Notes under the pieces: generated by a model
The model's database searches: none
What the model was told of the DNA's origin: nothing
The model's input: the letters and a program-made list of their open reading frames with translations, nothing else
Shown: positions 1-64,000 of the stretch, piece by piece
Layout of the letters: the number at the start of each line of letters is the position of its first letter
Numbering within the stretch: the stretch's first letter is position 1
Made by a program: the position numbers and the translations under genes
Source of the DNA: Thermoanaerobacterium aotearoense
GTDB lineage: Bacteria; Bacillota; Thermoanaerobacteria; Thermoanaerobacterales; Thermoanaerobacteraceae
NCBI RefSeq assembly: GCF_009905255.1
Contig: NZ_CP047602.1
Span: forward strand, 2,405,501 to 2,469,500
Direction of reading: 5' to 3'
DNA: 64,000 nt

Positions 1-43
1 GCAAAAATATAAAAGCTAATGAAGTTCTAAACGATTTAACCAC
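1..43 (-). CDS. 5' fragment of a probable exported protein or lipoprotein gene, cut by the window edge
   Basis: Only 14 codons are present before the left edge. A GTG start at 43-41 has a GGGAGG ribosome site eight bases upstream and encodes MVKSFRTSLAFIFL, a basic N-terminus followed by a hydrophobic run, as in a signal peptide. The start lies 38 bases downstream of the stop of the preceding lipoprotein gene on the same strand, so the two are probably co-transcribed. The upstream ATG at the same site gives only a 10-codon frame. Function is unknown. Confidence 0.5.
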   Translation of the reverse strand, partial: MVKSFRTSLAFIFL

Positions 44-81
44 ATCATCTACCTCCCGTATATAGCTTTTCTTAAAAAACT

Positions 82-642
82 TTATGGTGATGAAGCAATA
101 TAACTTATACACCAGCCACCATATAAAGGCGACTTAGAAACTGTAATAAATCTGGTGAAGTACCCTTCCTCAGGAAATTTTTTAATATCATTTGATTTTT
201 GCATATAATAAACGCAGTAAAGCTTAGAATGTTTTTCTACACTTTCACTACCATTCTTTTTCATCGTATCTGGATATACTTCTATTGATTTGATGTCAAT
301 TCTCTTTATATTTTTCAAATATTCTATATGTTCATTATACACATAACTGATATCTTCAGATGATTTATTTGCTGCATTATTTAAAAAATTGGAGGCACAA
401 ACAACGGCGAGATTATAATTCTTATCATTTATGCTATTATAATAGATATTTATTATTTCTTCCGGAGACGCATTTGAAATTTTAATTTTATCTTCCTTAG
501 TCAGCATATTGAAATACTTTTGCGCTATTGAATTATTTCCCTTTTCTTTAATAACGCTGTTATTGCTTTTAGATGAACATCCGACCACGATAAAGGCAAA
601 AAATATCAAAAAATATAAAACAGTTCTTTTAAAGAATACCAC
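82..642 (-). CDS. Hypothetical lipoprotein
   Basis: A 186-residue protein with a type II signal peptide: a basic N-terminus, a hydrophobic stretch and a lipobox ending VVGC with the cysteine at about residue 22. It should be anchored to the outer face of the membrane. The start is GTG, with GGAGG nine bases upstream. The mature part begins with a low-complexity Ser/Asn/Lys linker; a segment near residues 58-90 (SPEEIINIYYNSINDKNY) resembles the first helices of NTF2-like or DUF4829-type domains, which is a weak fold guess. It is preceded by one copy of the 105-bp repeated leader and followed by another probable exported-protein gene. I do not recognise a specific function. Confidence 0.75.
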   Translation of the reverse strand: MVFFKRTVLYFLIFFAFIVVGCSSKSNNSVIKEKGNNSIAQKYFNMLTKEDKIKISNASPEEIINIYYNSINDKNYNLAVVCASNFLNNAANKSSEDISYVYNEHIEYLKNIKRIDIKSIEVYPDTMKKNGSESVEKHSKLYCVYYMQKSNDIKKFPEEGYFTRFITVSKSPLYGGWCISYIASSP

Positions 643-747
643 TACTGATCACCTCCATTTCCCGTATTTCCCCTTCTACATATATAGAAGCTAAATTTTT
701 CTAAAAATATTCCACATCATAAAAATTATTTTTATCATTTTCAAATG

Positions 748-852
748 TTATACTCTTAACCTCCCATGCCTCACCTCTATTATAAAATTAAAAATTATAA
801 ATTTTATTAATTATTCCTTAATTTTCTATTACAATCTTGTAACATAAAAAAA
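748..852 (-). repeat. 105-bp repeated leader, copy 1
   Basis: This block matches 2383-2487 over 105 bases with two mismatches by eye. In transcription direction it starts with the T-run of an upstream terminator, passes through an AT-rich stretch with TATAAT-like sequence, and ends with GAGGTGAGGC, then a three-codon frame ATG GGA GGT TAA. It ends about 105 bases upstream of the GTG start of the 82-642 lipoprotein gene, so it probably carries that gene's promoter and 5' leader. Confidence 0.8.
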
Positions 853-867
853 CATGGCAAATGCCAC
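846..867 (-). terminator. Rho-independent terminator after the 887-1222 gene
   Basis: In the minus sense, GTGGCA and TGCCAT form a short stem followed by seven Ts, 20 bases after the stop codon. The stem is short (five to six pairs), so efficiency is uncertain. Confidence 0.5.
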
Positions 868-886
868 GATAAATTTAATAATTAGA

Positions 887-1222
887 TTATCTTTCATTTT
901 TAACATAATAAATGTCGGGTTTTTTATAATTTACATATACAGTTAAAGACTCTCCTTCTTTATCAACACCTTTTATTATCCAATAAACAGGGCAAGGAGA
1001 TTTTTCCTTGAGTTTTGGATCATCAAAAAATTTATCCAGATCAACTTCTAAATTTTTAAGCTCTTCTGATTCTACTTTAGTAATTTCCACTTTTTCTTTA
1101 GCTATTTTCAAAGCTTCATTATCAGATATTCCGCCTACCACATCTCCCTGTTTTTCTAGATTTGAACATCCTGTAAGAGCCGAAATAAGTAGTATTGTCA
1201 TTATCCATTTTTTTGATATCAT
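887..1222 (-). CDS. Hypothetical small lipoprotein
   Basis: The longest frame starts at 1252, but the ATG at 1222 has GGAGTG about seven bases upstream and begins a clean signal peptide (MISKKWIMTILLISALTGC), so I chose it; the product is 111 residues. The lipobox LTGC predicts lipidation and display outside the membrane. The C-terminal half (YWIIKGVDKEGESLTVYVN) is a beta-hairpin-rich segment reminiscent of PepSY-like domains, a weak structural guess. It lies 42 bases downstream of the beta-propeller-like lipoprotein gene and probably shares its transcript. Function unknown. Confidence 0.75.
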   Translation of the reverse strand: MISKKWIMTILLISALTGCSNLEKQGDVVGGISDNEALKIAKEKVEITKVESEELKNLEVDLDKFFDDPKLKEKSPCPVYWIIKGVDKEGESLTVYVNYKKPDIYYVKNER

Positions 1223-1264
1223 AAATATCACTCCAATATGCTTAAAAAGCATTTAGCAATTTAT

Positions 1265-2344
1265 TTAATCCAAAGTAATCCACTCTGATTTGCACTTTTC
1301 TCCTTTGACGTACCACCACAGTATATTGTCTGAAATATTACCACCGCTTGTAATACCTGAATCTTTTAACTTCAATATCTCTCCCTTTTCTATAGAGTAA
1401 ATGTATAAACCATCACCGTTAGTATTCCATGAAATAAATTTATCATTAAGTGAGCTATTCCAAACGCCTGTCATACCCCAATTTACAATAGTTTTTTCTT
1501 CTTTTGTCTTTATATTGTATAATTTTAGAATAGAATCGCCTGAATTCCATACTCCATATGGAAATTTAATTGATGCACCGCTAACTTTTAATCCTTCATC
1601 TAATATTCTTTTTTCGTTATTTTTAAGATTTACAAGAACCAATTTCCCATTTCTTGCCAGTGCTTTCATATCGATCTTCCCAATATCATATACAAGCCAA
1701 TCCCCATCTAATCCTGGCTGCCCGAATTCTCCATCTTCAACATTTAATCTATCAATGATTTTATAAGTATTGTTTTCAATATCGTATAATTTGACAATTG
1801 CATTAACAGATTTCTCATCTTTTTCGAAAGCTGTCCATACAATTTTGTCGTTAGATGCAGCTATCAACGCTCCTAACAAAGTAGGCGTTTTTACTTTTGC
1901 ATTTACAACATTTCCTTTATCAATTTCTATGCGACGATTGTCATCTATATTTTTAGCATACAAAGCCCAATCGCTTTTTGTCATATCGTTGCTGGATTCA
2001 ACATACACGATCCAATTCCCCATGACTTTTGCATCATAAATATTTTTAGAAATTCCAGCATTAATTTTAAAAATTATTGAGCTGTCACTTGAGGTAACAA
2101 AAATGCTGTTGTCAACTTCAGGATTGACCTGCAAAAACACTTTTCTGCCATCATCAAGCACAGCTATTGGATGTGCATTTTCAATCGATGAGGTCTTTTT
2201 ATCCTCTAACTCATCAAGTATATTACCATTTGTTTTATCAATAATTATATTATCATTGCTTAAGTCTGTATTTGTACTTTTAATACTACAGCCACCAAGT
2301 ATTAAGATTACGATAATTAATAAACATAGTTTCACTTTATTCAT
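1265..2344 (-). CDS. Lipoprotein with a predicted beta-propeller-like domain
   Basis: A 359-residue protein with a lipoprotein signal (hydrophobic run, then LGGC at about residues 16-19). After a Ser/Thr/Asn linker there are repeated short blocks of the type GNWIVYVES, NDKIVWTAF, GDWLVYDIG, NDKFISWNT and SDNILWWYV, each ending in an aromatic-rich strand, which is typical of a TolB-like or WD-like beta-propeller. The start ATG has GGGAGG seven bases upstream. It sits just downstream of copy 2 of the 105-bp leader. It probably binds or senses something at the cell surface, but no ligand can be inferred. Confidence 0.75.
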   Translation of the reverse strand: MNKVKLCLLIIVILILGGCSIKSTNTDLSNDNIIIDKTNGNILDELEDKKTSSIENAHPIAVLDDGRKVFLQVNPEVDNSIFVTSSDSSIIFKINAGISKNIYDAKVMGNWIVYVESSNDMTKSDWALYAKNIDDNRRIEIDKGNVVNAKVKTPTLLGALIAASNDKIVWTAFEKDEKSVNAIVKLYDIENNTYKIIDRLNVEDGEFGQPGLDGDWLVYDIGKIDMKALARNGKLVLVNLKNNEKRILDEGLKVSGASIKFPYGVWNSGDSILKLYNIKTKEEKTIVNWGMTGVWNSSLNDKFISWNTNGDGLYIYSIEKGEILKLKDSGITSGGNISDNILWWYVKGEKCKSEWITLD

Positions 2345-2382
2345 AATAGCCTCCCAGACAAAGTGACTTTTATCAATATAGA

Positions 2383-2487
2383 TTATACTCTTAACCTCCC
2401 ATGCCTCATCTCTATTATAAAATTTAAAATTATAAATTTTATTAATTATTCCTTAATTTTCTATTACAATCTTGTAACATAAAAAAA
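2383..2487 (-). repeat. 105-bp repeated leader, copy 2
   Basis: Near-identical to 748-852 (two differences by eye). It begins immediately after the terminator hairpin of the SNF2 gene, whose T-run is the first seven bases of the repeat, and ends 38 bases before the start of the beta-propeller-like lipoprotein gene. Both copies therefore occupy the same position: between an upstream terminator and a downstream lipoprotein gene. Confidence 0.8.
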
Positions 2488-2511
2488 GCAACTGCCTTAA
2501 TCGGCAATTGC
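2481..2511 (-). terminator. Rho-independent terminator after the SNF2 helicase gene
   Basis: In the minus sense, GCAATTGCC and GGCAGTTGC form a nine-position stem with one mismatch and a six-base loop, followed by seven Ts. It begins 11 bases after the helicase stop codon. Confidence 0.8.
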
Positions 2512-2522
2512 AAATCATTAAA

Positions 2523-5500
2523 TCACATTGCAAAAAGCTCTTTTACTTCTTCTTCACTCAACTTAGTTATAAACGTTTCACCTGGATTTATGACAGAATT
2601 TATCATCTCTTTTTTCTTCTCTTGCAGCTTTACAATTTTTTCTTCAATTGTACCTTGCGTTATAAGCTTTATGACTTGTACTGTATTAACCTGCCCAATC
2701 CTGTGGGCTCTATCTGTCGCTTGATCTTCTATCGCCGGATTCCACCAGGGGTCAAAGTGTATGACAGTATCTGCGCCTACTAAGTTTAGCCCTGTTCCAC
2801 CTGCTTTCAATGAAATCAAAAACACATCCGAGTCGCCTTTGTTGAAGGCTTTGACTAATTCTCCTCTCTCTTTCGTTTTTGTATCACCGTCTAAATACAA
2901 GTATGAAATTTTTTCCCTCTTTAAATTGTCTTCTATAAGCTTAAGCGCTGTCGTAAATTGAGAAAAAATCAGGGCCCTGTGTCCACTTTCTTTTAATTCC
3001 TGAATCAGTTCCATCAGAAGCTCCATCTTGCCGCTGGTACCTTTGTAATTTTCTACAAACATTGATGGATGGCAGCATATCTGCCTTAACCTCGTTAAAG
3101 CAGTTATTATCTTTATCTGGCTTCTTTCAAAGCCTTTATTTCGTATCTCTTCCTCTATTTCAGTCTTTGCATTCTCCAGGTACGCCATGTAAAGCTCCTT
3201 TTGTTCTTTCGTAAGTTCAGCAAATGACGTAGTTTCTATCTTCTGTGGCAGTTCTTTTAAAACATCTTTTTTTAGCCTTCGCAATATAAATGGCCTTATA
3301 TGTTTGCTTAAGTCATTAAGCGCCTCTTCATTTTTGTATTTCACTATTGGCTTCTCATACTTCTCCACAAATTTTCTGTGAGACAGAAGGTATCCAGGCA
3401 TTAAGAAGTCAAATATAGACCACAATTCAGTCAGAGAATTTTCTATAGGCGTACCAGTAAGCACAAAATACCCTTTGGCTTTTATCCTTTTAACAGATTC
3501 TGCATTCTGAGACTTTGGATTTTTTATATGCTGTGCTTCATCCAAAATGCAATAGCTAAATTCAATATCTTCATAGCTTTCTATATCCCTTCTAATCAAT
3601 GGATATGAAGTTATGACTACGTCAGACTCCTCTATGCTTTTAATAAGGCTTCCCCTTTCGCTTTTGTTGCCAGATACCACTAAAGTCTTAAGACTCGGTG
3701 CAAACTTTTGTATTTCACTTTCCCAATTGTAGATAAGAGTCGTAGGACAGATGACTATTGCCGGTTCCTTATGCTTTTCTTTTTCATCCAACAAAAATGC
3801 TATAGTCTGTATCGTCTTTCCTAATCCCATGTCATCTGCCAGTATTCCACCGAATCCATATGATGACAATGTTTTAAGCCATTTAAACCCGACTTCCTGA
3901 TATTTTCGCAGGACACCATTTAACTTCTCAGGCACTTCAAATTCAGCATCCATTGGATTTTTTATGGCTTTAACTAAGCTATCTAATTTTTCATCCTTAT
4001 CAATCTTTAATCTGTCACTTTCAAGTTTTTCATCAATATAAAGCGCTTTATATTTTGGAATCTTTACAATTTCTTTCTTTAAATCCTTGCTGCTTAAGTC
4101 CAATGAATTAATGAAATTTGCTATTTTTACCAATTCATCATCAATAGGCAAAAAAGATCCATCAGGCAACTTGAAAAATTTCTTCTTCATTTTTATCGAA
4201 TCAAATATCTTTGGAATGAGATCTCTATCTATATCGTCAATAGAAAAGCTAAATTCCAACAAATCGTCGTCTTGAATCCTAATGCTGCTGCTATACGATC
4301 TTTTGTAGAATTTCATCCTTTTAAATGATTCAGAATAGTACACATCAGCATATTTTTGAAGCACAGGCAAATAATTTGACACAAAGTTAAATATAGAATC
4401 TTCATCATCTAAGTAAACCGATTTATCTTTTACCTTAAATTCACACTTTTCAAAGATATCCAATATACGTTTTTCTGCAGCTTCATCCCTAATTAAAATG
4501 CAGTCACGCTTTATTTTCGTCTTTCCATCATCGTACAGATTTATGTTGTACTCACCGTAAGTAAAATTTATATCAGCGGTTATTCTTTCTCCTTCTTTAT
4601 CAAGGTAAATCTTCGTAACAAGTGGCTCACTATAAAATTCCGATTTCACATCATCATCAATCGCGATGCTTCCTGCTTTATCTATATTTGGAAGTATTAC
4701 TTCTGCAAACCTCTGCTTATCCTTCTCAGTAAATACAACGCTATTGGTGTTATTAGTAATGTATACATTGTAAAATGGCGCTAAAGCAAAACGCTGCTTA
4801 TCAGAAACCTTGTATATTTTTCCATCATACACAAAAAAATTACCTCTGCTGTCTAACGCCTTTACTTTTTCAATTCCCTCAATGGTAAGCCTAAGGTTTT
4901 TCTCGTTATTTCCTTTCTCAAGTTTGAAATTAATAGGAAGATCATCAAAAACTACATCCACATCGTAATAGGTTTTCCCATCCAAAACTAAATTAAAGTG
5001 ACTTCCCTTCATCACTTCAATAAATTTCTCCAAATTTGATGGCGTAAGCCTTACATACTTTCCGGAAACAACTGAATCAACTCTGTAATATGAATTTTCG
5101 GTATTGATTTTGTCAATCTCATATATCTCTCTCAAGAACTTTATAAGCTTCATATCTTCTTCTTTAAATGTATTTACGCTTGGATCAAACGAAAAACCTT
5201 TGCCAAATTCTACAACCATTCCTTCATCAATATCGTCAAAAAACTTCTTTATGCTTTTAACTACGTACAATTTGTCAATGCCCATTTTAAGGCTTAAAGA
5301 TGTATTAAATTGATTAAATTGATAAGATTCTAATGTAACCTCTATATTAACAGGCTGCTTTAATTCGTCAGGTATGTATTCCCTTTTTTCAAATTCTTCA
5401 AATAAATCATAAGCAACTTTGTTTTTTAGATTGTCCTCTATCTCAGCTTGATTATTTTTTATATACATTAAAACTGCTGCAATGTGTTTGCAATCACCGT

Positions 5501-5729
5501 CGTATCTAGATTTTGCTGGACATGTACAGCTTGTGTACAACTCACCGTGATACTTTTGTATCATCACCCTGTACAAAGATGTGCCCATCACAAAAGCTTG
5601 AAATACAGTGCCAGCTTTGTTGTATGTAAAATTGTGTATCCTACCTGCCAAATAATATTCAATGCCTCTTTTATAGACACTATCATTTTCACACCTTTTT
5701 TTAATTTCCGTATCAGTTAACTGAATCAT
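2523..5729 (-). CDS. SWIM zinc-finger / SNF2-family DNA helicase
   Basis: A protein of about 1,068 residues with an N-terminal SWIM zinc finger (Cys68, Cys70, Cys80 and His82, in a CxC...CxH pattern), a long middle region, and a C-terminal SNF2 ATPase. The helicase motifs are DDMGLGKT (Walker A, about residue 640), DEAQH (motif II), LTGTPIEN (motif III), ALIFSQFT, KAGGTGLNL and DRAHRIGQ (motif VI). Bacterial members are thought to remodel protein-DNA complexes; the substrate is unknown. The frame opens at TTG 5747; I chose ATG 5729 because GGGATGG lies close upstream and the protein then begins MIQLTDTEIKKR. ATG 5738 remains possible. It is a single-gene unit with its own terminator, divergent from the 6084 gene. 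Confidence 0.9.
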   Translation of the reverse strand: MIQLTDTEIKKRCENDSVYKRGIEYYLAGRIHNFTYNKAGTVFQAFVMGTSLYRVMIQKYHGELYTSCTCPAKSRYDGDCKHIAAVLMYIKNNQAEIEDNLKNKVAYDLFEEFEKREYIPDELKQPVNIEVTLESYQFNQFNTSLSLKMGIDKLYVVKSIKKFFDDIDEGMVVEFGKGFSFDPSVNTFKEEDMKLIKFLREIYEIDKINTENSYYRVDSVVSGKYVRLTPSNLEKFIEVMKGSHFNLVLDGKTYYDVDVVFDDLPINFKLEKGNNEKNLRLTIEGIEKVKALDSRGNFFVYDGKIYKVSDKQRFALAPFYNVYITNNTNSVVFTEKDKQRFAEVILPNIDKAGSIAIDDDVKSEFYSEPLVTKIYLDKEGERITADINFTYGEYNINLYDDGKTKIKRDCILIRDEAAEKRILDIFEKCEFKVKDKSVYLDDEDSIFNFVSNYLPVLQKYADVYYSESFKRMKFYKRSYSSSIRIQDDDLLEFSFSIDDIDRDLIPKIFDSIKMKKKFFKLPDGSFLPIDDELVKIANFINSLDLSSKDLKKEIVKIPKYKALYIDEKLESDRLKIDKDEKLDSLVKAIKNPMDAEFEVPEKLNGVLRKYQEVGFKWLKTLSSYGFGGILADDMGLGKTIQTIAFLLDEKEKHKEPAIVICPTTLIYNWESEIQKFAPSLKTLVVSGNKSERGSLIKSIEESDVVITSYPLIRRDIESYEDIEFSYCILDEAQHIKNPKSQNAESVKRIKAKGYFVLTGTPIENSLTELWSIFDFLMPGYLLSHRKFVEKYEKPIVKYKNEEALNDLSKHIRPFILRRLKKDVLKELPQKIETTSFAELTKEQKELYMAYLENAKTEIEEEIRNKGFERSQIKIITALTRLRQICCHPSMFVENYKGTSGKMELLMELIQELKESGHRALIFSQFTTALKLIEDNLKREKISYLYLDGDTKTKERGELVKAFNKGDSDVFLISLKAGGTGLNLVGADTVIHFDPWWNPAIEDQATDRAHRIGQVNTVQVIKLITQGTIEEKIVKLQEKKKEMINSVINPGETFITKLSEEEVKELFAM

Positions 5730-5993
5730 AACTACCATCCCAATCAATATAACTTTTGTTATTAATAATTATATCAAACAAATGTTTAAGCCGACACTAT
5801 ATAATTACAAATATATATTAAGCTAAAATGAGATTTTTTACAATACATGACAATACTTTTAGCAAATAATAGGCAACACTATGTTATTTAATATAATGCG
5901 GTTTACCTATAAAGTCAATATATTTTTTGAAAATTTTTTAAATTCCTGTTGATACCTGAATATTTTTTATGCTAATATATTACAGAGGATACT
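5730..5993. other. Intergenic region between divergent genes
   Basis: AT-rich spacer between the SNF2 gene and the phosphodiester glycosidase-like gene. On the plus strand TTGATA at about 5949 is followed, 18 bases later, by TAATAT, a possible sigma-A promoter for the 6084 gene. No RNA gene or long repeat was seen. Confidence 0.35.
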
Positions 5994-6065
5994 ATGAATA
6001 ACTACCATGTACAACATGGGACACCCAAAAAACTTAAACTAAAAATAAATGCCGTTTATAAATGA
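5994..6065 (+). CDS. Possible 23-codon leader ORF
   Basis: ATG at 5994 has GAGG five bases upstream and opens a 23-codon frame (MNNYHVQHGTPKKLKLKINA and three more residues) ending at TGA 6063-6065. The stop is directly followed by AAGGA, part of the region that would recruit ribosomes for the 6084 gene. It is basic and has no hydrophobic segment. It could be a leader peptide coupled to the downstream gene, or chance; nothing beyond the start context supports it. Confidence 0.25.
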   Translation: MNNYHVQHGTPKKLKLKINAVYK

Positions 6066-6083
6066 AAGGAATGAAAGTTATCT

Positions 6084-7058
6084 ATGAGAAATATGATTTT
6101 GACGAAAAGAATTATTGTATATTTAGTTTTTGAATTCATATTATCAATTATTGTAATTCCTGTATTGATATTTTATGGGCCATTCGCAAATATAAGAAAT
6201 ACATTAGTTACATCTGCAATGACAACTTTTAGTCATAAATATATAGTTACATTATTCTTGCCTCAGAGTAAAATAGATGAAATCATGAAAAATTCTAATA
6301 ATATCGCTACAGGCAGTAGCAATAAAAATATATTAAATTTTACAAATTCTCATGATAACACAATTGAAGTATACGACATATCAAGTAATAGATTTAAAGG
6401 CAAAGTAATATTAATACATGATCCAACAAGAATACAAGTTGGTGTATCAAGCAAATTGCCTAAAGAAGGGGAAACAGTAAGTACGATCGCTAAAGAAAAC
6501 AATGCTGTAGTTGCAATTAATGCAGGTGGTTTTATCGGATATGTAAATGGAGCATGGACAGGCAGTGGTGGAATACCAGGCGGCATTATTATTCATAATG
6601 GGAAAATTTTATATGATAATGCATATAGTACAGATGGCAAAATAGATCTTATAGGATTTACCGATGATGGTAAATTACTTGTTGGTAAATACACCTTAGA
6701 TGAAATAAAAAATGCTGGAATAAAAGAAGGAGTTAGTTTTAGACCTGCACTTATTATTAATGGAGAACCTATGATTAAAAAAGGCGATGGTGGATGGGGT
6801 TCAACATCAAGAACAGCTATAGGGCAAAGAAAAGATGGTACAGTAATATTCTTAGTAATTGATGGAACGTTTATTAGGGGTTTAACTGGTGCAACTTTAA
6901 AAGATGTTCAGAATATAATGCTAGATTATGGAGCGGTTAATGCCGCAAACCTTGATGGTGGTTCTTCAACAACACTCTATTATAAAGGAAAAGTAATAAA
7001 TAATCCAATAAATCCACTTGGTGAAAGAATGGTTCCAACAATCTTTTATGCCAAGTAA
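6084..7058 (+). CDS. Phosphodiester glycosidase-family (NAGPA-like) exported protein
   Basis: A 324-residue protein with an N-terminal membrane anchor or uncleaved signal (residues 9-31), then a phosphodiester glycosidase domain of the kind related to mammalian N-acetylglucosamine-1-phosphodiester alpha-N-acetylglucosaminidase. Visible signature blocks are VVAINAGGF, the glycine-rich segment GGIPGGIII, SRTAIGQRKDG, VIDGT and the C-terminal ANLDGGSSTTLYY. In bacteria such proteins are linked to exopolysaccharide or cell-wall phosphodiester chemistry outside the membrane; the substrate here is not known. It is one of the few plus-strand genes in this part, stands alone, and shares a bidirectional terminator with the convergent small ORF. 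Confidence 0.85.
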   Translation: MRNMILTKRIIVYLVFEFILSIIVIPVLIFYGPFANIRNTLVTSAMTTFSHKYIVTLFLPQSKIDEIMKNSNNIATGSSNKNILNFTNSHDNTIEVYDISSNRFKGKVILIHDPTRIQVGVSSKLPKEGETVSTIAKENNAVVAINAGGFIGYVNGAWTGSGGIPGGIIIHNGKILYDNAYSTDGKIDLIGFTDDGKLLVGKYTLDEIKNAGIKEGVSFRPALIINGEPMIKKGDGGWGSTSRTAIGQRKDGTVIFLVIDGTFIRGLTGATLKDVQNIMLDYGAVNAANLDGGSSTTLYYKGKVINNPINPLGERMVPTIFYAK

Positions 7059-7270
7059 GTAATTATTATGGTTAAAATTTTTATGAAAAATAGAATTATA
7101 AGCATCTAACTATATGTAAAAGAGATAATTTACGCATTGCTAAACTTAACTATTACTTAGCCAAACAAGTGGTAATTGAATGGTTTAAACATTTTTTGTG
7201 TATAAAAAACTCTGATCAGACCATGGATTAAATAAAACTTAACAAAAATAAAACTTAACAATAAAAAATA

Positions 7271-7320
7271 CACCCACGATTTAGACAAAAGGTCTAATAT
7301 CAAGGGTGCATTTTTTATTG
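7271..7320. terminator. Bidirectional terminator
   Basis: CACCC...GGGTG and TTTAGAC...GTCTAA form a long interrupted stem. On the plus strand it is followed by TTTTTTATT; on the minus strand by TATTTTTTATT. It serves the 6084 gene (about 210 bases after its stop, an otherwise empty stretch) and the minus-strand 7341-7457 ORF, whose stop is 21 bases away. Confidence 0.75.
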
Positions 7321-7340
7321 ATAGAATTGAATAAGAAATA

Positions 7341-7457
7341 TCACCTGAATATTTTGCGTATATAGTTAAATATCCCCGAACCCACAACATGTGTCAATTT
7401 TACAAAGATTATTATAAAACTTAAAATCAAAATACATCCTACAATTGCAGTTAGCAT
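7341..7457 (-). CDS. Small single-span membrane protein, 38 residues
   Basis: ATG at 7457 is preceded by GAGGTG at ideal spacing and opens a 38-codon frame ending at TGA 7341. The product starts MLTAIVGCILILSFIIIFVK, one transmembrane helix, followed by a basic tail ending YIRKIFR. It lies 45 bases downstream of the diiron protein gene and is followed by a strong terminator, so it has the position of a real last gene of a small operon. The longer minus frame 7157-7390 overlaps it and runs through the terminator, so I rejected that one. I do not recognise the family. Confidence 0.6.
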   Translation of the reverse strand: MLTAIVGCILILSFIIIFVKLTHVVGSGIFNYIRKIFR

Positions 7458-7502
7458 AACAACACCTCATATACTTTTATTTACATCAAATTTTTTAAGT
7501 CT

Positions 7503-8009
7503 CTATATCGTTTTTATCATATTGCTTAGATCTATGAAGTGCTTTATCTCTTCATTTAATAATGTGATTGCAACTTTTTTCGTAGAGTCAAATTTAGCAT
7601 CTTTGACTATTTCATCGTAAAATATTATAGAATCTTTTTCCGCTCTTATTGCCAATTCTACAGCTTCTTCAAATTTATTTATCCCTTGCAAAACTTCGTC
7701 AACAGCATCTTTCGATGGAAATACAGATGTATTGTAAAGCAACGTTAAATAAATAGATGCCTCCATATCAAAGTACAGGCTATCATCGCCTTTTTTCTCG
7801 TTTAAAAGCTTATTATAAAGTTCTTCAAATCTGGACTTATGTATAATTTCTTCTTGTGCCATGTCATCAAAAAACTTTCTCAATTTCTCATCGCCGGAGA
7901 ATTTCTCCGAAGCCTTTGTATAAAATTCGTATCCTCTTTCTTCTATATCTATAGCAAGTTTCACCACTTCTAAGTCAGTCAAATATTTTTTCTCAATATC
8001 ATTTAACAT
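7503..8009 (-). CDS. Ferritin-like diiron protein (rubrerythrin-like domain)
   Basis: A 168-residue all-helical protein with two ExxH-type iron-ligand motifs: E near YEFYTKAS with EEIIH in the first helix pair, and EKDSIIFYDE with EEIKHF in the second. This is the four-helix-bundle diiron domain of rubrerythrin and ferritin-like families; the C-terminal rubredoxin domain of true rubrerythrins is absent. Members reduce peroxide or handle iron in the cytoplasm of anaerobes; the exact activity here is inferred. The start ATG has GGGAGG upstream. It is followed by the 38-residue membrane ORF. Confidence 0.85.
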   Translation of the reverse strand: MLNDIEKKYLTDLEVVKLAIDIEERGYEFYTKASEKFSGDEKLRKFFDDMAQEEIIHKSRFEELYNKLLNEKKGDDSLYFDMEASIYLTLLYNTSVFPSKDAVDEVLQGINKFEEAVELAIRAEKDSIIFYDEIVKDAKFDSTKKVAITLLNEEIKHFIDLSNMIKTI

Positions 8010-8135
8010 AACAACACCTCCCGAAAATTATTATCCTCTACTAACCATTTTATCATTACAAAATTTTCTAGTCAATCATCTTTAAAAGCCAAAATAATTT
8101 TTCCCATAGAGGACAAAATAACTTAAGGTGATGCT

Positions 8136-8573
8136 ATGTGGTACATAATTTTTTCAATTTTTACAGTGAGTATATCGCTTTTTTTGATAGATAGAAAAAA
8201 GTTAAAAGTGCTGATACCTGCTTATCTGCTTTCATCTGTGATAGGCTTCTCTTTGGATGTGATATTTGACTTTACTTTGAAATACTATTATTACATTGAT
8301 GCACCTATTCCAAATGGCATTCTGTCATTTCTGATGGAGACATTTATAGGCCCACCTTATGGCATGATTTTTATACAATACTTGCCAAAAGGGAAATTGC
8401 GCTACACCATATATATGGCTGCATGGATACTATTTCTGACTGCCATTGAAGCAGTATTTCACATAAACAGGCTTCTCATTTACAACAGATGGAATTACTT
8501 TTTCTCAGTCATAACGTACATCTTCACATTGTTAGCTATAACTCTTCAATACAAGTATCTTTTTAAAGAATAG
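8136..8573 (+). CDS. CBO0543-like integral membrane protein
   Basis: A 145-residue protein with about five hydrophobic segments (residues 2-18, 27-45, 60-80, 88-108 and 118-140), consistent with a small polytopic membrane protein. It resembles the CBO0543-type family of spore-forming Firmicutes, of unknown function. The ATG at 8136 has AAGGTGATG just upstream. It converges with the PAP2 phosphatase gene and the two overlap by 11 bases at their 3' ends. Confidence 0.65.
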   Translation: MWYIIFSIFTVSISLFLIDRKKLKVLIPAYLLSSVIGFSLDVIFDFTLKYYYYIDAPIPNGILSFLMETFIGPPYGMIFIQYLPKGKLRYTIYMAAWILFLTAIEAVFHINRLLIYNRWNYFFSVITYIFTLLAITLQYKYLFKE

Positions 8574-9105
8574 GCAGCATCAAGCCATACATGTGCGTTA
8601 TATATGAAAATAGGATACCAACGGTAGAGCCTATTATGACATCTGAAGGATAATGCAGTCCCATGTAGATTCTCGAAAGGCTTACTAAAATAGCCAAACT
8701 TACTAAGACAATAGTCAAATCAGGAAAGAAAAATGAAAAAGAAACAGCCAACGAAAATATAGCCGTAGCATGACCTGATGGGAAGGAATAATCCCTCAAC
8801 AAGTACTTGAATGTATTGGCTTCAGGCAATACCATGTATGGCCTTGGCCTCGTGCATATTCTCTTTAAAACTTGCACAACCAAATGACTACTTGTCAAAG
8901 TAGTAAGAGCTTGAATAGCCGAAATCTTAACGCTATTTTTCCCAAACAAAATTAATAGCAAGCAAGACAAAATCGTAAAATACGGTCCTCCTATATGGGT
9001 TATTTTAGGCATGATCTTATCAAGAGTTTTGCATTTTATCCTTTCATTCAAAAGAAAAAATACATTTCTGTCCTCCGCAATGATCAATCTCTTCACTCCC
9101 GACAC
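8563..9105 (-). CDS. PAP2-family membrane phosphatase (possible undecaprenyl-diphosphate phosphatase)
   Basis: A 180-residue membrane protein carrying all three PAP2 phosphatase signatures: KRICTRPRP (residues 81-89), PSGH (109-112) and SRxxxxxHYPSD (144-154), with the catalytic histidines in the last two. It has about five transmembrane helices. BcrC-type relatives dephosphorylate undecaprenyl diphosphate on the outer face of the membrane to recycle the wall-lipid carrier; phosphatidic acid phosphatase activity is an alternative. The start is GTG with AGGAGG eight bases upstream. It lies 13 bases after the glycolipid synthase gene, so a lipid or envelope role for the pair is likely. Confidence 0.85.
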   Translation of the reverse strand: MSGVKRLIIAEDRNVFFLLNERIKCKTLDKIMPKITHIGGPYFTILSCLLLILFGKNSVKISAIQALTTLTSSHLVVQVLKRICTRPRPYMVLPEANTFKYLLRDYSFPSGHATAIFSLAVSFSFFFPDLTIVLVSLAILVSLSRIYMGLHYPSDVIIGSTVGILFSYITHMYGLMLPIL

Positions 9106-9118
9106 AAATGAAACCTCC

Positions 9119-10234
9119 TTACACCTTTAAAGCATCATTTTTTATATGATTTATAACTACGTTGCACACCTTGTCTGCTGAATTGTATATGCCGATTTCC
9201 TCCATGCGCTCTTTCATCTCATCTATCTTTTTCTTGTCAGACAAGAGATCTAATATCTTTTTATCTAATTTCTCTATGTCTTTAATTCTCAAGGCAATCC
9301 TCTTTTTAAGCAAAAATTCGAGATTTCTCTCTTCTTGTCCCGGTATAGGATCAAAAATTATCATAGGCAATCTCTTGATTATGGCTTCAGTGACAGTAAG
9401 GCCGCCGCTTTTAGTCACTAAGACGTCAGCAGCCTCCATAAATTCATGCACGTTGTCTACATGACCATACACAAATACATTATCGTCTGATATCTCCTCT
9501 ATTTTAGCCTTTAAATTCTTATTTAAGCCACATATTACAGCAATCTGCAAATCTTTATGCCTCTGTATAACATTGACGGCTTTTTTTATGTTTCCGAGTC
9601 CAAGCCCACCGCCCATCACCATCACCAATGGCCTATCTACCTCAAAACCCAATTTTCGTCTTATCTCATTTTTATCTTTTTTGACGTAAAATTCTTCATC
9701 AATAGGTATGCCAGTCACATTTATCTTGTCATCAGAAACACCCATCAAATTCATCTGACTTTTCATCTCTTGAGAACCGACAAAATACCCGTCTATCTGG
9801 TGATGTATCCAATACGCATGGACATCATAATCAGTCAATATAGCGAATATTGGAATATTTAGATCTCTCTTTATATGAGACAGAATAGAGCAAGAAAACG
9901 GATGGGTGCATATTACAGCATTAGGCTTTAAGTTTAATACGTAATCTTTTATAAATGTATAAACGGATATGCCTACCAGCTTATTTATGCGCCTTTCTAT
10001 CTTGTCCCTTTCCATCTCATAGAGATAACCCCACAGTTCAGGCGTCAATTTCAGCGTCTTTAGGTAAATCCTCGTCGTCAGATAAGACAAGCTTGGAAAC
10101 TTCTCTCCAAGTGGATTTTCAACAAAAGCTTCAACTCCATCCATTTTTTCAAAGGCTTTTTTTAAAGCCGTCGCTGTCCTTTTGTGTCCAGTTCCTATAT
10201 CTTCATAAAGTATTAAAATCTTTATTTTATCCAT
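9119..10234 (-). CDS. Diacylglycerol glucosyltransferase / MGDG synthase-like glycosyltransferase
   Basis: A 371-residue GT28-type enzyme. The N-terminal domain begins DKIKILILYEDIGTGHKRTA, the glycine-histidine motif typical of MGDG synthase, UgtP and MurG relatives. The C-terminal UDP-sugar-binding domain has MVMGGGLGLG, VTKSGGLTVTEAI and PIPGQEERN. Such enzymes add hexoses from UDP-sugars to diacylglycerol on the inner membrane face, making glycolipids and lipoteichoic-acid anchors. The frame extends to 10255, but ATG 10234 has GAGGGT seven bases upstream and gives the family N-terminus. It forms an operon with the PAP2 phosphatase gene. Confidence 0.85.
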   Translation of the reverse strand: MDKIKILILYEDIGTGHKRTATALKKAFEKMDGVEAFVENPLGEKFPSLSYLTTRIYLKTLKLTPELWGYLYEMERDKIERRINKLVGISVYTFIKDYVLNLKPNAVICTHPFSCSILSHIKRDLNIPIFAILTDYDVHAYWIHHQIDGYFVGSQEMKSQMNLMGVSDDKINVTGIPIDEEFYVKKDKNEIRRKLGFEVDRPLVMVMGGGLGLGNIKKAVNVIQRHKDLQIAVICGLNKNLKAKIEEISDDNVFVYGHVDNVHEFMEAADVLVTKSGGLTVTEAIIKRLPMIIFDPIPGQEERNLEFLLKKRIALRIKDIEKLDKKILDLLSDKKKIDEMKERMEEIGIYNSADKVCNVVINHIKNDALKV

Positions 10235-10358
10235 CAGAAAGACCCTCACAATCACTATATTGATTATCGCATTTAAACATTAAATTTAAATTAAATTTGT
10301 ATTAAAAATGCGTTAAAATCTATCCACCAATATAGTTTATTTTTATTTGCTATCTAAT

Positions 10359-10367
10359 ATTATACCA
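10359..10367 (-). promoter_or_regulatory. Extended -10 promoter for the glycosyltransferase gene
   Basis: Minus-strand TGGTATAAT is an extended -10 element (TGnTATAAT) 125 bases upstream of the glycosyltransferase start and downstream of the thiT terminator. No good -35 is visible, as is usual for extended -10 promoters. Confidence 0.45.
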
Positions 10368-10396
10368 TCAAAATCAATTTATTGTATAAAATTTAT

Positions 10397-10422
10397 AAAA
10401 ACCCTCTTAGTCAAAAAGAGGG
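10397..10422 (-). terminator. Rho-independent terminator after thiT
   Basis: In the minus sense, CCCTCTT and AAGAGGG form a seven-pair stem followed by five Ts, 12 bases after the thiT stop. Confidence 0.8.
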
Positions 10423-10434
10423 CTTTAATAAATT

Positions 10435-11073
10435 TTACGCTAAAGCTTTTTTCTTTATCATCTCAATTGCATTTCTAACTTGTGGAATAATAGAAACCAC
10501 AAAGCAGATCAAAACCTCCACACCCACCAATATTCCATTTACAAGAAGCGAGTAGACGACAGGATTCATCCCTTTTGGTGCATAGCTGGCAAAGAAGAAG
10601 ACACCTGATAGAAAATGTGAAAAAAACCTGCCAAACCCGCCAACCAAAACGCCAATGCTTAAGTTTTTCTTGAAAAACCCCGCAAGCCCTAAGGCTCCAA
10701 ATGCTAATGGATAATCCAAGAGAAGCTGTATCCAATGCACAACATAAGGATCTTGTATTAGCTGAAGCATTCCATAAGCCATTCCCACCGCTATGCCTGG
10801 ACCTGCTCCATAATAATATGCAAAGACAAACAGCGGAAGCATGCTGGCTGGCGTTATAGAGCCACCTTGAGGCCAATGGTAAAACCTTATATACGACAAG
10901 ACAAATGATATAGCTATTGCTAATCCTCCATACACAAGCATCTTTGCGTTAAATTTCACGCTATTTCTCAGGATGTAAAACAAAAACACAGCAAATAAAA
11001 TCGCGATGATGATGGAAAGTGTGGCAGGCTTTATCTTTGTGAAATCTGAAAAAATGCTTACAATGTAGGACAT
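10435..11073 (-). CDS. thiT: Thiamine transporter ThiT, ECF-type S component
   Basis: A 212-residue protein with six hydrophobic segments. The central part shows the thiamine-binding signature of ThiT (FYHWPQGGSITPASMLPL, then GAGPGIAVGMAYGMLQLIQDP, and a later FFSHFLSGVFFFASYAP). ThiT captures thiamine and works with the shared ECF energising module encoded elsewhere. It directly follows a TPP riboswitch with a terminator, so expression should be off when thiamine pyrophosphate is plentiful. The start ATG has AGGAGG upstream. Confidence 0.95.
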   Translation of the reverse strand: MSYIVSIFSDFTKIKPATLSIIIAILFAVFLFYILRNSVKFNAKMLVYGGLAIAISFVLSYIRFYHWPQGGSITPASMLPLFVFAYYYGAGPGIAVGMAYGMLQLIQDPYVVHWIQLLLDYPLAFGALGLAGFFKKNLSIGVLVGGFGRFFSHFLSGVFFFASYAPKGMNPVVYSLLVNGILVGVEVLICFVVSIIPQVRNAIEMIKKKALA

Positions 11074-11112
11074 GAAAATAACCTCCTTTTGAGGCTATGT
11101 ACCGCTTAAAAC

Positions 11113-11223
11113 AAAAAAACCGCACACTGATGCGGTCTTTTGCCGCATTCCCTTCGTAGGCATTAACCTAATCAGGTTCTAGGGGTTTGGCATCTGCCAT
11201 CTCAGCTAAAAGCACCCCCAGCG
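11113..11223 (-). promoter_or_regulatory. TPP riboswitch with intrinsic terminator
   Basis: In the minus sense the aptamer (about 11223-11148) has the conserved blocks GGGGGTGC, GCTGAGA, ACCCCTAGAACCTGAT, TTAATGCC and GAAGGGAA of the Thi-box. It is followed by two mutually exclusive hairpins that share CCGCA: an anti-terminator pairing ATGCGG with CCGCAT, and a terminator pairing ACCGCA with TGCGGT ahead of seven Ts (11113-11136). This is the usual transcription-attenuation design, repressing thiT when TPP is bound. Confidence 0.95.
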
Positions 11224-11264
11224 GACATAGTCTTTTGATTAATTTATACTATATTATAATGAAA

Positions 11265-11732
11265 TTACTTTTTAAATGCAATACCTTCATGTTGAAGCAA
11301 CAATGATTTTACATTAAGTCCTCCTGCAAAGCCCTTTAGCGTCATATCCGAGCCGATGACCCTATGACACGGTATGATAATCGGGATCGGATTTTTATTA
11401 AGGGCATTTCCTACAGCCCTTGATGCATTTGGCTTTCCTATTCTCCTTGCAATCTCACCGTATGTAGCGTAAAAACCATACGGTATCTTCATAAGCTCTC
11501 GCCAAACAGATTTTTGAAAGTCTGTCCCTTGTAAGTCTAACTTTACATTAAATTCTTTCAAGCGACCTTCAAAGTACAATCTAAGCTGTTCTTTGCAATC
11601 TGCAATAAGCGAATTTGTACCCATTAAACATTGTAAATGTTCTTCATTGGGAAAATCTATCCTCGTTATGCCATCTTCGCTTGAATATATTCTTAGCGTT
11701 CCAATGGGTGTATCTAAGTCATCCCGCAGCAC
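11265..11732 (-). CDS. ogt: Methylated-DNA--protein-cysteine methyltransferase
   Basis: A 155-residue protein with the alkyl-acceptor motif IIPCHRV (Cys122), preceded by the DNA-binding winged-helix region (QKSVWRELMKIPYG...YGEIARRIG). The enzyme transfers O6-alkyl groups from guanine onto its own cysteine in a suicide repair reaction. The start is GTG at 11732 with AGGATG seven bases upstream; its frame is open back to the TAG stop of the preceding small gene, 24 bases earlier, so the two genes are in the same frame and probably co-transcribed. Confidence 0.95.
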   Translation of the reverse strand: MLRDDLDTPIGTLRIYSSEDGITRIDFPNEEHLQCLMGTNSLIADCKEQLRLYFEGRLKEFNVKLDLQGTDFQKSVWRELMKIPYGFYATYGEIARRIGKPNASRAVGNALNKNPIPIIIPCHRVIGSDMTLKGFAGGLNVKSLLLQHEGIAFKK

Positions 11733-11756
11733 ATTACCACATCCTGATACATTTTG

Positions 11757-12005
11757 CTATTTAACGATAACTTCTTCTTCGACTTCATCTTCAACTTCAA
11801 AATCTTCATTAGATTCGTAAGAAGACTCACTTGATCCTGACTTGCCTGAAGCTGCTATTTTTGCTAAGCTTTTTTCTATTGAATCAATCTTTTTCATCTT
11901 TTTCATTGTATAAACTATGTAAAATACCAAAAAGATAACTGAAACAATCGGTGTTGCTAATGCTACAAAGTACTGCAGAAATAGCATAAATCCGCTTTGA
12001 ACCAT
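11757..12005 (-). CDS. Small membrane protein with an acidic tail
   Basis: An 82-residue protein with one transmembrane helix near the N-terminus (FLQYFVALATPIVSVIFLVF), a basic short coiled-coil-like stretch (MKKMKKIDSIEKSLAKIA) and a strongly acidic C-terminus (DFEVEDEVEEEVIVK). The frame opens at GTG 12014, but ATG 12005 has GGGAG about eight bases upstream and is preferred. It lies just upstream of ogt and may share its transcript. No family recognised. Confidence 0.65.
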   Translation of the reverse strand: MVQSGFMLFLQYFVALATPIVSVIFLVFYIVYTMKKMKKIDSIEKSLAKIAASGKSGSSESSYESNEDFEVEDEVEEEVIVK

Positions 12006-12146
12006 CCTTGACACTCCCTTCTAAATAAGATATTCACTATTTATTATTTCACAAGTAAACCGTCAAAGCAAGTATTATAAAAAATATTATAAGTTGCTTT
12101 TTTATTCAACAAATTTTAAAATAAAATCAAGAAAGGGTGTAATAAG

Positions 12147-12452
12147 ATGAATTGGCTAGGTATTGTATTAGTAATTGCCGGTGTCATTTATTTGATGTAT
12201 TCCATATTAAATAAAGATAAAGTTACTTACTATACGAGAAAAGCAAAAATAAGGCTTTTAAAATCAGATGAATTCTTGAAGTTGCAGCTTAAGTTTTCCA
12301 TAATTAATTCCATATATCTTGTGATCTTTGGAATACTCATAATAGTATTTAATTTAAATAGCATATTTATCGTGGCGTCAGGTGTGATATTCTACTTCAT
12401 AAACTTTTTGCTATTTTTAGAAGCCAAGAAAAAGGGATACGTTGACTACTAA
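12147..12452 (+). CDS. Small integral membrane protein
   Basis: A 101-residue protein with three hydrophobic segments (residues 3-21, 50-70 and 72-92) and a basic stretch between the first two. The start ATG has AAAGGGTG upstream at reasonable spacing, and a bidirectional terminator follows within 10 bases of the stop, supporting a single-gene unit. It resembles short DUF-type membrane proteins of Firmicutes but I cannot assign a family or function. Confidence 0.7.
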   Translation: MNWLGIVLVIAGVIYLMYSILNKDKVTYYTRKAKIRLLKSDEFLKLQLKFSIINSIYLVIFGILIIVFNLNSIFIVASGVIFYFINFLLFLEAKKKGYVDY

Positions 12453-12457
12453 AAGTA

Positions 12458-12497
12458 AAGCCATATTGGTGAAACTTAGGTTTCATCAATATGGCTT
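12458..12497. terminator. Bidirectional terminator
   Basis: AAGCCATATTGGTGAAAC and GTTTCATCAATATGGCTT pair over about 18 positions with a four-base loop. It is followed by ATTTTT on the plus strand and TTTACTTTT on the minus strand, serving the 12147 gene and the convergent aldo/keto reductase locus. Confidence 0.85.
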
Positions 12498-12501
12498 ATT
12501 T

Positions 12502-13642
12502 TTAAACTGCTTCTTTAAAATATCTTCTTACATCCTTTAAATATTCAATTATCGTCAAGTGCTGAGGGCACTTAGTCTCGCACTCTCCGCACTCTATGCA
12601 AGAACTTGCTTTTCCTTCATTTAAGCTATTATAATTTCTAAGTGCTTCATTGTAGTTATTGTACATGTGGGCTTCATTGTATATGGCAAAATTCTTCGGT
12701 ATATTCACACCGTTTGGACACGGCATACAATAATTGCAGGCAGTGCATCCTACAGGCGAAAGCTTATTATAAGTTTCTCTTACCTTATCCACAAGTTTTA
12801 CCTCATCATCAGTTAAGCCATTCGCTTTTGATCTTGAAGCACTTTCTATATTTTGTTTCACTTGCTCCATCGTGCTCATTCCACTTAATACAAGCGATAC
12901 CTCTGGATGGTTCCAAACCCATTGCAAAGCCCATTCTGCAGGTGTCCTTTTTTACACTTGCACTGTTCCAAAGCTCTTTTATAGCTTGTGGCGGATCGCC
13001 AGCCAACTTTCCTCCTCTTATAGGCTCCATGACAATTACAGCTAAACCTTTTGATGCTGCATATTTAAGCCCTTTTAAGCCTGCTTGGTTTTCTATATCC
13101 ATGTAGTTGTACTGTATCTGGCAAAAATCCCATTTATCATAATCATCGATTATGTTTTTAAATACATCGTACTCATCATGGAAAGAAAAACCTATGAATT
13201 TGACTTTGCCTTCTCTTTTAACTTTTTCCATCCAGTTGAACACATCAAGTCTTTTGTACTTTTCCCACCTGTCTTTATCCAATGCATGGAGAAGGTAGAA
13301 ATCTATGTAGTCAACATCCAGCTTTTTCAGTTGTTCATTTAAATATTTATCCATGTCTTCCTTTTCATTAATGAGCCATGACGGAAGTTTCGTGGCTAAA
13401 TACGTCTTTTCCCTGTATCCGTCTTTCAAAGCTTTGCCTACCACGATTTCGCTTTGCCCACTGTGATATGGATATGCAGTGTCAACATAGTTAACGCCAT
13501 TATCAATGGCATATCTTATCATTTTTATGGCTTCTTCTTCATCAATCTTGCTGTTGTCTCCGCCTATTGTAGGCAATCTCATTGCGCCAAATCCAAGTGC
13601 TGAAACTTTAACACCTGTATTGCCAAACTTTCTGTACTGCAT
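12502..13642 (-). pseudogene. Aldo/keto reductase with C-terminal 4Fe-4S domain, interrupted by a frameshift
   Basis: Two overlapping frames encode the two parts of one protein. The 5' part (13642 to about 12950) has the AKR barrel start MQYRKFGNTGVKVSALGFG and the catalytic YVDTAYPYH. The 3' part (to 12502) resumes at TPAEWALQWVWNHPEVS and ends with ferredoxin-type clusters CTACNYCMPCPNG and CIECGECETKCP. The break is at a run of six As in the coding strand (12948-12953): with five As the frame reads straight through as VKRTPAEW. A -1 shift on A-AAA-AAG would not restore it; one base must be dropped. It is a real frameshift, a homopolymer sequencing error, or a site of transcriptional slippage. 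The full protein would be about 380 residues, a normal size for this reductase family. Confidence 0.85.
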
Positions 13643-13792
13643 ACAACCCCTCCGTATCTCAAATTTTAAATTTCTTATTTGATTATAGCACCATTGCTTT
13701 AAATAACAAAATCCGCAAAACTCCGCCTATTGCTTTAGTTTTTCAACAATGTTAATCTTAAATTAGTCTAATAGATTTGGAGGTAATATTTC

Positions 13793-14830
13793 ATGGAATA
13801 CATAGATTTAAGAAGCGACACAGTCACGCTGCCAACTCAAGAAATGAGAGATGCAATGTATAAAGCTTTAGTAGGCGATGACGTTTATGGCGAAGACCCT
13901 ACAGTCAAAGAACTTGAAGAAATGGCTGCAGATATTATGGGAAAAGAAGATGCAATGTTTGTGACAAGCGGAACACAAGGTAACCAGGTATCTGTCATGA
14001 CACATACCCATCATGGAGATGAAATAATACTGGAAGAAAAATGCCATATAATTACGTACGAAGTAGGCGGTATAGGGTACTTATCAGGAGTTCAAGCTAA
14101 AACTATACGTGGAATAAACGGCATCATGGATCCTAAAGATGTTTTGAGCTCCATTAGAACAGATGATATCCATTTTCCAAAGACAAGTCTTATATGCCTG
14201 GAAAATACTCACAATAGGGCAGGTGGTACAGTAATACCTTTAAGCAATATGAAAGAGATCTATGAAATCGCAAAAGCACACAATATACCTGTTCATTTAG
14301 ACGGGGCAAGGATTTTTAATGCAGCCACATACCTAAATGTTGACGTAAAAGAAATATCAAGATACGCTGACAGCGTAATGTTTTGTTTGTCAAAAGGACT
14401 TTGCGCACCTGTAGGATCTATTGTGGCAGGCAGCAAAGAGTTCATCAAAAAGGCCAGAAAGTACCGCAAAATGTTAGGAGGCGGTTTAAGGCAAGCAGGA
14501 ATTTTAGCTGCAGCAGGAATTGTTGCACTTGAAAAAATGACGAAAAGATTAGCTGAAGACCACGAAAATGCAAGGCTTTTAGCAGAAGGCTTAAACAACA
14601 TAAAAGGCATAAACGTAGACATGTCAACAGTGCAGACAAATATCGTCATGTCTGACATATCTGCAACAGGTCTTACAGGAGCACAATTATCCTCAAAACT
14701 TTTAGATTATGGGATTAAGGTAAACGGCGGCAACGACTACACTGTAAGATTTGTAACACATTATTACATCAAAAAAGACCATATTGACAAAGTCCTTCAC
14801 GCCATAAGTGCAATATTAAAAGAGCAATAA
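13793..14830 (+). CDS. ltaE: Low-specificity L-threonine aldolase
   Basis: A 345-residue PLP enzyme of fold type I. The N-terminus IDLRSDTVTLPTQEMRDAM and the segments VGDDVYGEDPTV and HLDGARIFNA are hallmarks; the PLP lysine is Lys201 in CLSKGLCAPVGS. It cleaves L-threonine and L-allo-threonine to glycine and acetaldehyde in the cytoplasm. The ATG has GGAGG about ten bases upstream. It is a plus-strand gene on its own, divergent from the aldo/keto reductase and convergent with the KimA-like gene. Confidence 0.95.
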   Translation: MEYIDLRSDTVTLPTQEMRDAMYKALVGDDVYGEDPTVKELEEMAADIMGKEDAMFVTSGTQGNQVSVMTHTHHGDEIILEEKCHIITYEVGGIGYLSGVQAKTIRGINGIMDPKDVLSSIRTDDIHFPKTSLICLENTHNRAGGTVIPLSNMKEIYEIAKAHNIPVHLDGARIFNAATYLNVDVKEISRYADSVMFCLSKGLCAPVGSIVAGSKEFIKKARKYRKMLGGGLRQAGILAAAGIVALEKMTKRLAEDHENARLLAEGLNNIKGINVDMSTVQTNIVMSDISATGLTGAQLSSKLLDYGIKVNGGNDYTVRFVTHYYIKKDHIDKVLHAISAILKEQ

Positions 14831-14847
14831 TCTTATTGCTCTTTTTT
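14821..14847. terminator. Bidirectional terminator between ltaE and the KimA-like gene
   Basis: AGAGCAATAA and TTATTGCTCT form a ten-base inverted repeat with two bases between the arms, followed by TTTTTT on the plus strand. The hairpin includes the stop codons of both convergent genes. Confidence 0.75.
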
Positions 14848-16698
14848 GCATTTATCTTCAATATCATCGTCATCGTGAAGTTGCAGTGGCATGGTCGCAA
14901 CCACAATGTGCTTATGCTTTAAAAGTTCCTTTTCTATATAAACCCTCGTCTTATTGTGAAGAATGTTGTGCCACCTTTTCCTGACTACAAACTGCGGCAA
15001 TATTACTGTTATCATGTCTCCTTTTTTGTAATTGTACTCCTCAGACTCTATAAATTTAAGAAGCGGTTCAACAATTCTCCTAAATGGCGAATATTTGACA
15101 ATGAGCGGTATGTCTGTATTTAGCATGGCATACCTCTTTTTTATCTTTTCACCGCTTTCTTCATCTATTGACACGTTAAAGGCAATGACATGCTCTGAGA
15201 TCGTCCTGGCATATCTTAATGCTCTGATACTGGCCTTATTGATGCTCTCTATTGGCACTATTACCCTATTGCGATAATGATTTTCTGAGATCTTTATGCA
15301 CTGAAGGTCTTCAGGGCTTACTCTAAGCTGTACAGCCACAGCTCTGTAATGCTTATTTATTTTAAGCATCATAAATACCAAAACGGGTATAACTATTATC
15401 ACAATCCAAGCGCCTTCTCTAAACTTAGTTATCCCGACAATTACGACAACTAATGCCGTAACAATAGCACCTGTACCATTTATAATTGCCTTTATAACCC
15501 AATTTTTGCTTCTCGTCGTTATCCATCTCTTTGCCATGCCTGTCTGCGATAAAGTAAATGATATGAATACGCCAATTGCATAAAGTCCTATTAAGGAAGT
15601 GACATTGGCTCTGAATGCCACAATAAGAACAGTAGCCAAAACTGAAAGCAATATTATGCCGTTTGAATAGCTTAACCTGTCACCTCTTTTGTTAAGCTGC
15701 CTCGGCATGTGTCCTTCTTTTGCCATTATTGCAAGTAAAAGAGGAAATCCTGAATAAGCAGTATTAGATGCCATTACCAATATTATAAATGTTGTTGCTG
15801 TAATGTAGTAGAACATGAAGCCTCTGCCAAATATTTCGTTTGCTAATTGTATGATTACGGCTTTGTCACCTGCAGTAATGTGATACATGCTTATAAGGAC
15901 AGATATGCCGCCAAATGAAATTAAGACAATAGAAGATAGCAAAATCAAGACGGTTATGGCTTTTTTCACTGATGGTTCTTTAAAATTCGGCACCGCATTG
16001 CTTACAGCTTCAACACCTGTCAAAGCAGAACATCCATTTGAAAAAGCTCTTAAAAGCAAGAACAGTGTAACTGGTTCAACAGCTTTTAAAGGTGTGGTAG
16101 GAGGCACATATCCTCCTTTTATCTTTACAATACCCGCAATAAGCATCGCAACTATGCCAAAAACAAAAGCATACGTAGGAACACCAAAAATTCTGGATGA
16201 TTCACGTATACCTCTCAAATTACCTATCATTAAAATCAAGACAATCGCGATACATATAAGTATTGAGTAAGGCCTCAAAAATAAAAATGCAGATGTTATC
16301 TGATCAACACCTGATGACACACTAACTGCCACTGTTAAAATATAGTCGACAGACAGTGCAGCACCAGCTACTACTCCTGCTATTTTCCCTAAGTTGTCAG
16401 ATGCGACTATGTAGGCGCCTCCTCCATTTGGATAATTTTCTATCGTCTGTATATAAGAAAAAGTTAATATCAATAATAGACTGATAATGGCAGCAGAAAT
16501 ATAAAGTAGGTTTTTATACGCCATAAAGCCTATTGCAGGCAGCAAAACTAATAAGATTTCCTCGCCGGCATAAGCCACAGAAGAAATCGCATCGCTGGAC
16601 AGTATAGGAAGTCCCCATATTACGCCGTATTTCTCATTTTTAATAGCCTTATTTGTCAGTGGTCTACCTATTAAAGCCCTCTTAAGTCTATTAAACAT
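14833..16698 (-). CDS. KimA-like APC-superfamily permease (probable potassium or amino-acid transporter)
   Basis: A 621-residue protein with about 12 transmembrane helices and a soluble C-terminal domain. The N-terminus (KYGVIWGLPILSSDAISSVAYAGEEIL) and the segment NYPNGGGAYIVASDNLG match the branch of the APC superfamily that contains Bacillus KimA (YdaO), a high-affinity potassium importer controlled by c-di-AMP. The C-terminal 150 residues (RNRVIVPIESINKASIRALRYARTI) resemble a UspA-like regulatory domain. Amino-acid transport remains possible. I chose ATG 16698 (GGAGG eight bases upstream) over the frame start at 16740. No c-di-AMP riboswitch is visible upstream, where only 88 bases separate it from the next gene. 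Confidence 0.75.
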   Translation of the reverse strand: MFNRLKRALIGRPLTNKAIKNEKYGVIWGLPILSSDAISSVAYAGEEILLVLLPAIGFMAYKNLLYISAAIISLLLILTFSYIQTIENYPNGGGAYIVASDNLGKIAGVVAGAALSVDYILTVAVSVSSGVDQITSAFLFLRPYSILICIAIVLILMIGNLRGIRESSRIFGVPTYAFVFGIVAMLIAGIVKIKGGYVPPTTPLKAVEPVTLFLLLRAFSNGCSALTGVEAVSNAVPNFKEPSVKKAITVLILLSSIVLISFGGISVLISMYHITAGDKAVIIQLANEIFGRGFMFYYITATTFIILVMASNTAYSGFPLLLAIMAKEGHMPRQLNKRGDRLSYSNGIILLSVLATVLIVAFRANVTSLIGLYAIGVFISFTLSQTGMAKRWITTRSKNWVIKAIINGTGAIVTALVVVIVGITKFREGAWIVIIVIPVLVFMMLKINKHYRAVAVQLRVSPEDLQCIKISENHYRNRVIVPIESINKASIRALRYARTISEHVIAFNVSIDEESGEKIKKRYAMLNTDIPLIVKYSPFRRIVEPLLKFIESEEYNYKKGDMITVILPQFVVRKRWHNILHNKTRVYIEKELLKHKHIVVATMPLQLHDDDDIEDKCKKEQ

Positions 16699-16786
16699 TA
16701 TAACGCCTCCGCTTATTAATAATAATTGATTATATATCATTATTAATTATTTATCAATATGGATTTATCTATATATTTTACTATTT

Positions 16787-17458
16787 TTACTGCCTTTCCT
16801 CTCTGTATTTATCCATTACGTGAGAAAATATCTCCGCATTTGTTGGAGGTGTGTACGAAATAGCATTTGCACCAGCTTCTATCGTCTCCATTATTGTCTC
16901 ATCTGTAGGCCCTCCTGTGGCAATTATCGGTATATTGGGGCAAATGTCTCTCACTCTTTTCACAATCTGCGGCGTTTTTTTTGCGCCTGAAATATTTAAA
17001 ATCGTTGCCCCTGCATCTACGCGGCCTTTTATGTCTTCATTTTCTGAGACGATGGTGACTATTATCGGTATATCGATCGTAGCTCTTATTTTTTTGATTA
17101 TATCATTTGCGGTAGGTGCATTGACGACGACACCCATAGCACCTTGGAATTCTGCATCAAGTGCTAAATTGACTACCCTCTTGCCTTGTGTAAGTCCACC
17201 GCCAACACCGCTAAACACAGGAATGTCTGACGCCATAATTATAGCATGTGTGATGACAGGCTGCGGTGTAAAAGGATAAACTGCTAATATGGCATTTGCA
17301 TTTGTGTTTCTTATTATAGCTATGTCTGTAGTAAAAAGTATGGACTTTATCACTTTTCCATGTATTTTTATACCCGAAACATTTTGTATGACTTCTGGAA
17401 CTCTGACCATCTTCTGCCTCAAAGGAGACACTATCTCCGGTATGAACATATTGTCCAC
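16787..17458 (-). CDS. TIM-barrel protein of unknown substrate
   Basis: A protein of about 223 residues with the alternating pattern of a beta/alpha barrel: VFSGVGGGLTQG, GAMGVVVNAPT, IPIIVTIVS, GATILNISG and IPIIATGGPTDETIMETIEAGANAIS. The last block looks like the phosphate-binding strands 7-8 of (beta/alpha)8 enzymes. Relatives in databases are often labelled only as hydrolases. The frame opens at a TTG inside the ribosome site; GGAGGTG then points to the GTG at 17458, which I used, while ATG 17449 is a second choice. It stands between the KimA-like gene and the response regulator gene. Confidence 0.65.
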   Translation of the reverse strand: MDNMFIPEIVSPLRQKMVRVPEVIQNVSGIKIHGKVIKSILFTTDIAIIRNTNANAILAVYPFTPQPVITHAIIMASDIPVFSGVGGGLTQGKRVVNLALDAEFQGAMGVVVNAPTANDIIKKIRATIDIPIIVTIVSENEDIKGRVDAGATILNISGAKKTPQIVKRVRDICPNIPIIATGGPTDETIMETIEAGANAISYTPPTNAEIFSHVMDKYREERQ

Positions 17459-17517
17459 ACATATCACCTCCAAAATTAAGTTTTAAAAGCATATTGTAGT
17501 ATACCACAACTTCGATG

Positions 17518-18162
17518 TCATTTAAACTGATTTTTTTCTTTTCCATTTAAGTAATAAATGGCTATCTGCGTCCTATGCTGAAGGGATGTCTTATCAAGTA
17601 TAGACGATATATAGTTTTTCACGGTTCCTTCTGAAATAAAAAGTTTATCAGCAATTTCTTTGTTAGAAAGTCCTTTCGATATAAGATCCATTATTTCTAT
17701 CTCTCTTTTCGTGAACATCGACATGTCGATTTTTGAACCGTCACGCTTGCGAATCCCTTCTTTAATCTTGTCAAGAACTACATCCTGTATGACCGAATTG
17801 CCTTCGTAGACCATTTTTATGGCATTCTTTATGTTTTCGGGAGAATTATTCTTCAAAAGATATCCTTTTGCGCCGCTTCTTATGGCATCTACTATGTATT
17901 CATCGTCGTCAAATGTAGTGAGTATCAAAACCTTCGTCTTTGTACGACTGCATATTTCGTAAGATGCCTGCACACCGTTCATTATAGGCATTCTAACGTC
18001 TATCAATGCAACATCTACTTTGTGATTTAAGCAGTAGTTTAAAGCTTTTAATCCATCGTCAACGCAAGACACTACTTCAAAGTCTTTATCCATTTCCAAT
18101 ATGATCTTAAGACTTTCTCTAATAAGAGAGTCATCGTCGGCAATAATTATCTTAATCGGCAT
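17518..18162 (-). CDS. NarL/LuxR-family response regulator
   Basis: A 214-residue two-domain regulator. The receiver domain has the acidic pocket ADDD (residues 8-11), the phosphoacceptor Asp55 in LIDVRMP, and the conserved TTF and KGYLLK segments. The C-terminal LuxR-type helix-turn-helix reads FTKREIEIMDLISKGLSNKEIADKLFISEGTVKNYISSIL. It is immediately downstream of the histidine kinase gene, with start and stop abutting, and close to the ABC-2 exporter genes, which are its likely targets; an inverted repeat at 22642-22666 is a candidate binding site. Confidence 0.95.
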   Translation of the reverse strand: MPIKIIIADDDSLIRESLKIILEMDKDFEVVSCVDDGLKALNYCLNHKVDVALIDVRMPIMNGVQASYEICSRTKTKVLILTTFDDDEYIVDAIRSGAKGYLLKNNSPENIKNAIKMVYEGNSVIQDVVLDKIKEGIRKRDGSKIDMSMFTKREIEIMDLISKGLSNKEIADKLFISEGTVKNYISSILDKTSLQHRTQIAIYYLNGKEKNQFK

Positions 18163-19272
18163 TCAACATCCCTCCAATGGAAGCAAAAATATCACCGAAA
18201 ATCCATTTGAACCATCTATAATGACTTTTCCTCCAACGCTTTCGCATCTCTCCTCGATGCCTTTAAGTCCAAGTCCTTTTCTTACAACATCAGTGCCAAC
18301 GCCATTATCTTTCATTTCCACTTTAATAAATTTATTAAGCACGTCAATGGTTAAAGAAACTTTAGTGGCTTTTGAATATTTCATGGCGTTTGTCAACAAT
18401 TCCTTTACATTTTCCATTATGATATTCCACTGTGAATATGTAATCTTATCAATAATACCAGTGTATTTTAAATTTGCAGAAATATGAGTCTTTAATGCAA
18501 AATCATCCAAAACAAGCTTCAATCTGTTAAGCCCCATCTGTTCCGGTGGTGGTTTTATCTCCCTTAATGCAATTCTTATGCTTTCAAGTCCATTTCGCAA
18601 TGTGTCTATGGTGCTTTGGATCATCTTTTTCGCATCATCTTTGTTTCTATCCATTAGAAGCTTCGAAGCTTCCAACTGCATCAAACTTCCTGATATTGTA
18701 TGCCCAATATCATCGTGAATTCTCTGTGACAGCTTATTTCTTTCTTCTAACTGTGTAGTGTATTTAAGCTGCCTTTCATACTCTTCATTTTTATCTATTC
18801 TTATGTATAAATCCTGTACTTTCCACCTCAATTCATCGTTTCTCTTTTTTAAGCTTTCTAACTTGTCGTATGACATTTTGCTGAGAAATAATATAAGGTA
18901 CGACATCAACAATGTAATAATATATTCTGGCATCAATTCACTTTTAATAAATATCATAACTGAGAGCGAAGCGACAAGGCTAAACAAATACGTAGTCAAT
19001 CCCGAAAATATCTCATAAATATTAAGTGGAAATAAAAACACAAAAAAGCCGCTGACATAATTATACGAAAACATCAATAAGCCAATGGATAGAAACAGCA
19101 TAAGCTTTTTTATCATCTTTCCATTTGTTAAATAATACGCCATATTGATACAAATGTATAGAAGAATGAAAGCAACAAACTCTGCCGGATATGTAGCCAC
19201 ATCTGTGTATATGTATTTTACAATAATGTATAAAATAATGATTAATTTTGTCGCAATAATCCACATTTCCAT
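18163..19272 (-). CDS. Sensor histidine kinase, HisKA_3 (NarL-partner) class
   Basis: A 369-residue membrane kinase. Five to six N-terminal transmembrane segments (residues 5-135) leave little outside the membrane, as in DesK/LiaS-like sensors. A coiled-coil linker (residues 136-180) leads to the phosphoacceptor His186 in RIHDDIGHTISG, followed by the ATP-binding blocks NVKELLTNAMKYSKA (N box) and DNGVGTDVVRKGLGLKGIEER (G boxes). It pairs with the adjacent NarL-type regulator. The signal is not known; kinases next to ABC-2 exporters often sense membrane stress or peptide antibiotics. The ATG has AAGGAG upstream. Confidence 0.95.
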   Translation of the reverse strand: MEMWIIATKLIIILYIIVKYIYTDVATYPAEFVAFILLYICINMAYYLTNGKMIKKLMLFLSIGLLMFSYNYVSGFFVFLFPLNIYEIFSGLTTYLFSLVASLSVMIFIKSELMPEYIITLLMSYLILFLSKMSYDKLESLKKRNDELRWKVQDLYIRIDKNEEYERQLKYTTQLEERNKLSQRIHDDIGHTISGSLMQLEASKLLMDRNKDDAKKMIQSTIDTLRNGLESIRIALREIKPPPEQMGLNRLKLVLDDFALKTHISANLKYTGIIDKITYSQWNIIMENVKELLTNAMKYSKATKVSLTIDVLNKFIKVEMKDNGVGTDVVRKGLGLKGIEERCESVGGKVIIDGSNGFSVIFLLPLEGC

Positions 19273-19332
19273 AAAAATATCTCCTTGATAGACTAATTAT
19301 ATTTTATCCCAAAATGATTGTATTTGCACTAT

Positions 19333-19356
19333 AAAAAAATAAGGCTTAAAGCCTTA
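19333..19356 (-). terminator. Terminator between the ABC exporter and kinase genes
   Basis: In the minus sense, AAGGCTT and AAGCCTT pair, followed by ATTTTTTTA. It starts directly after the stop of the 19359 permease, so kinase and regulator expression probably relies partly on readthrough or a separate promoter. Confidence 0.7.
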
Positions 19357-19358
19357 AA

Positions 19359-20501
19359 TTACACAAAATCTGCCATTTTATTAGACATCTTCATTTTATA
19401 CGATGCAATCAGTATAAAAGTTAAAGCGAATGCCAGCAATATAAAAATATTCAGCAATACATCACTACTGGACGTGGCACCTTCTATTTTTGTTATGGCG
19501 TCAATAGCCCATCTTTGCGGCATAAAATATGAAACCTTTTGGAAAATCTTCGGCATGACTTCAATAGGCCAAAAAGCGCCTCCCAACATACAGCTTGGAG
19601 TTATTATCAATGTCGATAATCCTCCAGATTGAGCAGTAGAATCGCTAAATGCTACGATAAGCATACTAAGCCCTATAGCAGATATCCCAAACGCAACAAG
19701 AATTACAAATATTTCTAAAAAAGATTTGTCAAAAGGAAGCTTCATAAACACAGCCAAAAGCAGCATGATAAGCCCTATCTGAAACAAAGTCACTATCATA
19801 TTCACTATGAAGTTGCTTGATGCATATACTATAGATTTGACGGGTGCAGCGCATATCCTGGAGTAAGTTTTATCTCGTTTTTCCTGCAGCATAAGCTCTG
19901 CTATCCTGCTCGTTCCCATCATCAAAAACATTATAAACATACCTACGCTGCGTGTCATTATGTCGTTGATCACGCTTTTGTCTTTAACTGTGTATTCTCC
20001 TAATTTTATCAATGCATTTTTTTCGTATTCTTGGTACATTTTATAAAAAGTGCTGCTATCGCCATTAGAAGAAATCGACAGGTATTTTAAATTGCTGATG
20101 TACTCATCAACATAATTTTTTACGGCTAAGGCGACTTCTTTGCCTTTGATAGACACGATTTGAACTTTTAAAGGTTTATCTTCAATTACATTTTTGCTGA
20201 AATCTTTCGGAAATATAATCGCAAAATCGATATTTCCTTTTGTAACGTATTTATCCAAATTGCTTTTATCAATATTGACAACTCTGAACTTTTGAGAATC
20301 TTTAAATGAGTTTACTAAGTCTTTTGATAATATGCCTGTGTCGTTGTTTATGACTCCAATCGTTAATTTTGAAGTACCGGACAGATTCACCGTCAAAACT
20401 ACAAAAGGTATTAAAACCGACAACAGTATATAAATCAAATTCCCTTTTCTCCTGAAAAACAATTTTAAAGTATTCTTTACGAGAAGAAAAACGTTTCTCA
20501 C
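19359..20501 (-). CDS. ABC-2 type exporter permease
   Basis: A 380-residue membrane protein with the ABC-2 layout: one N-terminal helix (residues 20-40), an extracellular domain of about 140 residues, then five C-terminal helices. The segments MLQEKRDKTYSRICAAPVKS and PSCMLGGAFWPIEVMP are characteristic of YhgE/DrrB/LinB-like permeases. It pairs with the adjacent permease at 20504-21625, from which it is separated by two bases, and with the ATPase gene upstream, making a heteromeric exporter. The substrate (drug, peptide or lipid) is not evident. Confidence 0.9.
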   Translation of the reverse strand: MRNVFLLVKNTLKLFFRRKGNLIYILLSVLIPFVVLTVNLSGTSKLTIGVINNDTGILSKDLVNSFKDSQKFRVVNIDKSNLDKYVTKGNIDFAIIFPKDFSKNVIEDKPLKVQIVSIKGKEVALAVKNYVDEYISNLKYLSISSNGDSSTFYKMYQEYEKNALIKLGEYTVKDKSVINDIMTRSVGMFIMFLMMGTSRIAELMLQEKRDKTYSRICAAPVKSIVYASSNFIVNMIVTLFQIGLIMLLLAVFMKLPFDKSFLEIFVILVAFGISAIGLSMLIVAFSDSTAQSGGLSTLIITPSCMLGGAFWPIEVMPKIFQKVSYFMPQRWAIDAITKIEGATSSSDVLLNIFILLAFALTFILIASYKMKMSNKMADFV

Positions 20502-20503
20502 GA

Positions 20504-21625
20504 TTAGAAAGCCTCCTTTCTAAACAAATAAGCGGCTAAAAACACGAAAACAAAAGCACATGCCAAATTAATGACTATCGCTGCTAATACGTCATTGTAA
20601 TTATTGGCAAAAGCCACATTTAATATGGCTGAATTCGTCCATTTTATTGGTGATATGTTGGACAGATTTTTAAATAAGGCTTCCGCAGCATCTACCGAAA
20701 AATAAGAACCACCCAAAAATGCTATAAAAGGAATTATTGCATTGACAATACCTGATGCAACGCCGCTGTTTTTAAATAAAAACCCGAGGCAGATTCCGAG
20801 ACTTATAGAAAATATAATCTCACTTATTATTATCAACGTGATTGTGTATATATCATTTCCCCAATAAGCTTTAAGTATAAACCTGCTGTACAGAAAAACT
20901 AAAATTGACTGCAAAAAAACTGATAGCGATGAACCTAAAATTTTTCCCAATAATATCTCATGCTTTTTAGCAAGGGTTGTAAGCATTCTATTGCCTGTAT
21001 TTCTCACTCTCTCACTGTTTATAGAGTAAATGCCGCTTATAGAGCCATAAAGTATGATTAACGTCAACATGGTGATTGAATAGTAATCGTAAGAAGACGG
21101 CTGTCTTTCACTATTTAACGACACTATTTCCGTAAAGTCGTAATTGTCACTTACATTTATTTTTGATAATGATTGTGGATTTTCCTTTGCTAAGACAGCA
21201 ACAACATTAAATCTATCAACAAAAGTTTTGAGAATCGTCTCAACAATGTTTGTATCAACAAAGTCTCTGTCGTTTTTGTAAAATACTATATTATTTCCTC
21301 TTAGGACAATGTAACCCGCACAATTATACTTTACATTTCTAACATCGTTTATGCCACTGGCTATTTCTTTCACCTCATGAAACCTTATCCCCAACTTCTC
21401 ACAGCTATCCACAAAATTATTAAATCCTTTCGATAGCTCTTTGCTTCCGTTATCTGTGTATTCTACGCTGATATTGCTTATCTTGTGATCGCTATTAAAT
21501 GTATTTGAAAAAGCAAAACCTAATATGGTCATAAGGACTATAGGAAATAAAACCATGAATACCATAGCTTTCTTACTTCTAAAATTTTCCTTTATTTCTC
21601 TCGATGCGATTTTTAATACTCTCAT
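20504..21625 (-). CDS. ABC-2 type exporter permease
   Basis: A protein of about 373 residues with one N-terminal transmembrane helix (FMVLFPIVLMTILGFAFSN), a large extracytoplasmic loop and five C-terminal helices, including SIGKxLGS-like LLGKILGSSLSVFLQ and FIAFLGGSYFSVDAAE. It is the partner of the 19359 permease. The frame opens at TTG 21631; ATG 21625 has AAGGTGG seven bases upstream and is preferred. It lies 12 bases downstream of the ATPase gene in the same operon. Confidence 0.9.
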   Translation of the reverse strand: MRVLKIASREIKENFRSKKAMVFMVLFPIVLMTILGFAFSNTFNSDHKISNISVEYTDNGSKELSKGFNNFVDSCEKLGIRFHEVKEIASGINDVRNVKYNCAGYIVLRGNNIVFYKNDRDFVDTNIVETILKTFVDRFNVVAVLAKENPQSLSKINVSDNYDFTEIVSLNSERQPSSYDYYSITMLTLIILYGSISGIYSINSERVRNTGNRMLTTLAKKHEILLGKILGSSLSVFLQSILVFLYSRFILKAYWGNDIYTITLIIISEIIFSISLGICLGFLFKNSGVASGIVNAIIPFIAFLGGSYFSVDAAEALFKNLSNISPIKWTNSAILNVAFANNYNDVLAAIVINLACAFVFVFLAAYLFRKEAF

Positions 21626-21637
21626 GATCAATCCACC

Positions 21638-22573
21638 TTAATCTCTTAATTTTCTACCTGTAAGCGTCAGAAACACCGTTTCTAAATCAGGCGTCTGTGT
21701 CTCAATGTTTTTGATAGCTATGCCATCAGACGTAAAGTAGTGAATTATCTTGTCAAGGTTGCTAACATCCCTATAGCTTACGATTTTTACCGTATTTTCA
21801 TCTATATCAATGCTTTTTACTCCGTTAATAGCTTTAAGTTTGTTTTCATCTATATTCGCCACTGAAGTGACAGTTATCATCACCGTATTCGCATCTGTAA
21901 TGATTGATTTAAGTTCTTCTTTAGTGCCCTCGGCAATTATCTTTCCATGATCAATTATGGAGATTTTCGTGCATACGGCTTCAACTTCCTCCATGTAATG
22001 GCTTGTGTATATTACAGTGCTTCCCATCTCATTTAGCTTTTTCACAGATTCTAAAATATGATTTCTTGATTGAGGATCTATGCCGACTGTAGGTTCGTCC
22101 AATATTATTATCTTCGGCTTATGCGCTATCGCACATGCTATATTAAGTCGCCTTTTCATTCCTCCCGAAAATTTATTTGCCAGCCAATTTGCTTTGTCTT
22201 GTAGACCTACGAATTCCAACGCCATGTCAACACTTTCTTTAAGTTCCCTGCCTTTAAGTCCGTAAAGACTTGCAAAAAAGCTTACATTTTCGTATGCGGA
22301 CAGTTCTCCATAGATAGCAATATCCTGTGGCACAACGCCAATATTCATTTTAGCGAAATCAGGCTCTCTTTTTATGTCCCTCTCCATCACATAGACTTTT
22401 CCGCTGTCCATCTTCAAAAGCCCGCATATTATATTTATAGCTGTACTTTTACCGGCACCATTTGGACCTAAAAAGCCGTAAATCTCTCCTTCTTCAATTT
22501 CAAGATTTACATTGTCAAGTGCCACTAAGTCCCCAAATCTTTTGGTCAATCTTTCAAATTTCACAGCTTTCAT
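21638..22573 (-). CDS. ABC transporter ATP-binding protein (ABC-2 exporter)
   Basis: A protein of about 311 residues with Walker A GPNGAGKS (residues 36-43), a Q-loop (VPQDIAIYGELS), the ABC signature KFSGGMKRRLN, Walker B IIILDEPTVGIDP and the switch histidine in YTSHYMEEVE. The C-terminal 90 residues form the regulatory extension typical of CcmA/DrrA-type exporters. It energises the two permeases encoded downstream. ATG 22573 has AAGGAG seven bases upstream, while ATG 22579 lies too close. It is the first gene of the exporter operon. Confidence 0.95.
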   Translation of the reverse strand: MKAVKFERLTKRFGDLVALDNVNLEIEEGEIYGFLGPNGAGKSTAINIICGLLKMDSGKVYVMERDIKREPDFAKMNIGVVPQDIAIYGELSAYENVSFFASLYGLKGRELKESVDMALEFVGLQDKANWLANKFSGGMKRRLNIACAIAHKPKIIILDEPTVGIDPQSRNHILESVKKLNEMGSTVIYTSHYMEEVEAVCTKISIIDHGKIIAEGTKEELKSIITDANTVMITVTSVANIDENKLKAINGVKSIDIDENTVKIVSYRDVSNLDKIIHYFTSDGIAIKNIETQTPDLETVFLTLTGRKLRD

Positions 22574-22641
22574 AAACATTCTCCTTTATTTGAATCTTAC
22601 GTTTAAATCATATAACAAAAATTGATCTTTATTAAGTACAA

Positions 22642-22666
22642 AAAGTCACTACTTGTATATGACTTT
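22642..22666 (-). promoter_or_regulatory. Inverted repeat, candidate response-regulator operator
   Basis: AAAGTCA and TGACTTT are perfect seven-base arms 11 bases apart, about 70 bases upstream of the exporter ATPase start. NarL-family regulators bind such dyads. The regulator encoded at 17518-18162 is the obvious candidate. It is not a terminator: there is no T-run. Confidence 0.45.
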
Positions 22667-22672
22667 TGTCAC

Positions 22673-23160
22673 AAAAAAAGAGACGGCGATAACCGTCTCC
22701 ATGATTATATATAAAAAGGCTCGCAATGATCTTCGCTTCAGCCTATATAAATCTTTGCACACCTGTATTAAATCAAACCTTATGACTTAATACAAGCATC
22801 TCAAAACCTATATAGACCTTTGCTCGACCATTATAAATACCTTAGAAACCTAATATAATCTCTCGACTATATTAGACCTCCAACCTAAGTACAACATTAA
22901 GCTATACATCTGGCCTGCGGAACTTATAATGATCTTAGCTCGACTATAATACATCTCTTTTAACCTTATATTAATCTCTATGACTAATATAAAGCCTTAC
23001 AAGACATATTACAGTCTGCCCGCCGACTGATATTGGACCATTAGATCCAATATCAATCTTTGGCCGATCATCTAAGAACTTTCGTCCTTAGATGATCTTG
23101 GCTCAACCATTGCGAACCTTACGATATTATATTGTCCCGATTACAACATAATATACTTAA
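22673..23160 (-). ncRNA. Internally repetitive multi-hairpin structured RNA ending in an intrinsic terminator
   Basis: This gene-free stretch folds on the minus strand into a series of stems. In 5' to 3' order: hairpin A (23154-23124, 12 pairs); the 5' strand of a 13-pair long-range helix (23120-23108) that pairs with 22728-22716; hairpin B (23097-23066, 14 pairs, GAAA tetraloop); C (23055-23028, 10 pairs); D (22994-22964, 13 pairs); E (22876-22849, 12 pairs, GAGA tetraloop); F (22796-22762, 13 pairs); at least two imperfect stems between these; and a terminator (22699-22673) with GAGACGG/CCGTCTC and seven Ts. D, E and F share a terminal GTC...GAT closing module. GNRA loops and the T-run fix the strand. 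It may be a separate RNA or a long 3' extension of the 23176 gene, whose stop is just upstream. Not RNase P, tmRNA, SRP, 6S or a known riboswitch as far as I can see. Confidence 0.75.
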
Positions 23161-23175
23161 AAGCATGTGGTAAAT

Positions 23176-23817
23176 TTAGGAATTTTTATAATTCAAAGCG
23201 ATTACTTCTTTTCTGCCTTCTAAATAATTTTTGTCAATTTCGATTTCATTGGATTGAATCTTTTGTCCGCCTGTCATCTTCAAGAAATTATCCTCTGTTT
23301 CAATTGGAAAATCAACGTTGCTTGTCCTATAGTGCATCGCAATGGTCAACTTTGGCTTAAGCTGTTCAACTACTTTTACCGCTTGCCTGTCATCAATCGT
23401 GTAATACCCGCCAATCGGCACCATCAATACATCTATATCTCCTATGTCTTTTATCATATCGTCTGTAAGTATATGTCCAAGATCTCCTGCATGGCACACC
23501 TTTATGCCATCAACTTCGATCACGAATATAATGTTTTTGCCCCTTTTAGCCCCATGCTCGTCATCGTGAAACACGCTTACTCCTTTTATATGAACACCTT
23601 TCACATCGTGCTCACCAGGAGTATTTACGATCTTATAATCTCCTTTTACGGCTTTAAAGTAATTGTGGTCAAAATGAGAATGGGATGATGTCACAATATC
23701 GGCTTCTGTTTCAGGCAGCGGGTATCCTACAGTCTTATCAAACGGATCTGTCACTACGCTTGTGCCATTTTCTGACACTATTTTAAAGCAGGAATGTCCA
23801 AAATACCTTATTTTCAC
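23176..23817 (-). CDS. Metallo-beta-lactamase-fold metal-dependent hydrolase (UPF0173/UlaG-like)
   Basis: A 213-residue protein with the metal-binding motif SHSHFDHN (His46, His48, Asp50, His51), further ligands in HAGDLGH and the C-terminal AMHYRT. The start MKIRYFGHSCFKI is typical of the small UlaG/UPF0173 branch, cytoplasmic hydrolases with mostly unknown substrates. The ATG has AGGAGG at good spacing. An extended -10 promoter lies 20-30 bases upstream of the start. The structured RNA region begins within 16 bases of its stop codon, so the two may be one transcript. Confidence 0.9.
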   Translation of the reverse strand: MKIRYFGHSCFKIVSENGTSVVTDPFDKTVGYPLPETEADIVTSSHSHFDHNYFKAVKGDYKIVNTPGEHDVKGVHIKGVSVFHDDEHGAKRGKNIIFVIEVDGIKVCHAGDLGHILTDDMIKDIGDIDVLMVPIGGYYTIDDRQAVKVVEQLKPKLTIAMHYRTSNVDFPIETEDNFLKMTGGQKIQSNEIEIDKNYLEGRKEVIALNYKNS

Positions 23818-23837
23818 ATTAACACCTCCTATGCCAT

Positions 23838-23846
23838 ATTATAACA
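23838..23846 (-). promoter_or_regulatory. Extended -10 promoter for the metallo-hydrolase gene
   Basis: Minus-strand TGTTATAAT fits TGnTATAAT and lies about 20 bases upstream of the ATG, giving a very short leader. No convincing -35 is visible. Confidence 0.5.
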
Positions 23847-23926
23847 CATTATCCTATCCTATATTAACATCATTGGCACGATTCATAGCTTTATCATAAA
23901 TCTCATCTGGATAGCCTAATCTCCAT

Positions 23927-23952
23927 AAAAATATTAGGCGGATTACCCGCCT
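23927..23952 (-). terminator. Rho-independent terminator after argS
   Basis: In the minus sense, AGGCGG and CCGCCT pair, followed by AATATTTTTAT. It begins directly after the argS stop. Confidence 0.75.
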
Positions 23953-25641
23953 TTACATTTTCTCTGGTGCTGTTATCTTCAGCATATCAAGTACGTTCTT
24001 TATTACAATTCTTGTGGCATCGATTAAAACTATCCTTGCTTTCATCAGTTCTTCGTCAACGCCTCTTACCCTGCAGCTATTGTAAAAAGTGTGAAACAGT
24101 GATGCCACATCGAGTATATACCGCGTAATCCTGTGAGGAGCCATGGTATTTGCTGCTATTGTAATTTCCTCCGGCAGATACGCCAATTTTTTAATCAAAC
24201 TGATTTCTGCCTCTTCTTTCAACAATTTTAAGTTGACTTCTTTTAAATTGTCTGTATCAATCCCGTCTTCCTTCAATTGCCTCAATATAGAACATATTCT
24301 GGCATGGGCGTATTGAACGTAAAAAACTGGATTCTCATTCGACTGCTCAACAGCCAAGTCCATGTCAAAGTCAACAGCACTGTCTGCTGAACGCATATTA
24401 AAGAAAAATCTTGCAGCATCTTTGCCGACTTCATCAATCAAATCTCTCAATGTCACCATTTTGCCTGTCCTTTTTGACATCCTCACTACTTCTTTGCCCT
24501 TCATAAGCCTTACAAGCTGCATCAAAAGCACGTCAAGCCTATCGGGATCAATGCCTAATGCTTTCATGGCACCCTTCATCGGTGCTACATGTCCGTGATG
24601 ATCGGCACCCCATATGTCGATGACCCAATCAAAGCCACGAGTCACAAATTTATTCTTGTGATAGGCTATATCAGATGCTAAATATGTGGGAAAACCATTA
24701 GCCCTTACCAAAACATCGTCTTTTTCAGCGCCAAAAAGCGTCTCTTTAAACCAAAGAGCACCATCTTTCTCATACGTATAGCCTTTTTCCTTAAGTTCTT
24801 TTATGACTGATTCTACCTCACCGCTTTCATGCAGTGTATTTTCAGAAAACCATACGTCGTACTCTATCCCGTACGCTTCAAGGTCCTCTTTAAGTTTAGC
24901 TATGTTCTTTTTAAGCCCATACTGTATTAATGCTTTTCTCCTATCCTCTGGATCTGCATCTTTGTACTTATCACCGTATAATTCTAAAAACTCTTTCGCT
25001 CTTTCAATTATGTCGTCGCCGTGATAGCCACCTTCAGGCACTTCGGCATCTTCACCCAATAATTGCAAATAGCGCGCTTCCAATGACAAGCCAAATTTCT
25101 CTATTTGGTTGCCAGCATCGTTTATGTAAAACTCCCTCGTAACATCATATCCTGCATAGTCCAATATAGATGATAGGGCGTCACCTAATGCGCCGCCTCT
25201 GGCATTTCCCATGTGCATGGGTCCCGTTGGATTTGCTGATACAAACTCCACTTGAACTTTTTTGCCATTTCCGATATTTACTCTGCCGTAATCTGAGCCT
25301 TTTTCTTTTATAAGCATCAATGCTTCAACGCTATAATCATCATTTAAGTAAAAATTCATAAACCCTGGACCGGCTATTTCCACCTTTTCAATCATAGTGC
25401 CTTCAAGCTTAAGTCCATCTTTAATTAATTCTGCGATTTTTCTCGGCGGCATCTTTGCAGATTTCGCCATTATCATGGCTGTATTTACAGCCAAATCTCC
25501 AAATTGTTTTTCTTTAGGCTCCTCTATTTCCACTGATGGAATTTCTTCAATATTTAAAAGGCCGTTTTTTCTGGCTTCCTCTATAGAGTTTATCACTATT
25601 TCAGTTATCTCATCTTTTACCTTTTGTACGATATTATCCAA
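23953..25641 (-). CDS. argS: Arginyl-tRNA synthetase
   Basis: A 562-residue class I synthetase, a normal length. The HIGH-type motif is ANPTGPMHMGNARGG, the KMSKS equivalent is VVRMSKRTGKMV, and the C-terminal anticodon-binding domain ends with the family hallmark LFHTFYNSCRV. It attaches arginine to its tRNAs. The start is TTG with GGGAGG upstream. It is the last gene of the run ddl, DUF1934 gene, argS, which lies downstream of the arginine deiminase operon and its argR. Confidence 0.98.
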   Translation of the reverse strand: MDNIVQKVKDEITEIVINSIEEARKNGLLNIEEIPSVEIEEPKEKQFGDLAVNTAMIMAKSAKMPPRKIAELIKDGLKLEGTMIEKVEIAGPGFMNFYLNDDYSVEALMLIKEKGSDYGRVNIGNGKKVQVEFVSANPTGPMHMGNARGGALGDALSSILDYAGYDVTREFYINDAGNQIEKFGLSLEARYLQLLGEDAEVPEGGYHGDDIIERAKEFLELYGDKYKDADPEDRRKALIQYGLKKNIAKLKEDLEAYGIEYDVWFSENTLHESGEVESVIKELKEKGYTYEKDGALWFKETLFGAEKDDVLVRANGFPTYLASDIAYHKNKFVTRGFDWVIDIWGADHHGHVAPMKGAMKALGIDPDRLDVLLMQLVRLMKGKEVVRMSKRTGKMVTLRDLIDEVGKDAARFFFNMRSADSAVDFDMDLAVEQSNENPVFYVQYAHARICSILRQLKEDGIDTDNLKEVNLKLLKEEAEISLIKKLAYLPEEITIAANTMAPHRITRYILDVASLFHTFYNSCRVRGVDEELMKARIVLIDATRIVIKNVLDMLKITAPEKM

Positions 25642-25642
25642 A

Positions 25643-26065
25643 TTAATTAACCTCCCGCACTGTTAAATGTAGTTCGTTATCGCTTAATACTCTTTTATCT
25701 AAGTCGATGGCATATTTGAGTTTTAACTCTCCACCGTTTTCCGTCAAATTTACTTTGATTTCATCAGATTTTACACCAAGCATTATATTGCCAAAAGGAG
25801 TCACATAGTTTGATTCATGCCTTGTGTTCTTTTCAAATACCATCTTTGATTGATTGTCTCCAAATCTCATTAAGATTACTAAATCTTCGCCAACTTTCAA
25901 CGTAGTCGTCGTCTTATCCAAGCCAGAAAGCTCAGACTCATCATACTTTATATAGTAGTATTCGCCTTTTTTCAAAAATTCACCCTCTGTTATAAGCTCT
26001 ATCGTATCTGTCTCATTTTGCGCATTTTTCTGTGTGCCTTTGACCGTAATCAAAGCTTTTTTCAA
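25643..26065 (-). CDS. DUF1934-family protein
   Basis: A protein of about 140 residues, beta-rich, beginning MKKALITVKGTQKNAQ with later GEYYYIKYDESELSG and MLGVKSDEIKVNL. This is the DUF1934 family, a lipocalin-like fold, often found next to argS in Firmicutes; function unknown. The frame opens at 26137, but only the TTG at 26065 has a good ribosome site (GGGGAG six bases upstream) and gives the family N-terminus, so I used it. With that start it follows ddl after 13 bases rather than overlapping it, and ends one base before argS. Confidence 0.8.
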   Translation of the reverse strand: MKKALITVKGTQKNAQNETDTIELITEGEFLKKGEYYYIKYDESELSGLDKTTTTLKVGEDLVILMRFGDNQSKMVFEKNTRHESNYVTPFGNIMLGVKSDEIKVNLTENGGELKLKYAIDLDKRVLSDNELHLTVREVN

Positions 26066-26078
26066 GCTAAACTCCCCT

Positions 26079-27167
26079 TTACCAGTTTGTACATTTCTCA
26101 TTGTAAGCAGATAAAGCCAATTGTATAAGCTCATCAATCAATTTGCTGTATGGCTTTCCCGATGCCTCCCAGAGCTTAGGATACATGCTGATTTGGGTAA
26201 ATCCTGGAATCGTATTTAATTCATTCAAGTAGACTTTACCCGTATTTTTGTCCATCAAAAAGTCTACTCTGGCCATTCCCCTCACGTCTAATGCCGTATA
26301 CGCTTTTATTGCCAAATCTCTTATCTCCTCCATCTTAGCATCAGGTATAGGCGCCGGAATGAAAAGTTTTGATGCTTCATCAAAATACTTTGCATCGTAA
26401 TCGTAAAATTCATGTGCCGGAACAATCTCGCCAGCGACAGACGCTTCTGGATTGTCATTGCCTAAAACGGAGCACTCAATTTCTCTTGCATCAATGCCTT
26501 CTTCTACAATAATCTTTCTATCATACTTTGCAGCAATTTTCAAGGCATCAAACAGCTCGCCTTCATTGTGAACTTTTGTTATTCCAACACTTGAACCCAT
26601 GTTTGCCGGCTTTACAAAACAAGGATATCCAATCTTTTCTAATATTTCGCTTTTTATATATTCATACTTCTCTGCATCATTTACATCTTTTCTGTATACG
26701 ACTGTAAACTTCGGCGTAGGTATGCCAGACTCCAAAAAAATCCTCTTTGAAAAGACCTTATCCATACACAACGATGACGAAAGCACGTTAGGCCCCACAT
26801 ACGGCATCTCAAGAAGCTCCAAAAGGCCCTGTACCGTTCCATCTTCTCCATTGGGCCCATGCAAAACTGGAAAAACTACATCAATGGGATAAAATTCGTA
26901 GCTCCCGTCTTTAAATGCGATTATCCCCTTGTACTTAGTAGAAGGTCCTATCAAAGCAGGCACAGCTTCTTTTTCCCATTCGCCTGTGGCGATCTTGTGG
27001 ACATCTCCACTGTATAAATACCATTGACCATTTTTCGTTATGCCTACCATGTAGACTTCGTACTTTTCTCTATCTATATTGTTAATTATAGAAGTGGCTG
27101 AAACCCTTGAAACTTCATGTTCTCCAGACTGCCCCCCAAACAATACAGCTACTTTAAGCTTATCCAT
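26079..27167 (-). CDS. ddl: D-alanine--D-alanine ligase
   Basis: A protein of about 362 residues of the ATP-grasp family. Visible blocks: KVAVLFGGQSGEHEVS at the N-terminus, VFPVLHGPNGEDGTVQG, KPANMGSSVGI, EIECSVLGN and GMARVDFLMD with LNELNTIPGFT for metal and substrate binding. It makes the D-Ala-D-Ala dipeptide for peptidoglycan. The frame opens at TTG 27188; ATG 27167 gives the family start, with AAAGGA about 12 bases upstream, a slightly long spacing. ATG 27179 abuts the ribosome site and is less likely. Confidence 0.95.
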   Translation of the reverse strand: MDKLKVAVLFGGQSGEHEVSRVSATSIINNIDREKYEVYMVGITKNGQWYLYSGDVHKIATGEWEKEAVPALIGPSTKYKGIIAFKDGSYEFYPIDVVFPVLHGPNGEDGTVQGLLELLEMPYVGPNVLSSSLCMDKVFSKRIFLESGIPTPKFTVVYRKDVNDAEKYEYIKSEILEKIGYPCFVKPANMGSSVGITKVHNEGELFDALKIAAKYDRKIIVEEGIDAREIECSVLGNDNPEASVAGEIVPAHEFYDYDAKYFDEASKLFIPAPIPDAKMEEIRDLAIKAYTALDVRGMARVDFLMDKNTGKVYLNELNTIPGFTQISMYPKLWEASGKPYSKLIDELIQLALSAYNEKCTNW

Positions 27168-27278
27168 AAAAGAATTCATTCCTTTCAAATAGTATACATA
27201 TAATTAATTATGTATTGTTCATTAATTATATTCTAACCTTTTAGAAATATGGATTCAAGCTAAAGTTTTCAATAGGAT

Positions 27279-27314
27279 AAAATATTAAGGCGGATAAATC
27301 CGCCTTAATATTTT
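27279..27314 (-). terminator. Terminator after argR
   Basis: AAAATATTAAGGCGGA and TCCGCCTTAATATTTT form a perfect 16-pair stem with a four-base loop, so the hairpin carries U-rich ends on both strands. It closes the arc-argR transcript and separates it from ddl. Confidence 0.85.
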
Positions 27315-27762
27315 AATTTGTCACTTCACTTTTGAAAATCTCTTTAGCCACTGTGCTGCTTGCTTTTCTTACCAATATAAAAATCGTATTGTCACCAGCT
27401 ACAGAGCCAACGATGTCATCGCACTTTAATAGATCTATCATCTCGGCTACAGCAGATGCGGCTCCAGACAGTGTCTTTATGACAATGATATTCCCATTGC
27501 ATTTAATATCAACTATGGATTTTAAGAAATTATTTTTGGGAAGACTGCAGTCTTCATTAAAAGCATACTTGTATGATTTCATATCAGTGCTTGGAACTTT
27601 TATCAACCTTAGCTCTTTAATATCTTGTGAAATTGTGGACTGTGTAGCTATAATTTTATTTAGCTTAAGCTCCTCTATAAGCTGTCTTTGGTTTATTATT
27701 TCCTTTTTTCTTATTATCTCGATTATCTTTGATTGTCTCAAAGCCTTTTGATTATAAACCAT
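27313..27762 (-). CDS. argR: Arginine repressor ArgR (arc operon copy)
   Basis: A protein of about 149 residues. The winged-helix DNA-binding domain (RQSKIIEIIRKKEIINQRQLIEEL...ATQSTISQDIKELRLIKVP) carries the SR/SQDI signature, and the C-terminal hexamerisation and arginine-binding domain has TLSGAASAVAEMID and IVGSVAGDNTIFIL. Arginine-loaded hexamers bind ARG boxes. It lies 51 bases downstream of arcC in the same direction, so it is co-transcribed with the pathway. The frame opens further upstream at 27798; ATG 27762 fits the family start, though AAGGCGG is about 12 bases away. A second argR lies at 34386-34874. Confidence 0.9.
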   Translation of the reverse strand: MVYNQKALRQSKIIEIIRKKEIINQRQLIEELKLNKIIATQSTISQDIKELRLIKVPSTDMKSYKYAFNEDCSLPKNNFLKSIVDIKCNGNIIVIKTLSGAASAVAEMIDLLKCDDIVGSVAGDNTIFILVRKASSTVAKEIFKSEVTN

Positions 27763-27813
27763 AATTATCAAAACCGCCTTTGTAAGTATCCATAGCACTT
27801 GATATAATATCTT

Positions 27814-28803
27814 TTAAGCTTTTAAATCAGCAAGTTTTCTTTCGACAACAGGACTTAAGATTATGGAAGTTCCGCTTCTGCCCATTACTGCCAATTTCGC
27901 CTTGCTTAATGATGCTATTATCGACTTTCTTCCCATCTTAGATTCTGCAAACATCATTGCCGCTTTGACTTTAGGCAGCATTGAGCCTTCTGCAAAATGT
28001 CCTTCTTCCATATATCTTTTGGCTTCTTCTACCGTCAGCAGCGATAAATTCTTTTGGTCTGGCTTATTGAAGTTTATGGCGACTTGTTCCACTGCCGTAA
28101 GTATCATGAGAATATCAGCATTTAAAATTTCAGCTAATTTTTCAGAAGCCAGATCCTTATCTATAACTGCTGGAACACCTTTTAAGCTTCCATCTTCATT
28201 CTCAATTACCGGCACGCCACCACCGCCTACAGCAATAACCACATGACCTGCACTGACAATCGTTTTTATCAATTCCTCTTCCACGATCTTTTTCGGCATC
28301 GGTGATGCGACAACTCTCCTGAAACCTCTGCCAGCATCTTCTTTCATTACGTATCCTTTTTCTTCCATCAATTTTTTAGCTTGTTCCTCTGTGAAGAAAG
28401 ATCCAACAGGTTTTGTAGGATTTTTAAAAGCCGGATCATCCTTATCAACAACTACTTGCGTAACAACAGATGCAACGTCTTTATTGATGCCTCTTTTAAC
28501 CATCTCGTCTCTAATCGCCTGTTGCAAGTGGTACCCAATGTACCCTTGGCTGAATGCACCGCATTCAGGGAAAGGCATAACAGGTATATTCTTATTTACA
28601 GAATTAGCTGTTTCATACGTTGATACAATTTGTCCTACCTGCGGTCCATTGCCATGAGAAATAATAACCTCATGTCCATCTTCTATGAGATCCACAATTG
28701 CTTTTGCAGTGCTATGTGCTGTATTAAGCTGTGCTTCTGCAGATGTATCTTTAGGATTTTCTTGAAGTGCATTTCCTCCAAGTGCTACAACAATTCTTGC
28801 CAT
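27814..28803 (-). CDS. arcC: Carbamate kinase
   Basis: A 329-residue amino-acid-kinase-family enzyme starting ARIVVALGGNALQ, with the conserved ISHGNGPQVGQI, GRGFRRVVASPMP and IAVGGGGVPVIE blocks. It converts carbamoyl phosphate and ADP into ATP, CO2 and ammonia, the energy-yielding last step of the arginine deiminase pathway. It follows the antiporter gene by 15 bases in the arc operon. Confidence 0.97.
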   Translation of the reverse strand: MARIVVALGGNALQENPKDTSAEAQLNTAHSTAKAIVDLIEDGHEVIISHGNGPQVGQIVSTYETANSVNKNIPVMPFPECGAFSQGYIGYHLQQAIRDEMVKRGINKDVASVVTQVVVDKDDPAFKNPTKPVGSFFTEEQAKKLMEEKGYVMKEDAGRGFRRVVASPMPKKIVEEELIKTIVSAGHVVIAVGGGGVPVIENEDGSLKGVPAVIDKDLASEKLAEILNADILMILTAVEQVAINFNKPDQKNLSLLTVEEAKRYMEEGHFAEGSMLPKVKAAMMFAESKMGRKSIIASLSKAKLAVMGRSGTSIILSPVVERKLADLKA

Positions 28804-28818
28804 ATTATTTTCTCCTCT

Positions 28819-30246
28819 CTAAGGTGTTATTTTTCCTGTTGCAACTTCATAAATCATCACTATTGCTATTAAAATCATTATTGCCATAGAAATGACTTCA
28901 GCCTTACTGACTTTTTCTCCTCTCTCTCTTTTAGCAATATAGTAAGGAATTATACCTATCGCGTACATTATGAATGCAAGACCTAAATACGATATGCCTA
29001 CAGCATAAATCACGTACAAAGAATATATAGTAGCTATCAAAGAAATTATCGTATCAGCGACCAAAGATTTGTCTTCATTACATACTTTTAGAGAAAACAG
29101 TGCTGAAAAAAGGTATGGTACAAGTATCAATGTAGTTGCCATATAATACAATGTGTAGTATGCAGATTGTAATTTATCAGATAACAACGACACTAAAAAT
29201 ATTTGTGTCAATACATTTGTCAAAATAAGCGAATTTATCGGCACTCCGTTTTTATTTTCTTTAGAAAACCACTTAGGCATAACCCCATCTTTTGCCGCCA
29301 CATAAGGAATTTCTGCAGCTAACAATATCCAGCTTAAAGTTGCACCTAAAAGTGATACTATAAGACCAAGCTTTACGATAACTCCACCGGCTCCGCCTAA
29401 TATGGTGGCTTGAAGTACATTTGCCAATGGAGTGCTGGCTTTTGCTAAAACCTTTGCAGGCACAACGCCCATTGCAATAGTCGATATAAGCATGTAAATC
29501 AAAAGCGTAATCAAAATGCTTAAGACTGTTGCTTTACCAACTATCTTCTGAGACTCAGCTCTTTCGGACAATACTGTTGCGGCTTCAACGCCTATAAAGC
29601 ACCACAATATGGTTCCCATGGCACCTTTTATCTGTCCTATTAAGCTACTTGCACTGCCATCGGATGCAAGTGTCGTCGTCCAGTTGTGCACATTAAATAT
29701 TGGAACCTTGAAAACTATCAATCCAAATACGATGACTAAAATCAATGGAAGCAGCTTTGCAACTGTTACAATCGCATTTACAACACCAGCATCTTTGATT
29801 CCCCTTGTAATGATATAATGTATTATCCAAAGCAAAATCGAAGCGACTATGAAAGTAACTACTGGTTTTAACTCATGTCCTTTTCCAAGCAAGCTATTAA
29901 ATGTTTTGAAAAGCAAAACCAAAAATGCCACGTTGCCAAGCCATGCGCTTAGCCAGTAACCCCATGCAGAATTAAACCCTACAAATTCTCCAAAACCTGC
30001 TCTTGCGTAAGAATAAATACCACCTGTCAAACTTGGTCTTTTATTTGCCAGCATCTGAAACACCAGCGCTAACGATACTATGCCAACGCCTCCAATCAGC
30101 CACGCAATGAGAGCTGACTGCGGATTTGACACACCTATGAGATCAGTAGGGCTATTGAATATACCTCCACCGATCATCGAACCCACACCCAATGCTATTA
30201 AAAGCATCAGCCCCAACTTTTTTTGCTTCCCAACACTACCTTCCAT
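28819..30246 (-). CDS. arcD: Arginine/ornithine antiporter
   Basis: A 475-residue APC-superfamily permease with about 12-13 transmembrane helices. It starts KKLGLMLLIALGVGSMIGGGIFNSPTD and has FMTLWCFIGVEAATVLSERAE-like residues (ILWCFIGVEAATVLSE), typical of the basic amino-acid antiporter family. By position between arcB and arcC it should exchange extracellular arginine for ornithine, a step that costs no energy. An initial GVIFNSPTD-like glycine motif is intact. Lysine or agmatine exchange cannot be excluded from sequence alone. Confidence 0.9.
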   Translation of the reverse strand: MEGSVGKQKKLGLMLLIALGVGSMIGGGIFNSPTDLIGVSNPQSALIAWLIGGVGIVSLALVFQMLANKRPSLTGGIYSYARAGFGEFVGFNSAWGYWLSAWLGNVAFLVLLFKTFNSLLGKGHELKPVVTFIVASILLWIIHYIITRGIKDAGVVNAIVTVAKLLPLILVIVFGLIVFKVPIFNVHNWTTTLASDGSASSLIGQIKGAMGTILWCFIGVEAATVLSERAESQKIVGKATVLSILITLLIYMLISTIAMGVVPAKVLAKASTPLANVLQATILGGAGGVIVKLGLIVSLLGATLSWILLAAEIPYVAAKDGVMPKWFSKENKNGVPINSLILTNVLTQIFLVSLLSDKLQSAYYTLYYMATTLILVPYLFSALFSLKVCNEDKSLVADTIISLIATIYSLYVIYAVGISYLGLAFIMYAIGIIPYYIAKRERGEKVSKAEVISMAIMILIAIVMIYEVATGKITP

Positions 30247-30271
30247 ATATTTCCCTCCTATACATTTATTT

Positions 30272-30308
30272 TTACAATGGGATAGGTATGTAACCTAACC
30301 CATTGTAA
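30272..30308 (-). other. Intercistronic hairpin between arcB and arcD
   Basis: TTACAATGGG with TAGGT and the matching ACCTA with CCCATTGTAA form a stem of about 15 pairs. No T-run follows in the direction of transcription, so it is more likely an mRNA-processing or stabilising stem than a terminator. Confidence 0.6.
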
Positions 30309-30314
30309 GATGCA

Positions 30315-31304
30315 TCATAGAGTAGCAACCATCACTGCTTTAATTGTGTGCATTCTATTTTCTGCCTCATCGAAAACAACCGAATGTTTGCTTCTGAAAA
30401 CTTCGTCAGTAACTTCTCTAATGTCGAGATTCATTTTCTCTTTCGCATTCTTAGCCATTGTCGTCTCAAAATCGTGGAAAGATGGCAAACAATGCATGAA
30501 TATGACTTCTGGATTCTGTGTAGCTTTTAACATCTCCATATCAACTCTAAAAGGTGTAAGCAGCTTTACTCTGTCAGCAAGTTTATCTTCTTCACCCATT
30601 GAAGCCCATATATCAGTGTATATGACATCAGCACCTTTTATTTTTTCAATATCATCCGTAACTTCAAGTATAGCGCCAGTTTTCTCTGCAATTTTATTTG
30701 CCTCATCAAGGACAGAACTATCTGGCCACAGTTCTTTAGGTCCGTATGCCACAAAATGCATTCCCATTTTTGCACAACCATAAAGCCATGCATAAGACAT
30801 GTTGTTTCTTGTATCACCCACAAAAACTATCTTTACTTTGTCAAGCGGTTTTGCTACATGTTCTTCAATCGTAAGCATATCTGCCAGTATCTGTGTAGGA
30901 TGGTCAACATCTGTAAGCCCATTAAACACAGGAACTCCAGAGTATTTCGCAAGGTCTTCAACGACCTTTTGCTCAAAACCTCTATACTCGATTCCATCAT
31001 AGAACCTGCCGAGAACCTTTGCCGTATCTTCCAGCGATTCTTTCTTACCCATCTGAGAGCTGTTCATATCCAAGTATGTCACATGCGCTCCTTCATCTAA
31101 TGCAGCCACTTCAAACGCACATCTTGTCCTTGTAGATGTCTTTTCAAACAAGAGGACGATATTTTTCCCGTCAAGAAGTTTATCTTTCAGGCCCTTTCTC
31201 TTTTTTGCTTTTAAATCGCGTGAAAGATCCAACAAATACCTTATTTCTTCTGTTGCAAAATCTTTAAGTGTTAAAAAGCTTCTTCCTTTTAAGTTTATTG
31301 GCAT
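30315..31304 (-). CDS. arcB: Ornithine carbamoyltransferase (catabolic, by context)
   Basis: A 329-residue enzyme with the carbamoyl-phosphate motif FEKTSTRTR (residues 53-61), [11 protein letters not shown], the ornithine-binding DIWASMGEE region and FMHCLP. It splits citrulline with phosphate into ornithine and carbamoyl phosphate here, the reverse of the biosynthetic reaction. The catabolic assignment rests on the operon (arcA upstream, arcD and arcC downstream); by sequence alone argF would be equally valid. Confidence 0.95.
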
Positions 31305-31332
31305 AATAATTCCTCCTCAAATCTTTTAGTTT

Positions 31333-32580
31333 TTATCTTAAATTTTCTCTAACGAGAGGCATGCTCATACATCTTGGGCCGCCTCTACCTCTTGAAAGCT
31401 CTGCACTTGGTATTCTCAAAACTTTAATGCCTTTCTTTTCCAACAATTCATTAGATACGTAGTTTCTTTCGTATGTTACGACAACACCAGGTGCTATCGC
31501 CAGCGTATTAGATCCATCATTCCATTGTTCTCTGCCTGAAATTATTGGATCACCGCCTCCACATTTTATGAGCTCGACATAATCCAGTCCCAATGCGTTG
31601 CTTAAAATGTTTTCAAGTGAATTAGTATCATTCCTGTACTTAAGAGTACCATCACTTCCGCTTGAAATTTCATAGACATTGAGATTTCCTTGTATGCCTG
31701 AATGTATTGTAAATTTGTCGTAATCAACCATTGTAAATACAGTATCTAAGTGCATAAAGGAACGGGCTTTGGGGATTTCAAAGACTAATATCTTTTTAAA
31801 GCTTGTATCGCCGTTTAGCAAGTTTTTAGCTAAAATTTCAATTGCTTCCGACGATGTCCTTTCGCTGCAGCCTATTGCCATCACTTCATCTGACAATATC
31901 AGTTCATCCCCACCTTCGATGGAAAAAGGCATTGTCCTGTCGTACCAAAGAGGAATGTTTGCATCTTTAAAAAGATCATGATATTTATGGATGTACTTTA
32001 TAAAAAGTGTTTCTCTCCTTCTGGCTTCAGTTTTCATTCTGCTTATAGAAAGGCCGTTTCCAATTGAAGCGCCGATATCTCTTGTAAAGTATAGATTTGG
32101 CATCGGATCAAGGTAAAATGGATAATCATCTTTAATTATGCCTGAAAGAGAATTGACCTTTTTAAGCTTTACATCATCTTTTCGTATTCCAGCAATTATC
32201 GTGTCAATCATTTCTTCTGTATTCATGCTAAGAAGGTATTCTTTCAATGCATCCTTTAAAACAGGTAAAATTATGCCACTTTCATTTAAAAATTCTTCAA
32301 CGAACTCATTTTTGATATCATCGTCATTTAAGACATCTGCTATCAAATTTTCAACGTACACTACCTCTACTCCATTTTCTCGCAATACATCTGAAAATTT
32401 ATCATGTTCTTGCTGAGCCACCTTGAGATATGGTATATCATCAAACAAAAGCCTTCCTAAATAGTCTGGAACTAAATTTTCAATTTCTTTCCCAGGTCTG
32501 TGTAGTAAAACTTTTTTTAATACGCCTATTTCTGAATAGACGTTTATGCTCAAAGAATCGATACTGACACAGGATTCCAT
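31333..32580 (-). CDS. arcA: Arginine deiminase
   Basis: A 415-residue guanidino-modifying enzyme with N-terminal VYSEIGVLKKVLLHRPGKE, the segment MPNLYFTRDIGASIG, MHLDTVFTMVD with the catalytic histidine, and the nucleophilic cysteine in GGPRCMSMPL about 12 residues from the end. It hydrolyses arginine to citrulline and ammonia. The frame runs up to 32637, but ATG 32580 has GGAGG nine bases upstream and the known N-terminus. It is the first gene of the arc operon and is preceded by ARG-box-like sites. Confidence 0.97.
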   Translation of the reverse strand: MESCVSIDSLSINVYSEIGVLKKVLLHRPGKEIENLVPDYLGRLLFDDIPYLKVAQQEHDKFSDVLRENGVEVVYVENLIADVLNDDDIKNEFVEEFLNESGIILPVLKDALKEYLLSMNTEEMIDTIIAGIRKDDVKLKKVNSLSGIIKDDYPFYLDPMPNLYFTRDIGASIGNGLSISRMKTEARRRETLFIKYIHKYHDLFKDANIPLWYDRTMPFSIEGGDELILSDEVMAIGCSERTSSEAIEILAKNLLNGDTSFKKILVFEIPKARSFMHLDTVFTMVDYDKFTIHSGIQGNLNVYEISSGSDGTLKYRNDTNSLENILSNALGLDYVELIKCGGGDPIISGREQWNDGSNTLAIAPGVVVTYERNYVSNELLEKKGIKVLRIPSAELSRGRGGPRCMSMPLVRENLR

Positions 32581-32786
32581 ATTGTTACCTCCATTTCTAA
32601 ATTTATTTATCATCATCTGTTCACCGCAATTATACATCTAAAACGCTCATCCAATAAAATAGCAATAATCTTAAAATATTTTAATTTTATATGATATGGT
32701 TTTCTCTAAGAAAAATAACGATTTGCCTCTTAAATATGCGTATATTCTCTGAAATTTATGTATTTATCCGATTTTTATAAAAAATA

Positions 32787-32826
32787 ATGAATTTTTACTT
32801 GCATACTGATTGATTTTTATTCATAA
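32787..32826 (-). promoter_or_regulatory. Paired ARG-box-like operators upstream of arcA
   Basis: In the minus sense, ATGAATAAAAATCAAT closely matches the Bacillus ARG box CATGAATAAAAATKCAAK, and about five bases on, TGCAAGTAAAAATTCATT is a second, inverted and degenerate copy. Pairs of boxes at this spacing fit one ArgR hexamer. The rest of 32581-32977 is AT-rich; several GTATAA-like words further upstream may hold the promoter, but I could not settle it. Confidence 0.6.
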
Positions 32827-32919
32827 ATGTCTTTTAATGTCGCTAATTGTTATAAAATATACAATCTTATACAAACTTTTATACATACACTGCATAAAAT
32901 ATTAATTTAAATTTTTTAT

Positions 32920-32951
32920 AAAAAAATAACCAGGTTTTAATCCCGGTTATT
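32920..32951 (-). terminator. Rho-independent terminator after the 32978 permease gene
   Basis: In the minus sense, AATAACCGGG and CCTGGTTATT pair, followed by TTTTTAT. It isolates the permease gene from the arc promoter region. Confidence 0.85.
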
Positions 32952-32977
32952 CTCATTAAGAAAAATTTTTGATTTCC

Positions 32978-34354
32978 TCATCTTACATTTAAAGTGCTGT
33001 GATATCTGCTGTATGCGAAATAAATGATCAAACCTACTATCATCCATATGACAAATCTTGCAAGTGTCACCATCGGAAGGTTGACAATAAGATATAAGCT
33101 AAATATCATCGTAAGTGGCGCTACAATCCACACAAATGGCACTTTAAACTTCCTTTCGGCGTTTGGCATCTTTACTCTTAGCACCAATATGCCAATCGAT
33201 ACAATGATAAAAGCGCTTAATGTACCGATGTTTGTAAGCTCAATTATTTCGTCTAATGGGAGGAACCCCGCAATAATAGCGGTTAAAACACATGTTATTA
33301 ACGTATTTACATGTGGCGTCTTATACTTTGGATGAACCCTTGAAAAAACATCTGGCAAAAGGCCATCACGGGCCATCACCATAAAAATCCTTATCTGACC
33401 ATACAAAGTCACTAAAAGCGTCGAAACCATGCCTACAATAGCACCTGTAGCAACCAGTGCAGAACCCCAGTTAATCCCTACACTTAAAAGTGCACCCGGC
33501 AGCGCATTGTTCGGATCTATGTGTTTGAAAGGCACCATACCAACCAATGTTATGGCAACCGCCATGTATATGACAAGAATCAATACCACAGCCACCATGA
33601 GTCCTAAAGGAACATCTCTTGTCGGATTTTTCGTCTCCTCGGCTGCAGTAGAAACAGCATCAAATCCTACATACGCAAAAAATATGATAGCTGCTGCAGT
33701 CATTATCCCCTTAAATCCATACGGTGCAAATGGGGTGAAATTAGCCATTTTAATGTGACTAAACCCTAAAAATACAAACAACCCTATAACTGCAATTTTT
33801 AAAAGAACTATCAAATTATTTACGGTAGCGCTTTCTCTTACGCCAACGTACAAAATCCATGTCACAAACGCAGTAATCAAAATTGCGGGCAAATCCATGA
33901 TGCCGCCAGAAATCGGAGGTGTAGTTATGACTTTAGGCAATGTAATGCCAAGAGTTTTTAAAAATCCAATAAAAGTACCAGACCACCCTGATGCCACAGC
34001 GCTTGCAGATATAAGATATTCCAGAAGTAAATCCCATCCTATTATCCAAGCGACTATTTCACCAAAAGCAACATAAGAATAAGTATACGTGCTGCCAGCT
34101 ACCGGAAACATCGTGACCAACTCTGCAAATATAAAAGCAGCTAAAACAGCCGTAACGCCACCAATTATATACGAGATAATCACTGCTGGACCAGCTTTTA
34201 AAGCACCTTCACCAGTCGACACAAACACTCCTGTTCCAACGACAGAACCAATGGCCAATGCAGCCAAATCAATAGCGGTGAGTTTTTTGTTTAAATTTGT
34301 CTTCTCAGCAGTCTCAAGCAGTTGATCTGCCGACTTCTTTCTGAATAAATTCAT
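32978..34354 (-). CDS. Amino-acid permease, APC superfamily (cationic amino-acid transporter type)
   Basis: A 458-residue permease with 12 transmembrane helices. The N-terminus (NLNKKLTAIDLAALAIGSVVGTGVFVSTGEGA) and FFAYVGFDAVSTAAEETKNPTRD are typical of the YfnA/CAT-like branch. The substrate is probably an amino acid; arginine or lysine is suggested by the adjoining argR and the nearby arc operon, but this is inference. The gene lies 31 bases downstream of the second argR and ends in its own terminator. Confidence 0.9.
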   Translation of the reverse strand: MNLFRKKSADQLLETAEKTNLNKKLTAIDLAALAIGSVVGTGVFVSTGEGALKAGPAVIISYIIGGVTAVLAAFIFAELVTMFPVAGSTYTYSYVAFGEIVAWIIGWDLLLEYLISASAVASGWSGTFIGFLKTLGITLPKVITTPPISGGIMDLPAILITAFVTWILYVGVRESATVNNLIVLLKIAVIGLFVFLGFSHIKMANFTPFAPYGFKGIMTAAAIIFFAYVGFDAVSTAAEETKNPTRDVPLGLMVAVVLILVIYMAVAITLVGMVPFKHIDPNNALPGALLSVGINWGSALVATGAIVGMVSTLLVTLYGQIRIFMVMARDGLLPDVFSRVHPKYKTPHVNTLITCVLTAIIAGFLPLDEIIELTNIGTLSAFIIVSIGILVLRVKMPNAERKFKVPFVWIVAPLTMIFSLYLIVNLPMVTLARFVIWMIVGLIIYFAYSRYHSTLNVR

Positions 34355-34385
34355 TTAATTTTGCCTCCTATATTGTTTTCAAAAA

Positions 34386-34874
34386 TCAGCTTAACTTTTT
34401 TATATTTTCCCCTGTATGCGTATCAACTATTTCTTTTAATTTATCAATGACTCCTTTTACATTATCATCTTTATCGATAAGCACAAAAATAGTATTATTT
34501 CCTGCAATGGTGCCTACTATTTCACTCCAGCTCAATTCATCAATGGCTTCAGCGGCACTGGATGCAGCACCAGACAACGTTTTAATAGCAATTATATTGC
34601 CTGAATAATCCATATCTACAATTACTTTAGAAAGAAGCGATAAAAATTTGTCCAATGTGATATTCTCATTTACATCCCTGGTGGAGTATTTGTATTTTTT
34701 GCCATCGCTGCTTAATATTTTTACTAATTTCAGTTCTTTTATATCTCTCGATATAGTTGCTTGAGTCACAATGAATCCTTCTTTTTGCAATTCATTTACC
34801 AATTCCTCTTGATTCTCAATATCTTTCTCTTTGATGATTTTTAATATCTTGTTGTGGCGATCCAGCTTTGTCAT
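34386..34874 (-). CDS. argR: Arginine repressor ArgR, second copy
   Basis: A protein of about 162 residues with the same architecture as the arc-linked ArgR: winged helix with VTQATISRDIKELKLVKI, and C-terminal IKTLSGAASSAAEAIDEL and IVGTIAGNNTIFVLID. It has the usual SRDIKEL motif where the arc copy has SQDIKEL. ATG 34874 has GAGGTG six bases upstream; the frame-opening GTG at 34883 lies within that site. It is upstream of the permease gene. Two ArgR-type proteins in one locus suggest a hetero-oligomer or a division of labour, as in lactic acid bacteria. Confidence 0.9.
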   Translation of the reverse strand: MTKLDRHNKILKIIKEKDIENQEELVNELQKEGFIVTQATISRDIKELKLVKILSSDGKKYKYSTRDVNENITLDKFLSLLSKVIVDMDYSGNIIAIKTLSGAASSAAEAIDELSWSEIVGTIAGNNTIFVLIDKDDNVKGVIDKLKEIVDTHTGENIKKLS

Positions 34875-35054
34875 ATAACTCACCTCAAATCTCTACCAAA
34901 TTATTGATTATTTTTAAACATTTTTTACACAATAATTTTATCGCGTTTGCTATTAAATGTCTACAATTTTTGTTGAGCACTAAAAATTTTTTAAGACTGT
35001 AGTTTACAATATCAGCCCTTACTCCAAATATTACAAAATACTATTTTAACAATT

Positions 35055-35104
35055 AAAAATCTCTTTCTCAAACTGTTTTATTTACAGCCAAGAAAGAGGT
35101 TTTT
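35055..35104. terminator. Terminator after the GH31 gene
   Basis: CTCTTTCT pairs with AGAAAGAG across an interrupted stem with inner CTGT/ACAG. In the minus sense it is followed by ATTTTTAATT, and in the plus sense by GGTTTTTGC. The rest of 34875-35155 is AT-rich and I see nothing else in it. Confidence 0.7.
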
Positions 35105-35155
35105 GCAATTTTGCTATTTGTTTATAATATTGTATATTTAATTCTAATAAGAATT

Positions 35156-37417
35156 TTATATTTCTATAACACAATCATCTATTTTATATTCATTGTTGTT
35201 TACAAAAATTTTTTCGATCTTGTCAAAATTTTTAAATATAAATTTATATTTCTTAATTCCATTTTTATATCCTGAATAAATCCTGTTTATATATATTTTT
35301 AAAACTCCATTTATATATTTAAATTTAAAATTAGTTAAATTATATTCACCACGAATATAATTAACTGATATTCCATCATCCTCATAATGAGTGTATTCTC
35401 CACATGAACCGCTATATAATTCTATAATAAGTTCATTTATTTGTTTTTCGCCTATATATGCTTGCACATCTTGTTTAGGTATAATAGAACCTTCTTTTAC
35501 AAAAAGTGGTATAATGTCAATGGGTGCTTCTATAAGATAATGTTTTTCGCCTTTAAACTCATTACCATTCCAATAATCATACCATATGCCTTTAGGCAAA
35601 TATACATCTCTTATCGTCTTTGACGGTAAATAAATTGGTGCAATAAGCATATTATCTCCAAGCATAAATTCATCATATATATTATGTGTATTTTCATCAT
35701 TTTGATACTCAAAAACCAATGGCCTCATAACTGGATAACCTTTTTGAGAAGCAATATAAAATAAATCATATATATATGGTAATATTTCATATCTCATCTT
35801 AATATATTTTTTTGATATATCTTCACACTTATTCCCAAATGACCACGGTTCTTGGGGCCTTGTCCCATTTGCTGAATGTATTCTCAGAAATGGTGTAAAA
35901 ACTCCAGCTTCAATCCATCTTATAAAAAGCTCTTCTTGGCCATCGTCTCCAAATCCACCTACATCAGATCCTGCAAAAGGCTGACCAGATAGTCCTAAAT
36001 TCATAATCATTGGCATCATTAAAAGTAAGTGTTCATACAAACTCCTATTATCTCCTGTCCAAACCGCAGCATATTTCTGGATTCCAGAAAATGCTGCTCT
36101 TGAAAGAATAAAAGGTCTTTCATTAGGTCTGGCTTTTAACAATCCCTCTTGTGTCGCCATTGCCATATATGTTGCATAAACATTATGTGCCTCACTGTGC
36201 AATATTTTATACCCATTTAGATAATGTACATTATCTTCTGGCATTGTTTTGTTAATCCCATCTAAAACAGAAGGCTCATTCATATCATTCCATATCCCAT
36301 CTACGCCTTCATTTACAAAACTTCTAAGTTTATCTGCCCACCAATGTCTTACATCATCTCTCAAGAAGTCAGGAAATAATGATTCTCCTGGCCATACATG
36401 TCCTATAAAAGGTATACCAAATTTATCTTTAACAAAATAATCATTTTCAATTCCTTCTCTATATATATCATAATCATAATCTTTCTTAATACCAGGATCT
36501 ATAATCGTTACAACTTTAAACCCCATTTCTTTAAGTTTCTGAAGCATTTCTTTATAATTTAAGAAAGCTTCTTTATTCCAAGTAAAAACTCTATATCCTT
36601 CCATATAATCTATGTCAAGGTAAATTACATCGCATGGAATTCCCTTTTCTCTAAAAGTTTTAGCAATTTCCAAAACTTTTTCTTGTGGTGTATAACTATA
36701 TCTACTCTGTTGATTACCAAGAGACCAAATTGGTGGCATATTAATTTTTCCCGTAAGGTAAGTGTAATTTTCTACTACTTCTTTTATACTTTCTCCATAT
36801 ATAAAATAATAATTCATTTGCCCTCCTTTAGCGCCAAAATAATAATACTCATTACTTTCAAAACCCATATCAAAAAAAGAGCGAAAACTATTATCAAAAA
36901 ATATACCATACGTATATTTTTTATTTAACCCTATAAAAAATGGATATGATTGATACAGAAGCTTCGTACCTTGATTGTGTGTCATAAGTTCATCCGTATT
37001 CCACATCTCTAAATACTCACCTTTTTTATCAAGATAACCAGCTTTTTCTCCAAATCCATAATAATGATCTTCATTTAATTTCTTGTAACATCTTATATCA
37101 TTATTATAGAATCTAACACCACCATTATAATCCTCATTAATTATTAAACCTTCCGTATTTGAAATTTTTACCGAAAAATCATTTAAATTAACCATAATAT
37201 TTAAAGACTCTGTTTTTATTGTAATAAAATCTGAATTCTCTGAAATATCAAAAGTGCAAAATGTATCATCTTCTCTTTTCTCTATTGCAACTGTATCTTT
37301 TCTTTTTTCATCCTTATCAGTTATAAAAAAATTAATAATTTTGCTATTGATTATCCTTATCTGTAATGCTATACCATTTTTTTTCACAACAACTCCATCG
37401 TTGAATTTTGTAACCAA
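35156..37417 (-). CDS. Glycoside hydrolase family 31 alpha-glucosidase
   Basis: A 753-residue enzyme with the GH31 pattern: N-terminal beta-sandwich, a (beta/alpha)8 barrel with IWSLGNQQSRYSY and VIYLDIDYMEGYRVFTW, the nucleophile in GIWNDMNEPS (about Asp378), FAGSDVGGFG near the acid/base region, and RIHSANGTRPQEPW, ending in C-terminal beta domains. It hydrolyses alpha-linked glucosides, probably maltose- or isomaltose-type oligosaccharides; no signal peptide is present, so it acts inside the cell. The start is TTG with AAGGAGG eight bases upstream. It lies 41 bases after the LacI-type gene and belongs to the sugar-uptake locus. Confidence 0.93.
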   Translation of the reverse strand: MVTKFNDGVVVKKNGIALQIRIINSKIINFFITDKDEKRKDTVAIEKREDDTFCTFDISENSDFITIKTESLNIMVNLNDFSVKISNTEGLIINEDYNGGVRFYNNDIRCYKKLNEDHYYGFGEKAGYLDKKGEYLEMWNTDELMTHNQGTKLLYQSYPFFIGLNKKYTYGIFFDNSFRSFFDMGFESNEYYYFGAKGGQMNYYFIYGESIKEVVENYTYLTGKINMPPIWSLGNQQSRYSYTPQEKVLEIAKTFREKGIPCDVIYLDIDYMEGYRVFTWNKEAFLNYKEMLQKLKEMGFKVVTIIDPGIKKDYDYDIYREGIENDYFVKDKFGIPFIGHVWPGESLFPDFLRDDVRHWWADKLRSFVNEGVDGIWNDMNEPSVLDGINKTMPEDNVHYLNGYKILHSEAHNVYATYMAMATQEGLLKARPNERPFILSRAAFSGIQKYAAVWTGDNRSLYEHLLLMMPMIMNLGLSGQPFAGSDVGGFGDDGQEELFIRWIEAGVFTPFLRIHSANGTRPQEPWSFGNKCEDISKKYIKMRYEILPYIYDLFYIASQKGYPVMRPLVFEYQNDENTHNIYDEFMLGDNMLIAPIYLPSKTIRDVYLPKGIWYDYWNGNEFKGEKHYLIEAPIDIIPLFVKEGSIIPKQDVQAYIGEKQINELIIELYSGSCGEYTHYEDDGISVNYIRGEYNLTNFKFKYINGVLKIYINRIYSGYKNGIKKYKFIFKNFDKIEKIFVNNNEYKIDDCVIEI

Positions 37418-37458
37418 AACTAATTCCTCCTTGTAATAATATTTAAGTAAATTACATT

Positions 37459-38496
37459 TTATAAAATTTTCCGTACACTTTCTCTTTCTACAAGATGTAC
37501 AGGCAAAATAACCTTTTTGCTCTTAACATTATGCTCTTTAAGATACGCTATCATCATTTTTGCTGCAATTAAACCTTTCTTTTCCGCATCCTGGTGAATA
37601 GTAGTCAATCTGGGACTAGTAATACGACTAATATCTAAATCATCAAATCCTATTATTGAAATATCATCAGGAATACGCACACCCATTTCTTGAAGTCCAC
37701 TCATGATTCCAACTGCCATTATATCAGCAGTAGCAAATATTGCTGTTATATCACGTCGCTCGCTTAATTTGCGTCCCAATTTTATGCATTCATCTATTGT
37801 TATTGCTTTTTCATACTCATATACATTATTTTTATTAAACAATAAACCTGCCTCACATAAAGCTTTTTTATAACCTTTTAATCTTTCTTCAACAACTCCA
37901 TTCGCTTTGATTTTAGGAGATGCAAATAAAATATTTTTATGACCATTTTCGATTAAATATTTAGTTGCTATATATCCCCCATTAAAATCCTCCAATCCGA
38001 CACTTAAAATTTCTTCATCTTTTATATAACTATCTATCAATACTACAGGTATCTCAGACATTTTTAACGTATGATAAAACTCATCATCAAAAACTCCTGT
38101 TAGAATAATACCATCTAAATTCCAATTTTTTAATAACGCAACTAATTCTTGTTTATCCATTACAGTTCGAATCATTGTAAAATACTCACTTTTGCTAAAT
38201 TCTTTCTCTATACCCCCAATAAACGCAGAATGAAAAGGGTCTTGAATAAAACTGCTATTAATCTCTGGAATTAAATTATTAATAACCCCAATAATCTTTG
38301 ATGAATTATTGACTAAAGAACGAGCTGACATATTAGGGATATACTGTTTTTCTTTAATTATTTTTTCTATTCGATTGATAGTCTCTTGAGATACTCGCCC
38401 ATAATTTCTATGAATAACATTTGACACTGTTGTAACACTTACATTAGCTTCTTTTGCAATATCTCTTATAGTAACTATATCTTTTTTTCTTCCCAT
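37459..38496 (-). CDS. LacI-family transcriptional regulator
   Basis: A 345-residue regulator with the LacI helix-turn-helix (VTIRDIAKEANVSVTTVSNVIHRNYGRVS) and a periplasmic-binding-protein-like sugar-sensing domain (IGVINNLIPEINSSF, GFDDLDISRITSPRLTTI, VHLVERESV). The recognition helix and the hinge helix look intact. It probably represses the sugar transporter and GH31 genes until an inducer is present; the two TTTAACGTTA-type sites upstream of the binding-protein gene are candidate operators. The ribosome site is weak (AAGAAG). Confidence 0.95.
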   Translation of the reverse strand: MGRKKDIVTIRDIAKEANVSVTTVSNVIHRNYGRVSQETINRIEKIIKEKQYIPNMSARSLVNNSSKIIGVINNLIPEINSSFIQDPFHSAFIGGIEKEFSKSEYFTMIRTVMDKQELVALLKNWNLDGIILTGVFDDEFYHTLKMSEIPVVLIDSYIKDEEILSVGLEDFNGGYIATKYLIENGHKNILFASPKIKANGVVEERLKGYKKALCEAGLLFNKNNVYEYEKAITIDECIKLGRKLSERRDITAIFATADIMAVGIMSGLQEMGVRIPDDISIIGFDDLDISRITSPRLTTIHQDAEKKGLIAAKMMIAYLKEHNVKSKKVILPVHLVERESVRKIL

Positions 38497-38510
38497 AATC
38501 TTCTTTTAAG

Positions 38511-38552
38511 CAAATTCAGCAACTTATAAATTAAATTAATTTGCTGAATTTG
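38511..38552 (-). other. Hairpin between the sugar permease and LacI genes
   Basis: CAAATTCAGCAA and TTGCTGAATTTG form a perfect 12-pair stem around an 18-base AT-rich loop, ending 15 bases before the LacI ATG. No T-run follows. It may lower expression of the regulator relative to the transporter, or process the transcript. Confidence 0.55.
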
Positions 38553-38624
38553 ATCTAACATACTCACACCTTTCTATTTAAAAATCATTATATATCATTA
38601 TATTTTATAAAAATTCACTATTCG

Positions 38625-39497
38625 TTAACCTTTAATTCCAGTCTGAGTAATTCCCTCCATAATGTACTTTTGAAACAAACCAAATAATATAATAGGTGGA
38701 ATTATTGAAAATACAATTGCCCTTATAATATCAACATCAGTAGCAATACTTGTCCTAAATTGAAATAAACGAACCATCACAGTTTCATATCCAGAATTAT
38801 TTAAAACAAGATACGGAAGTAAAAAATCAGACCACGCAGCATTAATAGCATAAATTACAACAACTGTATTTATTGAAGCACTTAATGGTAATATAATTTT
38901 AAAGAATATACCTAATTCACTGCATCCATCTAATCTCGCAGCTTCAACAAGAGATTGAGGTATTGAATCAAAAAAATTTTTATATAAAATAACATAAAAA
39001 GCATTAGCCCCCATTGATAACCACAATGGTATAAAAGTACCTTGCAATCCTATCTTGTTTATATTAACAAATAATGGAACAATACTTGTCGTGGATGGAA
39101 TCATTAAGCTCCACATAATCAATGCAAAAATTAATTTTGAACCAAATGGCTTAATTTTTGAAATATCATAAGCCAGTAATCCGTTGCAAATTACAGCAAA
39201 AAACACACTCCCTATTACGGAATAAAATGAATTCAAATAATACTTCCCAAATTTAAGTAATTGCCATGTTTTTATAAAATTTTTAATATCATACGATTTA
39301 GGTAAAAATGTTGATTCATTAACAAATTCATTTAAAGTTTTAAAACCAGAAAGTAGAATCCATATAATCGGTATCAAAGCAATAAAAACCATTATACAAG
39401 ATACCAAAAAGAGAAAATAATAACCTATTTTCACATTTCGTCTTTTTATGTCAAACTGCCTTATAATGCCACTATTTTTTTCACTGAGTCTAACCAT
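38625..39497 (-). CDS. Sugar ABC transporter permease, MalG-like (CUT1)
   Basis: A 290-residue permease with six transmembrane helices and the EAA-type loop EAARLDGCSELGIFFKIILPLS that contacts the ATPase. The short C-terminus (MEGITQTGIKG) is typical of MalG-like subunits, the YVMEG...GAVKG pattern. It partners with the 39513 permease and the binding protein. No ATPase gene is in the window, so a shared MsmK/MalK-type subunit encoded elsewhere is expected. Confidence 0.95.
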   Translation of the reverse strand: MVRLSEKNSGIIRQFDIKRRNVKIGYYFLFLVSCIMVFIALIPIIWILLSGFKTLNEFVNESTFLPKSYDIKNFIKTWQLLKFGKYYLNSFYSVIGSVFFAVICNGLLAYDISKIKPFGSKLIFALIMWSLMIPSTTSIVPLFVNINKIGLQGTFIPLWLSMGANAFYVILYKNFFDSIPQSLVEAARLDGCSELGIFFKIILPLSASINTVVVIYAINAAWSDFLLPYLVLNNSGYETVMVRLFQFRTSIATDVDIIRAIVFSIIPPIILFGLFQKYIMEGITQTGIKG

Positions 39498-39512
39498 CTG
39501 CTCTGCTCCCCT

Positions 39513-40427
39513 CTACATATCTTTTTCTTTAATAATTAAATTATATAAAGCTGTAATAATTATAAGTAATACACCTATTACAACCGAAACAGATGCGGCT
39601 TTTGGATAATCAAACTTTTCAAAAGCATACCTATAAACTAATTGCATAAGAGATAAAGAAGCATTATTAGGTCCTCCATTTGTCATAACCAATGGTTCAT
39701 ATAATACTTGAAATACAGATAATATTTGAAGCACCAATAAAGTACGTGCCAAATTATATATGTTGGGAATGGTTATATTGATTAACCGTTTCCAAATATT
39801 TGCTCCATCAATTGCAGCAGCTTCATAAAGCTCTGAATCAATACCTTGTAAACCTGCGAGATAAATAAGTGCAGTCGCACCCGCTCCTCTCCAAGTCATT
39901 GTAAATACAATTAAAGGAATTGTCCATTTCGGATTTGAAAGCCACATCTGAGGTCCGATTCCAAATATTTTTAATATTATATTAAGCAATCCAGAATTGC
40001 TTGGTCTAAAAATAAAAGTCCACATCATTGCAATTGCCAATCCGGGAATAACATTAGGAAGATACGTCGCTACTCTAAAAAATCCCTTCAAATGTATAAC
40101 CTCATTTAAAATTATTGCCATTATAATTGGAACTAAAAAACCTATCACAAGAGACCATAAAGTATAGGTAAAAGTATTTATTAAAGCAGCTTTGAAATCT
40201 GGATATTCTAAAACACTCATATAATTACTTAATCCAACAAATTTTTCAATTCGCATGCCATTAGATGAATAAAAAGATAAATAAATACTTTCCAATAATG
40301 GACCCCATACAAAAAACCCAAACAAAAACAAACTAGGAATCATAATCAACCATCCAGAAATATTTCTTTTAAGTTTGTTTGACGTTGGCATCATAATTTC
40401 ACTTTTATAAACATATGACTTGTACAT
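39513..40427 (-). CDS. Sugar ABC transporter permease, MalF-like (CUT1)
   Basis: A 304-residue permease with six transmembrane helices and the EAA-like loop YEAAAIDGANIWKRLINITIPNI. It forms the translocation pore with the MalG-like subunit encoded 15 bases downstream. The ATG has AGGAGG at ideal spacing. It is separated from the binding-protein gene by a long perfect hairpin. Confidence 0.95.
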   Translation of the reverse strand: MYKSYVYKSEIMMPTSNKLKRNISGWLIMIPSLFLFGFFVWGPLLESIYLSFYSSNGMRIEKFVGLSNYMSVLEYPDFKAALINTFTYTLWSLVIGFLVPIIMAIILNEVIHLKGFFRVATYLPNVIPGLAIAMMWTFIFRPSNSGLLNIILKIFGIGPQMWLSNPKWTIPLIVFTMTWRGAGATALIYLAGLQGIDSELYEAAAIDGANIWKRLINITIPNIYNLARTLLVLQILSVFQVLYEPLVMTNGGPNNASLSLMQLVYRYAFEKFDYPKAASVSVVIGVLLIIITALYNLIIKEKDM

Positions 40428-40453
40428 TGGTATCCTCCTATAACTTTTTTTGA

Positions 40454-40487
40454 TAGTTAGAGTACTGTATTTACAGTACTCTAACTA
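40454..40487 (-). other. Perfect intercistronic hairpin after the binding-protein gene
   Basis: TAGTTAGAGTACTGTA and its exact complement pair over 16 bases with two bases between the arms, 8 bases after the binding-protein stop. It is followed by As, not Ts, in the direction of transcription, so it should act as a 3'-end stabiliser that raises binding-protein mRNA over permease mRNA. Confidence 0.75.
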
Positions 40488-40495
40488 TGCTTAAC

Positions 40496-41914
40496 TCACT
40501 TATTAATATTGCTATCCAATAAGGTTTGAAGATTATTGTTAGCTGTATTCATAAGCTCATTTACATTAGCATTTTTATCGGTCAGAACTGCTTGTAAAAC
40601 CTTTGTTAGTTCTGAATACATATCCTGAGTTAATTGTGGTTCTTCCGGATGCAAAACACCTTCTTTTTTAATCCAATTGTAATAATCATCATAGAGTGCC
40701 ATATTTACATTTTTGTATTGAGATATTACATCATTTTGCGCTTTAAGATAAGCACTGTCTGTCCATAATGGGAATGGCGGTATTACAGGAACGCCACTTT
40801 TTACTTTATTCTCTGCATCTGCTTTGAGACCAGCTATAGATTCGTCAGTCACAACAGGAGCTTTGCCCATTATTTCCAAAAAATTCATAGCAGCATTAAT
40901 TTCATCAGGCGTTGCATTAGCACTAAACATATAAGGCGTACCACCCATTAACGAATATTGACCCCCGGGGCCAGCTGGAACAGGTACTATAGATAATTTA
41001 TCAACTGGTAAACCATTTACTTGTGTTGGCTGATTCACCGCATCTTGTGCACCAAGATACATAGCAGCTCTTCCTGTACCTATAGCTTCAAATCCCGAGG
41101 CCCAATCCTCATTTAGCGGATTATCCGTTAAAGCATTATATTTCCATTTTAAATCCTTTACAAAATTCATTGCAGCTATAGCTTCAGGCGAATTAAGATT
41201 AGCATACCATTTTCCATTTCGTTGAATTTCTAATTTTGCTCCAAAGTCCCATGCAATTTGTGAAAAGTGCCAACCACCCGCATTATCTTTAGCTAACAAA
41301 CAAAAGCCTGCTTTTCCTGTTTTTTCTTTTATGATTTTAGCATCATTAGCTAATTCATCCCAAGTTTTCGGATATTTCGCTGTTCCATCAGAATTAATTA
41401 AACCCGCCTTTTTAAATAAATCAAGATTCAAATACAATCCTAAAGCATATCCATCCCGCGGTATTCCATATATCTTTCCATCCTTTGAAAGCAAGTCCTT
41501 GATAGATGGATTCATAAGTTTATCCCATCCTCTTGCTTTTAATTCATTTGTTATATCCTTTACAAATCCACCAGATATTAATTTCTGTGGTTCAGTAAAC
41601 CATGTTTCAAAAATTGTTGGAACTTCACCCGCTTCAGCCATTGGTACGAATGTATCTGTAGCATATTTATAATGATCTGGTACTACTTCAACATTTGGAT
41701 ATTTAGCAGAAAACTCTTCCTTCCATTTATTAAATGTTTGAATATCATTCGTCAATGTATCCTCAGGCCAAATTCCCAGTTTAAGCACAACTTTCTTTTT
41801 AGCTTGCTCAGATTTATTATTTGTGCTATTATTAATAGATGAATTAGTATTACATCCTGTTAGTATAAAAATTAATGCCAAAAGAATCACTAATAATCTG
41901 GTTATTTTTTTCAA
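40496..41914 (-). CDS. Extracellular sugar-binding lipoprotein of the ABC transporter
   Basis: A 472-residue family 1 solute-binding protein. A lipoprotein signal peptide ends in LTGC at about residues 18-21, then a Ser/Asn linker, VVLKLGIWPEDTLT, ITNELKARGWD and AMYLGAQDAVNQP, typical of oligosaccharide-binding proteins. It captures the sugar outside the membrane for the two CUT1 permeases. The start is TTG with AAAGGAG at good spacing. It is the first gene of the operon, behind a long leader with two LacI-like operators. The transported sugar is probably an alpha-glucoside, by association with GH31. Confidence 0.95.
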   Translation of the reverse strand: MKKITRLLVILLALIFILTGCNTNSSINNSTNNKSEQAKKKVVLKLGIWPEDTLTNDIQTFNKWKEEFSAKYPNVEVVPDHYKYATDTFVPMAEAGEVPTIFETWFTEPQKLISGGFVKDITNELKARGWDKLMNPSIKDLLSKDGKIYGIPRDGYALGLYLNLDLFKKAGLINSDGTAKYPKTWDELANDAKIIKEKTGKAGFCLLAKDNAGGWHFSQIAWDFGAKLEIQRNGKWYANLNSPEAIAAMNFVKDLKWKYNALTDNPLNEDWASGFEAIGTGRAAMYLGAQDAVNQPTQVNGLPVDKLSIVPVPAGPGGQYSLMGGTPYMFSANATPDEINAAMNFLEIMGKAPVVTDESIAGLKADAENKVKSGVPVIPPFPLWTDSAYLKAQNDVISQYKNVNMALYDDYYNWIKKEGVLHPEEPQLTQDMYSELTKVLQAVLTDKNANVNELMNTANNNLQTLLDSNINK

Positions 41915-41956
41915 TTTTATTCTCCTTTCTTTTTATTTTTATTGTTTTTTATGAGA

Positions 41957-41968
41957 TTTAACGTTAAA
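41957..41968 (-). promoter_or_regulatory. LacI-type operator, proximal
   Basis: TTTAACGTTAAA is a perfect 12-base palindrome with the central CG of LacI-family operators, 43 bases upstream of the binding-protein start. A TATAAT element lies 30 bases further upstream at 41999-42004, without a clear -35. Confidence 0.65.
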
Positions 41969-42004
41969 CTTCTTAAATTACACCTCCTTTCATGATTTAT
42001 TATA

Positions 42005-42320
42005 TAATTCTTTAACATTTACATTAAAAAATTGTATAATAGATCATTCTCACAACAATCTTTTAAATGTTCTATCTTATTAATAAATCTATACCATCTT
42101 ATAATCTAAGTAATTATTTCTAAATTTGCTAAATCAATTAATGGGTTATAATCGCACACATAATATGATAAGAGAATAAAAAGAAATTGAATTACAAGAA
42201 AATAAGAAATTTAAATACTGCGAAAATCAGAACTCTTATCCATAATTAAAGTATAATTATGCACGCGATATAACTTTATTTTGAATCCTATCTTAAATTC
42301 TTTCATCTACATGCAAAAAG
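42005..42320. other. Long leader / intergenic stretch without a gene
   Basis: AT-rich region between the two operators of the sugar operon. I see no open frame with a ribosome site, no RNA fold and no repeat. If the distal promoter is used, this is part of a 5' leader of about 430 bases. Confidence 0.4.
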
Positions 42321-42332
42321 TTTAACGTTACA
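42321..42332 (-). promoter_or_regulatory. LacI-type operator, distal
   Basis: TTTAACGTTACA differs from the proximal operator by one base. It begins about 12 bases downstream of the predicted transcription start of the promoter at 42351-42378, a position suited to repression. Confidence 0.65.
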
Positions 42333-42350
42333 CTTAAATTATCTGTCTTT

Positions 42351-42378
42351 ATTATATCAAATAATAAAATATTTTCAA
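42351..42378 (-). promoter_or_regulatory. Sigma-A promoter, sugar operon (distal)
   Basis: In the minus sense TTGAAA, 16 bases, TATAAT. The distal LacI-like operator follows immediately. Confidence 0.6.
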
Positions 42379-42430
42379 TAGTATAAAATAATTTTTTTGT
42401 AAAAACTTTAATACATGCCTTATAAACATT

Positions 42431-42468
42431 AAAAGGCCAGAGAAGAAATTTATCTTCCCCGGCCTTTC
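42431..42468 (-). terminator. Rho-independent terminator after the SASP gene
   Basis: In the minus sense, AAAGGCC plus GGGGAAGA pairs with TCTTCTCT plus GGCCTTT, followed by TTAATG. It ends the SASP transcript 20 bases after the stop. Confidence 0.75.
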
Positions 42469-42487
42469 TGGGCTTTAATGAGGAGAC

Positions 42488-42673
42488 TTAGAAGTTATTG
42501 TTCTGTACCATACTTTCCTCGGCTTTCTTGATAGCGAGTTTTACAAGATTGCCGCAGTCACGAGATGATACACTTCCCCAACCTTCAGTCTTTACAATGT
42601 CGTAAACGCCTAACTCTTTTGCCAATTCCTCTTTCAGGTTATCTGACATGAGGCTATTGCGACGTCTACTCAT
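42488..42673 (-). CDS. Alpha/beta-type small acid-soluble spore protein
   Basis: A 61-residue SASP: it has the germination-protease region EELAKELGVYD and the conserved WGSVSSRDCGNLVK that binds DNA. It coats spore DNA, giving UV and heat resistance, and is degraded at germination. ATG 42673 has GGAGG eight bases upstream; the frame-opening TTG at 42679 is too close to the site. A sigma-G-like promoter precedes it and a terminator follows it, so it is a single-gene unit next to ypeB-sleB. Confidence 0.93.
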   Translation of the reverse strand: MSRRRNSLMSDNLKEELAKELGVYDIVKTEGWGSVSSRDCGNLVKLAIKKAEESMVQNNNF

Positions 42674-42701
42674 TTTCAATTCCTCCTTTTGGGCCCATTT
42701 A

Positions 42702-42730
42702 TATTTTTCCTACTAAGCACTTTTTTATTC
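42702..42730 (-). promoter_or_regulatory. Sigma-G-like promoter for the SASP gene
   Basis: In the minus sense GAATA, 17 bases, AAAAATA. The -35 fits GHATR and the -10 matches five of seven bases of CATWMTA. The same AAAAATA -10 at the same spacing precedes sleB. Confidence 0.5.
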
Positions 42731-42739
42731 TAAAAGAAG

Positions 42740-44074
42740 TTACATCGTCAAATTGCCTTGATTTGTCTTTATGACTTTCAAAATCTTCTCCTCGACGCCA
42801 TTTTCTGCGTTGATGTATACGTAAAATGTATCGCCGCTGTATGTTCCCTTAAATTCATAAGCCAAAACTTCTTTGCCACCATCTAACGGTATTATGCACA
42901 ATCGGCTGCTTTCAATCTTTAAATTCTTGCTGACCTTGCTTTGCGCTTCAGACTCCGTAAGCTTCGGCTTTTCTATTTTTCTGTCAACGTGTGACATATA
43001 GTATGATGTGGCATCAAAACCTACTACATCGCCATTGTCCAATGCTATTTTTACTTTTACAATGTCAGGATAGATTCGAACGTTATCCTGAACAGGAGTA
43101 AAATTAAATTGGACTGTTCCATTGGCCTTTATAGAGTAAGTATTTTCCATGTTGCTGAAACCGTGCGATTTTAAAAATTTCATAGCGTAATTTAATGCTT
43201 GTGTCTCTGATATATTCACTTTAGAAACTGCTCTTTGATCCATAAGCCATATTACATGCCCACCCTTCTTGCTTACATTGACGTAAATAGAAGGAGCATT
43301 TTGAGTTGGCTTTAATTCTACTCCATACGCATCTATCTTTCCATTGTTAGGGCTGTATTTAATTGCAGACGATATTGGCCTTCCTAAAAACCTTTTTGCT
43401 ATTGAAACTGCATTATCATACGAGACATTGCTGCCAGTCAGTCCTTTTGGCGTCAGCTTTGCCTGGCTTTCAGAAAAGGGTCCATCGTATATAAGCGTTG
43501 GATAGTTAGACATCTGTTGATTTACAGTATTCATATTCACATTTAGTATTTTGCTGTCTATCTGGCTCATCTTTTGAGTACCTTTTTTGTTTAAGTTGTC
43601 TAAATCGTACCCGCCTTGTATTTTGCTTCTTAAATCCTGTAGACTTTTCCCAAGATACACTGCGTAATTATGTAGCTCTGATATTGTCTTTAAATCTTTG
43701 TCTGTCAATTTTTTACCATCAGCGACGTTTTTTGAAAGGCTGTAAGAATAATCGCCGATTTGAGATAAAAATTTTGAAGTGTTGTCTAATTCAGGCTGAC
43801 TTATAGGAAGCTGGCTTAAGTTCTCCTGCGCTTCAAACGCCTGTCTCCATACATCGCTTAAAATGGGAATTGTCGTGTTCTCTTGCGATGAAACCATCAA
43901 CTTGCCTGTTGACGTTTCTATGTTTTCTATGCTGTTTACAAGCTGATAAAAAGATCTATCGTATTGTGCCTGCAAATATCTATGGTATGTTACTTTTTGC
44001 ATGTATTGGTTGTACCCCCATGCACCTACGACTAAAAGCAAAAGAAGCATCACAACTGTCGATATTCTCTTCAT
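42740..44074 (-). CDS. ypeB: Germination protein YpeB
   Basis: A 444-residue protein with an N-terminal membrane anchor (residues 5-22), a helical N-terminal domain and C-terminal PepSY-type repeats (VSYDNAVSIAKRFLGRP, ISETQALNYAMKFLKSHGF, LTESEAQSKVSKNLKI). YpeB is needed for the presence and control of the cortex-lytic enzyme SleB in spores and sits at the inner forespore membrane. It follows sleB after nine bases, the standard gene order, so one transcript carries both. Confidence 0.95.
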   Translation of the reverse strand: MKRISTVVMLLLLLVVGAWGYNQYMQKVTYHRYLQAQYDRSFYQLVNSIENIETSTGKLMVSSQENTTIPILSDVWRQAFEAQENLSQLPISQPELDNTSKFLSQIGDYSYSLSKNVADGKKLTDKDLKTISELHNYAVYLGKSLQDLRSKIQGGYDLDNLNKKGTQKMSQIDSKILNVNMNTVNQQMSNYPTLIYDGPFSESQAKLTPKGLTGSNVSYDNAVSIAKRFLGRPISSAIKYSPNNGKIDAYGVELKPTQNAPSIYVNVSKKGGHVIWLMDQRAVSKVNISETQALNYAMKFLKSHGFSNMENTYSIKANGTVQFNFTPVQDNVRIYPDIVKVKIALDNGDVVGFDATSYYMSHVDRKIEKPKLTESEAQSKVSKNLKIESSRLCIIPLDGGKEVLAYEFKGTYSGDTFYVYINAENGVEEKILKVIKTNQGNLTM

Positions 44075-44083
44075 TTACATCAC

Positions 44084-44800
44084 CTACCTTGCAAATATAT
44101 GGTTGCCAATCTGCGTTATTATTGGCCTGTTAAAAATCCAGTAATTTTGTACTCTCGATGCATTGTAATAGTACAGTGCTCCACCTGTTGGATCCCATCC
44201 TGCTATTGCATCTTGAGCGGCTCTTATGCAGTCCTGAGTGGGAGGAAGCCACATTTGCCCATCATCAACCGCAGAAAATGCTCCAGGTTGGAAAATCACC
44301 CCTGCAATCGTATGTGGAAACATCGGTGACCTTACTCTGTTCATCACAACTGCTCCAACGGCTACTTTACCTATAAAAGGCTCACCTCTTGCTTCACCGT
44401 TTATAAGCATCGCCAAAAGATATACATCGTCGTTTGTAGTAGTAGATGTTGCTGGAGTGTATGTGCTTGATATTGAAGTATATTTGCTAATATTAAATCC
44501 TAAAGCTACTTTCGTCTGATCGTCCACAATTCCAGTCACATTGAGTCCATTATTGGCTTGAAATTTTCTCACAGCCAGCCATGTTCTGACTCCAAAAAAT
44601 CCATCTACAGGTCCGTCGTAATATCCCCAATCTTTTAACCTTGATTGAACTCTCGATACATCCGAGCCAGAATTGCCCCAATACAAATTCGCCATTGTCT
44701 TCATGGACATGTTTAACGTGCTTAGCTCGACGCAAAAAGTCGTAAATAATATTAATATAAGCAAAACTACTTTTACTCTTGAAACGGAATAGTTTTTCAT
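44084..44800 (-). CDS. sleB: Spore cortex-lytic enzyme SleB
   Basis: A 238-residue exported protein: signal sequence, peptidoglycan-binding domain (GSDVSRVQSRLKDWGYYDGPVDGFFG, residues 40-100), a Thr/Ser linker, and the hydrolase_2 catalytic domain (DVYLLAMLINGEARGEPFIGKVAVGAVVMNRV...FPHTIAGVIFQPGAFSA), in which the Glu of INGEARGE is the catalytic residue. It is a lytic transglycosylase acting on muramic-delta-lactam cortex during germination. The ATG has GAGGAGG upstream and a sigma-G-like promoter. Confidence 0.97.
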   Translation of the reverse strand: MKNYSVSRVKVVLLILILFTTFCVELSTLNMSMKTMANLYWGNSGSDVSRVQSRLKDWGYYDGPVDGFFGVRTWLAVRKFQANNGLNVTGIVDDQTKVALGFNISKYTSISSTYTPATSTTTNDDVYLLAMLINGEARGEPFIGKVAVGAVVMNRVRSPMFPHTIAGVIFQPGAFSAVDDGQMWLPPTQDCIRAAQDAIAGWDPTGGALYYYNASRVQNYWIFNRPIITQIGNHIFAR

Positions 44801-44833
44801 CTCTTTCCTCCTCTACAAATTAGTATTTGTAGA

Positions 44834-44862
44834 TATTTTTTGTAGAGAATCAAACTTTATAC
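44834..44862 (-). promoter_or_regulatory. Sigma-G-like promoter for sleB-ypeB
   Basis: In the minus sense GTATA, 17 bases, AAAAATA. The -35 overlaps the 3' end of the decarboxylase gene. Confidence 0.5.
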
Positions 44863-46307
44863 ACGTGTCCCAAAACTTTTATATGATCTATGTTTGGATC
44901 TTCCGTGCCCTGAAGCTGACAATGCTGCATTTTAAGCAGCTTTACCCTTTCAATTATGTCTTTTGTTATCCTTTCGCCTGGGCAAATCATTGGTATACCC
45001 GGCGGATATGCCATAATCATCTCCGCACATATTTCACCTTCTGCATCATCCAAAAGAATTGATCTGCTTTTGCTGTAATACGCATCTCTTGGGGCAACGA
45101 TGACTTCTGGCCTTATAATGTTTCCTGTTGTTATTTCATCATGATTTTTCTTCATTCTGACAAACTCCTTTAAACTGCGTATTAGATGCTCTACATCATC
45201 TTTTTCATCGCCAAGGCTTATTATTGCCATTATATTGCTAAGATCCGCCATCTCCAATTGAATATGATATTTAAGCCTCAGTTCTCTCATTATCTCGTAT
45301 CCCGTCATACCTGTCTTTGATACATTTATGACAAGTTTAGTGGGATCCAACATGTATGGGCTCATTATATCTTTCTGGGTAATGGCTTTTAACCCATCTA
45401 TCTTGTTGATTTCCTCGCGAGCGTATTCTGAAAGTTCGATGACTTTCGCAAGTATTTCTTCACCTTTAGTAGCTAACTGTTTTCTCGCTACATCCAGTGA
45501 CGCCATCAAAACGTATGAAGCAGAAGTGGACTGTAAAAGGTTTAAAATTGACTTTATTGAAGATACCTCCACTCTATCCCCTTTAGACAAAAGAAGGGAG
45601 CTTTGTGTCATTGAGCCTCCCGTTTTATGTATGCTAAGAGCACAAATGTCAGCTCCCAGTGTGATACCGCCAGGGGGCATATCAGGATGAAAATAAAAAT
45701 GGCTTCCGTGTGCCTCATCGCACAAAACTGCCATATTATTTTCATGTGCCAAATGGATTATTTTTTCCAATTCTGAAGTAATGCCGTAATATGTAGGATT
45801 CAGTATGAGGACTGCTTTAGCATCAGGATTAGCTAAAATCGCCTCTTGTACCTTGTCAACACTAATCCCTAATGCTACGTCCAAATCCTCATCTATTTCA
45901 GGATACAGGTAAACAGGTATTGCCCCTGATAGGATGAGAGCTGAAAAAGCTGATTTATGGGCATTTCTCGGCATTATTATCTTATCTCCCGGCTCTGTAG
46001 CTGCCATTATCATGGCTTGTATTCCAGATGTAGTTCCATTGACCAAAAAATAGGCATAATCTGCTCCAAATGCTTGTGCCGCAAGTTTATGTGCTTCTTC
46101 TATTACACTTACAGGATTTGCGAGATTATCTAAATCTTCCATGCTATTTACATCAATGCCCATTACTGCACTTCCAACGTACTGGGTAAATTCTTTGTTT
46201 CCCTTCCCATGTTTGTGCCCGGGAACGTGAAAGGCATACACATTTTCCTCTACATAATTTTTTAGCGCCTCAAATAAAGGCGCATCATTTTGGGTGTATT
46301 TTGTCAT
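44850..46307 (-). CDS. Orn/Lys/Arg decarboxylase-family PLP enzyme (arginine or lysine decarboxylase)
   Basis: A 485-residue fold type I PLP enzyme lacking the N-terminal wing domain of the large inducible enzymes, so of the SpeA/YaaO-like short type. PLP lysine is Lys228 in SIHKTGGSMTQSS; DEAHGSHFYFH and the C-terminal YPPGIPMICPGE are signature blocks. It decarboxylates arginine to agmatine, or lysine to cadaverine, supplying polyamines. Substrate cannot be fixed from sequence alone. It lies 13 bases upstream of the sleB promoter region, downstream of spoIIR. Confidence 0.9.
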   Translation of the reverse strand: MTKYTQNDAPLFEALKNYVEENVYAFHVPGHKHGKGNKEFTQYVGSAVMGIDVNSMEDLDNLANPVSVIEEAHKLAAQAFGADYAYFLVNGTTSGIQAMIMAATEPGDKIIMPRNAHKSAFSALILSGAIPVYLYPEIDEDLDVALGISVDKVQEAILANPDAKAVLILNPTYYGITSELEKIIHLAHENNMAVLCDEAHGSHFYFHPDMPPGGITLGADICALSIHKTGGSMTQSSLLLSKGDRVEVSSIKSILNLLQSTSASYVLMASLDVARKQLATKGEEILAKVIELSEYAREEINKIDGLKAITQKDIMSPYMLDPTKLVINVSKTGMTGYEIMRELRLKYHIQLEMADLSNIMAIISLGDEKDDVEHLIRSLKEFVRMKKNHDEITTGNIIRPEVIVAPRDAYYSKSRSILLDDAEGEICAEMIMAYPPGIPMICPGERITKDIIERVKLLKMQHCQLQGTEDPNIDHIKVLGHVYKV

Positions 46308-46320
46308 CTAAGTTTTCCTC

Positions 46321-46956
46321 CTAATCTTTTAATGCCATTTTTATTTCATTAAAGTATCTTTCCAACACTTCCACGACTTTAAATTTCACCTGCGGTTTTT
46401 CTGTCTCTATCATGGACAATTCATCTTCTGACAAAAACCTGCTTAATTCTTTCTTCGTTTCTTCACTTGTAAGCCCATGGGTTATATCGATAAAGCATAG
46501 CGGCGGAAACATCACGCACCACCAATTTTTCCCTTCTCCTTTTCCTATGACAATCCTAAGTGCATTGTAATTTCCTGCAGGCAGTGTAATTGTGCCGTAG
46601 TATTTTGTAGGAAAGTCAAAGCGACCGTACATGACTTTGACACCATAATTTTTCCCATTGGCGTAAACAGTGTCCTGCGCTATTTTCTGTATGTATGGTA
46701 TGTTCTTCTTTATTATTTCTTCTGACTCCTTTAGACTTGTCGCGCCAATGAATTTGTCGTTCATGCTTTTGATTACAGCATCTCTCACTTTTAGCTTTAG
46801 GCTTTGGTCCTCTTTAGAATCGCTGTTTGCTATGACGTGAAATCTGATAAGCTTATTTGAGATATCCTTTTTCATGGCGTATGTGTCATCGTTTTTACTT
46901 ATCTCAAAGAAAAATACTGTAGAAATTATTAGTGCAATTGCAATAAAGCGTTTCAT
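46321..46956 (-). CDS. spoIIR: Stage II sporulation protein R
   Basis: A 211-residue exported protein with a signal peptide (MKRFIAIALIISTVFFFEIS) and the family core (LIRFHVIANSDSKEDQSLKLKVRDAV, WWCVMFPPLCFID). SpoIIR is secreted by the forespore and activates the mother-cell protease SpoIIGA, which processes pro-sigma-E. The frame opens at 47028; ATG 46956 gives the signal peptide and has GGGGGA nine bases upstream. A sigma-F-type promoter precedes it, matching the forespore role. Confidence 0.95.
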   Translation of the reverse strand: MKRFIAIALIISTVFFFEISKNDDTYAMKKDISNKLIRFHVIANSDSKEDQSLKLKVRDAVIKSMNDKFIGATSLKESEEIIKKNIPYIQKIAQDTVYANGKNYGVKVMYGRFDFPTKYYGTITLPAGNYNALRIVIGKGEGKNWWCVMFPPLCFIDITHGLTSEETKKELSRFLSEDELSMIETEKPQVKFKVVEVLERYFNEIKMALKD

Positions 46957-47016
46957 TATGTATAATCCCCCAATTATTTTTATTTGACAACCGTAAGGTA
47001 AATTGTCTTCAATTTC

Positions 47017-47046
47017 AATTATTGCCAAATAGGATGGGAATTATAC
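47017..47046 (-). promoter_or_regulatory. Sigma-F-type promoter for spoIIR
   Basis: In the minus sense GTATA, 15 bases, GGCAATAATT. This fits the consensus GYWTA, N15-16, GGNNANAMTR at all positions but the last. It lies just downstream of the gerC stop codon. Confidence 0.6.
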
Positions 47047-47051
47047 AAAAT

Positions 47052-48200
47052 TTATCTAAATAAGCCTATCCTTCTAATGTGAGCAGTCACAATAGGCTCT
47101 ACCACAACATCAGGGAATTTTTCATTCCAAGTAGGTCCAACCTTGCTCCAAAGCGAAGGATTGTACTTCTCAATGTAATCTCCCACGCCAATCATATCGA
47201 CTTTTAAATCCTTTTGGAATTTTTTAAGTGATTCATTAATCATTTTTTCAATGACGCCATCGGCTTTTTTCTCCATTGTACTTAAGACATTTGTGTCAAA
47301 CATCTCCCCATGTTTTTGAAAGCTGTATTCAGTCACTTCTCCTTCCACATCGTATTTCAATTTGTATATTATCTTCCCGTTTTGCTCAGTAACCTGTCTT
47401 TTCATAACGGTATTTGTGATATTAAATGGCACCTTTACTTCCTTGCCATCTGTTGTAGGCATGTCAAATGTTATGTCTCCACCTTTGACAAAGCCCATAA
47501 GCCACATGTACCCCATGTTTTCTCCATCTGACATCCATCCTGCCAGTCTATAGTTTTTTATGATGGCAGAACCAGCAATTTTTAGCTCATCTTTTCCCGC
47601 TGATATGACTGGAATTATGGCATTTCCATTTGTGTCATGCAACGATTTGGTTATTTTATTGTAATCTATATTAGGAAATATTGACGTCCTGTTGTACTGT
47701 TTGAATATATCGTCTATATACGCGCCAATATCCGGATCAAATTTATAATTTTTAAGCAGTATATCCTGTGCCTTGCCGTCCGTCACAAGCAACCTTAGCT
47801 TCCTGCTTAATTCATAGCTTCTATCCAAAGTATCCAATACTTCAAGGAATTTATCCCTATTGCTGACTACATCTTTGCCTAATATTACAGCTTTCGTATG
47901 GCCTAAAAAAAGCCTTTTATCAAGTCTTGTGCTTACATGACGTGATGCAGAGAAGACCGTATCCCCAATTTCTGATATGGAGAAATTAGGCTGTCCTCCT
48001 CCACCACCGCCGCCACCTGCAGCACTGGACACCTGTTTTACATTTGGAAATTGAAAAGTCACTACGTAATTTTTTGCTTGATTTGACGTGTCAATCCCTA
48101 TAGCCATCACAAATGCTCTGTCCTCAATCTCAACCTTGTCCCAACAACCAGTCAAAATTAACGGTATAATCAGTATCAACGTGACAATGAGTTTTTTCAT
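47052..48200 (-). CDS. gerC: Ger(x)C-family spore germination lipoprotein
   Basis: A 382-residue lipoprotein: signal peptide with LTGC at about residues 16-19, then CWDKVEIEDRAFVMAIGID, the family opening, and the C-terminal GVGDYIEKYNPSLWSK. A glycine run (VSSAAGGGGGGGGQPN) interrupts the first domain. It is the third subunit of a GerA-type germinant receptor in the inner spore membrane. The start overlaps the stop of gerB by one base (ATGA type). Confidence 0.95.
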   Translation of the reverse strand: MKKLIVTLILIIPLILTGCWDKVEIEDRAFVMAIGIDTSNQAKNYVVTFQFPNVKQVSSAAGGGGGGGGQPNFSISEIGDTVFSASRHVSTRLDKRLFLGHTKAVILGKDVVSNRDKFLEVLDTLDRSYELSRKLRLLVTDGKAQDILLKNYKFDPDIGAYIDDIFKQYNRTSIFPNIDYNKITKSLHDTNGNAIIPVISAGKDELKIAGSAIIKNYRLAGWMSDGENMGYMWLMGFVKGGDITFDMPTTDGKEVKVPFNITNTVMKRQVTEQNGKIIYKLKYDVEGEVTEYSFQKHGEMFDTNVLSTMEKKADGVIEKMINESLKKFQKDLKVDMIGVGDYIEKYNPSLWSKVGPTWNEKFPDVVVEPIVTAHIRRIGLFR

Positions 48201-49291
48201 TACCTTTCACCTCCATGCCTTAACTTCACTATAGCCCACATTAATAAAGGAAGGATAATCACAAAAAACAGCGTCAAATATGTAGCGTATGATGCGTATC
48301 TGTACACCTCTACGATTGATTCGGGTATAAGCGCCATGAAGTATATGACAGGCACAAGCGGTATAACAAGATATGAATGTTCCCTTGCCTTTATAAGCTT
48401 TGACAAACTTAGTGTGGCAGCATAATGAAAAGCCGATATAGATGTAAACACTGCAAACGTCCAAATACCCATTATAAGGCTTTCGAGATTTTCAATGAAA
48501 AAACCCGGAAAGTTGATGGATTTTATGACTGTAAGCAATGGCCACAATTGGACACTTGTTTCCTTGTACCCGAATATACCTATGGTGAAAAACGTAATGT
48601 AAAGATAAAAAAATATTATAGAAAAAAAAGATACATTTATGCTTTTTTTAAGCTTATTTCCCAATTGAATGTACGGAAATATGACGTACAATATTTCAAA
48701 TCCCACAAAGCTGTAAGTAGTCTGCAAAATGCCTTTTGCAAGCCTTAAAGGAGAAATTCTAAGTACAGGCAGAAAATTGCTTAAATCTATATCTGTTAAA
48801 GCAGGCAAAAGGATGATCATGGTAGGTATAACCATTACTGGGAAAAGTATCTCTGACATCCTTGCAATAGGTTCTATCCCATATCGCACAATGTACGCCG
48901 ACGTGAAGATCAAAGTTATCATTATTACCTCTATAGGAGTGCTATTTAATAAATACGACTTGGCAACTTCACCAAATATCCTTAAATTTAAACTGCAAAA
49001 AATCAAAAAATACACGATTAAAAATATCGTAAGCAAAACAGATACAGGCTTAGTCATAATCTTCTCAGAATACTCTACAAATGTCTCCGTTGGAAATTTT
49101 GACGCCACGAAACTTATAATCCTGGCAAATATTAAAGCCACAAGCCCTCCTAAAAGTATCACAATAAGACCATTGGGTCCTGCTGCTTTAGCCACATCTG
49201 CAGGCAAGCTTAATACGCCAGCTCCTAACATAGTGGTAAAAAGCAGTATGGAAAGCTGATTTTCTGAAATCTTGTCATTGTTTTTTATCAT
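48200..49291 (-). CDS. gerB: Spore germination receptor permease subunit GerB
   Basis: A 363-residue integral membrane protein of the APC-like GerAB family with ten predicted helices (starting QLSILLFTTMLGAGVLSLPADVA). The B subunit carries the germinant-binding pocket in studied receptors. The start at 49291 lies within the 3' end of gerA (17-base overlap), with GGAGG seven bases upstream, so translation is coupled. The ligand cannot be predicted. Confidence 0.95.
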   Translation of the reverse strand: MIKNNDKISENQLSILLFTTMLGAGVLSLPADVAKAAGPNGLIVILLGGLVALIFARIISFVASKFPTETFVEYSEKIMTKPVSVLLTIFLIVYFLIFCSLNLRIFGEVAKSYLLNSTPIEVIMITLIFTSAYIVRYGIEPIARMSEILFPVMVIPTMIILLPALTDIDLSNFLPVLRISPLRLAKGILQTTYSFVGFEILYVIFPYIQLGNKLKKSINVSFFSIIFFYLYITFFTIGIFGYKETSVQLWPLLTVIKSINFPGFFIENLESLIMGIWTFAVFTSISAFHYAATLSLSKLIKAREHSYLVIPLVPVIYFMALIPESIVEVYRYASYATYLTLFFVIILPLLMWAIVKLRHGGER

Positions 49292-50888
49292 TATTATCCC
49301 TCCGGTCTACTTCTACGCTTTCGATTTTTTCTGGCCTTAAATCTTTCATCCGTTTCTTATCCTGTGTATCCAGTGTAGGCGGCCTCTTTTTAAAGACCAT
49401 TAGCGGTGCTCTTATAATTGTATCTGCCAGATCGCTTAAATTTATCTCTACAAACGGAGACAGATAAGGAAGTCCAAAGCTTTTAAGTACAACTAAATGT
49501 GTCAGCATAAGTATAAAGCCCAACATTATACCGTATAGTCCCAATACGGCCGCCAGCAGCATAAAGACAAACCTTAAAAGCCTAAAGGCAATAGCAGCAC
49601 TGTAGCTGGGTATTGAGAAAGATGAAACAGCCGTCACTGCTACCACTATCACCATCAGTGGGCTTACGATTCCTGCCATCACAGCAGCCTGACCAATGAT
49701 CAAACCGCCTACTATGCCTATCGTCTGTCCTATTGGAACAGGAAGCCTTATACCTGCTTCTCTTAAAAGTTCAAAAGTCGCTTCCATTATCAACGCTTCC
49801 ATAAATGCAGGAAATGGCACCCCTTGCCTTGTCGAAGCTATATAAAGAGCCAATTTTGTAGGTATCATACCAGGATGATATGATGTAAATGCTATGTATA
49901 TAGATGGACCTACAAGTGCGATGATTGCCGCCGTAAACCTTAGTATCCTGAGAAGTGAAGAAATCATCCACCTCTCAAAATAGTCCTCCGGTGATTGGAA
50001 AAGTGTAGCCAATGTTGTAGGTATTATCAAAGCAAAAGGAGAATTGTCAATGAGTATGGCAATCCTTCCCTCCAACACTGATGCAGCAACTTTATCAGGT
50101 CTTTCGGTGTTAAGCATCTGTGGAAACGGTGAATGCCAGTCTTCCTCTATAAGCTGCTCAATGTAGCCGCTTTCTAAAATGCCGTCTATGTCTATCTGTT
50201 TAAGCCTTTCTTGTATCAATGACAATAAATCTTTATTGACGATGTCATCTATGTAAAGCAAAGCAATGTCCGTCTTAGACCTTTTCCCTATCTGCATCTG
50301 CTTTATCTTAAACTTCGGATCCCTTATCCACCTTCTGACAAGAGCTGTATTTACCCTCAAAGTCTCAGTAAAACCTTCTCTTGCACCCCGTACAACCATT
50401 TCTGTCTCAGGAGGTGCGACAGATCTCATCTGCCATCCTCTGCTGGATATAATGACAACTTTAGGATGCCCGTCTAAGAAAAGAGCCGTATCACCTGAAA
50501 GTATAGATGTTATGCATTTGTCTAAATCATCGATTTCCTTTATGTCGCCACCAGTTATGGCTGCCTTTTTGATTACTTCGTATATGTTTTTTTTGATCTC
50601 ATCAATTGAAGGTTTTGCCTGCCTTGAATCAAGCATAAGAGAATGCATCACGTGCTCGTTTATAATGCCTTTATCCACAAGCCCATCCACAAAGACTAAT
50701 TCCAATTTGTGCTGAAATTCTTCTCCAACCCAGAATTCCCTGTAAATTATGTCATCAGAATCTTTTAACATATCCTTTATGTACTTTATATTTTCTTCAA
50801 TGTCTTCTTTCACCTTTGGGCTTTCCACATCTTTGCTTTCCCTATTGTCATTGTTTTTGTTTTTGAAAAGTTTATTGAAAAATCCCAA
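49275..50888 (-). CDS. gerA: Spore germination receptor subunit GerA
   Basis: A GerA-type subunit of about 537 residues: N-terminal soluble domain, SRGWQMRSVAPPETEMVVRGAREGFTE, WISDP-like IRDPKFKIKQM, and a C-terminal membrane domain with about six helices (ALIMEATFELLREAGIRLP, GQTIGIVGGLIIGQAAV). It oligomerises in the inner spore membrane, where it acts as an ion channel in the best-studied receptor. Two starts compete: ATG 50909, overlapping the upstream stop (TGATG), and TTG 50888 with GGGAG nine bases upstream, which I used. Confidence 0.93.
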   Translation of the reverse strand: MGFFNKLFKNKNNDNRESKDVESPKVKEDIEENIKYIKDMLKDSDDIIYREFWVGEEFQHKLELVFVDGLVDKGIINEHVMHSLMLDSRQAKPSIDEIKKNIYEVIKKAAITGGDIKEIDDLDKCITSILSGDTALFLDGHPKVVIISSRGWQMRSVAPPETEMVVRGAREGFTETLRVNTALVRRWIRDPKFKIKQMQIGKRSKTDIALLYIDDIVNKDLLSLIQERLKQIDIDGILESGYIEQLIEEDWHSPFPQMLNTERPDKVAASVLEGRIAILIDNSPFALIIPTTLATLFQSPEDYFERWMISSLLRILRFTAAIIALVGPSIYIAFTSYHPGMIPTKLALYIASTRQGVPFPAFMEALIMEATFELLREAGIRLPVPIGQTIGIVGGLIIGQAAVMAGIVSPLMVIVVAVTAVSSFSIPSYSAAIAFRLLRFVFMLLAAVLGLYGIMLGFILMLTHLVVLKSFGLPYLSPFVEINLSDLADTIIRAPLMVFKKRPPTLDTQDKKRMKDLRPEKIESVEVDRRDNNDKKQ

Positions 50889-50908
50889 AAAAAAGCACTC
50901 CCTTCTCA

Positions 50909-51121
50909 TCAAATCGGTGAAATTTTAATTATTATGTACATGATTGCATCAATTGCAAGATACGCTATGCCTATATTTCTGCAGATTTTTGAATCCTTAT
51001 CAAGTCCCTTTTTCTTAAGATTCCTCTGATCAAATACTGCCTCATAAAAACCTGTTATGAAAAGTACGGCAAACAAATACGTGTTAAAAACCTGTTTCAA
51101 AAAAAGAAGTACATTCATCAT
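50909..51121 (-). CDS. Small membrane protein heading the ger operon (CLC_0170-like)
   Basis: A 70-residue protein with two hydrophobic segments (residues 4-22 and 47-68) and a basic loop (QRNLKKKGLDKDSK). Its position as the first gene of a gerA-gerB-gerC operon, overlapping gerA by one base, resembles small CLC_0170-type proteins found in clostridial ger operons. It may be an accessory receptor subunit like GerD/GerX; that is inference. The frame opens at GTG 51127 inside the ribosome site; ATG 51121 is preferred. Confidence 0.75.
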   Translation of the reverse strand: MMNVLLFLKQVFNTYLFAVLFITGFYEAVFDQRNLKKKGLDKDSKICRNIGIAYLAIDAIMYIIIKISPI

Positions 51122-51139
51122 ATCCACATCACCTTTTTT

Positions 51140-51168
51140 AAGTATTTCACAATAAAAAAAATATATGC
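51140..51168 (-). promoter_or_regulatory. Sigma-G-like promoter for the ger operon
   Basis: In the minus sense GCATA, 17 bases, AATACTT. The -35 fits GHATR well; the -10 matches five of seven bases of CATWMTA. It overlaps the edge of the terminator of the upstream gene. Confidence 0.4.
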
Positions 51169-51194
51169 AAAAAAAATAGGCCTCCGCCTATTTT
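51169..51194 (-). terminator. Rho-independent terminator after the nucleotidyltransferase gene
   Basis: In the minus sense, AAAATAGGC and GCCTATTTT form a nine-pair stem with a four-base loop, the T-run continuing for four more bases. Confidence 0.85.
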
Positions 51195-51203
51195 GTGCAT
51201 ATA

Positions 51204-51926
51204 TCAAGCTATATACTTATTTGCCATTTCTACGTCTTCATCCTTGTCTACATCATTGCCTATCTCTGGATATTTAGATATTACAGCTTTTGCGTTAATA
51301 TTGAAAAGCTCTGATACCTTTCTCTCAAGCTGACTTATAGTCACACGGCCAAAAGCGAACAATATCAAAATCTTAAGGCCCAGCAACTGCCCTAACTTCC
51401 ACGGTTTTTTCCTAAAAGCTATAAATTGTTTTGCCGCTTCAATGCAGGCATCGACAATTTGAGGATTTATATAAAATATATTCCCACCGGTAAAAGTGCC
51501 TTCTTTGATTTTAGCGTAGGTTCTCTTTGCATCTGGAAATTTCCTCTCGTTGTCCTCTCTTTTCACTATTGGGTAACATAAGTCTGCATTCAAAGCTTCA
51601 GACTGTTCTACGAAGTCTATTACTGCTTCTTTCGTAAGCATAGGAATATCACACGTCAATATCAATACACGCCTGTCATTTTTAAAAGGTTCTATTCCCT
51701 TGACGACATTTTCTATTATAGAGTTCCCTTGATCTATCAATATATCTATGCCATCTATACATTGCAACTTTTCCTTGTCGCCTACTACAGCAATCTTATC
51801 TATCTTTCCCGAATCTCTTAGGGCGTCAATCACGTACGATATCATATACCTATCCTTTATCTTAATAAGAGCCTTTTCTGGAAGCTTCTCATCGCCAGTG
51901 CTTCCAGCCAGTATTAAAGCATTCAT
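51204..51926 (-). CDS. MobA-like nucleotidyltransferase (NTP transferase domain)
   Basis: A 240-residue protein with a GT-A-like nucleotidyltransferase fold: MNALILAGSTGDEKLPEKALIKIKDRYMISYVIDAL at the N-terminus, IDQGNSIIENVVKGIE, and LTCDIPMLTKEAVIDFV with the metal-binding aspartate. The classical LAGGxSxRxG signature is altered to LAGSTGDEKLPEKA. The family moves NMP to phospho-sugars, molybdopterin or phospho-alcohols; the substrate is unclear. It lies seven bases downstream of the GntR gene and 3' of ispE, and it forms an operon with them. Confidence 0.8.
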   Translation of the reverse strand: MNALILAGSTGDEKLPEKALIKIKDRYMISYVIDALRDSGKIDKIAVVGDKEKLQCIDGIDILIDQGNSIIENVVKGIEPFKNDRRVLILTCDIPMLTKEAVIDFVEQSEALNADLCYPIVKREDNERKFPDAKRTYAKIKEGTFTGGNIFYINPQIVDACIEAAKQFIAFRKKPWKLGQLLGLKILILFAFGRVTISQLERKVSELFNINAKAVISKYPEIGNDVDKDEDVEMANKYIA

Positions 51927-51933
51927 GATTCAT

Positions 51934-52611
51934 TCACTCTCCATCGCTAAAATGCTTCATATCTTTCACTAAATCATTTTGAAAATTCTGTATGTGTTTT
52001 TCTGCCCACTTTTGAGCGTTGTCTGAGCTTCGCATCTCCAATGACTCCAATATCTTCTTGTGCTCCTGATACAGCTTCTTTGACTTTTTAAAATCGCTTA
52101 TATATCTTACTCTAAACCTGTGAACATGCTCTTGAAGATTGTTCATTATCTGCACCAATTTTTCATTCCTCGAAGCATTGAATATCAAGTCATGAAACTC
52201 CTGATCGTATTTAATCAGCTTTTCTACGTCGTTTTCTTGTATCCCCTCATAAAATTTGTCCAATACGTCTTTTAGCTTTTTTAGCTCATCGTCCGTAATC
52301 CTCTCAGCAGCAAGCGATGCTGCAAGTCCTTCCAAAGACTGCCTGACTTCAAACGCATTAAGCAGGTCTTTCGTGCTAAGATCTGACACATACGCACCTT
52401 TTCTGGGAACCATGACTACAAGCCCGTCTAACTCCAGCTTTCTTATGGCTTCCCTTACAGGAGTCCTGCTAACTCCCAGTTTCTCCGCCAACTGGACCTC
52501 CATAAGCCTTTCTCCCGGCTTAAATTCACCTGTTATAATGGCATTTTTCATGTAATCAAATACAATGTCCCTAAGCGGTTTGTAATTTTCCAATGGCAAA
52601 TAGTTATTCAT
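51934..52611 (-). CDS. GntR-family transcriptional regulator (FadR/VanR subgroup)
   Basis: A 225-residue regulator: winged helix with GEFKPGERLMEVQLAEKLGVSRTPVREAIRKLELDGLVVMVPRKGAYV, and a helical FCD effector domain with metal-binding histidines (EFHDLIFNASRN, EHVHRFRVRY, EHKKILESLE). It binds DNA as a dimer in response to a small organic acid. It overlaps the end of ispE by eight bases, so it is translated from the same mRNA; its target genes are not evident. Confidence 0.95.
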   Translation of the reverse strand: MNNYLPLENYKPLRDIVFDYMKNAIITGEFKPGERLMEVQLAEKLGVSRTPVREAIRKLELDGLVVMVPRKGAYVSDLSTKDLLNAFEVRQSLEGLAASLAAERITDDELKKLKDVLDKFYEGIQENDVEKLIKYDQEFHDLIFNASRNEKLVQIMNNLQEHVHRFRVRYISDFKKSKKLYQEHKKILESLEMRSSDNAQKWAEKHIQNFQNDLVKDMKHFSDGE

Positions 52612-53470
52612 AAAGTTCTATCCCCTTATCAATAGTATTAGAAATATATGCATAAAATCCATCAGCCACAAAAGAATCGTAAGCGGCATCCAATTTTTTA
52701 CTATCATCAAAGATGCCGAATACTGTCGGTCCGCTGCCGCTCATAAGGGTACCTAATGCTCCTCTTTCAACCATCATCTTTTTTATATCGCCTATAATAG
52801 GATAATTTCTGATGGTCACCCGCTCTAAATCATTTCCTAATTTCATACAAATGTTTATGATACTTCCCGATCTTATGGCATCAATCATATTTTTAGTATA
52901 ATTATTTTCTATGAAAGCAAGATTGTCATATTCAGTATACACATCTTTCGTCGATACAGATACAGAAGGCCTTACTATTAACAATCTTAAATGTGGCGTT
53001 TCTAAATCTTGAAGCACATCACCTATACCAGAAGCCGCTTTTGTACCGCCTTCTATGCAAAAAGGCACATCAGCACCTAAAGAAGCAGCCAAGTCTTTTA
53101 ATACAGGCAGTTTTATGTTAAGGTTCCAAAGCTTATTTAAAGCGACCAAAGTTGCCGCGGCATTTGAACTGCCGCCAGCAAGTCCTGCTGCAACCGGTAT
53201 GTTTTTTTTAAGTCTAATATGAACACCGTATCCGCCAAATTCCCTTTTTAATAAATCTGCTGCTTTTATGATCAAATTGGATCTATCTGTAGGTACGTCT
53301 TTCCTCTCGCATTCCAAAACTATGTCATCACACATCTCAAATTCTAATTTATCATATAAATCTATCGATTGCAAAACCATCTCAACAAAATGGTATCCAT
53401 CATCTCTTTTCCCTTTGACATCAAGTGCCAAGTTTATTTTTGCGTACGACTTCGCCTTTAGTTTGTTCAT
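52604..53470 (-). CDS. ispE: 4-diphosphocytidyl-2-C-methyl-D-erythritol kinase
   Basis: A 288-residue GHMP kinase: KSYAKINLALDVKGKRDDGYH at the N-terminus, the ATP loop VAAGLAGGSSNAAAT and the C-terminal LMSGSGPTVFGIF. It phosphorylates the C2 hydroxyl of CDP-methylerythritol in the MEP isoprenoid pathway. ATG 53470 is used, as the frame-opening TTG 53476 sits too near the GGAAG site. The Bacillus order veg-sspF-ispE is echoed by veg further up the same strand. Confidence 0.95.
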   Translation of the reverse strand: MNKLKAKSYAKINLALDVKGKRDDGYHFVEMVLQSIDLYDKLEFEMCDDIVLECERKDVPTDRSNLIIKAADLLKREFGGYGVHIRLKKNIPVAAGLAGGSSNAAATLVALNKLWNLNIKLPVLKDLAASLGADVPFCIEGGTKAASGIGDVLQDLETPHLRLLIVRPSVSVSTKDVYTEYDNLAFIENNYTKNMIDAIRSGSIINICMKLGNDLERVTIRNYPIIGDIKKMMVERGALGTLMSGSGPTVFGIFDDSKKLDAAYDSFVADGFYAYISNTIDKGIELYE

Positions 53471-53573
53471 TATCAATTCACTTCCACAAAAAATTTACGC
53501 TATAATATATATTATACATTATACACGAAAATCCTTCTATATATGTTTAAATCAACAAATAAATTTTCTCTAA

Positions 53574-53610
53574 TAAAAATAAAGTTGGAATAATCATGAA
53601 TTCCAACTTT
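53574..53610 (-). terminator. Terminator after the DUF3794-LysM gene
   Basis: In the minus sense, AAAGTTGGAA and TTCCAACTTT pair over ten bases, followed by ATTTTTATT. It lies about 10 bases after the stop. Confidence 0.8.
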
Positions 53611-53620
53611 AGCCTAAATC

Positions 53621-55153
53621 TCATATTTTATTAGGTATTATAAGCTTCGACCCAGCCAAAATCCTCTCGTCCTTTAATTCATTTACTTTAATTATTTCCT
53701 CTTTAGAAGTCCTATACCTTTTAGCTATATCCCAAAGCTCATCATCTTTTTGGACCATGTATATTGTAATGCTGTGTCTATTTTCTTCGCTTCTTAAATC
53801 TTCAGCTTCTTTCGCATCTATAAGCACATCGTACTTGCTAATTTTAAAAGCATCCACAGTTGCATCTACTACAAATTTAAGTTCTGCCTCTTTCATGGCC
53901 ATAATATCATAGGAAATATGCGTTACTTTTAAATCGATGAAAAGATCTCCGTCATCTATAGGCACATCTAAAAACGTCTTAAACTGTGTTTCATCTTTAT
54001 AAGACATGGGATTGCCATTATCACCTATATATACGATGTTATAATCGATCACACCTTCTAAGATGGCTTTTCCATCCTTTAAAGCATAGTCTGAAAGTAC
54101 AGGATATGCAACAACATCAATTATTCTCCTGACATTGTTTCTAAATTCCACATTTTCTTTAAATATGGCTTGTGATTTAAAACGCCCTTGCTGACTTATG
54201 GCTTCTATTTTCTCGATTACAGGCTCAACATTTCTATTGATGCCGTATATGTCTACTGGGATCTCAGTTTCATCTTTTTCTGTTACAACAGCATCAGTCT
54301 TTAAAACCAATTCTATGTCGATTATCCTGTTGTCTCCGCTTTCATCAGGCAAAATTTCTATGTTTTTCTCTATTATTCTTTCATAAGTATTGGCATTCAT
54401 ATAGCTTAATGCACCAGGCACGTCTATAAAATTCGCGTAGTTTAGGTCACATTCTTCATAGCCGTACTCATCCTTCGAATCGCCTTCGTACACTATATAC
54501 ACGTGGACACTGCCCTGTATTATGACGCGGTTATCTGTTATTTTAGGCTCATCAGGCTTTATGATCATGTCAGTTTTTAATATTTTGGAAACATTAGGTT
54601 CACCGTCAGAAATCTTAACTTGTTCTTTCAAGAAAGTCTCTGCGCTGTTTTGACCTACTATATTTGCCAATTTGATGGTCTTTTTCAGATACTCTATACC
54701 TTCATCACTTTGTATTCCCACTATGGCCTCTTTCTTTTCTTTTGCAAATGCTCTGCCAGATACGCTTACTATGGCTTTTACATTCATCTTGCGGCTATTT
54801 ATAAGAGAAAAATCTACATGTTCTACTCTGCAGTTGACAATGGATTTACACTTTGAGTCAACACCGCTAATCTCTAAAAAATGCGTAAAATCCACGGACT
54901 TGTTAATTCGAAGGAGCTTTTTGTCCTTATCAGCTACATATAGTATGTTTAGCTTAAGCTGCCCATCAACTTGAATCTTGCCGTCGCTTTCGACAACGTC
55001 GTTTATTACAGATTCTCCCAAAACCGCAATCACATTTATGGCATCAGGCATATCTTCCGGCACTATTACGTCGCTTTCTATAAGAGCCTGACTATCTTCC
55101 CCGCCTACAAACCTGTCATAACTTATGGGATTTGTCAATGCACCTTGTAACAT
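53621..55153 (-). CDS. DUF3794 and LysM domain protein
   Basis: A 510-residue protein with two to three DUF3794-type beta domains (residues about 20-130, 155-250 and 300-410; repeated VHVYIVYEGD / LNILYVADKDKK / IDYNIVYIGDNG strands) and a C-terminal LysM motif (YMVQKDDELWDIAKRYRTSKEEIIKVNELKDERILAGSKLIIP). LysM binds peptidoglycan-type glycans; the architecture recalls spore coat or cortex proteins of the SafA/SipL type. SipL, which works with SpoIVA in clostridia, has exactly DUF3794 plus LysM, so this is a likely SipL-like coat morphogen. ATG 55153 has AGGAGG seven bases upstream. Confidence 0.88.
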   Translation of the reverse strand: MLQGALTNPISYDRFVGGEDSQALIESDVIVPEDMPDAINVIAVLGESVINDVVESDGKIQVDGQLKLNILYVADKDKKLLRINKSVDFTHFLEISGVDSKCKSIVNCRVEHVDFSLINSRKMNVKAIVSVSGRAFAKEKKEAIVGIQSDEGIEYLKKTIKLANIVGQNSAETFLKEQVKISDGEPNVSKILKTDMIIKPDEPKITDNRVIIQGSVHVYIVYEGDSKDEYGYEECDLNYANFIDVPGALSYMNANTYERIIEKNIEILPDESGDNRIIDIELVLKTDAVVTEKDETEIPVDIYGINRNVEPVIEKIEAISQQGRFKSQAIFKENVEFRNNVRRIIDVVAYPVLSDYALKDGKAILEGVIDYNIVYIGDNGNPMSYKDETQFKTFLDVPIDDGDLFIDLKVTHISYDIMAMKEAELKFVVDATVDAFKISKYDVLIDAKEAEDLRSEENRHSITIYMVQKDDELWDIAKRYRTSKEEIIKVNELKDERILAGSKLIIPNKI

Positions 55154-55243
55154 TTTTTTACCTCCTCGTATTAAATATATGATCAAATATAGAAGCTATA
55201 TTTATCTAATATAATAATATAAAAGGAGGTATAAAAATATGCT

Positions 55244-55274
55244 AAAAACAAAAACCGATAACAATCGGTTTTTG
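55244..55274 (-). terminator. Rho-independent terminator after veg
   Basis: In the minus sense, AAAAACCGAT and ATCGGTTTTT form a ten-pair stem with a four-base loop, followed by GTTTTTAGC. It starts right at the veg stop. Confidence 0.85.
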
Positions 55275-55547
55275 CTACATGCATCGTATTTCTTTTTCAC
55301 CTTTCATAAGTGTAAGCTCAACTGTATCTGTCAAAATGTCAGAATAACTATATGAGACCCTGCGGGTTGTTCCATGTCCATCTATGACAATAATAAAAAT
55401 GCTGGGATATGTTTTTTCTAAAAATCCTTCACGGATTATTGTCTTCTTTCTGCCACCGTTAGTTTTTAGCCGGACTCTGGCGCCAACATGGTCATCCAGC
55501 TTCTTTTTAATCTCATGTAGGGCTAATCTATCGGCCAATTTTATCAC
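55275..55547 (-). CDS. veg: Veg protein homologue
   Basis: A 90-residue small beta-rich protein: KLDDHVGARVRLKTNGGRKKTI followed by REGFLEKTYPSIFIIVID and RRVSYSYSDILTDTVEL. It is the Veg family, conserved in Firmicutes next to ispE, yabG and spoVT; Bacillus Veg stimulates biofilm formation by interfering with the repressor SinR. A textbook promoter (TTGACA, 17 bases, TATAAT) precedes it, as for the strongly expressed Bacillus veg gene. Confidence 0.95.
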   Translation of the reverse strand: MIKLADRLALHEIKKKLDDHVGARVRLKTNGGRKKTIIREGFLEKTYPSIFIIVIDGHGTTRRVSYSYSDILTDTVELTLMKGEKEIRCM

Positions 55548-55568
55548 TCCTTACAAAATTCTGAAAAT

Positions 55569-55597
55569 ATTATAACACATTTTTCATCCTTTGTCAA
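55569..55597 (-). promoter_or_regulatory. Consensus sigma-A promoter for veg
   Basis: In the minus sense TTGACA, 17 bases, TATAAT: a perfect match to the sigma-A consensus, about 20 bases upstream of the veg start. Confidence 0.9.
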
Positions 55598-55705
55598 ATA
55601 AAATATATTATTATACCAGTGAAAATGTAGTTTGTCAACAAATCAATTCATGCTTAAAAGCACAAATAAATGCGCTAAATAGAGAAATATCCGACATAAG
55701 CCGGG

Positions 55706-55735
55706 AAAAATTAATAGCGAGTCAGTTGACTCGCT
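55706..55735 (-). terminator. Rho-independent terminator after yabG
   Basis: In the minus sense, AGCGAGTCA and TGACTCGCT pair over nine bases, followed by ATTAATTTTT. Confidence 0.8.
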
Positions 55736-56582
55736 AAAATTTAGCCTTTGGAACGCCATATCTGAACTTTCCCATCGTCTGCAGTCCGCCAATCCCTGCT
55801 GAACCTGTGATGGTGTCTTCTATAAGCTCTTCGATTTTTACTATCTCATTTATATGAGCGTAAGCTACTTTTTCACACACCAAAACGGGATCAAGGCAGT
55901 GTATCAACACTCTTTCAGGGGAGCTTGCATAATTTGCTCCAGATGATATTAATGCTTCGTAATTAGACTGGCAAGCACCTGCAAAAATCACCAAATCGTC
56001 CAGAGATGGCTCATAGCTTCTGGCTTTTTTTACAGCTTCTACAAAATACTTTGAGTTTCTGTAATTGTTTAGATCTGAATAGTTTCTAGTGTTCTTTACG
56101 CCATCGTGTCCTGTCAGCACCAGTATATCCGGTTTGTATTTATTTAGTAGAGCCACCACCTTATCAGGCTGCTCTTTTTCATCTACTATTTCTCCATAAG
56201 CCACTATATTTGCTTTTTTGTATGCATCTAAGCAAATATTCAGATACCCTTCATCGCCGTCTATATGGAGAACCGTACCGGGTTTGCCGTACGGCTCACT
56301 TCGGTTTGATCGCATCACATTCGATTTCCTCAAATCTTTTGATTGAGCAATCTTTTTAATTATATAATTTGCCTTTCTCTGATATGGTTCATCGTATTCG
56401 TTAATCCTTGTCAATGAAGCCGGCATAAGATCATCTTCAGGTGCATCAGCAACAATTCGCATATTTAGTCCGTGCAAAAGGTAATGTCTTGTTCCTCTAT
56501 TTTCTATGACATCTATGACTTTAAACAGCAAATCAAAACCGTGTGATTTCCTCACTACTATGTCATTGACTTTAAAAGGCAT
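55734..56582 (-). CDS. yabG: Sporulation-specific protease YabG
   Basis: A 282-residue protein matching YabG: HYLLHGLNMRIVADAPEDDL near the start, VLHIDGDEGYLNICLDAYKK, LVLTGHDGVKN with the likely catalytic histidine, and IFAGACQSNYEALI with the likely catalytic cysteine. YabG is a mother-cell cysteine protease that trims spore coat proteins such as SpoIVA-associated and cortex proteins. The gene is a single unit between veg and spoVT, with a terminator immediately downstream. CATATTATA at its promoter region fits a sigma-K -10, but the -35 is unclear. Confidence 0.95.
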   Translation of the reverse strand: MPFKVNDIVVRKSHGFDLLFKVIDVIENRGTRHYLLHGLNMRIVADAPEDDLMPASLTRINEYDEPYQRKANYIIKKIAQSKDLRKSNVMRSNRSEPYGKPGTVLHIDGDEGYLNICLDAYKKANIVAYGEIVDEKEQPDKVVALLNKYKPDILVLTGHDGVKNTRNYSDLNNYRNSKYFVEAVKKARSYEPSLDDLVIFAGACQSNYEALISSGANYASSPERVLIHCLDPVLVCEKVAYAHINEIVKIEELIEDTITGSAGIGGLQTMGKFRYGVPKAKF

Positions 56583-56654
56583 AAAGATCCCCCCACAACA
56601 TTATAGTCATTTTCATATACTATAATATGCAGGGTTCTATATACTTGCTATATA

Positions 56655-57206
56655 TTATTCTTCCATTTGTTTTCCTAAGAATGTAGCAGCTGTCTCAGCT
56701 ATCTTGGCCTCAACATCGGTAAGGGCGACACCACTTTCTCTCGTAAAGATTATTACAGTTCCAATCGTATCACCCCGTGAAATAATCGGAACTATAACCT
56801 GTGATACAGGCATAAATTCCTGCCCTTCTGCTATTGCAATAGTGCCTTTGTCCTTTCCTTCGCCAAGTATTACAGTCCTTTTTTCCTCCATGTACTTTTC
56901 CAACTCTGGACTTATCGGTTTGTCAATCAATTCCTTCTTAGGCATACCTGCCACAGCAATGACGTTGTCGCCATCTGTTATGCAAACAGGTTGTTTTGTT
57001 GATTGATATATGCTGTCTGCGTATTCTTGTGCAAAATCTCCAAGTTCACTTATAGGAGAGTACTTCTTTAATATTATTTCACCTTCTCTGTCAGTAAAAA
57101 TCTCTAAAGGATCACCTTCTCTAATCCTCAATGTCCTTCTTATTTCCTTTGGAATTACAACTCTTCCAAGGTCATCTATTCTTCTAACAATTCCAGTCGC
57201 TTTCAA
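56655..57206 (-). CDS. spoVT: Stage V sporulation protein T
   Basis: A 183-residue regulator: an AbrB-like swapped-hairpin DNA-binding domain (KATGIVRRIDDLGRVVIPKEIRRTL, residues 1-50), then a GAF-like C-terminal domain (CITDGDNVIAVAGMPKKELI, VIVPIISRGDTIGTVIIF). It tunes forespore sigma-G genes. The start is TTG 57206, with GGAGG eight bases upstream, giving the family N-terminus. The 57242 opening has no ribosome site. A sigma-G-like promoter lies 40 bases upstream, consistent with its autoregulated forespore expression. Confidence 0.95.
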   Translation of the reverse strand: MKATGIVRRIDDLGRVVIPKEIRRTLRIREGDPLEIFTDREGEIILKKYSPISELGDFAQEYADSIYQSTKQPVCITDGDNVIAVAGMPKKELIDKPISPELEKYMEEKRTVILGEGKDKGTIAIAEGQEFMPVSQVIVPIISRGDTIGTVIIFTRESGVALTDVEAKIAETAATFLGKQMEE

Positions 57207-57245
57207 ATTATGTACCTCCATTTCCTGAAATTTTAAGTTCAAGAT

Positions 57246-57275
57246 TAGTATTTATGCATTTCCATTATTTTATAC
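57246..57275 (-). promoter_or_regulatory. Sigma-G-like promoter for spoVT
   Basis: In the minus sense GTATA, 18 bases, AATACTA. The -10 matches six of seven bases of CATWMTA and the -35 fits GHATR. Bacillus spoVT is known to be sigma-G dependent. Confidence 0.6.
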
Positions 57276-57276
57276 A

Positions 57277-57307
57277 TAAAAAAAGACACTTCTTTTAAGT
57301 GTCTTTT
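57277..57307 (-). terminator. Rho-independent terminator after the PrsA-like gene
   Basis: In the minus sense, AAAAGACACTT and AAGTGTCTTTT form an 11-pair stem around a five-base loop, continued by TTTT. Confidence 0.85.
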
Positions 57308-58211
57308 ATATCGTTACTTTTATGTTTTGCGGAAATTTCTCGATTTTAGCTGCTTTCTTTAAAGCTTCTGATTTCTGATTAAATATGTCTTGCTTTTTGT
57401 TGCTTTCCAAGTAGGATATTATGCTGCTTTTTGCTTCATCAAAAGACTTTGTGTATTTTGCTTCTGATTTAATTATGTGGTATCCGTACTGTGTCTTGAC
57501 AGGCTTTGATATCTCTCCAGGCTTTAGGGCAAATGCAGCATCTTCAAATTCTTGCACCATTGTGCCTCTTGTAAACTCTCCAAGTTCACCGCCATTGTCC
57601 TTTGTAGAAGTATCTATCGAATATTGCTTTGCAAGATCCGCAAAGTTAGCACCCTTCATAAGCTTATCGTATATTTCATTGGCAGTCTTTTCGTCAGAAA
57701 CTAATATGTGGCTGGCCTTAACTACCTCAAACTGGCTTTTATTGTCGTTATAATATTTTAAAGCTTCACTGTCAGTGACTTTTACATTCTTCGTCCAGCT
57801 ATCTACAAGCTTGTTTATAAGGACGTTGTCTTTCGCCATCTCTTTGGTGACTTTGCTGTTTGTAGCTTTTTCCGCATTGTATTCATCGGTTATTTCTTTG
57901 TCTGTTGCTGTAAACTTCTCTTTTTCAGCTTCTTTTAGAAGAAGCTTCTCAAGGATCAGATTATCTAAGACAGAATTCTCAACTACGTCAATAAACTTTT
58001 GCTCATTGTAGTTTTGATTCCAGATGTCTTTGGTGTACTGCGGATCGCTTTCTATCTGTGCTTTAACCTGATTAAACGAATCCTGATATTCTTTTAGCGT
58101 TATGTCTTGTCCGTCAACTTTTGCAACGATGTTTTTATTTACGCCACAAGAAGTCAGTGTAGTAAGCGCAAGCGTCAATGCTAAAATTGCTCCTAATCTT
58201 TTAAGCTTCAA
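57306..58211 (-). CDS. PrsA/SurA-like peptidyl-prolyl isomerase lipoprotein
   Basis: A protein of about 301 residues: lipoprotein signal ([13 protein letters not shown], lipobox LTSC), a SurA-type N-terminal chaperone domain, a parvulin PPIase domain ([54 protein letters not shown]) and a helical tail. It helps exported proteins fold outside the membrane. Start choice: AAAGGATG sits six bases before the TTG at 58211, which I used; ATG 58220 is an alternative. It ends in its own terminator and follows mfd. Confidence 0.9.
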
Positions 58212-58258
58212 TGCATTCATCCTTTCATTACTGTTTATATACTCATTATATATCAGTT

Positions 58259-61200
58259 TTAATTTATCTGCAAACATTTAATCTTGCTGACCAAATTGAT
58301 CAATTCCTTCAATAAGTCTTCCTTTTTGCCGTACTTATAAGTGATGTATGGTGGAATTTGGCCCGAAAACATTATTTTACCTTTAAATTCATTGACTAAG
58401 GCATCAACTATTCTTGAATTTATGGACTTGTTGTCCTTAAACTTCAAGATTATAGAATTACCTCTTTCAGTAATTTCCAATATATTTGCATCTCTTGCCA
58501 GCGCTTTTAAATAAGCCACATCGATGAGAGCTTCTACAGCTTTTGGGTACTCTTTAAACCTGTCTATAAGCTCATCCTTTATGTCTTCAACATCTTTTTC
58601 ATTTTCGATGGAAGAAATCTTTTTATACATTTCAAGCCTTTGATTTTCATCTTCAATGTACTCTTTATCTATATAAGCGCTAACTTTAATGTCGATTGCT
58701 GTATTAGGCTTGTCTTCTTCAGATATTCCTTTTAAGTTTTTGATCGCCTCGTCGAGAAGCCTCAAGTACATATCATACCCTACAGCATCTATATGACCGT
58801 GTTGCTCAGCTCCTAAAAGATTACCAGCACCTCTTATCTCTAAATCCCTCATGGCGATTTTAAACCCGGAACCAAATTCAGTAAACTCCTTTATTGCTTC
58901 AAGCCTTTTTTCTGCAACTTCTGTAATAACCTTATCTTTCCTGTAAGTAAAATACGCATAAGCCAATCTATTAGATCTTCCGACTCTTCCTCTTAATTGG
59001 TACAATTGAGAAAGCCCCATCTTATCTGAGTCATACACTATTATGGTATTTACATTTGGTATGTCCAAGCCCGTTTCAATTATCGTAGTACAAACTAATA
59101 TGTCATATTCCCTGTTTAAGAATCCTATCATGATATCTTCCAGTCTTCCTTCATCCATCTGACCATGTGCAACAGCAATACGTGCTTCAGGCACCAACTC
59201 TTTTAAAATCGAAGCCATTCTTTCTATGCCATCAATTCTGTTGTAGACAAAGTAAACTTGTCCTCCACGTCCCAGCTCTCTTAAAATCGCATCTCTTATG
59301 AGATCTTCATTAAATTCCACCACGTACGTTTGAACTGGATACCTATCTTCAGGAGGATTCTCCAATACGCTCATATCCCTTATACCTACAAGGGACATGT
59401 GAAGCGTCCTTGGAATAGGCGTTGCAGAAAGAGACAACACATCGATGTTTTCCTTCAGTTTTTTAATCTTCTCCTTATGCTTTACACCAAATCTTTGCTC
59501 CTCATCTATGATTAAAAGACCAAGGTCTTTAAACTTCACATCGTTTTGCAAAATCTTATGTGTCCCCACCAGAATATCTACAGTACCATCAGCTACCATT
59601 TTAATTATTTGCGATTGCTCCTTATTGCTTCTAAAACGCGAAAGCATCTCGATCTTGACTGGAAAATCTTTGAACCTTTGCACAAAATTATTGTAGTGCT
59701 GTTCGGCTAATATCGTCGTCGGGCACAAAAAGGCCACCTGCTTGCCATCTGCAACAGCTTTAAATGCGGCTCTAAGTGCTACTTCTGTCTTTCCATATCC
59801 TACATCACCGCAAAGCAATCTGTCCATGGGTTTATCGCTTTCCATGTCTTTTTTTATTTCTTCTATGCACCTAAGCTGATCTTCCGTCTCCTCGTACGGA
59901 AACCTTTCTTCGAAGTCTTTTTGCCACGGCGTATCCTTAGAAAAAGCATATCCCTTCATTGTCTGCCTTTTTGCATACAGCTTAATCAAGTCCTTCGCTA
60001 TATCTTCAACGGCCTTTTTAGCCCTTTTCTTAAGCTTAGACCAATCGCTGCTGCCTAACTTATTTAGTTTTGGCGGTTTGTCTTCTGGACCTATGTATTT
60101 TTGCACCAAATCCAACTGTTCAACAGGCACAAACAACTTGTCATCGCCAGCGTATTTTATCTTAAGGTAATCTTTCGTAACACCATCAACAGTTATTTTC
60201 TCGATTCCTTCATATTTGCCTATGCCATAATTTACATGGACAACGTATGAACCAACAGTGAGTTCTGTAAAATTCTTAATCCTTCCACTATTTTTAACTT
60301 TAAGTGATTTTTTCGACCTCCTCGATTGGCCAAAAATCTCGACATCGCTTATAAGGGCAAATTTGGCATCTACGTACTCAAATCCTTTGCTTATTGTGCC
60401 TGGATAAATTAACACACCGCCCTCTGGTATGTCGTACTCTTCGTCTTCTATGATAGGAATTTCTAATCCATACCCTATAAGTGAATTTCTCAATAGTTTT
60501 CCTCTCTCTAAATTGCTGGAAAGCATGACAACTTTATATCCAGAACTTTTATAGAACTTAAGATCATCTGCCAGAAGATCCAATTTTCCATGAAAAGAAT
60601 GCATCGTCCTTGATACAAAATTAACGATTTTTTTTACTTGTATATTTTCATCAGACTTTACAATTGTGTTCATCAAAATCAGCGATTTATCCGAAAGCTT
60701 CTTTAAAATGTCGTCATAACCAAACAAAAGGTTCGACTGATCAGGTATGACTTCTCCAGATAAAAGCAACGACTTAAAATTCTCATTAAACTCCTTAACG
60801 ATGTTTGAGGCCCTTTCTTTCACCCTCAAATTCTCATCTACTATTATAAAAGCACCATCAAAATAATCAACAATAGAATAAAGATTGTCGTAAAAAAAGC
60901 CTATCAATTCTCCTATATTTGTTATATTTCTGGTTTCAGAGATATTCTCCATTATTTCGTCAAACTTTTTCTTAATCTTTTCTGCTCTGCCGCTTTGTGT
61001 CTCTTTTATTTTTGAAATGTAGGAATTCACCCTCTTGCTTAAATTAGAAAGCCCTTTTTTAATGTTCTCATCTTCCAGAACAAACTCTCTTGCAGGAAAC
61101 AATTCAACTTCGTCTACATTGTCCAAAGACCTTTGCGTGAATGTATCAAAGCTTCTTATGGAATCAATTTCATCATCAAAAAGCTCTATCCTAAAACCTT

Positions 61201-61759
61201 CTTCTTCCATAGGCGAGAAAAAATCAATTATACCGCCACGTATGCTAAACTGCCCTTTGCCCTCCACCATAGGCACTCTTTCATATCCCATAGTGACAAA
61301 AAACGATGAAAGCTCATTTAAATCAATCGTATCTCCAATTTTGTATTTCCTTTTGTACTTTAAAAACACATCTTTAGGAGCAACTTTGTTTAAAACGCCA
61401 TCTATTGAAGCGACAAATGCATAGGGCTTATCATCAAGAATTTTCCTGATAGCAGCAAGTTTTTTGCCAGTTATGTCTAAACTGGATGCATCCACTTTGT
61501 AAAAAAGTGCATCTCTTGATGGAATCAAATATGCATCGCCATTTAACAGTGAACTTAAATCTTCATGCATCAACTTGGCTTCCACATCATTGTATGTTAT
61601 AAAAAGCACTTTTTTCCCAAGCTTCTTTACAATGTAATGAGCAATATGTGCTTTTTGAGAATCAGTTAGACCGTATATTAAAAGCGGGAGTCTCTCGTCT
61701 GTAAGAGCCTCATTTATTTCCCCAACCTCTCTTAAATTTTCTATTGGCTTTATAAACAA
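58259..61759 (-). CDS. mfd: Transcription-repair coupling factor Mfd
   Basis: A protein of about 1,166 residues, the usual size: UvrB-homology region, RNA-polymerase interaction domain ([19 protein letters not shown]), SF2 helicase with Walker [17 protein letters not shown] motif [10 protein letters not shown] and the TRG region, and a C-terminal autoinhibitory domain. It removes stalled RNA polymerase at lesions and recruits UvrA. The frame opens at 61792 inside the upstream gene; TTG 61759 has GAGGTG six bases upstream and gives MFIKPIENL, so I used it. It follows the PrsW-like gene after five bases. Confidence 0.98.
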
Positions 61760-61764
61760 TGCAA

Positions 61765-62133
61765 TCACCTCAACATAATCCAATTCCAGCACCCATGAAT
61801 GACGGCTGTCATAAAAATAGCAGCATATATATTTATCTGTCTTAAAACGTAAAAAGCAACAATTCCAAAAACAAGGTGTGTGGCAATGCTTAAAACTGAT
61901 GCCTTAAAATTTATTTCTTTTGGTGATTCAACAAAATCCTTAAAGGCTTCTACAACCCCAAACACGAAATGAACGCCAATAACACTGCCAAAGATGTATC
62001 CAATAGCAGTTTTTGACGATTCTTCAACAAGCGGCACGCCGTATATTACAGCTTTGTCACCGTACATATCCACAACAAGTTTATTCAAAAAGTAGGACAA
62101 AATTGCGCTTATAAAACCACCTACGATAAACAT
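61765..62133 (-). CDS. Small PrsW-like membrane protein
   Basis: A 122-residue protein with four transmembrane segments and the PrsW-type pattern: VEESSK (EExxK, about residues 36-41), FGVVEAF (FxxxE), a mid-protein THLVFG histidine and a C-terminal HGCWNW histidine. PrsW is an intramembrane metalloprotease that cleaves anti-sigma factors; typical members exceed 200 residues, so this is a compact form with the core helices. Whether it cleaves anything is unknown. It overlaps the end of pth by 13 bases and has only a weak ribosome site, so translation is probably coupled. Confidence 0.7.
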   Translation of the reverse strand: MFIVGGFISAILSYFLNKLVVDMYGDKAVIYGVPLVEESSKTAIGYIFGSVIGVHFVFGVVEAFKDFVESPKEINFKASVLSIATHLVFGIVAFYVLRQINIYAAIFMTAVIHGCWNWIMLR

Positions 62134-62693
62134 ATATTGTTGCCATTGTACAAATTCATGGCATGTTCAACTCCATTCTCTATTATATCCAAAACGGCCT
62201 TTGCCGCATTATCGATAGAATTTTCAACTATATCCATATCACTTTCCTCAAATCTACCTAAAACATGCTCTATCATGTCGCCTTTTGGCTTTCCTATGCC
62301 TAATCGCACTCTTAGAAAGTCCTCGCTATTTAATATATATATAATCGATTTCATTCCATTATGCCCACCTGCACTGCCTTTCTTCCTCACTCTTATTTTA
62401 CCCACATCCAGGTCCTTATCATCATATACTACAATCAAATTAGAAAGTGGCAATTTGTAAAAATCAACTATATCGTAAACAGCCTCACCACTGGAATTCA
62501 TAAATGTCTGAGGCTTTTGCAGCACTATTTTTTCTCCTTTATAAAGTCCTTCACCGATTAATGATTTGAACTTAATTTTCTTTACAGCTATATCTAATTT
62601 TTTAGAAAGACTGTCTATCACTTCGAAACCTACATTGTGTCTCGTTTTTTCATACTCTTTCCCGGGATTCCCAAGTCCTACAACAATGTACAT
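62121..62693 (-). CDS. pth: Peptidyl-tRNA hydrolase
   Basis: A 190-residue enzyme with the family N-terminus MYIVVGLGNPGKEYEKTRHN, catalytic His19 in TRHNVGF, PQTFMNSSGEAV, VVYDDKDLD and GGHNGMKSI. It recycles tRNA from prematurely released peptidyl-tRNA. ATG 62693 has GGAGGGG close upstream and was preferred to the frame opening at 62711. The gene pair pth-mfd is conserved in Firmicutes. Confidence 0.97.
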   Translation of the reverse strand: MYIVVGLGNPGKEYEKTRHNVGFEVIDSLSKKLDIAVKKIKFKSLIGEGLYKGEKIVLQKPQTFMNSSGEAVYDIVDFYKLPLSNLIVVYDDKDLDVGKIRVRKKGSAGGHNGMKSIIYILNSEDFLRVRLGIGKPKGDMIEHVLGRFEESDMDIVENSIDNAAKAVLDIIENGVEHAMNLYNGNNICLS

Positions 62694-62764
62694 TATAACC
62701 CCTCCAGTCATGCTATTTTTTATTATATCACAAAAAACTGTGAAAAAAAGTTCAAGTTCAACAA

Positions 62765-62807
62765 TAAAAAAAGTTCCTTACCAGCGGGAGGAGACTGGTA
62801 AAGAACT
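62765..62807 (-). terminator. Rho-independent terminator after htrA
   Basis: In the minus sense, AGTTCTTTACCAG and CTGGTAAGGAACT pair over 13 positions with one G-U, followed by TTTTTT. Confidence 0.9.
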
Positions 62808-62826
62808 ATTTAGCGTTATTTACATT

Positions 62827-64000
62827 TTATTGTGCATTTGAACTGCTCATAAGCTTTACTTTTGTACTCATGGTTCTGCCATTTCTCCAGAATGTAACAG
62901 TTATCGTGTCGCCAACTTTATGCTTAGATATTATGCTTTGCAGTGCATCAAAAGTCTGTACTTTTGTTCCATCTACTGCCGTTATCACATCTCCTGCTTG
63001 AAGTCCAGCTTCATCAGCACCGCTTCCTTGCTGTACTTGCGCTATATAGAGTCCAACCGGTATATTGTACTGCGCTGCATCTTGTTGGGTTACTTCCTGT
63101 ACGCTTACACCCATCATTGGTCTTTCTACATATCCATGTTTTATCAAGTCATCTATTATAGGTTTTGCTTCATTTATCGGAATCGCAAATCCCATTCCTT
63201 CAACAGGTGTGCTTTGGCTCTGGAACATTCCAAATGGATCTTGAGTATCTGAACCACCTGTTGATGTCAACTTCACACTTGTTATCCCAACAACTTCACC
63301 ATTGCTGTTGACCAAAGGTCCACCGCTGTTACCAGGATTTATAGCTGCATCTGTCTGAATGAGGTTAACTGGTCCGTAATCGCTTTGAAGATTTCTGTTA
63401 AGACCGCTTATTATGCCTGCTGTAACTGTACCTGCAAAGCTTTCGCCGAGAGGATTTCCTATGGCAACTGCCAGATCTCCTACTTCAAGCTTTGACGAAT
63501 CACCCAATTTTGCCGGAATCAAATTTGTAGCATTTATCTTCAATACTGCCAAGTCAGTCTTTGAATCCTTTCCTATAAGCTGTGCAGGGAACTTTCTGCC
63601 ATCAGATAAATTTACTGTTATCTTAGAAGCTCCATCCACAACATGATTGTTTGTCACTATATAGCCTTGTGAGTCGATGATTATTCCTGAACCACTGCCT
63701 TCAGGCACCAGTGCGCTGCCAAATCCATTGGAATATGATACGCTTGTATCAATTCCAACAACGGAAGGACTTACAATTTTAGCTATATTGGCAATCAAGC
63801 TGTAATTGTTGTTGTCTGATGATGAAAGTGGCAAGTACCTATTTATAACCTGTGTCTGTTGCCCCAAATTAGTGTACTTCATGATTCCTGCCACAGTTCC
63901 GCCACCTATAAGTGCTGCAATCAATGCAACAGCCACAAATGAAACCAGCATCCTTCTTCTAAATCTTTTTACCATCTTGCCTAAGCTTTTTTTGTTGCTT
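62827..64000 (-). CDS. htrA: HtrA-like serine protease (S1C, with PDZ), running off the right edge
   Basis: A membrane-anchored protease: cytoplasmic basic N-terminus, one transmembrane helix (VSFVAVALIAALIGGGTVAG), trypsin-like domain with His111, Asp141 and Ser217 (in GNSGGP; numbering from ATG 63975), and a C-terminal PDZ domain (VGLYIAQVQQGSGADEAG). It degrades or refolds damaged proteins at the cell surface. ATG 63975 lacks a ribosome site and the frame stays open to the window end (SNKKSLGK), so the true start is probably outside; I extended the feature to 64000 as partial. Confidence 0.93.
   Translation of the reverse strand, partial: SNKKSLGKMVKRFRRRMLVSFVAVALIAALIGGGTVAGIMKYTNLGQQTQVINRYLPLSSSDNNNYSLIANIAKIVSPSVVGIDTSVSYSNGFGSALVPEGSGSGIIIDSQGYIVTNNHVVDGASKITVNLSDGRKFPAQLIGKDSKTDLAVLKINATNLIPAKLGDSSKLEVGDLAVAIGNPLGESFAGTVTAGIISGLNRNLQSDYGPVNLIQTDAAINPGNSGGPLVNSNGEVVGITSVKLTSTGGSDTQDPFGMFQSQSTPVEGMGFAIPINEAKPIIDDLIKHGYVERPMMGVSVQEVTQQDAAQYNIPVGLYIAQVQQGSGADEAGLQAGDVITAVDGTKVQTFDALQSIISKHKVGDTITVTFWRNGRTMSTKVKLMSSSNAQ

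Follow-up and report, generated by a model that had tools for sequence, protein, structure and literature searches.

Positions 22673-23160 of the minus strand, in the 64,000-nucleotide stretch of Thermoanaerobacterium aotearoense DNA analyzed here (the window), lie between an ORF for an MBL-fold-like hydrolase and an ORF for an ABC-transporter ATPase, and are occupied by the gene of a previously undescribed, stand-alone non-coding RNA (ncRNA) of about 400 nt that is found in endospore-forming Bacillota. The gene and its parts are listed in Table 1. The RNA proper extends from approximately 23122 to 22716, with a transcription start predicted at about 23122-23120, and is followed by an intrinsic terminator, the seven Ts of which had already been pointed out in a preliminary description of the region and are evident from the sequence and the fold. 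In the sister genus, a U run (CCTTACTTTTTT) directly follows the closing helix P1 on its 3' side, making P1 itself the terminator stem. No ORF of at least 50 amino acids was found on the element in the ORF list, and stop-free runs in the homologues are about as long as those in shuffled sequences. Given that the ORFs are not above chance expectation, a protein-coding reading was discarded, in agreement with the earlier claim that no coding frame with a ribosome site is present.

Table 1. Features of the ncRNA locus and its flanks (window coordinates).
Feature	Position	Strand	Basis
Upstream neighbour, MBL-fold-like hydrolase ORF; not kept as neighbour outside the family	23176..23817	-	ORF list
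-35 element AGTATAT, consensus tGHATAw	23151..23157	-	EM motif, 70 non-redundant homologues
-10 element GGGACAATATAAT, consensus nGGnnAnnnTAAT, 12-nt spacer from the -35 block	23126..23138	-	EM motif, 70 homologues
Whole ncRNA gene	22673..23122	-	Promoter footprint, conserved closed domain, terminator hairpin and T run
P1, 5' strand, closing helix of 16 bp	23105..23120	-	Pairs with 22716-22731
Arm B, 14-bp hairpin, GAAA loop	23066..23097	-	Covariation in 11/14 pairs
Arm C, 15-bp hairpin, linkers GGCCAAA and GGCGGGCA on either side	23025..23058	-	Covariation in 13/15 pairs
Arm D, 16 bp, internal loop, 15 bp; 75 nt	22942..23016	-	Double changes in 29/31 pairs
Arm E, 13-bp basal helix, three-way junction, GAGA-capped branch	22826..22934	-	Double changes in 13/13 basal pairs
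Arm F, 16 bp, 3x3 internal loop, 17 bp	22740..22818	-	Double changes in 29/32 pairs
P1, 3' strand	22716..22731	-	Pairs with 23120-23105
Intrinsic terminator, GGAGACGG TTATCG CCGTCTC and 7 T	22673..22700	-	Sequence and fold
Downstream neighbour, ABC-transporter ATPase ORF; not kept as neighbour outside the family	21638..22579	-	ORF list

The predicted folding energy of the minus strand of 22673-23160 is -214.2 kcal/mol, compared to -111.7 +/- 5.7 kcal/mol for 100 dinucleotide shuffles (z = -18.1), whereas the plus strand yields z = -10.0; this asymmetry, which arises via G-U pairs, favours an RNA made from the minus strand. The minus-strand fold is a single closed domain in which P1 surrounds the arms B, C, D, E and F. 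The multi-hairpin RNA in a closed domain that had been proposed from the sequence is therefore real and is more strongly supported than claimed, both by this energy difference and by compensatory changes in every main helix, but its dimensions had to be revised. The closing helix does enclose arms B to F and consists of 16 rather than 13 bp. Likewise, the five hairpins, which had been given as 10-14 pairs, are real and belong to longer arms (B, 14 bp; C, 15; D, 16 and 15; F, 16 and 17), except that in arm E a 13-bp helix carries a three-way junction with the conserved sequences CCGCAGG and TTCTAAGG. The supposed 12-pair 5' hairpin (approximately 23124-23155) turned out to be an inverted repeat within the promoter, outside the conserved RNA, and was rejected as a part of it. 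The promoter type, the spread across the phylum and the in-register wobbles described below had not been recognized in the preliminary description.

In a blastn search of 61 relatives, each of the nine genomes of the genus had a copy, as did sister genera and distant lineages of the phylum, and the homologues examined adopt the same fold. Using R1, a calibrated covariance model that covers P1, B and C, we detected the RNA in 143 of the 398 sampled genomes of the phylum, representing 105 of 266 genera, mostly with E values of 1e-10 to 1e-30 and mostly as one copy per genome. The matches listed from a DNA pattern scan of named genomes included Thermoanaerobacterium, Carboxydocella, Pelotomaculum, relatives of Desulfotomaculum, Desulfosporosinus, Propionispora, Lucifera, Petroclostridium and some Clostridium. 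R1 confirmed all but three of the 80 listed pattern loci; the loci in Parendozoicomonas, Acidobacteria and Treponema, for which the model gave no confirmation, are chance pattern matches. A metagenome-assembled genome titled Desulfovibrio also carries the RNA (L148), and its contig is probably mis-binned because the downstream ORF resembles that of a Bacillota metagenome-assembled genome (L149).

Several individual loci depart from the common form. Tandem or nearby copies occur at L174 (690-1640), L159 (220 and 2207), L104 (1615 and 4219), L092 and G048 C41, which suggests an effect of dosage; at L174, each copy read has its own promoter-like box and terminator. A divergent variant (L023 and L029, in G048) has an arm E that is an unbranched 74-nt double rod, like arm F, along with other linkers. 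Genome G013 (C11 and C6; L020, L028) contains one full copy and, apart from it, a stretch of 99 bases that matches the D/E part and is probably a decayed second copy.

Compensatory changes are abundant in relatives. Among 81 distinct sequences of the B/C region, changes on both sides were observed in 27 of 32 pairs, with 557 double-change cells against a shuffled mean of 122, and 95.8% of the cells were paired, compared to 73.6% in the shuffled control and 29-43% after sliding by 1-3 columns; in the same set, 98.4% of the cells of arm B and 97.5% of those of arm C were paired. Because this alignment was fitted to the R1 model, we additionally performed ungapped tests on arms of modal length. 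In these tests, the paired fraction was 99.1% for P1, 97.3% for B, 93.7% for C, 91.7% for D, 95.3% for the basal helix of E and 93.7% for F, as opposed to 25-50% for slid arms, and double changes were found in most pairs of every helix, including 10 of the 13 pairs tested in P1. The counts for arms D, basal E and F in Table 1 come from 21, 44 and 35 homologues, respectively. The arm limits were set by energy folds, which biases the paired counts towards pairing; the double changes and pair types exceed the shuffles independently. Three short linker helices are weakly supported (for example GCC/GGC, 75% paired).

The RNA matches no Rfam family; the preliminary description had likewise recognized none of RNase P, tmRNA, SRP, 6S, OLE, ROOL, GOLLD or a riboswitch in it. 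A search of 22673-23160 with Rfam 15 (4227 models, including OLE, ROOL, GOLLD, raiA and 6S) gave no match at the gathering score, and only chance-level matches at E values up to 10. Across 20 diverse homologue loci, the element gave no match either; the only RNA genes found there were tRNAs, an RNase P and an OLE RNA that is separate from the element. The sole Rfam match in the window is a TPP riboswitch (RF00059, 76 bits) at 11131-11229 (-). We found no published description of this RNA in the literature searched, the coverage of which is partial, such that an earlier description is possible.

We then considered the genomic context. Comparison by blastp of 348 neighbour ORFs from about 95 loci produced 260 clusters, the largest of which consists of nine generic ABC ATPases, and no conserved neighbour gene was found in this set. 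A riboswitch or another cis-regulatory leader was accordingly dropped, as the element holds no constant position upstream of related genes. The large size, the ornate fold and the occasional tandem copies (L174, L159, L104) could suggest an RNA like ROOL or GOLLD, mobile or carried by phages. However, no match to the RNA was detected in 50,697 phage and 72,556 plasmid records or, with the pattern, in viral contigs, no ROOL or GOLLD score was obtained with Rfam, and the same ABC-transporter gene lies 3' of the RNA in Thermoanaerobacterium and in the sister genus (L024). A mobile element is thus highly improbable, and an origin from phages or plasmids was dropped. The differing neighbours in different lineages, together with the absence from phages, plasmids and viral contigs, mark this as a stand-alone ncRNA gene: it has a promoter and a terminator of its own, its helices covary, and both an ORF and a fixed neighbour are lacking.

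The promoter provides a clue to when this gene would be used. Just upstream of P1, the 70 non-redundant copies share tGHATAw, a gap of 12 or 13 nt and nGGnnAnnnTAat, with a few copies scoring weakly; expressed otherwise, GHATA-N14/15-GGNNANNNTA is present in nearly every copy. The ATA of the -35 element is conserved at 97, 98 and 89%, and within the -10 element the GG is conserved at 93 and 83%, followed by A at 98%, T at 98% and A at 97%. In nearly all 70 copies, P1 starts 1-6 nt beyond the -10 element. The log-likelihood of the motif obtained by EM was +268 for the real upstream sequences, compared to about -230 to -300 for shuffled ones. When the motif was trained on 59 upstream sequences from outside the family of T. 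aotearoense, position 23157 (-) ranked first in the entire 64-kb window, with a score of 12.0, the next being 8.8. The conserved -35/-10 pattern is that of sigma-F and sigma-G promoters. Applied to 30 promoters of small acid-soluble spore protein (SASP) genes, the motif derived from all 70 RNA copies gave a median score of 6.5 against -0.5 for shuffles (p = 2.8e-15), and two SASP genes of the same genome have GAATA-N17-CAAA where the RNA gene has GTATA-N17-CAAT, with equal spacing. By its motif, the promoter is of the forespore sigma-F/sigma-G type, and transcription of the ncRNA in the forespore appears very probable. The conservation of GG in the -10 element argues for sigma-F or dual use; in Clostridium difficile, the consensus resembles the B. 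subtilis one, and sigma-F promoters have a conserved G upstream of the -10 element (PMC3789822).

The -10 element of the T. aotearoense copy also contains TATAAT, so that some transcription by sigma-A is possible in this species. This hexamer, along with the existence of spore formers that have no copy, could be taken to indicate a large housekeeping RNA or ribonucleoprotein (RNP) that is not specific to sporulation and has a promoter that merely resembles a forespore one. We regard this as improbable because the letters conserved in the 70 copies are the forespore ones (GHATA and GGNNANNNTA), with fixed spacing, because the motif recognizes SASP promoters, and because no RNA-bearing genome without SASP genes was found.

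Indeed, among the 398 sampled genomes, the RNA is confined to those with spore genes. SASP genes (PF00269) were identified in 345 of the 398, and all 143 RNA-bearing genomes are among these (Fisher p = 1.1e-11, a value inflated by shared ancestry). None of the 53 SASP-negative genomes, 52 of which were individually identified, has the RNA; the association rests on these 53 negatives and is partly phylogenetic. The gene for SpoIVA is present in 140 of the 143 RNA-bearing genomes, the exceptions being G112 and the incomplete assemblies G265 and G311. The converse does not hold: about 200 SASP-positive genomes have no detectable copy, so the RNA is not universally required for sporulation. Seven genomes of one class and genus (G024-G030, g7) have SASP and SpoIVA genes with no RNA detected, possibly owing to its loss or to a diverged form.

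Some copies lie close to sporulation genes. The RNA is located about 1 kb from spoIVA in two families (G348 C45, G080 C6, G388 C27 and G327 C1), and at three loci (L047, L098 and L176) one neighbour gene resembles SpoVT/AbrB. Such proximity is suggestive of a possible linkage to sporulation genes. At L090 (G348 C45; coordinates 241-866 (-) and 1946 onward (+)), about 1.1 kb separates this RNA from an OLE RNA, and spoIVA is found on its other flank.

Within the fold, the geometry of the arms is strikingly regular. Exactly five arms were present in 89 of 101 energy folds; arm F measured 74 nt in 66 and arm D 74-76 nt in 57. The plan of arm F in homologues is 16 bp, a 3x3 loop that usually opens with a G-A mismatch, another 16 bp and a tetraloop; the GNRA loops noted earlier are real, this tetraloop being GNRA in 64 of the 66 homologues with a 74-nt F arm. 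At pairs 3, 12, 22, 24 and 33, the fraction of G.U or U.G is 0.73-0.91 in arm F, compared to 0.20 at other pairs, and 0.65-0.96 in arm D, compared to 0.16. The pairs next to these wobbles are free to vary; in arm D, the wobbles at pairs 12, 22, 24 and 33 are conserved. Arms B and C share this register of wobbles. A distance of 9-11 layers, about one turn of an A-form helix, separates the main positions (1-3, 12, 22-24 and 33). We infer that, turn after turn, the arms expose the same side to a partner, be it a protein or another helix.

The linkers are conserved as well (GAGCCAA, GGCCAAA, GGCGGGCA, GAGCTAA and GAGCAAA). Single-stranded stretches such as GGCCAAAG, GGCGGGCAGA and GAGCNAAG could serve a trans-acting forespore RNA that regulates mRNAs by base-pairing, and sporulation sRNAs are known (PMC9147052). 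However, the conserved unpaired stretches are short (7-9 nt) and adjoin the multihelix junction, whereas the molecule is mostly helix, constrained in structure rather than in sequence and far larger than a seed would require, making such a regulator rather unlikely. The rival that we rate next after a scaffold, with the base-pairing regulator and the non-sporulation RNP being less likely, is a forespore protein sponge, the arms of which would be repeated sites that titrate a regulator or an enzyme, as CsrB does CsrA or as 6S RNA binds the polymerase, and so alter forespore gene expression. This would fit the wobbles that several arms share in register, the occurrence of GAGCNAAG at three junctions, the weak match of R1 to a second site within the same RNA, and the stand-alone gene with its own promoter. 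Sponges, however, usually tolerate a varying number of sites, whereas here the number of arms and the length of arm F are nearly fixed across many genera, and the closure by P1 is conserved; a sponge is therefore possible but on the whole unlikely.

Overall, the explanation that we favour, with some reservation, is that of a forespore-made ncRNA that probably serves spore formation as a rigid scaffold or particle. Under this model, the forespore RNA polymerase, with sigma-F and perhaps also sigma-G, would transcribe the gene during sporulation, and the transcript of about 400 nt would fold into the P1-closed domain with five arms of fixed length, namely a branched arm, a pair of double rods with about 35 stacked layers and two single rods of 15-16 bp. 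The conserved linkers would fix the junction and the GNRA loop would cap arm F, with the G.U wobbles in register between arms. Each arm could then expose the same side to a protein, or to other helices, whether of its own molecule or of a neighbouring one. Inside the forespore, this might build a particle, either RNP or RNA, that serves spore formation or the dormant spore core. Taken by itself, the idea that the RNA serves the forespore or the spore core as a rigid scaffold or particle is a tentative hypothesis drawn from geometry alone. Still more speculative is an ancient structural RNA of endospores that would be made in the forespore and form a regular particle or lattice of equal-length rods through wobble contacts spaced by one turn, alone or with a repeated protein.

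By the logic of its expression, the nearest known RNA is CsfG, a Bacillus forespore sRNA that depends on sigma-F and sigma-G and that likewise has a gene of its own under a forespore promoter. It is a simple RNA with a length of about 200 nt. The csfG gene lies beside ylbG; in eight ylbG loci of Bacilli-like genomes R1 found no match at E values up to 10, the linker motif was absent from the seven searched for it, and the eight genomes do not appear among the R1 matches. Homology to CsfG was dropped on these grounds. CsfG is conserved in endospore formers according to Marchais et al. (2011), as relayed in PMC9147052.

By build, the nearest known RNAs are OLE, ROOL and GOLLD. OLE RNA is similarly large and ornate, and is not known to have a forespore promoter; the RNA described here matches it in neither sequence nor structure, and the two are separate genes at L090. 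OLE (RF01071) is a large ornate ncRNA of Gram-positive anaerobes and extremophiles that forms an RNP or a dimer (PMC12265935, PMC12286853), and ROOL and GOLLD form homo-oligomeric cages (PMC12286853). Many long helices in a fixed architecture are common to these two and to the present RNA, which however is chromosomal, about 400 nt long and scores in neither family, whereas ROOL and GOLLD are about 650 to over 800 nt, phage- or prophage-borne and often near tRNAs. Loss of raiA RNA, a structured RNA of Clostridia, impairs sporulation (Soares et al. 2024, as summarized in PMC12286853); our RNA has no Rfam match to it and no conserved neighbouring gene. With CsrB/RsmZ-type sponges and 6S RNA it shares an array of repeated structural sites, but it lacks a GGA-loop array, its arms are fixed in number and length, and it has no Rfam match. 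Because R1 and the linkers gave no match at the ylbG loci, no Rfam family scores and an association with phages is absent, the RNA represents a new class rather than a member of CsfG, OLE, ROOL or GOLLD.

Large ornate ncRNAs are rare in bacteria, and the functions of most are unknown. About one in three sampled genomes of the phylum carries the RNA described here, which nevertheless belongs to no Rfam family. From its promoter follows a testable place and time of action, the forespore. The regular arm lengths and contact points make it a good target for determination of the three-dimensional structure. The findings suggest that sporulation in clostridial and related lineages involves an RNA that the Bacillus subtilis model does not cover, and this RNA can probably be counted as a new component of bacterial endospores; should the architectural reading be true, no architectural RNA of a dormant cell type would have been known before it.
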